Below are positions 1 to 64,000 of a stretch of 64,000 bases of DNA, one piece after another. Below the pieces are notes generated by a model. It had not been told where the DNA came from and did no database searches. It worked only from the letters and a program-made list of their open reading frames with translations. The DNA comes from Coffea arabica. Taxonomy: Eukaryota > Streptophyta > Magnoliopsida > Gentianales > Rubiaceae. The stretch's first letter is position 1; each line of letters opens with the position of its first letter. The stretch lies in NCBI RefSeq assembly GCF_036785885.1, contig NC_092329.1, forward strand, positions 7,440,001-7,504,000, in the 5' to 3' direction. Both the position numbers and the translations under genes were made by a program.

Positions 1-475
1 ATCATTTACATGTATACGATGACAAGTATCCAGTGCATCATGTCTTGTGTATCAAGCAACAAAATGCAATATGCTGTAATTATGGTGCCTGTTATTATAC
101 TCTAAATTATGGAAAGTTTTCGTAGTGGTGAAAATGATGCTTGTAAGGAGCACTAACTTTCTCCTTTTGATAGTCTTGTACGTTGACAGAGGAAAGCATG
201 TTTAGGGAAGTTATTTACCTGTATAAGATCTACATTCGCAAGATGCTCAATTTTTTTGCTGCTCTATGCATCTAAAATTGTTTTAAATTTCCAGAAAATC
301 TTACAAATGTTTCCGTCCAAAAGTATCTTGCAATTGCTTGAACTCGTATGCTTTAGTAATCATCTTAGAGAAGTTATGTGACATATCTAGTACTCACCTG
401 GAAATGAAATTCTTTTTTTATATTTCATGTTGATTTAAAACTGTATGATATTCAATGGTTTCTGTCTCTGAACAG

Positions 476-3400
476 GCATTTACTTAACCTGAACCTGTCA
501 GGAAGCTTATCAGCTGAGGTTGGCCGTCTAGCTTACTTAAGGATACTGTAAGTTGGAGTTTCTTTTTGGAACTTGTTTGATGAAAATGCAAAATGATTCG
601 TTTTCCAAGACAATTAATTTTGGGTTTTTTCATTGGGTCGCTGCAACTTTATTGTTCTTTTTTGTTTTATAAATGCGTGTTTCATGTTTGTTTTACAGCG
701 ATGTCATGTGGAATGCAATTGGTGGGTCAATACCCAAAGAGATAGGGAATATGACCAACTTAGAATTGCTGTAAGCTAACGCAGCTTTAGTTGAATGCTT
801 CTATTCTCTAACAAATCTGTGGTATTTGTTGTTGTTTGTTTCTAGTTTAGTGCTATGATGGAATCAAATTTGTAATCACAAAACATTTTTTGTTTAACAA
901 AAATAAGTATGCCACTTTTATCTGGCCTACCTGTAACTGTTCTCTTTTTACAGGCTCCTAAGTGGTAATCAATTCACTGGTTCCTTGCCTGAAGAGATTG
1001 GTTACCTTGAAAACTTGGAAAGGATACAAATTGACCAGAACCAGATATCTGGACAGTTACCTAAATCATTTTCAAACTTGAAGGTGGCAAAGCACCTGTG
1101 AGAAATTTTCTCTGTGTTTGCTTGTTCCAATTTCCCCTTTGGCCTCAAGTTTACTTTCATACTGCAGTGAAACTGGATCTGTCTTCTTGTTACTAGTTAC
1201 TATAATCAGTAACTTCATTTCCTCTTGTTTGTTACGCTATACTCCAACAGCCACATGAATAACAACTCACTTAGCGGTCAAATCCCACCTGAGCTATCTA
1301 GAGTTCCGAGTCTTGTTCACCTGTGAGTAAGAAATTGAGTTTTTATTTGTTTATTTCTTTTATAATACATTTTGCACTAGATTATTTGAGATTTAGGAAT
1401 TGTAAATGGCATATATTTTTCAGGTTACTGGGTAATAACAATTTGTCAGGGTATCTACCACCGGATTTCTCCTTGCTTCCAAATTTGCTTATACTGTACG
1501 CTATCTTTCTTCATCACATATGTCACGTGAGTTCATTGTTATTGCTTTTATGTGTCTCTGTAACGCCTAATCTCAAATTACTCTGCTTGCACATTATCTT
1601 CATTTGCTCGGGTTATCTGATTTTGTTAAAAGAAGTTGCTCATCTGGATATCAAAAGTAGGCATTCTCAAAGAATGCATTCGCTTAATTTTGCAAGAGGA
1701 ATAAAAGCAGGAAAAGGCAATCACAGGAGAAGTCTTGATGAGAGTATATACTTGTGTTGCAAACTTTTGATGGGAGAAATCACAGAGATCTGATAATTTC
1801 ACATTCTAAGCAACGAGAACCTTGAAGTAATATTCCTAATCACCATAAGCAATGTGTGAATATGGCCCGAAAAAATGCCTGTCTTGTGATTGAAGCAGCT
1901 ACTGCCTGTAGCATTTGGAACATCAAGTATTCCCATATGTTCATTTGCTTGCTAGTAGTTCATTTTCCTTTCAAATGGGCACATAAAACTCCATACTTTT
2001 GCTTTGAAAATGCCAATACCCAAGCTCCTATCAGTTATGACAGAAGATGATCGACAGATCTAGTGGATGAAGTCACTCGGAGTAACACACTGTGCAAGGG
2101 AATCAACTTGAGATTAGCAGTATTTAGTGACATCTGGTATAGTGGTTAAGAAAACTCCAAGTGATAATATTTGCTCACTCGATGTGACTAAAAGTTTCTT
2201 TTGCTTGTACTTTCCAGGTATCCAAAGTCTGCTTGCTTTAGGAAGAGTTCGCCCTGTCTTTCAAAGTCCTTAAAGATGTGGACTTATAGATTTCAATAGC
2301 TTTCAATACAACTGTTCTGGAAAGTAGCATTTAGTACTTATAGTAGGATTTTTGTAACTTTGGATAGATGTGGTCTTGAGTTGTGCAATGAAAATATATA
2401 ACCTTTTAATGTCCAAGGTATGCATAAGAACTTAGAGATATAAATACAATTAAAACTTGAAATTGAAGGAAAAATCGTGTCACATATATTTCTTTAACGA
2501 AATGAACCGGTTTGAAGATGAGATACAATCTCCTTCAAGGCAAAGAAGGAAACCGGTTGCTGCTCCGTTTCCATGTGAAAACTTGGTGTGCTATGTTATA
2601 TTTGTAAAGTGGAGTTCGGCAACAGAAAGAAGAATTAATTTCCTTTTCAGTTTAGAAAGGAAGGTGCAGATTACTTTCTAGATGGATTTTGCATTGTCTC
2701 ATGGACAAATGACAAAATAGTATAAATAGGTTCAACAAGTCTACAAGAAATTAATGTTAGCGTCTAACTGACATTAGGATTTGAGCTAATTGCCTATGTA
2801 TTCTTTATATAATGATAGCAGATTCAAACGATAGGGCGGAGACCTCAGGAGTAAATAGGTCTCAAATGCATCAACTTTTACCATTATTTGGCTTATTGGC
2901 TGCATTATGTTAGTAAATCCTGCATTCTAAGGAGGGTCTGTTGAATGTTCAATTGGATGTGGATCTTTTATTCTTGCAGTTGTGAATATTTTGAAGATGA
3001 TTGAAATCGAGCTGGTTATGATATGTAATTGTGCAGTTTCAATTAAGTCCAATTTTTATTTCATTGAAAAAGCAAGACATCATAAGTTATTCATGTAGGC
3101 AAAGAAGTTTTTCATGGTTAAATCTATTTACTAGAGGGCACAAATGCTGTTGCAACTGAGCATATCGCACTAGTAACTGCAACATTTAGTATGTCATGGA
3201 ACTAATCAATTTTAGTTTTTTGTTTTAAAAACTCCAACAATGTGAATGCAATGATTTGTTTTGCCTCTATTTGCATCTAACTTTCTTTTCCTTCATGTTG
3301 TAGTCAAGTTGATAACAATAATTTCAGTGGGACTTCAATACCCGGTACTTACAAGAACCTCTCCCATGTATTGAAAATGTAAGTTTCAAAGGTCTTGCAC

Positions 3401-6400
3401 ATGATGCAGATGCTCATGATTTTGTTATAGTTAAAAAATGCCTGATCATGTAAAGCGTAAGGCATACGATGACTGTACCCATGGATGTGGATATGTGATA
3501 AAAGATATTCGATTTAATTTGGTATCCCATATTCTATGCAGTATACTCCTGCATCAAAAGAAATGTGGAATATTTCTTTTGATGAAAATTTTCCAGTCAA
3601 TGGATGGAAAAAAGTTACATAGATTAGGAACTGCAGACATGTTGGAGAAATTTTTGAGCAAAGATTTGTAACAATTTAGATTTCCTGACTGTATCAGGAG
3701 TTTCCGGAACTGCAGCCTGCAAGGACCGATCCCAGACCTGAGCAACATGGTTAACCTTTTATATATGTAAGTCATCCTATGCTAGACACGCTGGTAGGTG
3801 AATGATCCACAGTTATATTTGGTCTCTAAATGTTCTTGCTTCATTACTTTGTTCGGAATTCCTATGCTGACTGATTTATACCTTCAACTCAGAGATTTCA
3901 GCTTTAATGGGCTAAGTGGATTTATGCCCCAAAGTAATATCTCTGGGAATATCACAACTATGTAAGCAAACTCTTTTGTCATTGTGGTGTTTAATAGAAT
4001 AAAATTCCTGTTATATTGGTGTTTAGAAGTACTTACTGAGTTTCATGTTAATTATTGATTGTAACAATTCTTCCGCTTACCCACAGCTACTGTTTGCATG
4101 CTGCAGCGATCTATCACACAATGATCTTTCTGGAACTATTCCTATGAACTTGTCAGGCCTACCTTATTTGCAAAGATTGTAAGCATCTATTCATTCTTAA
4201 ATCAGATATTGTGTTCCAAGAAAATGCTGCTGCTTAGTTTTTCCGTTCATGGTGTAATTCATATCCATTAGGTGTATTAATCTCTTTGGTGGAAACATGT
4301 ATTAATTGGACTCAATCAATTAAGTGGACATTATTCATGTTGCAGGTCACTTGCAAACAATTTGTATAATGGTTCTGTACCATCAATTATTTGGCCAAAT
4401 ACGACTATGACTGGCAATGAAGCACTTACAATGTAAGTTCACAAACATTAGCAATCCATTTTCTTTATTACATCTCACCCTCAGGGGTAGGGCTATGCTC
4501 CTTCCATCCTCCAAAACATGGTTTGTATGGAAACACTGGTCTGCCATGTTGTCCTATAAAAAAAAAGTTTAACTCAATACTATATATGTGTGTGTATATT
4601 TATATATTTGTCTGGATCACTCCTACTACATTAATATCAACAAGGGAGAAATTTTGTTTTACTTTAATTATGAATCTGTTTTGTGCTCCAGAGATCTGCA
4701 GAATAACAGGTTTTTAAATGTCTCCAGCAGACTTATTCTCCCTTCAAATGTCACGATGAGGTTTGTTAGTTGGATTACCTTCAGGACAATGAATTGTAGC
4801 TTAGAAGCAGCATTTTCACCCTGTACAAATGTTTAAAATATATTTTGGTCATTTATAAGCCTTGCAATGTATCTTATGTTATTTTCCCGCTACTTGTTTC
4901 AATAAATTTCCAGGCTTAAAGGAAATCCTATGTGCGCAAATGTTACCTTAACCAAGTTCTGTGGAACTGAAGACGAAGATGCTGGGAATATCGTTAACTC
5001 AACAAACTCCAGTTTTTGTCGTCCTCAAGCTTGCCCAGCCCCTTATGAATTTGCACCAGCATCTCCTGTTCCTTGCTTGTGTGCTTTACCTCTCTATGTT
5101 GGTTATCGTTTGAAGAGTCCAGGTTTCCAAGATTTCCGGCCCTATATCCATCAGTTTGTGCTGCATCTAACCTCTGTTTTGCAACTAGAACTTTATCAGC
5201 TTTATATCAATTCAACTGCATGGGAAGAGGGCCCTCGACTGAGGATGTACTTGAAGATTTTTCCAGTATATGATAATATTTACTTGAACCTGTTCAGTAA
5301 GAGTGAAGTTCTTCGAATTCAGACAATGTTCACATCATGGGAGATTCCCGATGCTGATATTTTTGGTCCTTCGGAACTTCTAAACTTTACTATTCCGGAA
5401 CCTTATGATGAAAGTTTGTCTCCTATTCTGCGTGATATGGTATCATGGTTCATATTTGTTTTGACTTTTTGGGAGGGATGTGTCATTGAAACAAAGAAGC
5501 CATACAACTTATTATGTATGCTTTTAACTGTTAAAAAGCCCTGATATCCTTTTGAATTCTTTACCAGGTTAGTTGGACCAACCTCTGTTGAGGTTTACTG
5601 TAACTGCAGGACTTCCCTTCTTGTTTATAGAATTTTATTTACCACCACCTTTAAATTACATATCATGCTATAAAAGTTTTCATCTATTGCTTCGTAATCT
5701 TGATGTCATTCAATAAACTAAAGAAATATAGTAAGTTAAACAGAAACAGATGATATCAGATATCTCCCATAATCTCTGTTTTATGGTTCAATATCAGCAG
5801 TTAACTGTGATTTACACTTACATTAATCGCAATGGTTTTGTACACCAAATGGAACAAAGTGAAACATGGTGCTAAGAAAATGTTGTTTTAGTCCACGTAA
5901 AAAGTAACTACATAATAAATATGACTGTCATAGGAAAGGAAGCCTATTGTAAGGATTATGATTGTATCAGGCCATTGGTATATCATCGCATGCATAAAGG
6001 CATCGGCACTTGATGCTGATTGTTCTCCACTCTACCGCATATAATGCAATTCTGATATATTAGTTAATAGTGATTGTGGTACTTAAAAACTTAGAATTGT
6101 ATAACCACAAGTTCCGAGACTTGTGCTTTTGGTTATCTTATGTGGTTGTAAGTTTAATTACAGTGTGAAAGTCTATTGGCCTTTCTATATGTCTCATGGT
6201 CTATTGACATTACTGAAATTGTGCATTTAATTTCATCACGGACAAGTTATTGATCCTGTTCAGGTCATTCAAAGAGGCAGGGGGACAAAGTACTTCATAT
6301 CTGCATGTCCCCATAAATTTTGAAAAACTAGTCTAATCCTAAATTTTTCTTCTAACTTGCAGTAATTTCTCCTTCAGCTTCTGGTTTAAGCAAGGCTGCC

Positions 6401-9325
6401 ATAGGCGGCATTGTTTCAGGGGCCATTGCTACTGCAGCTATACTATGTGCTTGTATGCTGTGGCTTATCTTGAAATTCCGCAAGAGGAAACATCATGCAG
6501 TTTCAAAAGGACATAACTGTGAGTTTCCTATCGTTGGAGATTTTGGTGACAATACGAAGATTAAAGTTCATCATTGTTTCTTAGTGGTGGTGTATAAGGC
6601 AACTCCTGATAGCATGCCATTATGCAAGTATACGTTCAGTTGTTGATCGTACAACGAAGAAAAAGGATTGCTTTGAAGCTTGAAATATATCCTCTCCTTG
6701 AATTAGCCTATATTGTGCTAAAGTTAATTTTTAATCAATTGGTTAAAAAAACTGATTGATATGGCCTCCCTATGTTTCTTCCTTTAGTTCGGTATGTCCT
6801 GGAATACTGATTTGCATGCAATAAGGTTTATTTCTGCAATCACAAATCATGAAATTTAAAGGGGCTGTGTGGGTTGTTATACTTGTTAATTGACTGATAG
6901 GGGAAGAGTTTTATATGGTGGTTGAAATCTATCATTTTGTAATATTTCATGTTATACTTGCAGTGTCAAAGATCTCGGTCAAAATCGATGGTGTGAAAAA
7001 ATTTTCTTACAAAGAAATGGCTCTTGCAACCAACAACTTTGATAGCTCTAGCCAAGTTGGACAAGGAGGGTATGGAAAAGTCTTTAAAGGCATTCTAGCT
7101 GATGGAAATATTGTTGCCATTAAGCGTGCTCAAGTGGGTTCAATGCAAGGTGAAAAGGAGTTCCTTACAGAAATAGAACTCCTATCAAGATTACATCATA
7201 GAAACTTGGTTTCTCTGATTGGATACTGCGATGAAGAAGGTGAACAGGTACCCGTAGAATATCACATTCAACATCAGCTAGGCTTTTTCAACTTTTCAGC
7301 ACTGTAGTTCTTTTTTTACTTTTTCCAATTCTTTATGTTTTCTTTTTTTTTTTTTTGTGGGGTCGGGGTGAGTGGGGGAGGAGGAACTAAGGCAATGATG
7401 GTTGCTTGAGGTGGATGTTTGACTTCTTGACGTAACACTTGAGGCTTGGACAGAGGATTTGCATTCCATTGTTGTGAAAATCAAGATTTTAGTACAATTC
7501 TACTAGGAAACCTATCAAAACACCGGGAGGGGGGGGATTGCAGCAAGGAGCAACATCTTGCAATTTAAGCTCCTCAGCTGTACAAAACAGACTATATAGT
7601 TAAAATCACGTGTTCATGGATAATGATTATTTTCCCTTGTTCATGGTGCTTTATGATGCAGATGTTGGTTTACGAATTCTTGTCTGATGGTACCTTGAGG
7701 GATCACCTGTCTGGTACTTTACGTCAACTGCCTTCTCAATTTTCTTCTGACTATTGATTGATTACTTATGCTTTTCTATTTCTTGATTGACATTTTCTTG
7801 CACAAAATTAGTCCTCTGTGACCTAGTATGAACCCTCACTTATATTTACAATGAGGCTGAGCTGGTGCACGTGGAGACACAATGGCACACCGCCAAGTGT
7901 GTGTTTGTGTTCTTCTTGATACAAATCGGAACATTTTGTTTCTTTGTTTTATATTTCTTCCTCTGGACCCGCTTAGGAGTAAGGGGGAGGTGAGTAGACA
8001 AAATTTGGATCCACAGGTCATAGAGTACTGAACTTATAGTTTATCTGAGTAGCAAATTACTTCAGCTGGTCATTCACATGCAATTTTAGGGGTTATTAAT
8101 GTACAGTTGGTGTGTTGCTTGTATATCGCAGGCAAGTCTAAGGAGCCTCTTAGTTTCACTATGAGGTTGAGAATTGCGTTAGGTTCAGCTAAGGGAATCC
8201 TCTACCTACATACAGAAGCTAATCCTCCTATATTTCATCGAGATATCAAGGCAACAAACATACTATTAGACTCTGGCTTTACAGCTAAGGTTGCCGATTT
8301 TGGACTCTCACGGCTTGCTCCAATTCCTGATCTTGAAGGAACTGCTCCTGCTTATGTATCTACTGTTGTTAAGGGGACTCCGGTAAGCATGATCCAGTTA
8401 GCAGACGAGTTTTTTTTTTTTTTTTTTTTTTTTTGTGAACGAGAGCCATTATTAACATCTTCTTTCCCCCTTGGGAAGTCAATATCCAATTTTCTCTGAT
8501 CTGTTTATTCTGTTCAAGTTCTGAATGTTATCATCCACCCTGTTGATGAAATAATATGCAATACATTGTCAATTCACATTCAAAGAGCTACCTGCTCCCT
8601 TTTGTAATCATGCAGTCAAATAAGAATAGGCAAGCATATATACTCCATTATAGATGTGATAACTCGAGGAGAATATCTTTGCAGGGTTACGTTGATCCAG
8701 ACTATTTCCTGACTCGTAAGCTTACTGATAAAAGTGATGTTTATAGCCTGGGTGTGGTATTTCTGGAGCTGTTGACAGGAATGCCACCAATTGTACACGG
8801 CAAAAACATTGTCCGTGAGGTAATTTCTCACACTTTTGTTGTCATAGGGTGAAAGTAACCAATATACTGATCACATATTCACATGCATATTCTAAGCCAC
8901 TTGTTGATCATCCTCTTGAACTTCACCTTGTTGCGGCAGAGATGTCTCTCTTAACTGACTTTAAACAAAATATGAACCAGGTGAAGGATGCCTATAGTTC
9001 GGGTAGGATGATTTCGGTCATTGATAAGCATATAGGATCTCATCTCCCTGACTGTGTAGAGAAGTTCATGACTCTAGCTCTCAAGTGCTGTGAAGAAGAG
9101 ACAGGGGCCCGACCTTCAATGGCAGAAGTGGTGAGAGAGCTTGAAGACATTTGGCTACTAATGCCAGAGCCTGAAGCTAAACTAGCAGAATCCTCTGCCA
9201 CTAGCCCTGGAGGATATGCAATTTTATCTTCATCCGCTGCAACGAGAAATCCTCACACTTCCTCTGATGATTCCCTTGGCAGAGACCCTGGCAGTGAAGT
9301 AATCTCCACCCTCACACCTAGATGA
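476..9325 (+). CDS. LRR receptor-like protein kinase, LRR-VIII-1 type (At1g06840-like), 5' end outside window
   Basis: Plasma-membrane receptor kinase: extracellular LRRs, one membrane helix, cytosolic Ser/Thr kinase; ligand unknown. Exons read: 476-547, 699-770, 954-1097, 1251-1322, 1424-1495, 3304-3378, 3698-3766, 3893-3961, 4107-4178, 4346-4432, 4692-4760, 4914-5413, 6363-6518, 6964-7247, 7662-7713, 8132-8382, 8685-8819, 8981-9325. All have GT/AG edges and matching phases; the 5413/6363 junction is the least certain. LRR exons are 72 nt or small variants, one 24-residue repeat each (e.g. [18 protein letters not shown]). Exon 4914-5413 is the Cys-rich juxtamembrane domain; 6363-6518 holds the helix ([20 protein letters not shown]). 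The kinase has [32 protein letters not shown] and the APE-region GYVDPDYF, so it looks active. Introns 1496-3303 and 5414-6362 are long and hold no other gene I can see. Stop TGA at 9323. The N-terminal signal peptide and first LRRs lie to the left. Confidence 0.93.
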
Positions 9326-9604
9326 TCATTGACCTTGTATTTATATATTGCCCTCACCCTCCATGTAGGGAACTCATTTCTTTGGTATATGAGCAGGCAT
9401 CTGTGTGCAGTTCTTTGTGTTTTTCATGCTAAACTTTGGCACAATGAATCAAAGCTCATTGTATTATAACTAGTTGATGCATAGATTGAGACGAAAGAAA
9501 TCATGGCCTTGTATGATAGTTCATGCGGAGGATGTTATTTGCAAATTAGCTGCATGTATGTGATTCTCTTTTTAAGTAATACAAAAACCATGGTTGTATT
9601 AAGT

Positions 9605-10157
9605 TCAGAGTTGCATCGGTGACAGTTTTTCTAGTATTTCAAGCTCCAAGGTATCGAATGCTTTGACAATGATAGCAGAAGCCCTGTGTGTATCATTCCA
9701 CTGTGGTAGGTTAAGATGGAACATCATGTCCTCTTGGTCTATAATTCTAGTCAAAAGTAGGGAGAACCGGAGAACCTTCAGGCTTGTACCTTCCAATCCA
9801 GACATCCAAACTGGAAGCTGCAAGTCAAATGGTCGAGGGATAAACTACCACGAGCAAGAATTCTAATCAGTGGATTTTCTGAACTCTCACAAACTATATT
9901 GCAGAAATACTTAAGATACATGTATGATCAGGCAGGATTCACAAAATAACAACACGAAAACTTGAAAGTTGAAACATGATCTAATAAGAATAATACACCT
10001 TTTGAGTGGTTCTCCATGGGTCCAAAGAAGCACATCAGGAAAGCCTAACAACTCTTGAGGAACTTGTAACGTGAAAATCATGCAACGACCAGAGACCATA
10101 CAAGCTATTGGAGAGGACAATGGGAGTTGTAGGGTGTCATTTGAGTCTGATAACTAG
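9605..10157 (-). pseudogene. UGT85-type glycosyltransferase relic
   Basis: The minus strand holds two decayed pieces of a UGT85 gene in correct order. Around 10000-10157 the reading CMVSGRCMIFTLQVPQELL, then FPDVLLWT, parallels [19 protein letters not shown] and IPDVFFWT of the intact genes at 13.7 and 22.3 kb. It runs into a PLK-codon/GT donor at about 10007, the same place as their exon 1 end. At 9605-9850 the reading ASAIIVKAFDTLELEILEKL parallels [20 protein letters not shown] of exon 2. The N-terminal part with the catalytic His and the whole C-terminal half with the PSPG box are missing, and frames are broken near 10130. It is a third, dead member of this cluster, on the same strand. 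It is more diverged than the other two are from each other, so it is not a product of the recent duplication. Confidence 0.8.
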
Positions 10158-10997
10158 GTGTCCCAACGGGGCCAGTGGATGCTTTCCAGTGGACCTGACG
10201 GCTGCCCTCACATCTACGGCAGCATTCTCTTCCCTCCCAGAGGCCATCTGGGGTGGCTGATAAATTAGGATTGTAGCAACCTAGGATGTGAAAGCCCCCT
10301 CTGGTGGAGGTTGTCTTGCAGTTTTCAGCGTGGGTTTTATCATTTATGTGGCCTGGAGACTGAAGGCAGCGGCACTAGGATTGCATCAGGCCTAAGCCTC
10401 TCGTTGTCTTTAGACATTGAACCAAAGATTTCTCTTTGGTCCGGATTTTTGTTGTACTCAATTTCACTTTTCTTCGAACATAAATAATTGGCAATGTTTT
10501 TGGGTAACAGAATTGCATTAAATATATTCACATTAATTAGGTGGTTACTCAACATTAATTAAGCGTTTTCAGTGCAAATCCGGAATAGATGATTATATAA
10601 TGACTAAGTATTGCTGTCGCATGAGAAATATTTAAGCCTTCGCTGGATATCATTGAGTTTACTTTTAGACCTACTCTCAATTTTAGAAGGGCAAATTACA
10701 AATAACATCCCTATGATCTCATTTATTATCACATAATAACCATATAGTTGGCAAATAGTCATATGACCCCTTGTAATTTTATACGAAGAGAGAAGTAGAG
10801 GGATATCACTATACAACCTTCACTAACCGCGATTGTGTACACACACACACCCTTACAATCAGATAAATTGACTATAAGCGCCAAATCGCATTTCTTTTAC
10901 AATCAAATGAATAAATTGTGAGTACCAAACGACGAGGTGTATAACTAAATGATAAGTGTATGTATCAAAATGATAATGATAAGATGCAAATTATCTA
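10158..10997. other. intergenic, no gene seen
   Basis: AT-rich sequence between the UGT relic and the tandem repeat. I found no coding match. Short reading frames here have no recognisable motif. A (CA) run of about 12 bases occurs at about 10837-10849. Confidence 0.5.
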
Positions 10998-11205
10998 GCA
11001 CCATGCATAATCAAACAAATGAAGTGTAAGATCAATAACAAAGTATCATAAGATGTACAAACATATAAACAAAGTGTAACTATCAAATGACATAATATCT
11101 CGCACCATGCATAATCAAACAAATGAAGTGTAAGATCAATAACAAAATATCAAAAGATGTACAAACATGTAAACCAAGTGTAACTATCAAATGACATAAT
11201 ATACA
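10998..11205. repeat. two-copy 104-bp tandem repeat
   Basis: The stretch beginning GCACCATGCATAATCAAACA at 10998 recurs at 11102 with only a few changes, giving a period of 104 bp and two copies. No coding content. Confidence 0.85.
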
Positions 11206-11916
11206 ATCAAACGGTCAAACTATAAGGAACAAGCATTTTTAGTAAGGTTGTTACAAGATATTCCTCGCATTTTACGTAGAAGTTGGTGTTAATTACAACT
11301 TAATTATGTTGACTTATTTAAATCCGTCCACCAACAACACGCCCAAACCTGCCCATCAATTTTGAATGGGTCAAAATAAGTACTCAATTAACCATTTAAT
11401 TTACATGTAATAGGTTGACTCGACTCACCCATTTATATACATTTAAAAATTATTATACATTCAAACTCAACTTTTAGTGAGTGTTAAGCAAATAAATTTG
11501 AATTTCTTACCAATCTAATAACAATAAAATATCATTATTTCTTCTCAAACAACATGCGAAAAAATAGAAAAAAATATAAAATTTTAAGTGACTCGTAAAT
11601 TAGTAATTAAATATTTAAATGAGTATAAATGAATTGATTCAATTAGACCCATTACTCAATTATGACTCGTTCATACACTCCCGAGTCATCCATTTTGATA
11701 CCTCTAGTTTTATGTTAAACCAGAATTAGAAAGGAATATAAAACATCATTGAGCCAAAACTCTTACTATCTTGCTGGCTGGAATAATGCTGTGCCATGCA
11801 AACGTACCTATCTTAGTACAGCCCGAATAATTGCACTTCCTAAGTAATCCAACCGAAACCACCAGGCCAAGGTGACCACCACCAAAGCATCAAAGCATTA
11901 AAAATTGTCACATTAA

Positions 11917-12721
11917 GGGTCTGTTTGGTTGGAAGTAAAATGTTTTCCTTGGTAAAATATTTTCCGTGGAAGTAATTTTCCATGAAAATCATTTCCCTTT
12001 CATCATTTTCAGGTGTTTGGTTAGTTTATTGAAAATATTTTCTTACTTCATTTTTCTGGTGTTTGTTTAACTTTTGAAATATTTTCACTTTTATCTCTAT
12101 CTTTACTTTCTACACATTATAACTACATACTTCTTCCCATGCAAAATAAGAAAATTTATCTCATTGTTTAACTTTAAAAAATCTTGGAGAAATGTATATA
12201 TGAATAAAAAATATCTCCTTAAGCAATAAACAAATTGCTGGCCATTTAGTGTCAAATATCAATCACATGCAATGCTTATTGTGACATATATCTTGCACTC
12301 TCACTGCTGAAAGTTTCTCTAGAAAAGAATGTCCCTATTATACATAATTAATTACTAGCATAGGATGAGCAGGATGAGGTTTTTTTTTATTTTGAATATA
12401 CTAGGGGGAGGGTTGGGTGGTACGGGGGAGGGAGTGTAAGGAAGAGATCTTGGGTTCGAGTCCTCCTGTTTACACTAAAAAAAAAAAAAAAAAAAAAGAA
12501 CATACTACAAAATGTTTTCAGTAAGTTTGGAACATACTACAGGCGGGATGCATGCATTTCGGAAAACAACTTCAGTAAGTTTGGAAGGGAAGTTGTTTTC
12601 CATAAGATGAGTGAAAATATTTTACATAGGAAAATGTTTTCAGTAACTTTTGTGCAACCAAACACTGGAAATTAGGAAAATATTTTCCTGGAAAACATTT
12701 TCACCCGAAACAAACGGACCC
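11917..12721. mobile_element. Tourist/PIF-Harbinger-like MITE, 805 bp
   Basis: The ends GGGTCTGTTTGGTT and (complement of the right end) GGGTCCGTTTGTTT form terminal inverted repeats. Similarity of the two ends continues inward for about 50 bp through GTAAAATGTTTTCC-like stretches. It is flanked by TAA on both sides (11914-11916 and 12722-12724), the three-base duplication typical of PIF/Harbinger elements. No transposase reading frame, so it is non-autonomous. It sits inside the retroposon 11857-12897 and contains the SINE-like unit 12404-12497. Confidence 0.85.
12404..12497 (+). mobile_element. SINE-like element nested in MITE
   Basis: A 94-bp G-rich unit with a box-B-like GGGTTCGAGTCC at about 12451 and a 21-A tail. 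It is flanked by GAATATACTA (12394-12403) and GAACATACTA (12498-12507), a 10-bp target duplication with one mismatch. Related units occur at 37597, 46057 and about 46890. Confidence 0.75.
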
Positions 12722-13722
12722 TAAGTGGCTTTACTTAAAAAATTCAGACGGGTGCGTAGTGCACCCGTCTGGTCCGATGATGGCTTTGTCACCTTCAAAT
12801 TATTCTTTGATCTCTTAAGATCCCCTCTCCCTTTAGTATAGAATAGAATAGAATAGATTTATCGTTTTCGTTAAAAAAAAAAAAAAAAAAAAAAAAGAGT
12901 AATCAATCCGACACCTCAGTTGGGCCTTGGCCGATTGTATTATCTGTCATCCCATTTAAATTATTTGTCCTTTGCTGGATATTATTGATCCGTTGAAGCC
13001 TACCCTCCATTCTAGAGTTTCCCCATCTTCTCCCTAGCCAATGCAGCCCTTCCAGTCCTCTTGATTTAAGTGGCAATACTGATTCTGGTGATTTGACTAG
13101 CAGATTTTTCTTTATAACTTTTTCTTTCTCAGAAAATTCGCAACCCATTATTTTCACCGGGTTCATCTGCATGTCCAAACATATAATAAAGTAGCACTCT
13201 TTGGATCGAAAATTATTTGGAAATTTTTTAAAAAATAATACTTTAGTACTTTTTTGCGATAATCAGAAAAATAAAAAACCATTGTCAAACACTTGCGTGA
13301 TATAACCAAAAATTGGAGGAAAAAAAATGGCTATCCCAACAAAGGAGAATTCTGAGGCCGGAATTGGATAAATAAATGAAATATTAGGAGACCAATACTC
13401 TGATCTTGTTGGCCAGGAAAAATAATGCGCCATGCTAATGCCTCTTTCTTGATGTTACGTTGAACTAATGCAGGCCTAATTGCACTAATTGAAACGAGAC
13501 CTCAGTTAGTGCGCAAGAATGATTATAGCCAAATCCATAATTATCTGAAATGGATAAAAAGACATCTACTGATCAAGCGAATTTATTGAGGGCTAGAAAC
13601 AATTCTGCTTAATTTGTAGGCAAAAAAAAGATTGTCACAGGCCATAATAAGCTTATATTAAAATGACAAAAATGGCCGTAGAACTGAAAAATGGACCATA
13701 GCATTAAGCCATTAACAGCTGT

Positions 13723-15392
13723 CTAATTTGGAGCAGGACTTGACATCAGCACATCGTGAACCAAACTTTCAAGATTTTTGTAGGATGATCCACTCGGGGC
13801 AGTGATGGCTTCTTCTGCCAATTTCTTCAGTTCTGCTGCCTTCTTCTTCATCTCTTGACCTCTATCTCCAACCATCAACTCATTTACAAGTTTCTCAACT
13901 TCATCACTCTTCACATTGTTATCAATTTCCAGAGCTGTGCCCAGATGATTGCAACAATACCAACAGTTCGTTTGCTGTTCCGCAAAAAAAGGCCAGCAAA
14001 CCATGGGAACACCAGCACATATGCTTTCAAGTGTAGAGTTCCATCCGCAGTGTGTCAAGAACCCTCCAATTGAGGGATGTTTGAGAACATCTACTTGAGG
14101 GCACCAGCTTGCTAATAGACCCCTTTCTTTAGTGTCCAAAACGAATTCTGGAGGCAAAATTGCAGTTTCTCCAATGACTAAATCAGGCCTAATGATCCAG
14201 AGAAATGTCCTTCCACTTTTAGCAAGTCCCCAAGCAAATTCAACCAGTTGCTGGGGGGTCATAACTGTGACACTGCCAAAATTCACATAAACAACTGAGT
14301 TAGGCTCTTTGGAATCCAGCCACTCAGTACACCCTAGTTCTTCTTTCCATAGATTTGATCCCAAAGATTTCAGTTCATTGTCTGGAAGTTGATCCTCTAT
14401 CAGATGAAGAGGACCAAGGGTGTAGACTGCTGGCAGGATGGAAGAAAAAGCATCTAAAACATCTGGCTCCATTGCATCAAAAGTATTCAGAATAAGAGCA
14501 GATGCATCATGAATCTTCTCAGCCTGATTAATTAAAAAATTCAACATAATATCGTTGCGGTCTGTGGTTCTAATGAAACTTGGCAAGTCCTTCAAGCGTA
14601 TTCCTTTCATTCCTGGAATCCAATCGATAACTGTAGTATCTAGATAACCATTTGTTAAATAACTCCAATCTGTAAAATGAAAAAGGAAAAGGAAAAAAAA
14701 AAGTCAGTATCAAATCTTGTAAAACAACTTTAAATAATTTCCCTTATAGATGACACTTTTTAAGTATTCTGTAACACGTCTTGAAGCCATTTAAATTGGT
14801 CCACTTTTCTAACACAATCTGTTATTGATTGAACTAGTATTTCTGAAATTAATCATTAGTTGATTTATACGGTACCTTTGAGTGGTGTGTAGCCCTTTTC
14901 AACTAGATTTCGATAGTTGAGGTAAGCCATTACACCTCCAGCACCATTAGTCCAAAAGAAGACATCAGGGATGCCTAGGTCTCGGGCAACTTCAAGAGTG
15001 AAGCTCATGATCCCATCAGATACGATGCAAGAAACTGGAGGAACACCGGGACTACTATTGAGTCTAGTAACGAGTTGTCTGAAAGGTGCCAAGCAGTTCT
15101 TGCTAGTGGAATCACAAAGGGAGGGGACATCTTGGGTGGCATCTGCATCTGAAAAAGGAAGTCCATCAGGAATGGTTTCAAATTGGAAGGCAGGCAGGCC
15201 GTCAAGTGCGTTTTTCCCCCTTGATTTCAACAATCTTCTCTGATTGAATTCCGAGTGAACAAAGGTAATATGGAAGCCTTTGTGGTGAAGAATCTTGGCC
15301 AATTTGAACATGGGATTTATGCGGCCTTGTGCTGGAAATGGGATAAAGATTGCATGAGGCTTTGGTTTATTTGCAGTTTCCAAAGATCGCAT
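13723..15392 (-). CDS. UGT85A-family UDP-glycosyltransferase, left copy, catalytic His replaced by Arg
   Basis: Family 1 UGT, a cytosolic enzyme moving glucose from UDP-glucose to small acceptors; the acceptor here is unknown. Exon 1 is 15392-14876, exon 2 is 14669-13723, with a 206-bp GT-AG intron at the position usual for UGT85 genes; 487 aa. The ATG at 15392 ([10 protein letters not shown]) is chosen because the family starts this way just before the first strand; the frame stays open 63 bases upstream. The PSPG donor box is residues 361-404 (WCPQ to EQQ, with HCGWNS). The Asp partner is kept (D126 in VSDG). At residue 24 the motif reads QGRINP (codon CGC) where the family and the right copy have QGHINP (CAC). 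That His is the catalytic base in UGT85H2 (His21). Only about 13 residues differ from the right copy. A MITE begins 84 bp upstream of the ATG. The gene is intact in frame but probably weak or dead as a classical glucosyltransferase. Confidence 0.95.
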
Positions 15393-15476
15393 CTTGCTTT
15401 CAAGTTCCAACTTTGAGCTACCCTGATGAGCTGCCTGCAAGAAATAGTAAAGCAAGGCTTGTCTTAGTGCCGCTTA

Positions 15477-16073
15477 GGGCAGCTCCAATGGGGGTGTAAT
15501 GGGGAGCTCCAACCCCATTACACGGGAGCCGTGTCATGGATATTACACGCATCACCTGTGTGATGCGTGGTGATGCGTGTAATCCATTGAATTTTCTTCC
15601 TATGGCAACGGTAAAATTTCAGCGAGGATTTCCAACAGCAAAACTAAGTATGGATTATTATGATATCTTCACATTTGAAGTATCAAATATTTGTTTAATT
15701 TCCTACATAATTATTTTTAAAAAAATAATAATATATTATTTTTGAAACATAGAAAAAGATATATTATTCAAACTTAAAAATTAATAATATCATTTTTAGA
15801 AAATAAAAAAATTCAAAATGTACAAAATTTAACGAAAGTTAGTACTTTATTTTTTAAAAATAACAACATTAGTTTTAAAAATTACTTTATTTATTTATGG
15901 GATATGAGTTATGCATTATTAAAATAAATATTTGATTAATTGTGGACCCATGCTATTACACATTGTGGAGTGTAATCCATTGTGAGTGAAAGTGTAATAA
16001 AAGAGGAGAAAGTGAAATGCTGACGTGGCATGTGAATTACACTCCATAAAGTGTAATAGCATTGTGGATGCTC
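15477..16073. mobile_element. Tourist-like MITE in UGT85A left-copy promoter
   Basis: 597-bp AT-rich insertion. Left end GGGCAGCTCCAATG; complemented right end GAGCATCCACAATG; similarity continues inward through GTGTAAT motifs. It is flanked by TTA on both sides (15474-15476 and 16074-16076). The right copy has the uninterrupted site GCCGCTTACGAG (TTA at 24017-24019), so the insertion followed the duplication. It carries no transposase. It lies 84 bp upstream of the ATG at 15392 and so probably displaces the ancestral promoter. Confidence 0.88.
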
Positions 16074-16630
16074 TTACGAGTTGCATGGCTGTACATAGGT
16101 GGACGCCATAGGCGCAGTTGGGACAGGCGGTCATGCTTTCATTCGATTTTGTTTGTATTTGCTGCATTATTCATTGTACGATCACATCATACTGTTATAA
16201 TTTTAAAATTATTAATGTACATAAATAAAATATTTCACATATATATTTAATATAATAAATATAATATTTTTTAAATATTATTATAATTATGTAGTTATAA
16301 CATACCAAATATTATAGTAATAAATACAATAATTAAACAAAATCGGACATAATACAACCGTACCGGCCCCATGTCCAATCTAACTCATGCTAGGTGCATA
16401 TATCAAAGAAGGACTAATAGAATTAAAAAGATCTTTTACCCAAAAAAAAAAGAGAGTGGTGGTCCTCATCATTAGTTTATCTTCTCGTGTATTGCTTGTC
16501 ATATCAAGACCTTGAAGTCGTCCCTTCATTATTTGTGATCTGAAAGAATCCACTCCTCTACAGCAGATGGAAACACCAGACAGGTGTCACTGCTTTACTA
16601 GTTTGTCGGTACCATAGCTTGCAGATACTT

Positions 16631-16841
16631 TTTTTTTTGTCGAAACGATAGATGTCATGTAACCTAATCTAGCCTAGTCTAAAGGGAAGGGGAGGGGGTT
16701 CGATGTGAGTACAGACTCCATCGATGAAGGTCAATTAAGACCGCCACAAATTGTGGCAAATTTGTGGGAGGCAGGAATTGAACCCCTGACCTCCAGCATC
16801 ACCTTTAATGGTGATGACCACTGGACCAAATGGCCAGTGGC
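16631..16841 (-). mobile_element. SINE-like retroposon with 19-bp target duplication
   Basis: A 211-bp unit that starts with a T run (the poly-A side on the minus strand). It is flanked by CCATAGCTTGCAGATACTT (16612-16630) and CCATAGCTTGCAAATACTT (16842-16860), 18 of 19 bases equal. Inside are tRNA-like phrases such as TTGAACCCCTGACCTCC. It lies in a part of the left copy that the right copy lacks. Confidence 0.8.
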
Positions 16842-18858
16842 CCATAGCTTGCAAATACTTGATGGAGTTGTAATAGTTCTATTATGAATTTAGTCGGCAT
16901 AGACGATGAATCTTGCCTAATTCTGTGTCAAGCCTTCGTATTTATTTCTAATGTTTTAAAGAATATGTTGTCTAAATTCATTATCTGAACTCCATTTTCT
17001 ATTTGATGTTTCTTGTAGAAAAATTAATAATATCATTCCCCTAAATTAAAAATCACAATACCGATTGATTTGCTGATACGAAATATCTCCTCAAAGAACA
17101 TTCTTTGCTTGAATAGTTGTACTCAACTGCTTGAAGATTATTGGTTTTGATATCTTTTTGAAGATTATTGGTTTTGATATCTTTTTTCCCTTGGAGCCAA
17201 GGAAGTTGAATCAAGTTTGAGAAGAAAGTTGTAAAACGGACTTTAAATCCCTTTCAATCCGATACTATATTCTTGTTTTCAGTTGTGGTTGCAGTATGTT
17301 GTTTGTATCATTGGAGAGAAATTTCAGCCAAGTCTTTAAAAGGTGCAAACTTGAGTTATGTGAGATTAAAAGGAGACGTGAGTTTGATCGATATCGTGGC
17401 ATCAGTGCCGTGATGAGGCTGAGATTGGGGGGCTTTAGTAGAGGGGCCGAGGATCTAACGCGGTTTTCTCTACCTTGAATCATGTCAATTCATGTCTGAA
17501 CAATTCTATCCATACCACATGTGTGGCAACGGAGTACACGGATAGTCTAACTTGTTCCGTAGTATGATAGTTATCGGTAAGTCTGATAATCGATTTTCGT
17601 GTGTCATATTGCTGTGTATTCTTGGAGCAAAAGTCTACATAATCTTAAAGAGTTAGTCTAGCAAAAGGCTGGAATACTCCTAAGTGAAATATATATGTGT
17701 GTGTGTGGCAACGGAGAAATCCGAAGGCAATGAACGGTGATAGCCCATTGGACTCTTGCCAATTGCCGACCAGCCGGAAACCACTCTTACACAGATATAG
17801 TTGTAATAACATGGATTGAATAAATTTTAGAGGAGGGTATAAATCGTGGACAATTGAACACACGCTAGCTTAAAATTCAATTTGCTACCAAAGAAACAAA
17901 GAAAAATCCACAGCATGCATCCATATAATTTTCTAGTATACAGCAATTTCATCAGGAATGTGAAAATTAGAAATGAAAGCTTCGATTAATGTTGATGACC
18001 TTGTACTTAAAAAGGGTGACAAGCTTTTGGATTGTTACAATCTCGATTACAAGGTAGTTACAGTCTACATGATGGACAATAAGCTGGTTCATAGTAATTA
18101 ATGTGAAATATGCAGTTTGATCTATCAGCATCAAATGTAATAAATTCCTCGTCTGCATTGAAGCGCTCTAAGGCTCGTTAGTACACGTAGATTACACCTA
18201 ATTAACCTATCGTATGAATTTTCACACTAACAATTATTACTTGTCTTACATTTATATAATTTTTCTAATTAACATTATTATTTTTTTCAAAACATGAACA
18301 CCTGAACTCCATTTTAAAGAGTGTCGATTGGGTACTCGTTAGACAAACCCATCTTACCATTCGTATTATTTTGTAGTTTGGTTGAGCTTTGACCATTATT
18401 ATGGTTGTTGAAACCTGTAACGGTTCCAATATGGTAGTAAAAGTTTGCATACTTAGTACCGTATTAGTAGCTATTAAGTGGAATCACATGCCTGCCAAAT
18501 TTGGAAACTCACTTCAATCTCTAATCCGCCGAAATTTGTTAGGAAGTTGATAGATAGAATGCAGATGCGGCTCCCGAAATTATTGACTTGTAGACTTAAA
18601 TTTCAACTAAGGACAAGAAAGCAGGAAAACAGAGAGATGATGTGTAATAGTGAAATCAGATCCAACAAGAAATAATGTCGGGCGGGTTTGGACTTGAGAT
18701 TTGAAGTTGACGAAGATATTCACAAATTTTTTTTTAAATCAGCTTCAAATAAGATCACAAGTTTGAGTTAGAATTGTTCCAAATTTTTAGGGCAAAAACA
18801 TTCTACAATAATAGTGGTACTTCTATGTTGGCTTTAGACTCATTTTGTTAGCACACTG

Positions 18859-20456
18859 AGGGCGTCCACCTCGGCCCTCTTCGGTTTCGCGACTGGGCAA
18901 GGTGATCTTCATGAGTCCCGTATCACCTCGGCTCATTGCCTCACCTCCCGAGGCCAGCCTTAGTTTTTCTCAGGGTGACTTCATCTCGACTTGGTCTCCT
19001 ATCTGATATCTGACGTACCACTGGAAAAGTTGACTTATGCATGATGGAATGACGTGACAGTGACATGGCCAGTGCTATGTCTCTTCCATCAGGCCTAAAC
19101 CTGACACTGTCAGCCTAAGGCCTATTGGAACTAGAGCCTATCATTTTTTCCACCATATTGTCTCTTATAAATACCTTTCCATCCGTAAGAAAGGTACAGA
19201 CACACTCACTCTCACTCATATAAGTATTAGAGATACTAAGACCCTTGCTTTTTAGTTTTGCACTTGAGTACCCGAACTGACTTGATCGTCAGAAAGGGAC
19301 TGGGGGACAAAGCCCCATGCTCTTTATGCAGATTTGATAAGTGAATCCCTTCGGTTTGGTCCAGTCATCCGGAATTCGCGTCGTCTATGGAAACTCATTA
19401 AGTGTCCCAATATGAAGTCCACGCGCTCCAGAAGTAAGAGAGTTCCCCCCGTTGGGGTCGAGCCAAGCGCTGCGGCCCAACAGGAGGATAGTCAAGAGCA
19501 CCAGCAGCCTCAGCAAACTCTCCAACCCACCAATGAAGAAAATCTTGCTAGGATGGCCGAGTTTGTTGCTGAAAATTCTGGTATGTTTGAAGAACTGAGA
19601 AGATTCTTCAAGAGGCAGAGAAAGGAAAAGATCGAGTCTTCTAAATGTAGACCGGTCAAGTCTCCTGATATTCCCTCAAATGAGGAGTCAGACGATAAGC
19701 CCCCCTTACAAAGTCCTCCTATGCATGCCTCCTCCAGGTCCACATCCAAAATTACCTCCATCTCAAAGGCATTCACATAAGGTCTTTTCGGAAAACATTT
19801 CAGTGAGAAGTCTAGCCAGCCTGAGGGGTTTGCCACCGATTATATGAGAGCACCACCTTTCACCGATGATATCAATGGGGAGGTAGTTCCCTCCAATTTT
19901 AAACTTCCTGTTCTGCAACCCTATGATACGCGAGAGGATCACCTCCATACTTTTATTTCAGCTTTCAGATTATATTGTGTACCCGATCTTGTTATCTGTC
20001 AAAACTTCCTCGTCTTTTTACAAGGAACTGCTCAAAAATGGTTTTGGAGTTTGGAACATATGAGCATCTCTGCCTTGGGTGAGTTCGTAGACAAGTTTAT
20101 CCACCGCTTCGCTTCATCTAGGCCAATGACGAAAATTTCGACCTACCTGATGAACATACAACAAGCTCCGGGAAAGACTCTACGTTTATATGTGTAGAGG
20201 TTCTATGAGGAGAACATCCAAATACCAAACTCAAATAGACAGGTCACCATCACTGCCTTTACAAATGGATTAGTGGTTGGGATGTTTAACATCGAAGTAC
20301 ACAGGGAGTATTCCCGAACACTTCGGGAGTTATGGCAAAAGATAGACAATGACATCTAAAATGAAGATGTTAATTGCATGAAAAGGGAAGCTCAGGCAAC
20401 CCGGACCGGCCAAAATCCTAGTAAAAAAAAGGATCAAAACCGAGGTGAATCCTAGT
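18859..20456 (+). mobile_element. Gypsy-type LTR retrotransposon fragment with broken gag
   Basis: Located exactly between the two duplicated blocks. About 18859-19400 resembles an LTR plus leader: GC-richer, with a TATAAATA-like box near 19168. From 19412 a gag-like frame runs (KSTRSRSKRV... , then FKLPVLQPYDTREDHLHTFI, FLQGTAQKWFWSL and FVDKFIHRFASSR), which fits the retrotransposon gag core. The same frame is interrupted by TAA at 19778, TAG at 20195 and another stop near 20357, so it is dead. Protease, reverse transcriptase, integrase and the 3' LTR are absent; the fragment is cut at the start of the right block. Confidence 0.85.
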
Positions 20457-21194
20457 AAAGAACAAGCATTTTAGTTAAGATTGTTACAAGATATTCCTTG
20501 CGTTTTATGTAGAAGTTGGTATCAATTACAACTTAATGATGTTGACTTACTCAAACCGGTCCACCAATAACACGCCCAAACCTGCCCATTAATTTTGAAT
20601 GGGTCTAAATAAGTACTCAATTAACCATTTAATTTACGTGTAGTAGGTTAACTCGACTCGCCCATTTATACCCATTTAAAAATTATTATACATTTAAACT
20701 CAACTTTTAGTGAGTGTTAAGCAAATAAATTTGAATTTCTTACCAATCTAATAACAACAAAATACCGTTATTTCTACTCAAACAACATGCAAAAAAATAG
20801 GAAAAAATGTAAAATTTTAAGTGACTAGTAAATTAGTAATTAGGCATTTAAATGAGTATAAATGAATTGACGAAATTATACCAATTACTCAATTATGACT
20901 CGTTTATATGCGCCCAAATTACCTATTTTGACACCTCCAATTTTATGTAAAACCAGAATTAGAAAGGAATATAAAACATCATTGAGCCAAAACTCTTACT
21001 ATCTTGTTAGCTGGAACAATGGTGTGCCACGCAAACGTACCTTTCTTAATACAGCCCGAATAATTGCACGTCCTAAGTAATCGAACCGACACCTCAGTTA
21101 AGGCCTTTGCCGATTGTACATCTGTCATCCCATTTAAATTCTTTGTCCTTTGCTGGATATTATTGATCGGTTGAAGTCAACTCTCCATTCTAAA

Positions 21195-21491
21195 CCAATG
21201 TTTTAAAATCGATCGGATCAATCGGTTCGACTGATTCAATTAAAAATTTAAAGAATTAATTAAACCAATTAAAATCGATCAAGAACTGATTGAACCGATA
21301 AAAATTGGAAGGTTCAACCGATTTTTATTAAGTATTTATTTTCTAAAATAAATATTTTAGTTTTATTCAAAATTTTTAATACTAAAATGAATAAAAAATT
21401 ATTAACTTTTTGAACCGGAGTTAAATCGATCAAATCGTGAACCAAAAAGTTTTTCGATTCACTCCCCGATCCAGATTTAAAAACATTATTG
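21195..21491. mobile_element. MITE private to right duplication copy
   Basis: About 297 bp bounded by CAATGTTTTAAAATCGATCG and, on the right, TTTAAAAACATTATTG, which together form an imperfect inverted repeat. The interior is AT-rich with repeated AACCGAT/ATCGGTT motifs. The left copy is continuous at this point (CATTCTAGAGTTTCC, 13009-13023), so it is the empty site. Target duplication resembles TTCTA plus neighbouring bases; the exact length is unclear. Confidence 0.75.
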
Positions 21492-22269
21492 TTCTAGAGT
21501 TTCCCCATCTTCTCCCTAGCCAATGCAGCCGTTCCAGTCCTCTTGATTTTAACTGGCAATATTGATTATGGTGATTTGACTAGCAGATTTTTCTCTTTAA
21601 CTTTTTCTTTCTCGGAAAATTCACAGCCCATTATTTCCACCGGGTCCTTCTGCATTTCCAAACATATAGGAGTAATAAAGTAGCACTTTTTGGATAGAAG
21701 ATTATTTGGAATTTTTTTAAAAATAATAATGTAGTACTTTTTTGGGATAATAAGAATAATAAAAAGCCATTGTCAAACACATGCGTGATATAACAAAATT
21801 TTGGAAAAAAAAAATGGCTATCCCAACAAAGGAGAATTCTTTGGACAAATAAATGAAATATTAGGAGACCAATTCTCTGATCTTGTTGGCCAGGAAAAAT
21901 AATGCGCCATCCTAATGTCTCTTTCTTGATGTTACGTTGAGCTAATGCACGACTAATTACACCAATTGAAACGAGACCTCCGTTAGTGCTCAAGAATGAT
22001 TATGGCCAAATCCATAATTAGCTGAAATGGATAAAAAGACATCTACTGATCAAGAGAATTTATTGAGGGATAGAAACAATTCTGAGCTTAATTTGTAGGC
22101 AAAAAAAAAAAAGATAATGTCACAGGCCATAATAAGCTTATATTAAAATGACAAAATTGCCCCTCCTATCCTATGCCCAAATTACATCAGGACTTGAAAA
22201 GGGCAATTTTAATATTTTGTGCAAAAATGGCCGTAGAACTGAAAAATGGACCATAGCATTAACAGCTGT

Positions 22270-23935
22270 CTAATTTGGAGCAGGACTTGACATCAGCACA
22301 TCGTGAACCAAACTTTCAAGATTTTTGTAGGATGATCCACTCGGGGCAGTGATGGCTTCTTCTGCCAATTTCTTCAGTTCTGCTGCCTTCTTCTTCATCC
22401 CTTGTCCTCTATCTCCAACCATCAACTCATTTACAAGTTTCTCAACTTCATCGCTCTTCACATTGTTATCAATTTCCATAGCTGTGCCCAGATGATTGCA
22501 ACAATACCAACAGTTCGTTTGCTGTTCCGCAAAAAAAGGCCAGCAAACCATGGGAACACCAGCACATATGCTTTCAAGTGTAGAGTTCCATCCGCAGTGT
22601 GTCAAGAACCCTCCAATTGAGGGATGTTTGAGAACATCTACTTGAGGGCACCAGCTTGCTAATAGACCCCTTTCTTTAGTGTCCAAAACGAATTCTGGAG
22701 GCAAAATTGCAGTTTCTCCAATGACTAAATCAGGCCTAATGATCCAGAGAAATGTCCTTCCACTTTTAGCAAGTCCCCAAGCAAATTCAACCAGTTGCTG
22801 GGGGGTCATAACTGTGACACTGCCAAAATTCACATAAACAACTGAGTTAGGCTCTTTGGAATCCAGCCACTCAATACACCCTAGTTCTTCTTTCCATAGA
22901 TTTGATCCCAAAGATTTCAGTTCATTGTCTGGAAGTTGATCCTCTATCAGATGAAGAGGACCAAGGGTGTAGACCGCTGGCAGGATGGAAGAAAATGCAT
23001 CTAAAACATCTGGCTCCATTGCATCAAAAGTATTCAGAATAAGAGCAGATGCATCATGAATCTTCTCAGCTTGATTAATAGCAAAATTCAACATAATATC
23101 GTTGCGGTCTGTGGTTCTAATGAAACTTGGCAAGTCCTTCAAGCGTATTCCTTTCATTCCTGGAATCCAATCGATTACTGTAGTATCTAGATAACCATTT
23201 GTTAAATAACTACAATCTGTAAAATGAAAAAGAAAAAGGAAAAAAAAATCAGTATCAAATCTTGTAAAACAACTTTAAATAATTTCCCTTATAGATGACA
23301 CCTTTTAAGTATTTTGTAACGTCTTGAAGCCATTTAAATTGGTACACTTTTCTAACACATTCTGTTATTGATTGAACTAGTATTTCTGAAATTAATCATT
23401 AGTTGATTTATACGGTACCTTTGAGTGGTGTGTAGCCCTTTTCAACTAGATTTCGATAGTTGAGGTAAGCCATGACACCTCCAGCACCAGTAGTCCAAAA
23501 GAAGACATCAGGGATGCCTAGTTCTCGGGCAACTTCAAGAGTGAAGCTCATGATCCCATCAGATACGATGCAAGAAACTGGAGGGACACCGGGACTACTA
23601 TTGAGCCTAGTAACGAGTTGTCTGAAAGGTGCCAAGCAGTTCTTGCTAGCGGAATCACAAAGGGAGGGGACATCTTGGGTGGCATCTGCATCTGAAAAAG
23701 GAAGTCCATCTGGAATGGTTTCAAATTGGAAGGACGGCAGGCCGTCAAGAGCGTTTTTCCCCCTTGATTTCAACAACCTTCTCTGATTGAATTCCGAGTG
23801 AACAAAGGTGATATGGAAGCCTTTGTGGTGAAGAATCTTGGCCAATTTGAACATGGGATTTATGTGGCCTTGTGCTGGAAATGGGATAAAGATTGCATGA
23901 GGCTTTGGTTTAGTTGCAGTTTCCGTAGATCCCAT
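22270..23935 (-). CDS. UGT85A-family UDP-glycosyltransferase, right copy, canonical active site
   Basis: Cytosolic family 1 glycosyltransferase of the UGT85A type. Members glucosylate alcohols, cyanohydrins, cytokinins or iridoid aglycones such as 7-deoxyloganetin; the sequence alone does not give the acceptor. Exon 1 is 23935-23419, exon 2 is 23216-22270, phase-1 intron of 202 bp, 487 aa, normal for the family. It starts [12 protein letters not shown]. The catalytic pair is complete: H24 in AQGHINP and D126 in VSDG. The PSPG box is residues 361-404 (WCPQ to EQQ) with the HCGWNS core. Compared with the left copy it has Cys at residue 174 (Trp there), Ile in GCIEW and Met in TAMEID. It keeps the uninterrupted upstream site at 24017, so it probably retains the ancestral promoter and is the functional member of the pair. 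Confidence 0.96.
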
Positions 23936-25703
23936 CTTGCTTTCAAGTTCCAACTTTGAGCTACCCCGATGAGCTGAGTGCAAGAAATAGTAAAGCAAGG
24001 TTTGTCTTAGTGCCGCTTACGAGTTGCATGGGGACGCCATAGGCGCTGTTGGGACAGGCGGTAATGTACATAAATAAAATATTTCATATATATTTAATAT
24101 AACAAATATAATATTTTTTAAATATTATTATAATTATATAATTATAACATACCAAATATTATAGTAATAAATACAATAATTAAACAAAAACGGACATAAT
24201 AGAACCGTACTGGCCCCATGTCACTCATGCTAGATGCATACATCAAAGGAGGACTAATAGAATTAAAAAGATCTTTACCAAAAAAGAAGAAAAAAAAAAA
24301 AAAGAGTACATAATGTAGACTGTGTGCACGGTATCCCAACCTTTTAACTGGACTAATTTTTTTAAGATCGTGTAAAACCTTATTCCAAGAATACATAGTA
24401 AAATAACACACAAAAATTGATTACGGAATTTGCTAATAATAATCAGACTACGGACCGTGGGACTGCCCGCGAGGGCGAGTGGTGGTCCTCATCATTAGTT
24501 ATCTTCTCGTGTTTTGCTTGTCATATCAAGGCCTTGAAGTCGTCCCTTCATTATTTGTGATCTGAAAGAATCCACTAATAATTGGAGAGAAATTTCATCC
24601 AAGTCTTTAAAAGGTGCAAACTTGAGTTATGTGAGATTAAAAGGAGACGTGAGTTTGATCGATATCGTGGCATCAGTGCCGTGATGAGGCTGGGATTGGG
24701 GGCCTTTAGTAGAGGGGCCGATGATCTAACGCGGTTTTCTCTACCTTGAATCATGTCAATTCATGTCTGAACAATTCTATCCATACCACATATGTGGCAA
24801 CGGAGTCCACAGATAGTCTAACTTGTTCCGTAGTCTGATAGTTAACTATCAGTAAATTCGATGATCGATTTTCGTGTGTTATATTACTGTGTATTTTTGG
24901 AGCAAAACTCTACACAATCTTAAAGAGTTAGTCTAGCAAAAAGCTGGAATACTCCTAAGTGAAATATATGTGTCTGTGTGTGTGGCAATGGAGAAATCGG
25001 AAGGCAATGAACGGTGATAGCCCATTGGACTCTTGCCAATTGCCGACCAGTCGGAAACCACTCTTACACAGATATAGTTGTAACAACATGGATTGAATAA
25101 ATTTTAGAGGAGGGTATAAATCGTGGACAATTGAACACACTCTAGCTTAAAATTCAACTTGGGTACTCGTTAGACAAACCCATCTTACCATTCGTATTAT
25201 TTTGTAGTTTGGTTGAGCTTTGACCATTATTATGGTTGTTGAAACCTGTAACGGTTCCAATATGGTAGTAAAAGTTTGCATACTTAGTACCGTATTAGTA
25301 GCTATTAAGTGGAATCACATGCCTGCCAAATTTGGAAACTCACTTCAATCTCTAATCCGCCGAAATTTGTTAGGAAGTTGATAGATAGAATGCAGATGCG
25401 GCTCCCGAAATTATTGACGTTGTAGACTTAAATTTCAACTAAGGACAAGAAAGCAGGAAAACAGAGAGATGATGTGTAATAATGAAATCAGATCCAACAA
25501 GAAATAATATTGTCGGCCGGGTTTGGACTTGAGAATTGAAGTTGGCAAAGATATTCACAAATTTTTTTTTTTTTAAAGAAAACCAGCTTCAAATAAGATC
25601 ACAAGTTTGAGTTAGCAATGTTCCAAATTTTTAGGGCAAAAACATTCTACAATAATAGTAGTAGTACTTCTATGTTGGCTTTTGACTCACTTTGTCAGCA
25701 CAC

Positions 25704-27130
25704 TTTCTCAATCAATTCCCAAATCGAAAAGAGAAGACAATTTTTTTCCCCTGTAACCTACAACATCATCTTAAACTACAACATCTCAGATATTATCCCC
25801 TTTTATACTAATAGCTTTGATATTCATCTCGGCAGGTTACAGGAACAATTCCATCTGGTGGACGGCCTCTAGATGCATTAAAATGTCCGCAATTATTAGC
25901 AGCTATTCTTAAGCTTTCTTTGGCTGAAATATTAGCTTGTGTTTTTATGCACTTGTAAACCCCCCCCCCCCCCCCCCCTCCCTCTTATTTATTTTTTTGT
26001 CAAAGTTATGCACTTGTACTTGATTTGCTTGACCATGGCTGGTAGATGTTGGACCTCCGTTTCATGAAGGCAAGGAAGAATTGATGTTTGCTGATATTTC
26101 AATACAATAAGTTTTAGGATTAATCTTATAGACATCGTCGTGTATACACTATCACGATTAAATAAATGACACGTGTGTAAAATTTGAATTTAAAATTTAA
26201 AACTTTTCCATGTGTCATCCATCTAACCGTGATAATGTATTATACACTGATGATGTGTAAAATTTACTCTAAATTTTATTACGAAGGGTACATTATTATT
26301 ATTTACCATCCTATTTTGTAACACTGCATCCTTGCTTTTCAATACAATAAGGTATGGTTTTCTATAAAGTAAAAATTAGATAAAAAGCACCTCCAATTAT
26401 GTTGTTAATGGAAATATCAACTTTGCCCTCGCTTTAAGTATTATTAAACAGAACGAAGGCCGAATCAATAACACAAAAACATAATATGCTTTTACGTACT
26501 TAAATGCAAAATCGCAAGGGATGTGGATATTATAGTATCAAAATAGAGCATATTTCATGCTTCGCGCGGGTTTTTAGAGTGCATTTTGCGTGAATTTATG
26601 TAACTGGAGGTGTTTACTACTCACTTTCCACTTTGCAGAAAATTGCAAGTGGTTAAGTAAAAAAAAAAACTAAATGAAAGCTATTCCTATATTTGTATAT
26701 TGTCTCCCTCAAATTTAATGGATCATATTTCCAGAGGTTGTCAAGATGCGTAAAAAGCTAGCATACCCAGTTATATATGAAAGACAATTTGTACGTTTTA
26801 GTATGCAATTAAGAAAAACTGTAGAAAATGATTTGAAACAAATAAAAATCGGTCAACAGCAAGTTTCTTTGCATAATTATTTGCTGAATCTATCTGCATC
26901 TTAATAAGGAGTTTGTTGTGGAAATTCAAATTTTCCCACATAGAGAATGCCAATTGATGTAGTTTTATACGATCTTGAAGTATAAGTACAGTCATTTTTG
27001 TTGATTTCTTTTCGAACCAAAAAGATTAATTAATACGCATTAAAGTGAGAAGGATGGATTTTTTTTCGTATTTAATAGTTGTTTACCATCTCAAAGTTAC
27101 TATATATAAGCTTCCATGTAACTCAGATAG
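25704..27130. other. intergenic, no gene; C tract and MITE
   Basis: No coding region recognised. Contains a 19-C run (25960-25978) between two copies of TTATGCACTTGTA-like sequence (about 25945 and 26004), and the MITE at 26118-26270. Confidence 0.5.
26118..26270. mobile_element. short MITE, family with TGTATACACTATCAC ends
   Basis: About 150 bp. The left end (TAATCTTATAGACATCGTCG, then TGTATACACTATCACG) matches the complement of the right end (ATCATCAGTGTATAATACAT, then TATCACG). A relative with the same interior (AAAATTTGAATTTRAAAT, ATGTGTCA) lies at 45478-45635. Confidence 0.65.
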
Positions 27131-27550
27131 GGAGGCTTGGCTTGAACTCGGTCAAACCGTGTTCGAGCCAAGTCTCGAGCTACTCGAGCATACATTTGAG
27201 TCGAGTTCGAGTCAGAATTTTGTAGCTCGTGGCTCGACGAGTAGCTCGTCGAGCCATATAATTTAAATAATATATATGTATTATAATTATAAAATGACCG
27301 TTATGGATATAATTTATACTGAATTTACAAGTAAGGTATCGAGTCAAAAAGCTTGATTACTCGACTCGATAAGGCTTGACTAAAGGTCGACCTTATCGAG
27401 TCGAGTCTCGAGCTTTTAAAGATTTCCTCGAGTCAAGCTCGAGTTTGAGATTTTTCGACTCGATCGAGCTCGAGTCAAGTTATTTATAGGTCGAGTCGAG
27501 TTCGAGTATAGCAATACTCGAGCTCGACTCGGCTCGATTACATACCTAAA
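27131..27550. repeat. CGAG-rich inverted repeat element
   Basis: Two arms rich in GAGCTCGAGT/ACTCGAGCTC motifs surround an AT-rich centre (about 27250-27340). The left arm includes GTTCGAGCCAAGTCTCGAGC and the right arm CTCGAGCTCGACTCGGCTCG. Related stretches occur at 48395-48795 and 50835-51385. No protein-coding capacity. Confidence 0.7.
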
Positions 27551-27834
27551 CTCAGATGGTTTGCTTAACGTGTTAAAAAGAGAAAAGATTGTAGCAGAAT
27601 TATAAGCATTTTTCACTCGTTCGAAATGAAAATTTTGGGACAACACAAATGGTAATGCAAACTATTGGCGTTGGATTAATCACCGTTAAAATGGTCTTCT
27701 TTAACGATCGGAAAGAGTTCCTAATCTTGCATCGCTAGAGTGTTTACTGTTCTTCACGAGTTTCAAAAGAACCAGGCAATACAATTTCCTTTTTTTTTTT
27801 AAATTGAGACTCTAATCCTTAGAAGGTAATGCTG

Positions 27835-28080
27835 AAAGATGAATCAAGTTACTCGATGCTCGAATGAAACTCAACTTGATAAGAGTTCGTTTAATCTTGA
27901 TTCGCTAATTTGTCAAGCGAAACTTAAATAGCTTTTTATGTTCGAAAACTTTTAAATTTGATTCAAGTTCGGTTCGACAACTAAACAAGTCAAAACTTAA
28001 ATAAAATTTCAAACTCGTTAAAACAAGCAAATAAATTTAAATATTATGATATTCAACTGGATTAGACTCGTTTATACCCA
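27835..28080. repeat. dispersed repeat with TTAGACTCGTTTATACCC end
   Basis: AT-rich element with scattered TTCGATT/AACTCG motifs, ending TTAGACTCGTTTATACCC. It matches 46680-47060 along its length, where a SINE-like unit interrupts it. Confidence 0.65.
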
Positions 28081-28914
28081 TATTAGAGAGTAGTGCAAAG
28101 AGGAAAGGACTTGAAGTAGAACTAGAAACCTCCCCCCTTTTTTTTGTGTGTGTGTCAATTAGAACAAGAACCTTGTTCTTACCTAATTAATGTATTCGGC
28201 AACATGGTTGAGTCTTAAGAACCGGGTATTACAATTCTTCAATGCGTTGTGGTTCCTCAAATGGTTCAGGTTGGGCTGATCTAAGCTAGGCCCTTTCACT
28301 AAAGATTTCTTCAATCGTAACAGATTGGGCTTGAATGAGCTTGCCAAGTGGGCCGATTGCAAATGTGAGGGTTATTGTCAGTGTATTTAGGTTGATTGAT
28401 GCCAATCTCAGTCCATTTAATTTGGGCCTGGATGTGTCCTTAATACCTCAGCACATTCTTCACCGCTTTAATTGATCAATTCCACGAACCAACCAGTAGA
28501 AAAGCCTCCTAACTCATGTTGTTAAATTTAGATCGTGATTCTGCAAATCTCAACTATTACCCCTTCTTTTTTTTAAAATTTATTTTTTAGCTATCAGAAA
28601 TTGGAAATCAAATTTCTCAATTTTTAATTAGAAGCACAAAATTAGAAGCACAAAAGTATTCATCAAAATTGAAACAACTCCACATTGGGACTTGCCGGTA
28701 AACCAAGGATATATTGAATTCGATTAAAAGTCCAAATAAATAGTATGAAGCAAAATCCTCGTGGATTTACCTGTTGTGCTTGTACCTTGAATTTACTGTA
28801 CAAATTTTTTTACTGTCAAAGATAATTCAAATAATTACAGATAATTAATTGATTGAGACGCTACAAGACTGGTCATCATGATCAACTATGAACTCTTATA
28901 TGGGGACGAGTCAA
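28081..28914. other. intergenic downstream of TT1-like gene, nothing seen
   Basis: No gene or repeat recognised. The right part will contain the 3' UTR of the minus-strand gene that ends at 28915. Confidence 0.45.
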
Positions 28915-29901
28915 CTAAACAAAAAGGGAACGTGTCCTTGTACTTTCATGCAAATCAACTGCATCAATTGATGGAGGAGGAGGAGGAGAAGGGCCATGAC
29001 CAGAACCAAAGGAAGCAATATGATCTTTCAAAGACCTTTTATGCTTAAAGTCGCAACCGCACATGCAATGCCAACGTTTCCCACAATTCTTCTCATGGGT
29101 TCGCCAGTCACCTTTCACGGCCAAGCACTTGCCGCACTTTCGACAAGAAAATCGTTTGGTCCCATGTTTTCTCTTGTAATGAGTTTGCAACGTACGAAAA
29201 TCCTTCAATGGTCTTGCTCTCGGATGATTTATGTTGTTCTTGCACCCTTCTTCACAGCAATAACAAGGAATTAATAACATGGCTTTTGGTCGTGTTCCCT
29301 TCAACGATTCTGGCCCCTTCCTATATTGTGATCCGTGACCCCACATATGCATCTGCTAAACAATCATCCTAGGATTAATATTGTCACCAAACACGCACCC
29401 AAAAAAAAAAAAAAAGTAGTAGAAAATTGATTCATATCCATGAGGAATCAAGGATGTAATAGGGGATATATACATATGAATATATTTATTTACCTGGAGA
29501 TTGTTGTAGCGATTGAAAGTTTTGCTGCAAATATGGCAAGAAAAATGGGTGAAGCCTACGAGAATTTGTGCTCGAGTTGGTATCCAATATGGGGCGGGTG
29601 AAAAACCAGTTGCCAAATTTTCCACTCCTTTCTCATAATCATTTAAACTCAAGGAGGCAACCCTGGTGCAAGTACTAGGAGGACCAATGTGCAAGGATAT
29701 AGTAACATCCTCTTTTTCATCTCCAAATGAACTAGGGTTCTTTTCAAGGTCCGATGATTTCTGGGATTCTTGAGAACTCTGGGATTTGCGTTCTGGGAAA
29801 AAATTGAAGTGCTGGATGATTTTGTGATCGGCTGCACTAGAAGAAGAGGCGAAGAGAGAAAGACTAGAGGTAAATGACATGTTTGAATTTGAGTTCTCCA
29901 T
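28915..29901 (-). CDS. TT1: WIP-type C2H2 zinc-finger transcription factor, TRANSPARENT TESTA 1-like
   Basis: Nuclear DNA-binding protein of the plant WIP family. Arabidopsis TT1 (WIP1) is needed for proanthocyanidin deposition in the seed coat. Exon 1 is 29901-29494, exon 2 is 29352-28915, a phase-0 intron of 141 bp placed inside the first finger as in WIP genes; 281 aa (TT1 is about 300). The N-terminus is Ser-rich and variable, with the conserved DVTISLHIG patch. The WIP motif is at residues 106-108 ([12 protein letters not shown]). Finger 1 uses C122, C125, H138 and H142 ([17 protein letters not shown], then MHMWGH). The further fingers of the WIP domain follow ([35 protein letters not shown]). 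The C-terminus FGSGHGP and [10 protein letters not shown] are closer to TT1 than to WIP2/4/5. One difference from the usual CGSDFKHKR is Cys for Ser. The ATG at 29901 is the first in frame. Confidence 0.93.
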
Positions 29902-31062
29902 GCTACTACCTTGTACTACTAGTGCAAAACAAAGCCAAAAGGAGTAGTACTATCATTAATGTTGAAATTTTCACATGCAAGGTGATCTTATAATAGTATT
30001 ACAACCTCGGTTGAGTCTTGGTTATGGTAACAGGTAAATTGAGAGGAAGTTGCGATTGGAAGGACGGTGGCGAGAGGGAATTAAATTCTACCTAATATTA
30101 ATTCTGGTGGATTGAAAACAGCCTCCAATATTGCATGGGGGTAGTTAATCTCCACTGTTTTTACCACTTGACCTTTTTTGGGCATTGTAGAGCAAACTAC
30201 TTAATTGCTACGGCCCCATGGTTACCATATATTGCATGCATGAATTTTACAGCGGTAGGTAACAAAACTAGAAAATTTTGCTAATATTGTTATCCCACTC
30301 TTCCTTAGTCCACCTTTCTTGTTACGACACTCATATATATATATATATATATGGATGCGTTTACATTAGGGGCATTTGTGTTTCTTCCTTAAAATTGCTA
30401 ATTATTGACTTATTTTACTCCTCACGGAGCAGTGAATGCGCATGTCTGCGTTTTTTAGTACAGAATTTGCATTACTTAGAAATAACATTGTGGGTGCATT
30501 GCGTGGATCAGCCATGTTAGTAAAACACTAGCTATTTTTTTCAAACGATTTGTTTTGGAAATGTAGCAGTTGGAGAAGGCAACCGTAAATTTATTGTTTT
30601 GCCCAGGCACAAAACGACTGTTTGGATGGATTTCGGTCTACCTTAGAACGTTCATCCAACCATTGTACGAAGAGCTTTTACATTTTCATCATGTTGCACA
30701 ATATTCAAGAAATAGCTGTGTTAATAGCTTCTGGATTCTTTCTTTGTGTAGCACTTAGTTTGGCTTTAAATTATGAGCAATCCTATCTTAGATCGTATTA
30801 TTGTAGAGGGAACGAATAAGTGTTTTGAGAATTATCTCTGGTAGAGCTTTCTTTATCATTATAATACATGTTAGATAATGTTTTCAACAAAGCCAACATT
30901 GCAAGAATGCGTTTGCTCGTTTGTTTGGAAAATTTTTATGGAAGAATACTTGTTTGTGATTTCATCATGCTTACGATGCAACAAGAATATTTGTTACAAA
31001 AATTGACCAATTAAAACATATCCACCCCTTTACACATGTCGTCGCCATGCTGAAAAGATTCC
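29902..31062. other. upstream region of TT1-like gene, no gene seen
   Basis: No coding match. The first several hundred bases should contain the promoter of the minus-strand TT1-like gene. A (TA) microsatellite lies at 30333-30352. Confidence 0.45.
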
Positions 31063-31190
31063 GTTTGGATTGCAATTTTTTTGTAGAAAAATATATTGTA
31101 ACTATTTGATGTATGTGAAATAAAAAAATGATGGAAAAATATGATCACGAAAAATGTAAAAAATTTTCTTATGAAAGATTTCGATCGCTC
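31063..31190. mobile_element. GTTTGGATTG-family mini-MITE (degenerate)
   Basis: Starts GTTTGGATTGCAATTTTTTT and shares the interior TATGTGAAATAAAAAAATGA and CACGAAAAATGTAAAAAATT with the copy at 55913-56028. The right end is degraded. Confidence 0.6.
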
Positions 31191-32415
31191 ATAGATTACA
31201 GATTATAGGATTATGGAACTTCCTCGTATGACTAATGTACTCAGTTAAGCACCAATTTGTACTTTAACATCCTTCACGATCAAAACAATTAGATCAGAAT
31301 CGATCTTTCCCCTCATCTTCTCCCTTATAGAGATTAGGCAATGCTTCAAATTAATTGCTACAGGTAATAGTACTTACTCACGTAGAATACGTAATCGCCC
31401 CAAACACAAGCAAACAATTCGGTCGTATTCATTCAGCTCCAATATAAAGTTCCACGCCTAGAGATTCTACAGGCAACGAGTCTGCATCAAGACCATGTAT
31501 GGTGAAACACGAAACCATATGCATTGCAATAGGACATATGCCCGGTCTGCGGGAAAACTTTTCTGACGCGGAAACATTCGACTGAGGCCCCCTAGTTTCT
31601 TGAGTTTTTTTTTTTTTTGATAATCCACCATAAGTACTATTACTAGATGGTCTTTGTTATTATTGGAGCTTGTAGCACTGAATAGAGAAATTCAATAGAC
31701 ATCATCAATACTTTGGCGATATAAAAATTAGTCTTTATTCCGGCTTGAAAGAAGGAGAGAAAGTTTATCAAGGAGTTACAGGATCAAATATTGGGATGAG
31801 TTTTTCTTCAGGATTGGGTTCCCTTCTCTTTTCGGTACACTAATATTAAAAAGACATTAATTGTCTCATAAGAAAATGAGGAAAAAAAATGAATGAAGAA
31901 ATTCTTTACTTTCCGGAGGGGAAAAAAAATGGCCCTGAATTTGATTTAGTCTGTCTTCGCTTGCCATTGCTGTAGATTTCTTGGAGGCGGTCTGAGTCTG
32001 GCAAATAATACAGCAATGGCCAAAGGCTCGGACTCGAAAGAATTATGAATAGCTGAGAAAAGGAACCACTGGGGATTAATTATGGTCTGTCAAGATTGAG
32101 AATTAGCAACAATTTTCCCGCAGGTCATGCAATATAACATGTTTGGGTGATCAGCTTCTTAGGCATTTGGACTTTCTGAAGAGACCACCCCAGCTTCTGT
32201 TTCTGCTGGTGTTGTTGGGGTTGGCTGTGGAGTCGGTGAACCTGGCAACAAATTTTACCGCAGAATTAGCCTACATACACATACTTAACAATCAAAGAGC
32301 AAGATATAATGAAAATTACTCTCTTATTTTTAGTACATCAAATTTTGTAGTATGAATTAAGGGCAGAGGGGTTGGAAAGTCTCACTGGAATGATACTTGT
32401 GAGGCAATGATATAT
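31191..32415. other. intergenic, no gene seen
   Basis: Only short open frames without motif; the longest, around 32143-32355, starts with TTG and resembles nothing I know. Confidence 0.4.
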
Positions 32416-32637
32416 AGGCCCTATTGTCAACTGATTTTCAAGAGTTGATTTTAGATTCTGATCATTTTAGAAAAAAAGGTAATTTTATTGTGTTCTGAAA
32501 CTGCTATTTATATCATGATTTTGGATTTTTTTTTTAATCTAAAAAGCTGAAAATCAAAAGCATCTTTTTTGCTGTTTTTTTTTTCTAATTTTCTAAAATC
32601 AGCTTTTGCACAATCAGAAACAGTTGAGAACAAGCCC
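32416..32637. mobile_element. hAT-like MITE
   Basis: The left end GGCCCTATTGTCAACTGATT pairs imperfectly with the complement of the right end (GGGCTTGTTCTCAACTGTTT), followed by matching CTGATTTTAG stretches. A partial relative of the right end lies at about 32725-32755. Class is inferred from end structure only. Confidence 0.55.
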
Positions 32638-33354
32638 TTTATATCCTCAATTTTTTGAGTCTAAAAACAATTAAGAATAAAAAAAAATGTCCATTTTGAT
32701 ACTTTTTATTTAATTTTTACACAATCAGAAGCAAGCATCTGAGAACAAGGCCATTGTATCGTAAACCATGTTATACAGTAGAGGCAGTTAGCCTAATCTT
32801 TGCTCTAGGTGAATTTATTTTTAAGCAGCAAAGCAGTGACTGAATTTATTGAGGTGCCTATTTGCTTCCTACTATTTTGGAGGTAACATCAGCAAAAGAC
32901 CCTCAATATTTAGCCTAACACTCATATTTGGAATAAAATTGTCATTTGAGTTTTATAAAGTTTATCCCAATTGAACTTGAAATCCTAATACTTATTTGTG
33001 ATTAGTTACATTAAATAAATTTGAGAGGTTAGATTAGTATAATTAGAAAAATTTAAGGGGTAAGTTGAGATTTTAACTTAAGACAAATGGAATTATGAAT
33101 TTAACCATGATTATTTTGCGGACATCGACGGGGGCATCTAACCCATTCATGGCGACATGGGACACTTGGATCTTAGCCCATTTCCGTCCTGTGTGGAGTC
33201 CGAAAAAGCATTAGCCTGTAAGTTTAACTGGCCTCATTAGGGATTGGAATACACCAGGCCTTGGAATATTACAAAAACCCTTTTTTGTTTTATTTTATTT
33301 TATTTTTTTTGCTTTGGTCTTTACTTTCTATTACTAAGACATTTTTTCAAGTTT
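32638..33354. other. intergenic, no gene seen
   Basis: No coding sequence recognised apart from the partial MITE end near 32740. Confidence 0.4.
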
Positions 33355-33460
33355 TTTTTTTCAACCTCCCCACACCCTTCCCACCTCCAATTGTTAGGTT
33401 CAAGATTCAAACTCTAAACTGACAGAGAATTCTAAGAGTCCTCCCTTGGTCACCTATTAC
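33355..33460 (-). mobile_element. SINE-like unit with poly-T start
   Basis: A T run followed by CAACCTCCCCACACCCTTCC, CACCTCCAATTGTTAGGTTC and a tRNA-like AAGATTCAAACTC, ending TTCTAAGAGTCCTCC. Similar wording recurs at 35395-35500 and 52675-52810. Confidence 0.55.
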
Positions 33461-34339
33461 GAAGATTTTATTAAAAGACACTTTCTTTTTTGTTTTACAC
33501 ACTTATTATAAGAAGATAACTATACTTGTTTTTTTTCCGAAGACAGATTAGACATTAAAAAACACGTTGACCTTTTATGCTATTTGAAGCGTTAAAATTT
33601 TACTGATTCAATGCACGCAGTTAATTGGAAAATAAACATAATGTACGCACATGATACTTGTATTTTGTATTTACTGTTGTGGACACAGACGGTTAGAAAT
33701 CATGGGAAAAGACAGACAAGTTTTGGGATTTGGGGTAGCAGACCTTTTTTTATGTGAAAAATTGAAAGTGCGATTCATTATTTAATTTTAATGCCGAGGA
33801 TTCCTCAGTAAAATGAGTGAATTTCAACTCTAGAAGTAAATGCAGACTGCAGAGAGTAACAAAAATTCACCAACAAGCAAATATGATAGAATTACGGAAT
33901 TTTGTCTTGTCACCCATATTGACTTTTCAAACAAATGACTCAAGCCCAAGTCAATTAACTACTACTACTACTATGTTTAGCAGTCAAGTTTTTTTGTCAA
34001 GTTTATCTGTTACAAGTTTTTTAAAAATTTTACCTACAATAATCTCAAAAAACTTTTCAAAGTTTTTAAACTATACATTTCAAAATATTAAAAAAAAATA
34101 CATTTTAAAAATTTTTAAAAAAACTTTTACAGTAAATTATAGTAAAATTTTTGAGAAATATTCAAAAAATTCACTTGACAAACGGACCATCTAGTTTCAG
34201 GTTAGGCTCCACCATTACAGGATCAAAAGACCTTATGGCAAACATTTGCAGGTGGCGACCTTTCTGTTTTAGGTCTCTTGCTAGTGCCTCTAAGATGGCA
34301 GTAGGTAGCATAAAAATGCAGCTAAAAATGTAGCCAGAG
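33461..34339. other. intergenic, AT-rich, no gene confirmed
   Basis: Very AT-rich, especially 33990-34170, where complementary stretches (GTCAAGTTTTTTT and TTGACAAACGG) suggest another MITE. It may include the 3' UTR of the minus-strand RRM gene. Confidence 0.35.
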
Positions 34340-34432
34340 TCAATATAGAATCCTTTTCTGTGGGCCTGTGGCATCATTACACACAGCCACTGGATAGTCT
34401 GGATTGACTGCAACTTCAGAACCATCCATTCC
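34340..34432 (-). other. candidate terminal coding exon of the RRM gene
   Basis: After an AG at 34434-34433 the minus strand reads GMDGSEVAVNPDYPVAVCND and ends at a TGA at 34342-34340. The wording looks coding, but its phase (0) does not match the phase-1 donor at 35075, so at least one exon between them would have to exist and I could not find it. Low confidence. Confidence 0.2.
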
Positions 34433-35074
34433 CTACCTATGAAATTCACATGCAGTCACTATTAGATTACACTTGCGCCTCTCTGGCATGACTTTTTCCA
34501 ATTTGACCCATTGAGGCCATGGCCATGCTGTGTCACAGCACAAACTGGACAGCTATGGTCACATGGTTGCAATTTGCACGTGGCCCCATTGTGCCTAACA
34601 CTAATCTCACCTACTTGTACGTGGATTATGTGTGATGAATGCCTAGAGCTATGCTAGAAATTTCTTGTTTTGGATACTTTGTGAGGGTTTTGATCACAAC
34701 TCGCAAGCCGTGAATGTGATGCCCTTCATCAAAGTTCTTGACTTCATGCATTGTACAGCACGGATGCAATTGACAAACTATATAGTATTCGTGACAAAAC
34801 CAAAAAAACAAAGAGGGTTTGGCAAAAATTAATACCATAATGTTCATTATTGTAGTATTTTTTGTGATATATATAAATAATGCTTGTATCTGGAGACTTA
34901 GTTGCGTGTGAAAGTTAATTCTCAAGACAGTCGGTCCATTTTAAGGACTTGTTTAGGCAAGTCTTTCTTCAGCTAGTGAAATATCAGTGCTGTTTTTGTA
35001 CTCGTAAAGGGCACAAGCAAAAACATCAATATCAGAAAGAGAGAACGAAAAGGAAAGAAGGGAAGAGTACTTAC

Positions 35075-38000
35075 CAGTCGAAGAGGCAAAGGGATGATGC
35101 CTAGTTGGTTGTAATAAAGGAAGAGGAGGAGGAGGGGGATAAGTGGAGAAGGAGCCTTCCATCTGAGGTGGGTAGTACAAATAGGACGGGCCTTGGATAC
35201 GCTGTGCTGGGTTTGCAGGAAATGTTCCCCTTGATGCTTGCATGGAATATCCGTAAAAATATGGAGACCCCATGCCCGAAGATGAAGGTCCATATAGTTG
35301 ATGGTAGTATTGAGGTTGCTGAGGTTGTGGATTGTAAATTCCCTGCTCAACAATAAGAAACTGAATGTGGTTAATTTCTTTCTTTCGTTCTTTTTCTTTT
35401 GTTTTTCTAACAATTTGTCAGATCCATAATTCGAACCCTAAATCTGACAGTAAAGAAAATTCTAAGAGATCTCTTCTCCGACCACTAGATTCTTTCTTCC
35501 ATTCAATTTCTTGGATTTGCTACCATCTTTGATTACAAAATCTCAGTCTAATTCATCAATTATTTCTTTGTTTAAACGGACTAGGGAAGGAGTACTGACT
35601 TGGGGATAGCCGTATTCAGGTGGGTAAGTCGCGTACCTGCCAAAAAAAGATGTACAAAAAAGACATCAAAACAAATATTATTCTTGGTTGTGAAAATTCA
35701 ACCCACATTATGAGAAAAAGAAAACCATGTGCACCCAATACTAAATGTATACCTTGCAAAAGCGTGCAGATCAGATAGAGGAAGGATATCATTGCACGGA
35801 CAAAAACCAAAAAAGGTAAAAAAAAATAAAATAAAATTGATGATGTATTATAAACTCATCAACGGAAATTTGCTTACTAATTTAACCCAAAAAATTTCTT
35901 CTTTCTAAAGTGAAAAAATGACTGGCTTACAGCTTACTCCACTCCACTTTTCCATTTTTTCCCCCCATGATTTTGGCAACTAATATGCCCTTGCACAATT
36001 CATGGTGTATGCCAACTGTGTGTACTAAGCTTGTGTAATCTGATAGCAAAAGGTCGTTGTACAACATTTCGATGGTAGCTAGCTAGTTATTGAATGATAT
36101 AGAGTTGGTATTTTGTGACGATAGTTAATTTAAAATAATTACTAAGAATTTTCTTCTTTTATGTAAATGGTCTTTGGATAACGTAAATTATGCATGATTT
36201 GTTAAAGCTACTAGTTATTAACAAAATTGGCGACCATCTAGTTCATCTTAATATACTAATTAAAAGGCACTGCAATTCTATTCTAAAATGTTATACCACC
36301 TAAAACAATAAAATGAAGTAAAGTAGAGAAAATAATATAATATTATTTCTAAGATAACCAAGAATAAAATATTTCAAGAACAAGAAGGTTATTTGTCCTT
36401 GGTGTCTAGTTTCTTGGGTCGATAAAACAACAAGCACTAATGAACGATGCAACTGACATAAGCAGTCAAAGTTATTATTCTGTCAAACCCAAACATATCA
36501 TATCCAAATTGCTTAACTGTTGGTGATTAACATCAATAACGCGTTGTTTAGCTGGTTCTTTTTACAAGTTTGCATCGCTGAATGGGGCAGTCCTGCCGGC
36601 CGTTACCGGAGGCTCCGATGTTCTCCAGATTGACATAAACATAAAGGCTGCAAAAAGGGTTCTATCTTTTCAACGTTGTTACAAATTTTCATAGGTTTCT
36701 TGGACAAGGTTGCCAATTAAAGAACATTCGATCAATAGCTTGCAAATGTTCCCAACTCAATAAAATAGGCTAAAGAGTGAAGATATTAAGATGTTATTTT
36801 AGTGCTACTGATGTTTTATACTCTTGTCCATTTTCATACGTTGACAAAGAATTATTCCTACTAGCACAAAAGAAAGTGTTTCTTCACAAGAAAAAGGAAA
36901 AATGTACCGGAGAATGGAAGATCTCAGTGCCTTTTAATGCCATGTGGTTGTCTAAAGCGTTGGAGGCTTGGGGATAAAGACACACCACCAAAAAGAAGAA
37001 GAAGAAGATGATGATGATGATGATGATGACAGATGGTGAAAAGCCAAACTAATACACGACTGTTTTGACTGGTAAATGGGGCATTACAATATTGATTAAT
37101 TAGAAAATTAAGTGGTAATTGATTACGTTTAGGGTCTCTTGATTTTTTTAAAGTTCCTGTGTCCTCACCAATGATTATGCCATGCCTCTTTCAGTAACCT
37201 CTTAAATGGAACTGTAAAGAATTTTATTTTATTTTTTGTAGGTAATAGGCCCTAATGGCATTATTTTGAAGGCCATTCCATTGGAAAAAAAATTATAGTA
37301 TTAAAATGTGTAACTTTTATTCAAGAAATATAATGTGAAATTCATGAGTTGTTAGAAGACAACAGTAGGTTCAATGAGTATAAGAACAACTCATAAGTCG
37401 CTTTCCTTGGAATTCGTGCACATAATTTCTTTACGAGGGTTATTATCCCCCAACATTGTCATCTTTCTTCTCTCTCTTTTTTAATTATTATTCATGTATA
37501 TTCTTGATGGGGCCTAAATACAGATGACTCTAAAAAGACCTTGGATAAAGCAAAATTTTGTATTTTTTTCAGAGGTCAGTGAAGCTATATTTATCTGGAA
37601 GATGGGTTGGGTGATTCGGCGGAGAGAGTGTAAGTGAAATTTCAAGTTTTCGCGTCCTTTCCCTTACACTATAAAAAAATAAAGAAAAAAACTCCATTTA
37701 TAGATTGATTGGCATTTCGAAAATTTTTTTGCTCTTATTAATTATTTCGCATGAATGCAATATGCATGTCCTCCTGGTGAAGCATAAATTTGCATGATTA
37801 TGTAAATTTCAATTGAATCACAATGATTAACAAGTGATCGATAATCCATGAATCACAATGATTAAATAGAAGAAGACTTCGGCATAGATCATTTTACGGT
37901 AAATTTTTTGTTTATTTACACCTTACACTGCAGTTAGGATCAATGTGCACTTCGATTATCACTAATCATGTCTCGTTTAAATCCACCTAATACTTTAAAC

Positions 38001-39265
38001 TGTGCTTATTTATGAGAGATAAAAGGTCGATGTAAAATTTATATCAACTGGTGTATGCTTTTGTGCTCGTAAGTACGCCTTAAGTGAATCTGATATTAAT
38101 ATGACTAGTAACACTATCCATTTCTTGAATGCTAAATCTCTCACTTAACCCAAATCATTGTCACATAATCTTATCATTTCCTGCTCTGACGATGACATTG
38201 TACATATTTATAAAGCTAGCACTAGTGAGATAACAGGTGCAAAAACAAGGTTTACACGTTTCTGCAACTGACAACTCATTACACTCGCCATTTTATTTAT
38301 TGTTGATCTGCCAATACCAACTGCATTGAATAGAATTTCACGTATTTTTCTTTAATTATTATTGGCAAATTATAAGAATACGACAATTTATCTAGGAAAT
38401 TTTATCCCACTGGCATTACCTGCCATTTACATCTTTTTCTTTCTGCAGTACTTTCACATGGACCATTTCCTATCAGTATTATGGACTGGCAACAATGGCA
38501 GTGATTGAACCCAAAAAAGTTGATTAAAATTAAAGCCAAAAATGAAAGGAAAAAAAATTAAAAAGGGAAACTTATTACTTACCCATATGGTGGATAAACA
38601 TAAGCAGGTGGTGGTGGGGGAGGCAATGGCGTTGGTGTTGGAACTCCACTATAGGATGATGAAGCACCCTGCTGCGCCATTACTGGTCCTCCTTGATAAG
38701 GATTTCCACCTTGTGTTCTTCCTAGAATTTAATTTATACAAATAAAATAATTTTAAAAAAAAATCAACAAACCCTGATCACAGGTGAAATTTGTACTGGT
38801 GATCATCAATATTATTGATCTCATATAGTACTGAAAATTGAATGTGTATATGTACCTCGAGGTGGTGAAGGTCTAGGCCGTCCGAGCGAAGCAATATTAC
38901 AATTTGCTCTTCTTCCATCGATCATCGGATTAGGATCAGCACAAGCCCTTCTAGCTGATTCAGGATCACGAAATGTTACCTACGACAAATCAAGAACTAC
39001 ATAAGCTATGATCACATACAATCAGGAGCTAGGTAGGAATTATATATGATTACTGATTAAAGGAGATGCTGAATTTGCTTACAAATCCATATCCTTTAGA
39101 CTTTCCCGTGTTCTTATCTGTGATGATAACAGCCTCAAGAATCTCTCCAAACTGTTCAAAATATCTTCGCATTACATCGGTGGGTGTCTCCCAAGCTAAC
39201 CCTCCAACAAATACTTTTGTGTAGGTTGTGTCACCAAATGGTGATCGATAATGCTGATAAGCCAT
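35075..39265 (-). CDS. RRM RNA-binding protein (ARP1 / RBM24-38-like), 3' end unresolved
   Basis: RNA-binding protein with one RRM, related to plant ARP1 and to proteins annotated RBM24/38-like; probably acts in mRNA handling, targets unknown. Exons: 39265-39083, 38979-38856, 38721-38583, 35636-35600, 35342-35075, all with GT-AG introns and consistent phases. The ATG at 39265 begins [20 protein letters not shown], the usual family start; an open frame upstream to 39352 is less like the family. RNP2 is [11 protein letters not shown]1 is KGYGFVTF (spanning exons 1-2), followed by [20 protein letters not shown]. The rest is low-complexity Tyr/Pro/Gln-rich ([20 protein letters not shown]), as in relatives. 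Intron 3 is about 2.9 kb and holds a SINE-like unit at 37597. The last exon after 35075 (phase 1) is not identified; reading through the donor gives 37 more codons, stopping at 34953. Confidence 0.88.
35395..35500 (-). mobile_element. SINE-like unit in RRM gene intron 4
   Basis: A T/C-rich run, then TTTGTCAGATCCATAATTCG, AACCCTAAATCTGACAG and TTCTAAGAGATCTCTTC. Same phrase order as 33355-33460 and 52675-52810. Lies in the 257-bp intron 35343-35599. Confidence 0.5.
36993..37029. repeat. (GAA)/(GAT) microsatellite
   Basis: Compound run of GAA then GAT trinucleotides inside the large intron of the RRM gene. Confidence 0.9.
37597..37690 (+). mobile_element. SINE-like unit in RRM gene intron 3
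   Basis: Contains GATGGGTTGGGTGATTCGGC, GGAGAGAGTGTAAG, TTTTCGCGTCCT and TTACACTATAAAAAA, the same order of motifs as the SINE at 12404-12497. The A-rich tail is short. Confidence 0.6.
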
Positions 39266-40494
39266 GGCATTTACACAACAAGGACGACCATAGAACTCAA
39301 GAATTTGACCCCATGCACCTTCTTCTTGTTTTTCTGCTGGTTTCTTCTCCAAATATGATCACTGAAAAGAGCAAAAGAATGAAGAGGGGTGATAGATGGA
39401 CTGTTGTAGCTGCAGGTCTTAGTGATATTGTTGCAGCAGTTGTTGTTAGTGTTTGATGGGGTGAGTAGTATACTTGTATCAAATGTTTTTAACTAAAAGA
39501 AGAAGGCCAAAAAATAAGGGGGTTGATGAGTTGATGGTGGAAGAGAGAGAGAGTGTGTGATCCGACAGGTGCAAACTCTTATTTGCTGTACATGAAATGA
39601 AAGAGTTGAGAACGGAAGGGGAAATTGTGGCTTTGTATATCCAAATGACAGCTGCGTGAATAAGAGCACTTTGACTCTGTCCTTCCTGTCCCTGCATTAA
39701 TATAGCCCCCCTCCCCCCAATCAATTACTTTCCTTCCAGCATTTTTCTTGCTTCTGCCCTTGTGGCCTTGTGTCGTCTTCTCCATGTTTCCCTTTGGTTT
39801 AGGCCTAAATCTTACGTCGTTATACCTTAAGAAGATAAACGATCAATCTCACCATACTTTTCCAGTTTCCTTCCAAATTCTTGATTGACTAATGGAATAC
39901 TTGACGATGATGTGTATTTGTAGTTTTTTAATCTGATAACTATACAGAATAATATCTCCATTTTTTTAATTTTCTGATATGTACACACATGATATTTGAA
40001 CTTTCCTGCTCTTTATATCTCACATATGTACTCTTCATATATTGAGATTGTGGACCCTGTGATGAATGACCCGCTTGCACCAAGGAATAAAAGAATCATA
40101 TTCCATCATTTGGTTAACCATAACGAATAATCCCTACTGGTGGTTGGTAAATGGAGCATTAGTCAAAGAAGATTATCAACGGGGATGAGCAGTTATCCAT
40201 AATTCCACAACTTTTCCTAAAAGATTTCTGTGTATCATTGTAAGAAGATTCCAACATAACTTTTGGGCCGCGACATGTGAGCTGAGTGGTGATGTATTGG
40301 TTGGTTGTATCCTTTTTCCTTACAATACTAGGGATCGCTCTAAGTGACAATTGCATTGTGTGCACTGCCAATGGTTTTGGCTCGATTAATAAGAATGGAA
40401 TCTTGTTGCTAATTAAATGTGAGAACTTTATTTTTTTTAAAAAAATAATAATGTAGAAGGACGCTCGAAAGTGATCTATGGTTGTGACAGTTTG
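39266..40494. other. 5' flank of RRM gene, no other gene seen
   Basis: Upstream side of the minus-strand RRM gene. Contains a GA/GT-rich patch at about 39541-39558 that may be leader sequence. No coding match further out. Confidence 0.4.
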
Positions 40495-40736
40495 TCTAGC
40501 CCGAAATCAACTAAACTATTATGTACATAAAAGGAAAATGCGTTGTGTTTATTTGGGTTTAAAAACTGCAAATGACTTGTTATATAACATTACTAAATTT
40601 AGGGTCTAGTTCAATTAGTAAGGATCAAAACCAACTCAACTATTATATATGTGTATGCATTCATTGAGTTTATTTGGGTTAGAAAAATTTCAATGACTTC
40701 TTACACAATATAACTAAACTTAAGGTCAATACAAAT
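40495..40736. repeat. diverged direct repeats, about 105 bp
   Basis: Phrases ACTAAACTATTATGTACATA, TTTATTTGGGTTTAAAAA and CAATGACTTSTTAYAYAA recur about 105-140 bp later, giving two diverged units just left of the Stowaway-like MITE. A third piece (AGTTCAATTAGTAAAGATGG) follows the MITE at 41083, as if it had been split by it. Confidence 0.5.
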
Positions 40737-40738
40737 TA

Positions 40739-41079
40739 CTCCATCCCTTTTTTTATAACTGACGTTTAAGGTTTTGCACACAAATTAAGAAAAGTTTTTC
40801 ATTGCTTAAATCTGTACACTACTTTCATTTTGTACCCTCATTAATTGTCCAATTCACCCATGTTTTCTCTCACTAGAGTACTAAATGGTGCTGTTTTACT
40901 AGACCAAAAGCAATGCAATAATTACTAGGAGTAGTAATTAAGAACCCTGTATTGGAAAAGAGAGATAAAAGGGTAAAATTGTGAAAAAATAATTAATACT
41001 GTATGGGGATAATAAAACGACAGATAAAAGTACACTAGAGCAAATTTCTTAAACGTCAGTTATAAAAAAAGAGAGGGAG
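40739..41079. mobile_element. Stowaway-like MITE (Tc1/mariner type)
   Basis: 341 bp bounded by TA dinucleotides (40737-40738 and 41080-41081). Left end CTCCATCCCTTTTTTTATAA followed by CTGACGTTTAAGG; complemented right end CTCCCTCTCTTTTTTTATAA followed by CTGACGTTTAAG. CTCC(A/C)TC-type ends and the TA target are those of Stowaway elements. No transposase. Confidence 0.88.
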
Positions 41080-41081
41080 TA

Positions 41082-44000
41082 GTTCAATTAGTAAAGATGG
41101 ATCACTCACTTACGAAAAGTTATGTATTCGAATCCCATTAATAATGTAAGAACTATGTTGGTGGTTAATCTATTAGTGTCCTTGTAAGTGACTTATACTT
41201 TTAGGAGCATTTTCTGACCCGTGATAGCTACCACGGAATTCGAAACTATTTAAACTTTTATTTATCAAAAAATGAAATACACTAAACTTAGGACATACAC
41301 CATAGTTACAGGTGCCAACCTCACTCCTATTATAAGGCTATTTACAATGAGGATGGAGGAGAAGATTATGTAGCATCGCATTTAGCCCACGTCTAGCTAG
41401 TGAAGGATCAAGTCAAGGCCCCTTCACGTTCACGGCTCCCATCATGCGGATATGCATCGGACATTTGAAAGTAAGCACTAGCTAGTACTCATGTCAAATA
41501 TTAATCTTGTGGCTCACCAAATTGATACTCTAAATACTTTTAACGAACTTATGGTCATACATTTGATGAGCAGCTAACCATATTAATTTGAGCACAAAAC
41601 GTACGGTTGCATAATGTGGAGACCGCTAGCGCCAAGGGAAAAAATGGGATTCATAATTTGTAACCATGGCATCCTAAATGGCACGAAACTGCCCCGGTAA
41701 AAACAAAAGTTAACTAAGTCTTAGTCCAAACCTTAATTAGCCGACCATCAATATTCCCACATGACCCCACGTTCCTTACTCACCACTGGTCGAATGTTAA
41801 CAGCCAACCGTCCAAACAGCCGAAACCGATTGATATAACAGTTAAGATCGATCCCTTTTAACCCTATTGAAAAAGCCCGTGTCTATAATAGTGTGTATAT
41901 ATATATATATATTCACTCTGACAATCAATAAGATGAGAAAAAGAATACGTATCCACTTAATTGTCACTGGTCGGCTGTCAAAAAGTGAAAAGGTGGTCTA
42001 ATTTGTTATGACATGTTTTAACAACAACATTTGACCTGTAATGAATCTTAACTAAGTTAATGGAATACCATGATGTTGGCTGTCCAGAGTTTCTCCAAAA
42101 TCGATGATGAGTACTGCATGGGCACATATAAATACTACTCCAGTTGTATGTACGCCATACTATATTTTATGTACGACATTGACGAAATCTCCAATGGCCT
42201 GTGGCCTGGATGCGCATGTTTGTCATTTCATTGTTGTAACTTGGTAAAAGCTTTCGTTGTTGCAGGTAGGAGATGATGATATACATTACAGCTTTATCTA
42301 TATATGATCAAATATACATTATGAACAGCTTTTTTTTTTCCTTGAAAAGTTGCTCTTTGAGGCCACCATAGGCACACGCACGCACGTAGCATGGAGCGAA
42401 AGAAAAAAGGGAAGAGAAAGCAGGCGGAAGCAAAGCAAAATGAGGAAAGGGGTGGGAGTATTGGCCATTGGGGGAGGGCTGTGGTGGTCATTATCTAAGC
42501 TTGTTGCCAGCGTTAGGGACGAGGAGACAGCTAAAGGGTCCTCTTAGTTTATGTTGAAGTTCACTGTACAAGTCCGTGAACTGGCAGTCCTCTCCACGTG
42601 GGGTCCTGTCATGGTTCTTTGAGAACTATGAGCTGGATTTCATCTGCCTTCTTTTACCCCTTCTCCGGTCTAGGGTTTCTGCAAGATCGAGGCGTGTGTA
42701 CTGTATAGTTTTTTTTTTTTTGATAATACTGTATAGTTAGGTAATAACTTAAAAGTTTAGTGCGACTATTATACATGGTTGTTATATTTCTACTAAAATT
42801 TAGTGTATGTTTACGAATTAAGTTGTATTTATATGTTGAATTGATCCAGGCAAATAAAATTTAGACGCACAATAAAGTTATATGATAATACACTAAATTA
42901 TGTAAAAAAAAAAAAATAACAACAAATCGTATAATCGGGCAAAAAATCCCAACGGTAGCTATCATTCATATAGTTTTTACAATTATCAGATCAATAGCAT
43001 CATGCTAATGATAGCCTTAATGGCTTACTTTAAATGAAAATGATTAGGATTAATTGTGGAGCACATATTTCAATGAGTGACAAAATTTGTTGTATTTAAA
43101 CACGCTATATATGATCTTAGTATCGATATTTATTATATTAATACATACATCAATTGATTGTCATATATAGTATCAACATTAGAAGTGAAACTGACAGTGG
43201 TGCTGAAGTCCTGAACACCCCTTCTCCAGTCTCCACTCTTCCTCCCCATCCTACTACTCCTAGCAAAAGCTCCCAGCCTCTCATACAAGGATAAAAGTCA
43301 GGCATATTGGCAATGCAATTGTTCCCAATTTAATCTGCATAAGCATGCAAAGTTTTTTATTTGTTGTACAATCAAAAGAATAATTTGTACATATGCAATA
43401 TATACAAGTTAATTTTTCTAGTAGTTAACTCGGACAAAATGGTTTAATATATAGAATCTCGAAGCTTATTTTGTGAAGGAGTCACATTCAAATTTTGAAT
43501 TGGAATTATCGACTAGGAATGAAATCTCTCAATTCTGTCAAAGAACGAGTCCCTAGCCATAAATTGCTGGAAGACAACTGCATGAGAAGCCGCTCTGGCT
43601 TAAAAAAAAAAAAGCACACTCTGCTCTTTTATTTCTGGCATACATATTACGCATGGGTGAGTCCCACGCCCACTAGCAGTCTTAGCTCCATTTCCAGCAA
43701 ACAAAGACCAACTAATCGATGAGATGATTTGGCTTTTTAATTTTATAAGGCTGCAATTTCCTTTTTTGAGTGGGAGAAGGCTGATTCCATTTTCCACATT
43801 CTGATATCTGATATCTCATTTCTTCAACTAATTAGGGTGTCCGGGATGAACCCTTTTTTCAAGGGAAAAAAAAATCACCAAACACTTCCATCTTTGTACA
43901 AATTTGCATAATGATGCCAAAGGTTATTACCCGTAAAGATGTGCTGAGTCGTTGACAGTTATTTACGAGTAGCATCTTATAGAGTCTAAGGGGCAGAAAT

Positions 44001-45477
44001 ACACAGTTGCTATCAGCAACTTTTATGGCAATTATAACGGTTGCTCAAGAATTTGAGCAACATCCACCACGGTTTTACATCATTATGTCTCTGTCTAGTG
44101 TCTACCAACTACCCTCCTTTGATACAAAAACAAGCAAAGAACTCAAAAAAAGAGTCACAGTTGATTTAAGGGTTATATTATTGTTCGATCTTAGCCAAAT
44201 ACTAGTTACTTATCTGGATTCCACTAATTAGAAAAATATTTATTACCAAGAGAGAAAAAAACAAAAAAGTTCGATTGAATGACACTATCTATAGTCGTGC
44301 CTTCCACTTAAAATCTTTGGTTCGATGGAACAAATATATAGTTCGGTCTTGCTTGTAGACTAAATCACGTTTATCCTTATCCCACCTTTTCTTTGCTTTG
44401 AAATTAAGCATGATTTAATATGTTTTATTCCTTTTGTTTAATTACATTTCTGAATATATTGCGTGTTTCGAAGAAGATCATGGACTGAACGTTTTGTTTG
44501 ATCAATTTAACAAAAGAGAAAGAAAACCAAATAAAGAAAATAGATTTGACAACTAATCGTGCCCTGCAAAATTTCCTCATTTAGCCATTTAGGAAGTGAA
44601 CGTGTTTAAGCTAGTCTGAGTCTCCCATGTGAACATATGACTGTTGAATATCGGTCGGCCTGATTTTTCTTACATGGAAACGTACTTGATAATGTAGGAA
44701 TTAAATTCTAGAGCCTAAATGTCGTTTGAATTTGCTAAATATTAATTACAAGTTGAATAAAAAAATACTCTTAAGTTAGTAATTGATCCATTCATTTGAT
44801 GGCACCCATTGATAAGCCTAAGCCAGCAAACATTGTCGACCACCATGAGAAGATTGATTGCCAAACTCGAAATGTTCCTGACCAAGGGACATCCTATTTC
44901 TTCATTTGTGTGGAACAGGGAAATATGGGCTCCAATTGCCTTCTGAGCTAAGAGCCACAATATTCATTTGATCAAGAAGTTCAGCATCCAAATTTGCTAA
45001 AGCACAATCTAGTTGAAGCATACGTTTGCCATCCACGAATTGAATGAGAGCCATTTCAAATCAACTCCTCACTCAAAGGCGGAAAACCCTTGTTATGTAC
45101 GCTTGGCAAATGGACAATTTGTAGCCTAGCTATGTGATTAATTTCCATTATTCAGCAAAAGACTAATGCTCCCTGCACTATTTTATAAACTTTTCATGCA
45201 AAGGATTTGGTGTATGGTCTGTCAAGGATTAGAAGTGGTGATCATCAGAATTGTTTCGGGCACATGGCACTCAATAAAAGATAGGGTAACATGTATTTGC
45301 CTCCCCTAGTGCTATACGTTTTGTGGCTGGGTGCATCCGGGGCCTTAAATGTTTTTCTTATTTACTTTCATTTTGAACATGATCTATCCTCAATATTTTG
45401 ATTTTCTTTTTCTTTTTTTTTTTTGGTATTAAGTCCTCAGATAATTATGGTAAAATATGGGTATTTCAGTTTTTTAA
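41082..45477. other. intergenic, no gene seen
   Basis: About 4.4 kb without a recognisable gene or RNA. Includes a (TA) run at 41896-41912 and a GA/GGGA-rich patch at 42388-42480. Open frames here are short and have no family resemblance. Confidence 0.4.
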
Positions 45478-45635
45478 CGGATTAATATTTCCTACACTGA
45501 CAGTGTATACACCGTCAGCATTAGATGAATGACAAATATGCAAAATTTGAATTTGAAATCTAATTTTCGAATATGTGTCACGAATCCAATAGTGATAGTG
45601 TATTCACTATCAATATATATATAATTTATTTTTTT
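45478..45635. mobile_element. short MITE, relative of 26118-26270
   Basis: Left CACTGACAGTGTATACACCG and right AGTGATAGTGTATTCACTAT are imperfectly complementary. The interior AAAATTTGAATTTGAAATCT and ATATGTGTCACG are shared with the copy at 26118. Confidence 0.6.
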
Positions 45636-46056
45636 TTAATTGGTAGAAAATTGTTCCACCCCATGAGTTAGACTTAAAATTTTTTTTTTCCTTGACTTTT
45701 TATTACAGCAAATCGATTCCCCCCCCCCCTTCTTGGTTACTGTTTAATTTATTAACTTGCTGTTTAGATTTTAATGCTGTTAATAGTACTGTAAACCACA
45801 TTATCCTTTATTATTCAATAAATCTTTGAAGATGATGCTTGATTTATTTTGTCATTAATATTGTTAAACAACGCTAGTGAAGATTGCATGTTTTCTTTAT
45901 GACAAACTGGTTGCATGATTTCTTTCCGATGAGCAGCTAAGAGAATAAAGAGTGGTATGACATTCTTGTCTTATTTAAATTGTGTAATTTTTACTCCTAT
46001 CTTAATCGTTCTTTTATTATATATTAACACTCTGAGCGATTAGATACTTTATCATA
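45636..46056. other. intergenic, no gene seen
   Basis: Contains a short C run at about 45719-45730; nothing else recognised. Confidence 0.35.
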
Positions 46057-46159
46057 CTTTGGGGGAGGGTTGAGGTGAGCGGCAATATGGAAAGGATTGT
46101 AAGTAAAAAGTCATGATTTCAAGAACTTCCACTTATTTAAAAAAAAAAAAAAAAAAAAA
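46057..46159 (+). mobile_element. SINE-like unit with long poly-A
   Basis: GGGGGAGGGTTGAGGTGAGC, GGATTGTAAGTAAAAAG and a tail of about 21 A (46139-46159). Motif order as in 12404-12497. A (CA) microsatellite follows at 46187-46208. Confidence 0.6.
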
Positions 46160-46186
46160 CTTTCACGTAATTTACCCAAAAAAAAA

Positions 46187-46208
46187 CACACACACACACA
46201 CACACACA
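46187..46208. repeat. (CA)11 microsatellite
   Basis: Uninterrupted CA dinucleotide run. Confidence 0.95.
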
Positions 46209-46679
46209 ATAACCAAAGAAAGAACGGAAAAAAGTAGAGTACAGGGACTGCTGCATATCCATTAAGCTCGTAGGCCGTAGCTGAGTGAAATGATGTTTAG
46301 AAATGGGTCATAAATTTGGACAACCCAATAAGCAAACAGATGATCGGGCTGAGGCAATGCTTTTTAGATCCTGATACCTAACCGCTGTGGAACCAATTTG
46401 CAAGAGGAAAAATGGAGAACTTTACTGTGGATACTAACCTATGAAGTCCAATGAGATTCGAGGAAATTTTTAGGTACCAATTTGAAAATAATTATGGATA
46501 GCAAGGCGACAAAAATCGTGAAATAATTGGACTCGATGCCGAAGGGAAATCAAAGAATACAAAGCCCAACAAGAAGTAAGGAATTTTAAATCCCACGCAA
46601 AAAAGGGCTCAAGGCCCAAATTTTTATTTTGGAGTTTTTTTGTAAGCTAATTTTTATGTTATAGTTAGGTTGAAAAATG

Positions 46680-47060
46680 AACCAAATATTCAATACTTGA
46701 GTTGAACTCGGTATGATAAGAAATCATTCAAATTTGATCTGTCAACTAGCCAAATCGAATTTGAAAGCGTTTTATATTCGATAATATTAAAGTTCGATTA
46801 AAGTTCATCTAATCTCGGTTCGGCAAAATAAATCAATTAAATTTAAACAAAATTTTAAATTCGTTAAAATAATTAAACAAATTTGAAGACTAGTGAGTGT
46901 AAGTGATAGATGGGTTGGATGATATGAGAGGAGAAAGTATATGTGAGAAATCTCGAATTCTAATTCGAGCCTGATAGTTACATTATAAACAAATTTAAAA
47001 AAGATAAAACTTGAACACTAGAGTTTTTTGCTTGATTAGACTCGTTTATACCCCTTGTTA
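46680..47060. repeat. dispersed repeat interrupted by SINE-like unit
   Basis: Matches 27835-28080 up to about 46880 and again from about 47015 to the common end TTAGACTCGTTTATACCCC. The interruption (about 46885-47013) reads GTGAGTGTAAGTGATAGATG, TCTCGAATTCTAATTCGAGC and ends A-rich, so it is a SINE-like insertion. Confidence 0.6.
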
Positions 47061-47651
47061 GATTTCACCTTGTACAATATAATGTCATTCCATTGCATAT
47101 CGAAGCACGAATATGAAATATGACCATTGAAATGCAAGTAATTTTTACCTTGGGCATAGAGCCTGAGGCAATGATTTTTCTTAGGAAACAGATAATGAAA
47201 ATTGAGCAACTAGAGATCCCAATTTCTTATAAGTAATCACAAAAGTAATCAATTCAATGAGGCCTGCCTTGGATCATTGGTCTACAATGCCGGCATGCAT
47301 TTGTTCCACTTCGCATTTAAAAGAACTCAAGATGGTAGGACATATTATTTTGTGCATAATAATTTTTCTCGTCTCGTGCCTGTAGTAACATTAGCATCAT
47401 CAAATTAGCTACTGTTTCTGTGATTTGGCTCTAATATTGTGATGCCTGTTAAAGATGCCACAGGAAGTGAGATTTGTGAGTGAAAGCTTTCAATAAGGTT
47501 CTCTGTCACCAAAAAAAAATTTTTTTTTGGGTAAACCTTGAATTTTCTATTTCTCTTCGTTCATGTTTGTGTCGGTGAGGACAAAAAATTAATTTTCAAT
47601 TTATTTATTTATTACTAAATATTATTTGCTATGTCGGACTTGAACAACAAA
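47061..47651. other. 5' flank of tRNA gene, nothing else seen
   Basis: No coding region. A/T runs at about 47510-47530. Upstream of the tRNA; no separate promoter is expected because tRNA promoters are internal. Confidence 0.4.
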
Positions 47652-47736
47652 GGGGTGGTGGCGCAGTTGGCTAGCGCGTAGGTCTCATAGCTTCTGAGTC
47701 ATCCTGAGGTCGAGAGTTCGAGCCTCTCTCACCCCA
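47652..47736 (+). tRNA. tRNA-Met: elongator tRNA-Met (CAU) with 11-nt intron
   Basis: Acceptor arm GGGGTGG pairs with TCACCCC, followed by discriminator A (47736). The D arm is GCGC...GCGC. The anticodon CAT is at 47686-47688 in loop CTCATA(A). An 11-nt intron (GCTTCTGAGTC, 47690-47700) follows position 37, as in plant nuclear elongator tRNA-Met genes. The T arm is AGAGTTCGAGCCTCT with an intact box B. No CCA is encoded, as expected in a nuclear gene. A T-rich stretch at about 47816-47824 could stop RNA polymerase III, though it is distant. Confidence 0.95.
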
Positions 47737-47932
47737 ATTAGTTTTTCGCTCCCTCGCAGCTTTTTCAGCTCCAGTGGTTCAATAAGGCTACGGACACGAG
47801 GGATCTACTTTAGTCTTTTTTTCTCTTCTTCAGCAGAATACAAACAGGCCAAAAAGCACGTTGTTGTTTTACAAAAAATTTTTTACTTTTTTGGGGGAAA
47901 ACGTATTCACCTTCTGTCCATCCATTGGTTTC

Positions 47933-47968
47933 ATTGTGCAGTATGATGATAGTATCATACTGCACAAT
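47933..47968. repeat. perfect 15-bp hairpin
   Basis: Arms ATTGTGCAGTATGAT and ATCATACTGCACAAT are exact complements around a 6-base loop (GATAGT). The flanks (TCCATCCATTGG on the left, TGGGTGGGTTGGATGGA on the right) extend the pairing imperfectly to about 45 bp per arm. Confidence 0.9.
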
Positions 47969-48394
47969 ATTGGGTGGGTTGGATGGATTGTTGGATTTTA
48001 GGTATAATTGCCACCTCTAGATGATACTTTACTCATTGCTCAAGGTCCTCAGCATAGAAACCCAAAGTTTAGATTTCTGACCAATTTCTGGTGCGTTACA
48101 CCCTGTAAAATGTAAGAATCGGACAAATAAATGCTCAAATAATGCTGAAATTTGAAGATTTGACAAGGTGTAAAATTGTAACCAACTAATCAGTAACAAT
48201 AAATACAATGTAGAGTAAATTAAACGTATTAAGGTGTATTGATGTGGAAAAGTGAAATATTCTCTTGAAGTCCTGAGAAGTACTTTTCCAGGTTCGGCTT
48301 TTCCCCACTTTAAACAAAAATCCCAAGATGACAAATAACTGTTTGTTCTTGAGGCTGAGGATTGTTAGGCTTAGCTAACACTGGATTAAGGCTG
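47969..48394. other. intergenic, no gene confirmed
   Basis: The minus strand has a 101-codon open stretch (48334-48029) with no family resemblance and no splice context I can defend. Confidence 0.3.
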
Positions 48395-48795
48395 CTGATG
48401 ACTACTCGAGCTCTACTCGAGTAAAAATTATTGAATTCGAACTCGTCGGATTCTTAAAAGTTGAGTTCGAGTTCAAACAAATTTTGTTCAGTCATGCTGA
48501 ATTGAGCTCAATCAAGTTTTAAAGCATGGTTTTTTTTTTTGGTAAAATTCACAATTTTTGTTTACTTGTAAATGTAAATTTGCTATAAATAATTAAAAAT
48601 TATATAATAATTGCATTATTGTATAAGAATCAACGAGTATTTCGAGTTTTGATTATTTCTACTCGTACTCAACTCGAGTACCTTATCAAATAATTGGAAC
48701 TCAACTCGAATTCGATCAATGTCGAGCTCAAATCGAATTTTTAACTGAGCTTCCAGCAAGTTCGAGTAAAATAGTTTAGTTAAATCATTTACACT
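48395..48795. repeat. CGAG-rich inverted repeat element
   Basis: Arms with CTCGAGCTCTACTCGAGTAA (left) and CAACTCGAGTACC, TCGAGCTCAAATCGAATTTT (right) flank an AT-rich centre. Same class as 27131-27550. Confidence 0.6.
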
Positions 48796-48840
48796 CCTAC
48801 ACTGGGTGATGGCGGTGAAGGTGGCCCTCCCTGCTTCACC

Positions 48841-49041
48841 TTACAAAATCTTTCCTCCAGCTTCAGTACAATGAAAGAACTTTCTTGTCATAAGAAGCTC
48901 ATTCAAATCATCGTATGCAAAGGTAAAATTCAAAGTCACATTGCCTACTGAATGCTGATCCTCTATTGGGAATAAAACGCGACAAGACAAAGGATAAGGT
49001 CTGTGCATGTTTTCAGGAAGTGGGACTCTCCTCAAGTACAA
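48841..49041 (-). other. open frame of unknown nature, possible gene fragment
   Basis: The minus frame reads YLRRVPLPENMHRPYPLSCR, VLFPIEDQHSVGNVTLNFTF and ends HCTEAGGKIL before a stop at 48841. Its composition is protein-like, but I recognise no family. The frame begins after a TAG with no ATG before the internal Met. It could be a relic exon. Confidence 0.25.
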
Positions 49042-50834
49042 ACTAGCCTAGACACCACCAGGGCACTGTCACAGACTAGTAGTATATGAGAAATCATGCC
49101 AACAAACTATCAAAGCCAATTAAGACGTTGGCATGACATATAACCAAATCAATCAGTATTACGTTGATGGTATTGCATTTTCAGCAAAAGCATAATCCTT
49201 TCTTTAAAAAAAAAAATAAAAAAAGTTGTCCCACCACTTTGTATCTGCATGTATATAACGAAGAATGAGCGCACTTGGCTAGTGGTCCTAGATTCCAACA
49301 TTGCACAATTTTTGTTTCCTTTCTCATTCATTATGTTGCAATTGGTTGGTCTGCAAAAAGAGATTTTGTAGCTTAGAATTGCAATCACATATTTGCAGTT
49401 TTTGACAACCAGAAACAAATTACAGAGCAAAAGGAATCCAATTCAACTAACTAGTTAATCGTGGTAAGAATGAGGGATTTTGACAAAAGTAGCCGTGTAT
49501 TATGTGTGTTTCTTTCTTTGGTAGCCAGCCTCTTACTGATCATGCTGATGAAGTGCAGCAATTCGACACGCACTATATGAATTACTATATGATATCCAGT
49601 CGTATTCAGGTTGATGTAGCCAGGCACGCATTAGCAACCAGCATGAAGTGGTCATGGCGGACAGCGAGAAATGCACAAAATTTCTTTCAGCCAATCCATT
49701 TTTGTTGACAAAAAATAAAGGAGCAATTATATCTGATTATAATAATAATTTAAAAAAAAAACTCTTAACTTTCCATCAGCAAGAATCATTAAGGTTTACT
49801 GATCTAATTAAGAGCAACTATCCCTCGATCTAGCTCTCTTTATACCACCAATTAGAGTGTATTCTAAAACAATTTAATGCATTTTTTGCCGCTCAGGTGA
49901 TCTATATATTAGCAACTTTAACGAGTTGATGCCAGGAATATGCAAAAATGGTCGAAGTAGTTGGATAGGAGGATTGCTTCCTTGGTAAATTTAATTACTA
50001 AAAACAAGAAAATTATGATGATATTATAGATGACGGATAATATTATGTAGGGACCCTTTTTTTTCTTTTCTTTTTTCACATATTTTGTGGGCTGGTCTTT
50101 CCTTGTACTAATGTTAAATCTTTCGTTGTTTGATCAGTTAGCTAAATCTCTTAATCAGGAATAGGGAGTTGAGTCATTCATTAGTGATGTAGATGAACAT
50201 GATGATGAACAATATGAAGTTGACAGCATTGTTCTCCACTACTTTGGCAGGGATAATAGGCAAGCCGAAGCTATCAATGGAAGTGGGGTATGTAAAATGA
50301 TGAAACCATTCATATGTGCAGGTGAAATAAATTCGTACGTATCCAAAAATGACCAGTGAATATACCTGAAACCCATATTCAACGACACGTTGATGCATTA
50401 AATGGGATTTTTGCATCTCACCGACTCACTTTTGAGTCGAAAGTGCAGCAAAGATGAGGATTCAGAGAGGCTAAAATCATCTTGCTTGCTCGGTAATCGA
50501 TCGGTTGTTTGTTTACTCCAAGCAAGGTTGCCTATGTTTAATCCTGAAATCTGAAATCCGGGCTGAATTTTGCAGGTGAGAAATGATAAGGTACTAGGTT
50601 CAAAGTTAGGGGATAAAAACACAGCCGCGAGGGCTTCTTAAATGTGGCATAATTTGTAATGGAGCCCATGTACGTGTTTTATGGATCGCCACAGCATTTC
50701 ATTAGCCCACAACTTGTTCGTGAGTCTGACGAAAGAACATTAACCACTAGAGGCACGAAGGGAAAGAATTACTCCAAATGGAGGGAAGGTACCGTATGGA
50801 TTCAGACAACCTTGTATGGCAGTGTACGAACTAG
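49042..50834. other. intergenic, no gene seen
   Basis: Only short motif-free frames. Confidence 0.4.
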
Positions 50835-51385
50835 CACGCTAAACGAGTCGAATCAAATCGAATTTTAGTTTAAATGAACAGAGTTCGACTCAAATTTCAT
50901 TTGGTTCGTACTCGAACTCGAGTTGAATGAAATTTCATTCTAAAACTTGAATTTGAATTCAATCTCTAAGTCGACCCTATTCGAGTAGAGTAGAGTCGAG
51001 TTTTGACTTAGATGAGTTAAATTCAATTTAATTTTAATTAGGTTCGAACTCAAACTCGAGTTCAACAAACTTTTATTCTGGAACTCGAGTTCAAACTCCA
51101 ATTTGAGCCCTGTCGAGCTCGAGTTCAAACCTACTTGAGTTTAAATAAAATTTAAAAAAAAATTATATTTTTCAAAATATATAAAATTGAAATTTTACCC
51201 TAATTAAATAATAAAAATATAGGAGCCATCCATGTGATTCTACTATTAAAAATGTATACATTCAAGCTTACTCGATGAACTAACGAACTAAGTATCTATG
51301 CACAGGTTGAGTTGGGATCGAATTCGATGTTGACCGACCTTGAATTGAGTTTTGATTAAACCAATTCATGAGCGCTTGACTTGTT
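50835..51385. repeat. CGAG-rich inverted repeat element
   Basis: Dense ACTCGAGTTC/GAACTCGAG motifs at 50845-51140, an AT-rich centre near 51150-51230, then TTGAGTTGGGATCGAATTCG at about 51306 on the right. Resembles 27131-27550 and 48395-48795. Confidence 0.6.
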
Positions 51386-52674
51386 TGCAGCCTCAATACG
51401 AAGTCATTTGTACAAACTTATAGCATGTTTGGCTCACAATCATGTGAACAAAATTATCAGGAATCTCGTGCTATATTCATATGGCATGAACATAATTCGT
51501 ACAATTGACTTCAATAAAATCATGTAGGAGAAAAGCTATGTGTAAAAGCTATTCAAGTTTACATGTCAAAGCTCAAACTAACTAGTTTTTCCAAGTACTT
51601 ACAAGCAAGTCTTTCCTCTCACCGTCAATTGGTTTTGAGATGGAATTCAAGTTTTTTTTTATAAGATGTTATGGGGTTATATGGATTCAAAATATTCTGT
51701 TAATTAAACACCCCTATATATGATCATGTCCCTTCTTCTATAGATCTTTTGCTGTACTGTCTTGATGTTGAATGGAGATTTGCAAGCTGCATGTAACTGG
51801 TTTAGTTAGTTTAGGTGCTAAGTAGAGCTATACTTTACAACCATATGCATGCAATAAACTCAGGAACACTGTCTTCCCTACATCCAGCTAATGCCTAAAC
51901 CTTTTAGAAAGGCATGGATGAAGCCACAATACACATGCTATTACAATAATGCTTAGCCATAATTGGATGAAATGGCCCAAGAAGAACCTTCGGCTACGTA
52001 ACTCAATATGGAATAGGAATAGATCTATCGTATCGAAAAAAAAAACGTAACTCAACATGGTCTAGAGAAATGCCGTCTCATTAAAACACACCACATGCAA
52101 TTTTTTTCCCAGAGTCTTGAGAATCTTGTGGCTTGTGGGCCTTGACGGTGCCATCCCCATTGGTACATCTCATTCAGTTATTATTCTTATTTGATAGAAA
52201 AATGCCACATCTATTGATTCAAAACCATGCATTGTGTGAAGCATACGTATGAAAATGAAAATCAATGCCAAAATGATAATATAGCCAAAACATCGTCTAA
52301 AAAAAAATTGATGACTTGCTCCAATGTCTAATCGGCCGGAAAGTAGTTAGCATTTCAGCACTTGGCTGAAGTAGAAGTGTGGGTTCCTATGCTGCTTAAT
52401 TGTCGACCAGAACTAATGGTTGGGCAGTAGTCACAGGCTTACAGCTGACCTCCAAAATCTACACCACTGTGTAGGTGTAGCTGGCAATGCCATCATAGCA
52501 ATCACTTCCTCCAATCCTTGGTATTCATCCACGTTAACGCGCAGCATACATCCATGGTTTACACCAGTGGCTCCTAGCAAATTTTCGGAGAGATGAAGTG
52601 CTCTGCTCGCATAAGTTGGTAAAACCGTAAAAGTTGTGGGAGATATTAGATATATACTTGTTTTTCCACCAATT
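51386..52674. other. intergenic, no gene seen
   Basis: No coding or RNA feature recognised. Confidence 0.4.
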
Positions 52675-52810
52675 TTTGTTTTTTAAAACCTTTCGCTCCT
52701 TCCTGCATCCTTTCTACCTCCAACTGTCAGATTTAATATTTGAACATTGAATCTGATAGCGACAAAAACTCAAAGAGCTATTATTTGACCATTGTGCCAA
52801 CCCCTGTGGT
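52675..52810 (-). mobile_element. SINE-like unit
   Basis: T-rich start, then CCTTTCGCTCCTTCCTGCAT, CTACCTCCAACTGTCAGATT and GAATCTGATAGCGAC, ending TTTGACCATTGTGCC. Same phrase order as 33355-33460 and 35395-35500. Confidence 0.5.
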
Positions 52811-55800
52811 TTCTTTCTACCAATTTGATTTTCCTTGATGTAATTCAATTTCCAACTTAATCTAACTAGCAAATATCTTTAGGTTAATCCACTGTGCACA
52901 TTATTTTACATTGAAAAGTTAAGAATTAAATCTCTCCTAAATTTCCTTTTTAAGCTGCTTCTAAAGTCATATTTTATGACATGATAATAACCCCCAGATT
53001 GTTCCATGTGAATTTTTTTTTCCCAAAAAAAAAAAAAAAAGAGAAAGGTATACTTGTTAAATACGGGGCTCCTGAGAATCCAGGTTCTTCGTTGAAAACC
53101 AAATAAATCAGTATGGTCAGCCTCTTCCTAAGACTCCAAATGCCAAATTCCTCAGAAAGTTGGATGGTGATTCCATAGTGCAATACAGACACAGAAGAAT
53201 CGTGAACACGACATGATATTTTTAGAGGATCATCATGAAAACAATGGCACTAAAAATACTAGGTAGACACTTACTTAATTGAAAGGCAAAATGATATGGA
53301 TGGATGCACAATGGTTATAACATCAAACGAGTTTAACATTGAAACCAAATTTTTGGCGATTCCCTGTTGACTGTTGACAACCACGAGCACGATTTGTCAT
53401 CCTGTAGTGTATTCTCCATCATGCATGGACCGATACATTTTATTTATTTTGTCCAGTACAAAAAGACGGAAAAAGGAAGGTGGGAAAAAAGGCTTACATA
53501 AAATTAAAAAAAAAAGGAGAAAAAGATTGATTCGGACGTTCAATAATAGCACAACTTGGCTGGCTTCTCTCTTACTTTGCATCCCCATCGCATACTCGTA
53601 AAGATACTGCTGACTTTTGGAGGCTTTGCCAATTATATTTTCTTAGCCAAATTACAGGGGAGCCAAGGACCACCACCGTCGCAGCTATAGCTGATTTTCA
53701 TGGCCGACGCTTGACTAATGAATACTACATAGTGTCAAATTTATGGATAAAGACTACTTTTTCAAGTATTAATTAGCTTAAATTGAACAGGGATTTCGTT
53801 GAATTACATTTGCAGGAGAGTAGTTGAGTTGCAAATTGATAGGTCAAATGAAGCCAAAACTTGGGTAGACCCTAATTTTCATAGATCTAATAATTCAAAT
53901 TGTGCAACGTCACTTTGATGAGACAGTGTGACACAATCTGAATTATTAAATTTTTAAAAATCAGAGACAAACAAACGATGCTACGTAGCATGCAAAAGTC
54001 TATTAAGTTCATGTGAACTGATTTAAATTTTGACTAAACCAAGAACAGCCAATCCCCTAGCTAGGTCCATCTTGGTCTGCTCATAACGGAACTTAGGTTT
54101 TGCTAGATTTTATGTCCTTGTTTTAAAAATTGCCACTATGGAGTCAAAACCTAGGAGATCCACTTCGAATTTAGTAAAAATGTTGACTTCTTGTTGAATT
54201 TTATTGGCGGTGAGTGATTTGTGATCTGTACCTGCTTTACTGTACAAATCAGAGAGCTAAAAAAAATTGAAAATAATAATAATAATAACCATGAGTTATT
54301 GCCAAGAAACAGCACCCTGGCAAGACGGAGATGATGGCTGTCTGGGACAAGTAACTTTAACATAAATAATAAAGTGTATTCTAAGAATAAGCAATGATTA
54401 AGAAAAACTTTTTTTTTTTGGTTTTCTATTGATATCTACAGTATATATGTATATGCGTTTTAACGCTTTTTCTTTATCATCATATGCTTTCTTAGCTCTC
54501 CGGCCTTTTTATAGTTTACTTCATTAACATATCTAACTCTGTTTAGCACTAATTTACCAAATTGATTAATTAAATGTATTCACCATTATGTATATAATGG
54601 GGTGTATTGGTTGAATAGTCGCATATCAATCCTTGATTTTTTTTTATAACAAAACATATTTCATTATCGGGTTGCTGGAAATCGTCCAACACGATTGATA
54701 TACATTGTTGTCCTAATAGCAGATAAAACATGCACTAAAATTGTAGCTCTGCAGTTTAACAGATACAAAAGATCTGAAAAATTAAGAACAGATCTAAAAA
54801 GTACCATCAATTTTAAAATCATCTTCTCATAGAATAAATCGTTACAGCTCACTCTGTGCATATTGCAATCGTTAGATCTGCTAATAAACAGTTGTAAGTT
54901 CCAATAAATATGATGAGATCTGTCGACAGAAATCCAAATCTGAAATAAATTCAGATCTGAAGTAAATTCAAATTTAAACAACAAAACAAGGAAAAATAAT
55001 ACAAAATCTCACTGGGAACTTCTACGAGAACAAAAATTCTCACTAGGAACTCTAGAAGAAACAGAGATTTTTATTAGGAAAATAACAAAAACGAAACCTA
55101 TGAAAGAGAGAACAGGGAAACCATAGTAGTCTCTCTCTCGAAGAGGAAGGGATTCAGAGAAAAGGAGCAGAAGAAAGAAGTTGGAGAAGAGGAGCAGTAG
55201 AGAGAAGTTTTGATAATCCTTGATTAATTAACCACTGAGTAAAGAACACAAAAACATTAATCGACTAATTTCCAGTTTAGTACAGTGGTTTGCCCTGAAA
55301 AGGATTAAATTAATAAATTCTGTGAGATATATTATGGTGTCCAAAATAGTCCTAATTAGCTAGTTTGAAAACCACGTGAACTTTACTAATTCACAGATAA
55401 AACTGGCTACTTTAACGTATCATTTGTTGCTAAACGAAATCAAAAAGCTTCTAATACAAATTTAAGAGCGAATTAAGTGTTTTAACTCAACGGAAATCCT
55501 TCATTTTTTTTTTTTTTGGGAGGTAGATAAATGTCAATGTCGTGATTAAAAGAGCACGTTTCCATGCCGCGTCCTCATCAACACTGAAGCTGAAACCGCC
55601 CCTGCAAATACCATACTTGCAAAAGTGGCGTCTTAAATCATACTCATTCAAGGCAGCAGGGTTGGAACTCAAAGAAAATGATCAAATCCATGTAAATAGA
55701 AGATGTGCACTTTTAACAGGAAAAATGTTAAGGCTACTTTAATGCTGTATATAGATTCCAAGGCTTTTATGAACCAGCCCTATTTAAGAGTTCCCTTTTT

Positions 55801-55912
55801 GCGTAAAGAGAAACATGTTCCCTTCACACTATATTGTTGATTGAGGATGAAAATTGAAGAAATTGTTGCAATTAATTTGCAGGGGGAGAACCACAATCAC
55901 GTTTGAATTATT
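52811..55912. other. intergenic, no gene seen
   Basis: No gene recognised. 54660-55200 is purine-rich towards its right end with repeated AGATCTG motifs and may be an old transposon, but no ends could be defined. Confidence 0.35.
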
Positions 55913-56028
55913 ATTTTTTAAAATTTTTGTAGACTGTAGCAATTCAATATATGTGAAATAAAAAAAATATTAAAAAATGTGTTCACGAAAAACGTAAAAA
56001 ATTTTCATTAGAAAACTGCAATCCAAAC
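55913..56028. mobile_element. GTTTGGATTG-family mini-MITE
   Basis: Right end CAATCCAAAC (56019-56028). The interior CAATATATGTGAAATAAAAA and CACGAAAAACGTAAAAAATT are shared with 31063-31190. The left end is degraded. Confidence 0.6.
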
Positions 56029-57340
56029 AATATTTATAAATACGTGCCTCTCTTATGTTTTTGCCAAACAATGCCTAATTCACTCTTTTCATCCTTAAAT
56101 AAATTAACAGCTAGGTGAATTTTGCATGATTTTTCTAGTTAAGGGAATTACTCAAAAAGTCCAACAACCATTAATACCCTTAAAAAGTTCAACAAAATTT
56201 TTAAAACTTTAGAAGTTTGCATTTACAAGACTTATGTAAATCTAAAATTTAAATAAATAAATATGGTTTATGTAAATCCAAACACTTCTATTAATTATCC
56301 TACTGTCTTGTGCATGATTCACCAGAAAAGGCTTTCTAATACCTTTCCTTCCTCAAAAGAAAAATACAGAATAGAATTTTTTTATAAAAGAAAAAAGGGA
56401 AAGATTAACAAAATTTTATCCAATGGTGCCTGTCCATCTTTTTTTGGACAGCCAAAATCTTCCCGATTACCTAAGTTTACGCCCGTGAATTCTAAAATTT
56501 CCCTTTCTTGTTTCTTTTCCCAGACAGGGACAAGCCAAAGAAACAACCCAATCACAAGTGAATCGATCTATACCTTAATGTTAAAACAGTAAAAAGCTTT
56601 TTTTTTTTTTCCCTTAAAAAAACCCCATAAACAAATGATAAAAAGTTCCTAAAAAGAAAAAGCAAAAAAAGCGTTGCTAAGCTGCAACGCACCTTCAGGC
56701 GTGTTCATACACCTGGCGACACGTCATCTTCTGTAACTCACCGACACCAGGAACGCGGCCAGGGGGACCCACATTGCGAATGGATGTTTGAAGAAATTTG
56801 TCGACACACAAAACTAAAGTCATGTTTATTTGCATGTGTCACCCCTCTTGTCCTCAACATTAAAAATTCTTTTTATTTTCTGTTGAAATAAAATAATACT
56901 AAATTTTTTGGCTTCTTTCTTTTCGATCTTTCCATGAAGATAGAATTTTCAGTTCCTCCCTGTTTCCCTTGATTTTGATGCCAAATAATAGTACAGTGAT
57001 TTGGGATTTTGGGTTGTGTAGATTCTAATTTATTTCCCATGATTTGCTCGGGATGTACAGTACTTTTGGCAATGTGTAGAAATAAATGAAGCATATCCAT
57101 TTTCGCCTGTGAAAAAGAAATTATAGGATGTCCTCTGCAGTTTCTGACTTTTTTTTTTTTTTGGGGCAGCCAAATAGATAGTACTGTAGATATGGAATTT
57201 TCCATTTTTTTTGTTTCACAAGATATGGAAATTAGTACTTGTTGGTTTCTATTGGGGAAACTACTAGCACCCACTTATCGGTGTACGGTTAGTGCGTTAA
57301 GACTAATAAAGAGCTATATGTACATTTACCTCCCTAGATT
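56029..57340. other. intergenic, no gene seen
   Basis: Open frames at 56263-56592 (+) and 57274-56873 (-) are Lys/Ser/Phe-rich without motifs and are not called as genes. Confidence 0.35.
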
Positions 57341-57500
57341 GAGTGTGTTTAGATAGGAAATTAAAATGGAATAATTTTTTTTTTAAAAAAATACTGTAAC
57401 ACTTTTTTGACGTGATATATGTGGGATAAACATGTAGTTGAAAAATGTATTTAAAATACAGTTAAATAAATTTGCGGAATAATGAATATCCAAACAGACT
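57341..57500. mobile_element. GTTTGGATTG-family mini-MITE (diverged)
   Basis: Left GAGTGTGTTTAGATAGGAAA, right TATCCAAACAGACTCG; between them ACTGTAACACTTTTTTGACG and ATATATGTGGGATAAA, matching the family layout. Confidence 0.5.
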
Positions 57501-58803
57501 CGTAATAAGTATTATTGTCGTGTAATTTGAAAATAAAGAGAGAAAATTGGACTAATAATAACAATTAAGTGTCCTTTTTTGTTTTTTGTTTTACAAGAAC
57601 AAGACAATCAATTGAGCAATGTAATAGGCATTGTCTAAAACATAAATGATTTTATTTTTACTTTAGAGTTTAGACCGCTTCAACTCCTTTCCCTTGCCTC
57701 CCATTTATGAGCATCATCAATTCCTTTCCCCAAATCCCAATAATATTGTCAAAATTACTTACTGGCAATACAGGTGAAAGAAATGAATAGAAAAAGAAAC
57801 CAAGAAAAGAAGTCCATTAATAAGCTACAGTTCTTGGAAGGATTACTCCAACAACTCAACTAGTGATTAAAGTTGACCACGTCGGTGATCAAGTACATGG
57901 TGTTATTGCTCCGAAAAGCCAAAAAAAAAAAAAAAAAAAAAAAAAGGGTACATGGAGTGGTCAATTGATTATACAAGAGCCATGAGTAGTAGCATTGTCT
58001 TTTTCTAGATATGCATGCTTAAAATAGACTAATTAAAAAAGCTAATTGTTAGTACCAGACAGTCATGGCCTCAATTAATTGTGCTGCTGCTTCTCGTAGC
58101 TTTTAATGATTTTACATAGTCCTTTGCTTAATTTTATTTTGTACGTCAAAAAAACAAAAAAACTTGTATGGAGAATACGACCTATGTGTAAGTATTTCTT
58201 AGTAATTTGTTTGCGTTTTTTCCTACCATTATAGGATGATAATAATAATAATTTTATTAAACTTTTTTTTCATAGGAATGAGGAAAAAGACTGAGGAGGA
58301 GACAGCCTACAACTGAAGACAAGGCATCCTCAGAAAAAGGGTTGGACTATTGGAGGATTCCTTGCATGGTACTAATTGTTTTGTGAGGGAGGAGGGTTTT
58401 GTAATTTACAGAGGCAAAAGGGTTTTGCCTTTTTCTCTGTTTGGATTGACATTTGAATGTGTAATAAGGAGGTGGAGCCTTCCACCACCCTTTTACAGCC
58501 ACCCTTTTAGCGGTAGGGTATCACCACCGTAAAATCTGTAATTCCAGCGTCATTTTTTTTGGCTTCATTATTCATAGGATATAAGCAGATAATAATAGAT
58601 TCCAATTCATTTTTCCAAGCTTTTGAAGGCCCCAATATTTGTCTCGGTTATAGTTCTTCTACTCTTCTGCAATCGAGATGACACCAATATGAAAATCACA
58701 TACTAGCAAGAACTTCAGGTTTATTGTCTCCAACATGAATACATCCATCAAGATCACCTCAAGTCTAATCCCATGTGAGGGCTCTTAAAGAAGCACTCCC
58801 ATG
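57501..58803. other. intergenic, no gene seen
   Basis: Contains a run of about 27 A near 57919-57945. No gene recognised. Confidence 0.35.
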
Positions 58804-58971
58804 TCTCCATCTTATTTGATCATGGGTATTATCAAAGATGCTTGCTTTGCCCCAACACACACCCCCCCCCCCCCCCCCCCCCTTCCCCAAACCCAAAAAA
58901 AAACCCCTTTCCGTTTTTGGGTAGAAATTCTCCATCTTATTAATCATGGGCATTATTAAGATGCTTGCTCT
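58804..58971. repeat. imperfect 45-bp direct repeat around a 21-C tract
   Basis: TCTCCATCTTATTTGATCAT (58804) and TCTCCATCTTATTAATCATG (58929) begin two copies of about 45 bp, both continuing through ATTAT..AGATGCTTGCT. Between them lies a run of 21 C (58862-58882) followed by A and C runs. Confidence 0.8.
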
Positions 58972-59363
58972 ACACTTATTAATCAATAAGTGAGTGCGTT
59001 TAGATAGCTTCTTATTTACAAAAAAAAAAGAATTTATTTGATTACATTATAAACACGTTTTTTTAATAATATTTTTATTTTTGGGATTATTGAAACTCTG
59101 CATAAAATCGATCACTTGGCAAAGGTTGCTTTAACGGGATGGTTTCAAGTCACTATTCTCAAAGATCCCCCACATACTATTAAACAACTACTTAGTCAAG
59201 ATTTATGTTGGTTTGCAATTCCTAGATTAGTTTCTACTTGATTTGACCCTCCATTGTACCAAAGAAAAAAAAAACTCCATAAAACCATCATCTAAAATCC
59301 ACCTCTCATGTTGCTCTAGCGTACCAAAAAATACTTATTGTATGGTTGTTTCAATAAGTTTTA
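58972..59363. other. intergenic, no gene seen
   Basis: Nothing recognised. Confidence 0.35.
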
Positions 59364-59492
59364 GGCCTTGTCTGGAGTGTGATTCTTCACAGAAAAATTT
59401 TTATGTTTTCTGTAAACATATTTTTTAATCTTTTTTATACTTCACATATATCAAATCATTGCAATACACCTTTCTATCAATCCAAACAGGCC
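59364..59492. mobile_element. GTTTGGATTG-family mini-MITE
   Basis: Left GGCCTTGTCTGGAGTGTGAT, complemented right end GGGCCTGTTTGGATTG. The interior CACATATATCAAATCATTGC is shared with 60872-61006. Confidence 0.65.
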
Positions 59493-60871
59493 CTCTTAAC
59501 CCTAATCCAACCCCCTCCCCCCGGTTGAATCATGACATAGATAGTCCGTGTTATAAAATCAATAAACATGTCTCAATTTTAACACTTAGTTGTTTTTTTG
59601 CTTTTAATTTCTTTCTTAGATTTTGAAACTAGCTCTTTTCATTCACCACCTTTTTTTCCCCTTTTCTCTTTTCATTTGGTAGAAGGTTTATTTAAGACTT
59701 ACCATGCAAAACAAAAACACATCATACATGTGCACATACGTGTGTGTGTGTGTGTGCATATGTGTTGTATTAGTTGTCATGCATAGGAGCGGGATGTCCG
59801 GCGCAAGTTGGTGACATTTGTGAAATTTATTTTCCAAATTCAAAGGCGTAAAAATCCCCTCATTCGTTGTCTCCAATCTCCATCACCACTAGCCCGCCCC
59901 CTCTTCCTTAATTCCCACTCCCACCCCGATCCACTACTACTAGACTACTAATCTACGTAACATGACATAATTAATAGCTAATTATCCTAAGTCGTTAATC
60001 CAAATGCAGCTTTGCATCCACATCTGAATTTATGCTGATGATCCACCTTGAAGTCAATAGCATCTCACGTGGGTTTCCGCAGTCAATATGTTTTACTACC
60101 AGTATTTAATTTAATGACTTCTAGTATAAATGCTATTAGTACTTAATTTAATGCAGTGATTAATTCTTCATCGATTAACTGTCTGATGGTAGCTTCTATA
60201 CGCGCTTTAATAATTTTAATTTTCACGCTTCTTGATACTAATCCTATTAAGAACGAGGGCTAAAACATTTGTAGTCATGTTAAAGGAGCACCAGTTAACA
60301 GATGTCTTTTTCAAGATGTAAAATTAAATCTGAAACGTTTTTGAATCGAAGCAAATATGGACATGTGCGTTTGAATAACAAGTACGGTTAGTAAAAAAAA
60401 AAAAAAAAGACGATAAAATTAATTATTTGTGCCCATTTAATACTCGTCAAGAAAATCCTATTTCAATTTTCAACTTCACCCAAGCTCCGTCTTTGCCAAG
60501 GATAAACCACCCAAGTTTCGATTTAGAGTAAATGGTGAGAATGGTTACTAAATTATTTAAAACGGCATTGTCTAATTATCGATTTTTTTTTTAATAAAAA
60601 GGCTACTTATCTCCTTAAAACAGGTCTTTTGGGCCATTTTTTGATAAATCAACCGAAAAAGAACTGAATTTTAGGGCATTTTTAGCCCTGAAAACCTACA
60701 ACAACAGCAGGTCAAATGTGCTTTTCATTTTTTGTTGGTTTACTAGTTAAATTGGACAATATTACTCGAAAGGCTCGTTTAAGAAGTGAAGTGACTTTTT
60801 TAATTAAAAAAAATGAGTTTTGATGTCTGAAACGTGCTATTTTAAATAGTTTAGTGACAAATTTAAGCCTT
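59493..60871. other. intergenic, no gene seen
   Basis: Contains a (TG) microsatellite at 59741-59756 and a 16-A run near 60392. No gene recognised. Confidence 0.35.
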
Positions 60872-61006
60872 GTTTGGATTGCCGGTTTCCGTCGAAAAAT
60901 TATGTCGTTTTCCGTGATCACATTTCCCTATTACATTTTTCCCTCACATACATCAAATCGTTACAGTAATTTTTCCATGAAAAATCACGGAAAATACAAT
61001 CCAAAC
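60872..61006. mobile_element. GTTTGGATTG-family mini-MITE, best copy
   Basis: 135 bp with perfect 10-bp terminal inverted repeats GTTTGGATTG (60872-60881) and CAATCCAAAC (60997-61006). Inner complementarity continues (TTTCCGTGATCAC / AAAAATCACGGAAAA). The interior CACATACATCAAATCGTTAC defines the family. Confidence 0.8.
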
Positions 61007-61779
61007 GCAAAATTTATAAGCAAGGTTAAATTTTAAGTGTCGATGAGGTTACTTTTTCGCATATACAAACTAGTATCAAAAGTAGAGAAATAATAAGTAT
61101 TCAAAAGTGTAAACTTAATATTCATCAAATTTAATATCGTATTTTTTAGTGATAAATATTTACACGATGAATCTTAGTTGATTTTATCACACTGCTGAAT
61201 TAGATAAAATGGTAGAACTTTGTAGGCAATAATATGAGAGTGTTTGGATAGAAGATTATTTCACATAATATTTTATATGTATCATAAACACATTTTTTAA
61301 TTCATCTTTTTATACTATCACTTAATTTTTTATTTTACATACGTTAAATCACAAAAAATATTATAATAATTATTTTAAATAATATTTTAAATAATAATAT
61401 TCTATTCTACTATTAGAATGCTTGAAACACTAGTCGCCCGACCTGAGCTAAATCTACCGTACTACTAGCAAACTGTAGTATTTTACTACAAAAGATATAA
61501 AAAAAACAAGATAAATACTTTTATACTAATAATTTTCGTAATAAATTAATATGTGAGAACAATTTTTGTTTTCTAATGACCGTGTGAATAGTATATGCGT
61601 GAATCAATCTCGTCAAATGATGACATCTCATGCTAGGAATAGGTATTGCACTTGCTGCTTATTTGGCTTCACGAGCCAGCTATGGTTTTGTGACCTGTGA
61701 TTGGATTTGGATCCATACCGTACTTTAGTTGCCAGCCCCCAATTCTACGCACTACTATTTTTCTTGCTAGTTTCCGTTT
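61007..61779. other. upstream of QUA2-like gene, no gene seen
   Basis: AT-rich. A further diverged member of the mini-MITE family starts at about 61239 (GTGTTTGGATAGAAG). The right part should hold the promoter of the gene starting at 62732. Confidence 0.4.
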
Positions 61780-61948
61780 TCCTATCTCTCTGCTCCTCTC
61801 TCTCTCTCAAGAATTCCACCCCGCGTTTCAGACACTCCCCAGACTCCAGAGAAAGACAAATAGATACATACGTACATTCATTCACCGATATATTTTGGAT
61901 TGGGAGAGAGAGACTGAAAGCTGAAGGAGTGAGTGAGTTACTGCGTAT

Positions 61949-61999
<51 letters not shown>

Positions 62000-62177
62000 C
62001 AGAGACTGGGTGAGAAGAAGGGGAAGGAAATGAGGGTGGTGAGGTAAGAGAAGGGAAAGGACAAAATCTTGAGTTGAGGCAAATTCAAGCAAAAGAAGGG
62101 GAAACAAATAGACTGAAATTCAGGGGCTTAGATTGGGAGGTGTTTACTCATTTATCTGTCTTGTTGGATACATTAAG
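61780..62177 (+). other. probable 5' UTR exon of QUA2-like gene
   Basis: Pyrimidine-rich patch CTCTGCTCCTCTCTCTCTCT (about 61789), typical near plant transcription starts. It is followed by a purine-rich stretch with (GT)n at 61950-61964 and (GA)n at 61964-61995. A donor ATTAAG|GTACTC at 62178 could join to the acceptor TTTACAG at 62707-62713 or TTTCAG at 62718-62723, just before the ATG. The exact start of transcription cannot be read. Confidence 0.45.
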
Positions 62178-62731
62178 GTACTCTCTAAAGATTCTTACTT
62201 TCTGCAAACTTAGCTCGAGTAGAATTCGTTCTGTACTGGTATTTGTCTTGTTCGTTGAAAAGATGGCGACTTCCATGGATGCAAATTAATGGGTTTTCCT
62301 TCAATTTGATTTTCTGAAGTTGCTTTAATTGGTTTTTGAGTAACTAAGTGAGCTGAAGTTCACCATAATTGAACCACCTTTATTGTTCTTACTTGTTTGG
62401 TAAGGTAAGATCTCATTGATACTGGTGTACTTGGGATTTGTTATCACCCCCTTAATAATCTCGTTTTAAGGTTTTATTAGTTATGCAACCAATATTTCTA
62501 CTAGACGTTTTACTTAGTTACTATCGTTACAAAAAATAAAGGTTGAATTTTTTGGCATATTTCTTCTCGGGTTAGTTAGTGGATCTAATTTGAAAATAGG
62601 GGATTAGATCTTGTTTAGGCTTCCCACTTGGCCGTTTTATTGTTTCCTGATATAATAAGTGCTCTATTAGTAATTTTTATCAAAAGGCATTTTAATGTAT
62701 GACTTGTTTACAGGGGATTTCAGGTGGGACA

Positions 62732-63694
62732 ATGTCAAGGCCTCTCCATCGAGGTGTATCAGGTGGGGGGCGGTTTCCACCGAATAGCCATGATATCTGG
62801 GATGATGATTCTCAGATGAAAGATAAATTAGAGAAGGAAGATGTTGATAGAAAGAGTCCAAATGCTGATCAGACTTATTTATCCATTAGACAGCCCTTTC
62901 GTTTTCTTCTCACGGACAATTCATCTTCTAAGCATGGTTTACTGGAGAATGGATTTGTTTCAGACCCATTTAGTCCTGGAGTACTAAGAAATAGACATAA
63001 GCGCGCTTTGCTTTTGCTGAGGTTAAGCTTAGTTGTAATTGTAATTCTTGCTCTTACTGGATCCTTTTGGTGGACAATCTCAATAACAACTTCATCCAGA
63101 GGTCAAGTATATCGAGGCTACAGGAGCCTGCAGCAGCAATTAGTTTCTGACTTGGTTGATGTTGGAAAGCTTTCTCTTGGTTCTACAAAGTTAAAAGATT
63201 TGGAATATTGTTCTCCAGAGTCTGAGAATTATGTTCCTTGCTTCAATGTTTCAGAAAATCTTGCTTTGGGGATTTCCACTGGCGATGAATATGACCGCCA
63301 CTGTGGGCCAAGTTCCAGACAAAGTTGTTTGGTTCTTCCACCTGTCAATTACAAGATTCCGCTGCGGTGGCCTTGGGGAAGAGATCTTATCTGGGTGGCA
63401 AATATAAATATTACCGCACAGGAGGTTCGATCCTCTGGAAGTTTGACCAAAAGGTGGGTTAAAATGAAATGCTGGTCTCTTTTTTTGAGAGAAAAGATCA
63501 TTTGTTTATGTTGGAGGCCTGAATTTTATTTAGTTATTCTAACAGTGTCAAACCACTTCAGGATGATGATGTATGATGAAGATCAAATATCCTTTCGTTC
63601 GGCATCTCCTGGGTATGATGACATGGAAGATTATGCTCACCAAATTGCTGAAATGGTTGGGCTAAGAAATGAATCCAACTTCATACAATCTGGA
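62732..63694 (+). CDS. QUA2: QUASIMODO2 (QUA2/TSD2)-like putative methyltransferase, N-terminal part
   Basis: Golgi type II membrane protein of the plant DUF248/PMT family. Arabidopsis QUA2 (At1g78240) is needed for homogalacturonan content and cell adhesion and is thought to methylate pectin with S-adenosylmethionine. Coding exon 1 is 62732-63453, exon 2 is 63562-63694; the gene continues past 64000, with intron from 63695. The start MSRPLHRGVSGG resembles the QUA2 N-terminus. A single helix covers about residues 92-116 (LRLSLVVIVILALTGSFWW) after a short cytosolic tail, and TISITTSSRG follows as in QUA2. The lumenal part has LEYCSPESENYVPCFNVSEN, ENLALG and LRWPWGRDLIWVANINITAQ. Exon 2 reads MMMYDEDQISFRSASPGYDD and EDYAHQIAEM. 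The SAM-binding motif lies beyond the window. It carries no break within the visible part. Confidence 0.94.
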
Positions 63695-64000
63695 GTAAGT
63701 GATTGTGGCTTAATGTGGTCTTAATCTTAATTACCTTGCTATAGGTTTCGTCACCTTTGGCTAGATGAAAATTTAGTTTTATTTATCATTCTACCTCTTG
63801 AAAGTTCCATCTATTATGATCTTACTACTGGAGCATTGCATTGGCTGTTTTGCTTGGATTGCTTTTATGTAGCTAATATTTATCCTTACCTGGAATCTAC
63901 CAGTTGATGGCACATAATTCTCAATGAGCTCAAATTTCCAAATGGCTTTTTAGTGAGACCATTATATGTGTTTCCATAACTTGCAAAAGACCTGTCTATT

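Follow-up and report, generated by a model that had tools for sequence, protein, structure and literature searches.

Arginine in place of the catalytic histidine in one of two tandem UGT85 genes of Coffea arabica

Does the natural loss of the catalytic histidine from a plant UGT open nitrogen or sulphur chemistry, or does it simply kill the enzyme? The window analysed here, a stretch of 64,000 nucleotides of the Coffea arabica genome (contig NC_092329.1, positions 7,440,001 to 7,504,000), holds a pair of tandem UGT85 genes that addresses this question. Their products differ at 13 residues, the catalytic base being the only difference among the named active-site residues, and the pair therefore offers a natural test of the need for His. 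If decay alone is at work, the locus documents a commonplace first stage in losing a redundant duplicate. Unless the left protein proves to be both expressed and active, the finding is of moderate to low interest. The genes and the duplicated units that contain them are as follows.

13723 to 15392, minus strand: left UGT85 gene, two exons, 487 amino acids, Arg24 (Pfam UDPGT, 6.6e-30)
15392 to 14876 and 14669 to 13723, minus strand: exons 1 and 2 of the left gene
14670 to 14875, minus strand: intron of the left gene, 206 bp, GT-AG
22270 to 23935, minus strand: right UGT85 gene, two exons, 487 amino acids, His24 (Pfam UDPGT, 1.9e-29)
23935 to 23419 and 23216 to 22270, minus strand: exons 1 and 2 of the right gene
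11223 to 18857, no strand assigned: left duplicated unit, gene and flanks, broken up by left-only insertions
20456 to 25704, no strand assigned: right duplicated unit

Each coding sequence measures 1464 nt including the stop (487 codons), and the intron of the right gene is 202 bp long with GT-AG borders. The two units are separated by a gap of about 1.6 kb. This intervening stretch (18858-20455) contains a broken reading frame with stops that we take to be gag-like and probably a retroelement remnant; a frame inside it (19334-19777) returned no Pfam match.

Both products match Pfam PF00201 (UDPGT), and 487 residues is the length of a full-length GT-B protein. Among 97 structure matches the top two were 2PQ6, which we take to be MtUGT85H2, and 7ZER. 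The former is the best of the 97, with 275 of 471 aligned residues identical in the right copy and 272 of 471 in the left, and residues 10-482 of the right copy match its residues 7-480 of 482. Of the 22 positions named for SbUGT85B1 (7ZER/7ZF0; PMC9545476), 19 are the same in the right copy and 18 in the left: at V94, V132 and V337 the two coffee proteins carry Cys, Ile and Ile instead, and the left has a further replacement, Arg, at H23. These similarities fit an assignment of both copies to family 85, as judged from sequence, the narrower label UGT85A given in an earlier sequence-only reading being a proposal. The left copy belongs to UGT85 by descent, but with its dyad incomplete a claim to be an active O-glucosyltransferase does not hold for it. 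Both copies also have Trp409 where 2PQ6 and 7ZER have Arg, and Leu415 with Ala418 where four of the five displayed structure rows have Trp and Gly, the fifth being shifted by an insertion. A predicted structure of the left copy, made from an alignment of two sequences, had a mean pLDDT of 32.8 and a pTM of 0.19, values too low to inform on the fold. As expected for a plant gene, relatives were found neither in public genome contigs (seven pattern matches, none of them a relative) nor in public viral contigs (no match).

The residues on which the question turns are two codons at position 24 and one at position 126.

15321 to 15323, minus strand: codon 24 of the left gene, CGC = Arg, the catalytic His position by alignment with 2PQ6 and 7ZER
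23864 to 23866, minus strand: codon 24 of the right gene, CAC = His
15015 to 15017, minus strand: codon 126 of the left gene, GAT, the partner Asp of the dyad, intact

The alignment, free of gaps around the site, sets position 24 against His21 of 2PQ6 and His23 of SbUGT85B1 (7ZER), and position 126 against Asp125 of 2PQ6, so that the left copy has an Arg24-Asp126 pair where the right copy has the His24-Asp126 dyad. The SbUGT85B1 study describes this His as the base, at a distance of 2.7 A from the acceptor (PMC9545476). The seven distinct structure sequences displayed at this position, of 97 matched, all have His and none has Arg. A sequence-only reading of the locus had placed CGC against CAC at the catalytic His, with the partner Asp and PSPG box intact in a full-length frame changed at about 13 of 487 residues, and this account holds up: coordinates and codons were reproduced from the window sequence, the alignments and the published base assignment agree on the catalytic position, D126 and all eight UDP positions listed for SbUGT85B1 in the PSPG box are the same in both copies, and the proteins show 13 differences with no indels. 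Of the 22 positions that the SbUGT85B1 study assigns to dyad, acceptor or UDP, 21 are identical between the copies, the sole difference being position 24. Since about 0.6 chance changes are expected among 22 contact positions (13 x 22/487), one such change is not evidence of selection by itself, and the identity of the residue is the notable part; selection for the Arg24 change itself is thus not needed as an explanation. The change is a single A-to-G transition. A deamination artefact (CpG decay) was considered as its source and rejected, as CAC to CGC gains a CpG.

Polarity of the change could be established from the two structures and from a decayed third copy nearby.

9620 to 10420, minus strand: third UGT copy, now a badly decayed relic interrupted by stops and frameshifts, resembling both genes (tblastn 26.5% over 283 aa, E 4e-12)

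The relic contains, at 10342-10353, an exact match to the 12 bases GGCCACATAAAT around the His codon, although its frame is broken there. Its alignment was too gapped for it to polarise synonymous changes, and it was rejected for that purpose, the 12-base match being used alone. Given His in the right copy, in both UGT85 structures and in the relic codon, Arg24 is derived and arose on the left branch once the duplication had taken place, as had been proposed from the sequence. At two of the 13 differing sites (24 and 138) the structures 2PQ6 and 7ZER share a residue that one of the copies also has, and the left copy is derived at both; at site 138 the structures have Glu and the left copy Asp. 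Site 287 is Leu in both structures, equal to neither copy; at site 419 only 2PQ6 agrees with a copy (the right) and at site 445 only 7ZER does (the left). At the other eight sites the structures match neither copy or are unaligned.

The two coding sequences align without gaps in both exons and differ at 30 bases, comprising 13 residue changes and 14 synonymous codons. By NG86, dN is 0.0136 and dS 0.047, with similar values from two other methods, and the resulting pairwise dN/dS of about 0.28 joins both branches; nonsynonymous changes per site are fewer than synonymous ones (Fisher P 0.003). No indel was found in 1464 coding bases, where about 10 were expected, against 22 in 3170 aligned noncoding bases, a rate taken from blastn-aligned segments with large insertions left out. 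The deficit of coding indels has a Poisson P of 4e-5 when both branches are counted and of 0.006 when a single branch is. The left protein was thus retained during the greater part of the period that followed the duplication, from which it follows that Arg24 is either recent or tolerated. On these alignments the left gene looks to have been maintained through most of its existence as a duplicate, with recent damage.

Noncoding divergence between the copies ranges from 0 to 10% by piece, being 2.5% in the intron, 2 to 5% on the 5-prime side and, further out on the 3-prime side, 7 to 10% (over 1404 aligned bases), a 48-bp piece beside the stop codon with no differences aside. Large insertions of 597, 752 and 443 bp in the left unit and of 191 bp in the right further separate the two. 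Within the coding sequence the longest identical run is 394 bp (lying between codons 287 and 419; 13933-14326 and 22480-22873), with a probability of 0.0025 when all differences are considered and of 0.028 for synonymous differences alone. This run is suggestive of recent gene conversion in exon 2, which would have left codon 24 untouched. Synonymous changes amount to 8 in 118.7 sites in exon 1 and 6 in 205.3 sites in exon 2, not clearly different (Fisher P 0.15). Codon 218 (14533-14535; 23080-23082) reads TTA in the left gene and GCT in the right (Leu/Ala), a change of all three bases that looks like one multi-base event; it is three residues away from Gln221, the aligned counterpart of Gln225, which contacts the acceptor in SbUGT85B1.

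Outside the frame, the left gene differs from the right close to its start codon.

15477 to 16073, no strand assigned: left-only 597-bp insertion with a TTA target-site duplication and imperfect inverted ends

This element, presumably Tourist/PIF-Harbinger-like, reaches on the upstream side to within 84 bp of the left ATG, and the empty site in the right copy is a single TTA at 24017-24019; no second full copy of it was found within the window. The right copy has TATA-like sites, at the level of pattern, at -157 and -205, for which no counterpart was matched within 838 bp in the left copy, and the aligned AT-rich stretch of the left copy starts 821 bp upstream. The start context reads ATGC in the left gene versus ATGG in the right.

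Loss of the catalytic His is not new among UGTs, both natural and engineered examples being known. Human UGT1A4 and UGT2B10, which have Pro and Leu at the catalytic His site and carry out N-glucuronidation, likewise combine natural loss of His with an otherwise intact enzyme, but are animal proteins. The Arabidopsis enzymes UGT76C1-5 are, like the left copy, natural plant UGTs without the catalytic His in which the Asp is kept; there, Cys replaces His across the whole subgroup (PMC12246196), whereas here Arg occurs in one young duplicate. UGT76C2 and UGT76C3, the members tested, favour N-glucosylation yet give weak O-glucoside signals, and their Cys- or Asp-to-Ala mutants make less N-product and more O-product than wild type, so the rule linking loss of His to N-transfer is not a simple one (PMC12246196). 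In PtUGT1, the His-Asp dyad is reported to be required for O-transfer but dispensable for N- and S-transfer: the His26Ala mutant is N-only, His26Gln loses O-transfer and keeps N- and S-transfer, and His26Phe has no amine activity, its ring sitting between donor and acceptor (PMC8819650). These mutants alter the same catalytic position with the Asp intact, as in the left copy, but are laboratory constructs, and Arg is not among the replacements named in the available text (Ala, Gln, Glu, Asp and Phe). UGT72B1 H19Q retains 1/300 of kcat on a phenol and half of the N-activity (as cited in PMC8558338), and a soybean UGT shares the loss of the catalytic His with the left copy, an alternative mechanism having been proposed for it (PMC4188811). 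Arginine at this site is not mentioned in the available text of the Arabidopsis study (PMC12246196), and no plant UGT with Arg at the catalytic His appeared among the matches listed from the open-access literature, searches with the motif QGRINP included.

From the mechanistic data on PtUGT1, UGT72B1 and the UGT76C enzymes, loss of most O-glucosylation is to be expected, and the left copy has probably lost normal O-linked glucosyl transfer. On balance we favour the reading that it is a young duplicate that has lost most of its O-glucosylation and is heading for a pseudogene. A UGT85 gene would have been duplicated in tandem, after which His24 became Arg in the left copy. Arginine is bulkier than His, carries a positive charge and serves poorly as a general base; it adjoins the Asp that normally activates His, and Arg24 may pair with Asp126, either blocking the base position or merely emptying it. 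The left enzyme would still fold and bind UDP-glucose but would have little or no ability left to glucosylate hydroxyl acceptors, while the right copy, with the ancestral residue, presumably keeps the ancestral function too. Further hits to the left copy would be the insertion 84 bp from its ATG and the C in place of G after that ATG, from which we infer reduced expression and the direction of its fate, and its frame would be intact because the loss is recent. Of the two outcomes first proposed, the start of decay is the better supported, given the left-only insertion and the changed start context, neither of which the sequence-only reading had mentioned. Counting against decay are the intact frame (no stop, frameshift or loss of GT-AG was found in the left copy), the absence of coding indels, the low pairwise dN/dS and the weak O-glucoside signals of UGT76C2 and UGT76C3 without His (PMC12246196).

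A change of chemistry, one form of the other outcome, in which the left copy binds UDP-glucose and transfers glucose to N or S acceptors that need no base, the His-to-Arg change having narrowed it to these, is unlikely in our estimate, despite being chemically sound and having close precedents: the Cys-bearing UGT76C enzymes with their preference for N-glucosylation (PMC12246196), the PtUGT1 Ala and Gln mutants (PMC8819650) and the N-activity left to UGT72B1 H19Q (PMC8558338) all point this way, as do the near-complete identity of the contact positions and the intact frame. Arg, however, is similarly large to the Phe that abolishes amine activity in PtUGT1 (PMC8819650), no compensating change accompanies it at the named contact positions, an insertion lies near the left ATG, and the natural replacement in Arabidopsis is Cys (PMC12246196), with Arg in none of the structure rows viewed. 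Nothing in the sequence favours the amine or thiol acceptors of the earlier proposal. A specific form of it, for which we would give quite low odds, is that Arg and Asp form a salt bridge, that the acceptor pocket is thereby left with no base, and that a single change has made an N- or S-glucosyltransferase out of an O-glucosyltransferase, its ancestral counterpart still lying alongside as a control. It is extremely unlikely that the left copy retains useful O-glucosylation on an acceptor acidic enough to react without a base, as the weak O-signals of UGT76C2 and UGT76C3 and the raised O-product of their Ala mutants might suggest (PMC12246196), given that PtUGT1 needs its dyad (PMC8819650) and that so little phenol activity remains in UGT72B1 H19Q (PMC8558338).

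Two further accounts were weighed. Arg24 could be a wrong base or a rare allele, through a mistake in sequencing or assembly or because a heterozygous assembly falsely shows a tandem duplication; in favour of this, the difference is one transition in one copy. The 3-prime divergence and the large insertions on both sides argue against this, the copies would differ by more than ordinary heterozygosity, and the left gene has no frame error elsewhere; we consider this improbable. Alternatively, the left protein might be kept for a role other than transfer, binding or sequestering acceptor or UDP-glucose or partnering enzymes, with which the intact frame and donor site agree. Selection before Arg arose explains the intact frame equally well, and no positive evidence speaks for such a role, which we regard as very unlikely. 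Decay of a young duplicate remains the reading we prefer over both.

In support of decay, the neighbourhood has some history of such losses, the relic at 9620-10420 showing by its decay that a UGT copy had already been lost here earlier. It is adjoined by reading frames with protein-kinase matches (6915-7304 and 8107-8496). On the other side of the tandem pair lie part of a C2H2 zinc-finger gene with Pfam STOP2-like and BIRD-IDD fingers (28918-29352, minus strand) and the start of a gene matching Pfam Methyltransf_29 (62699-63721, plus strand).
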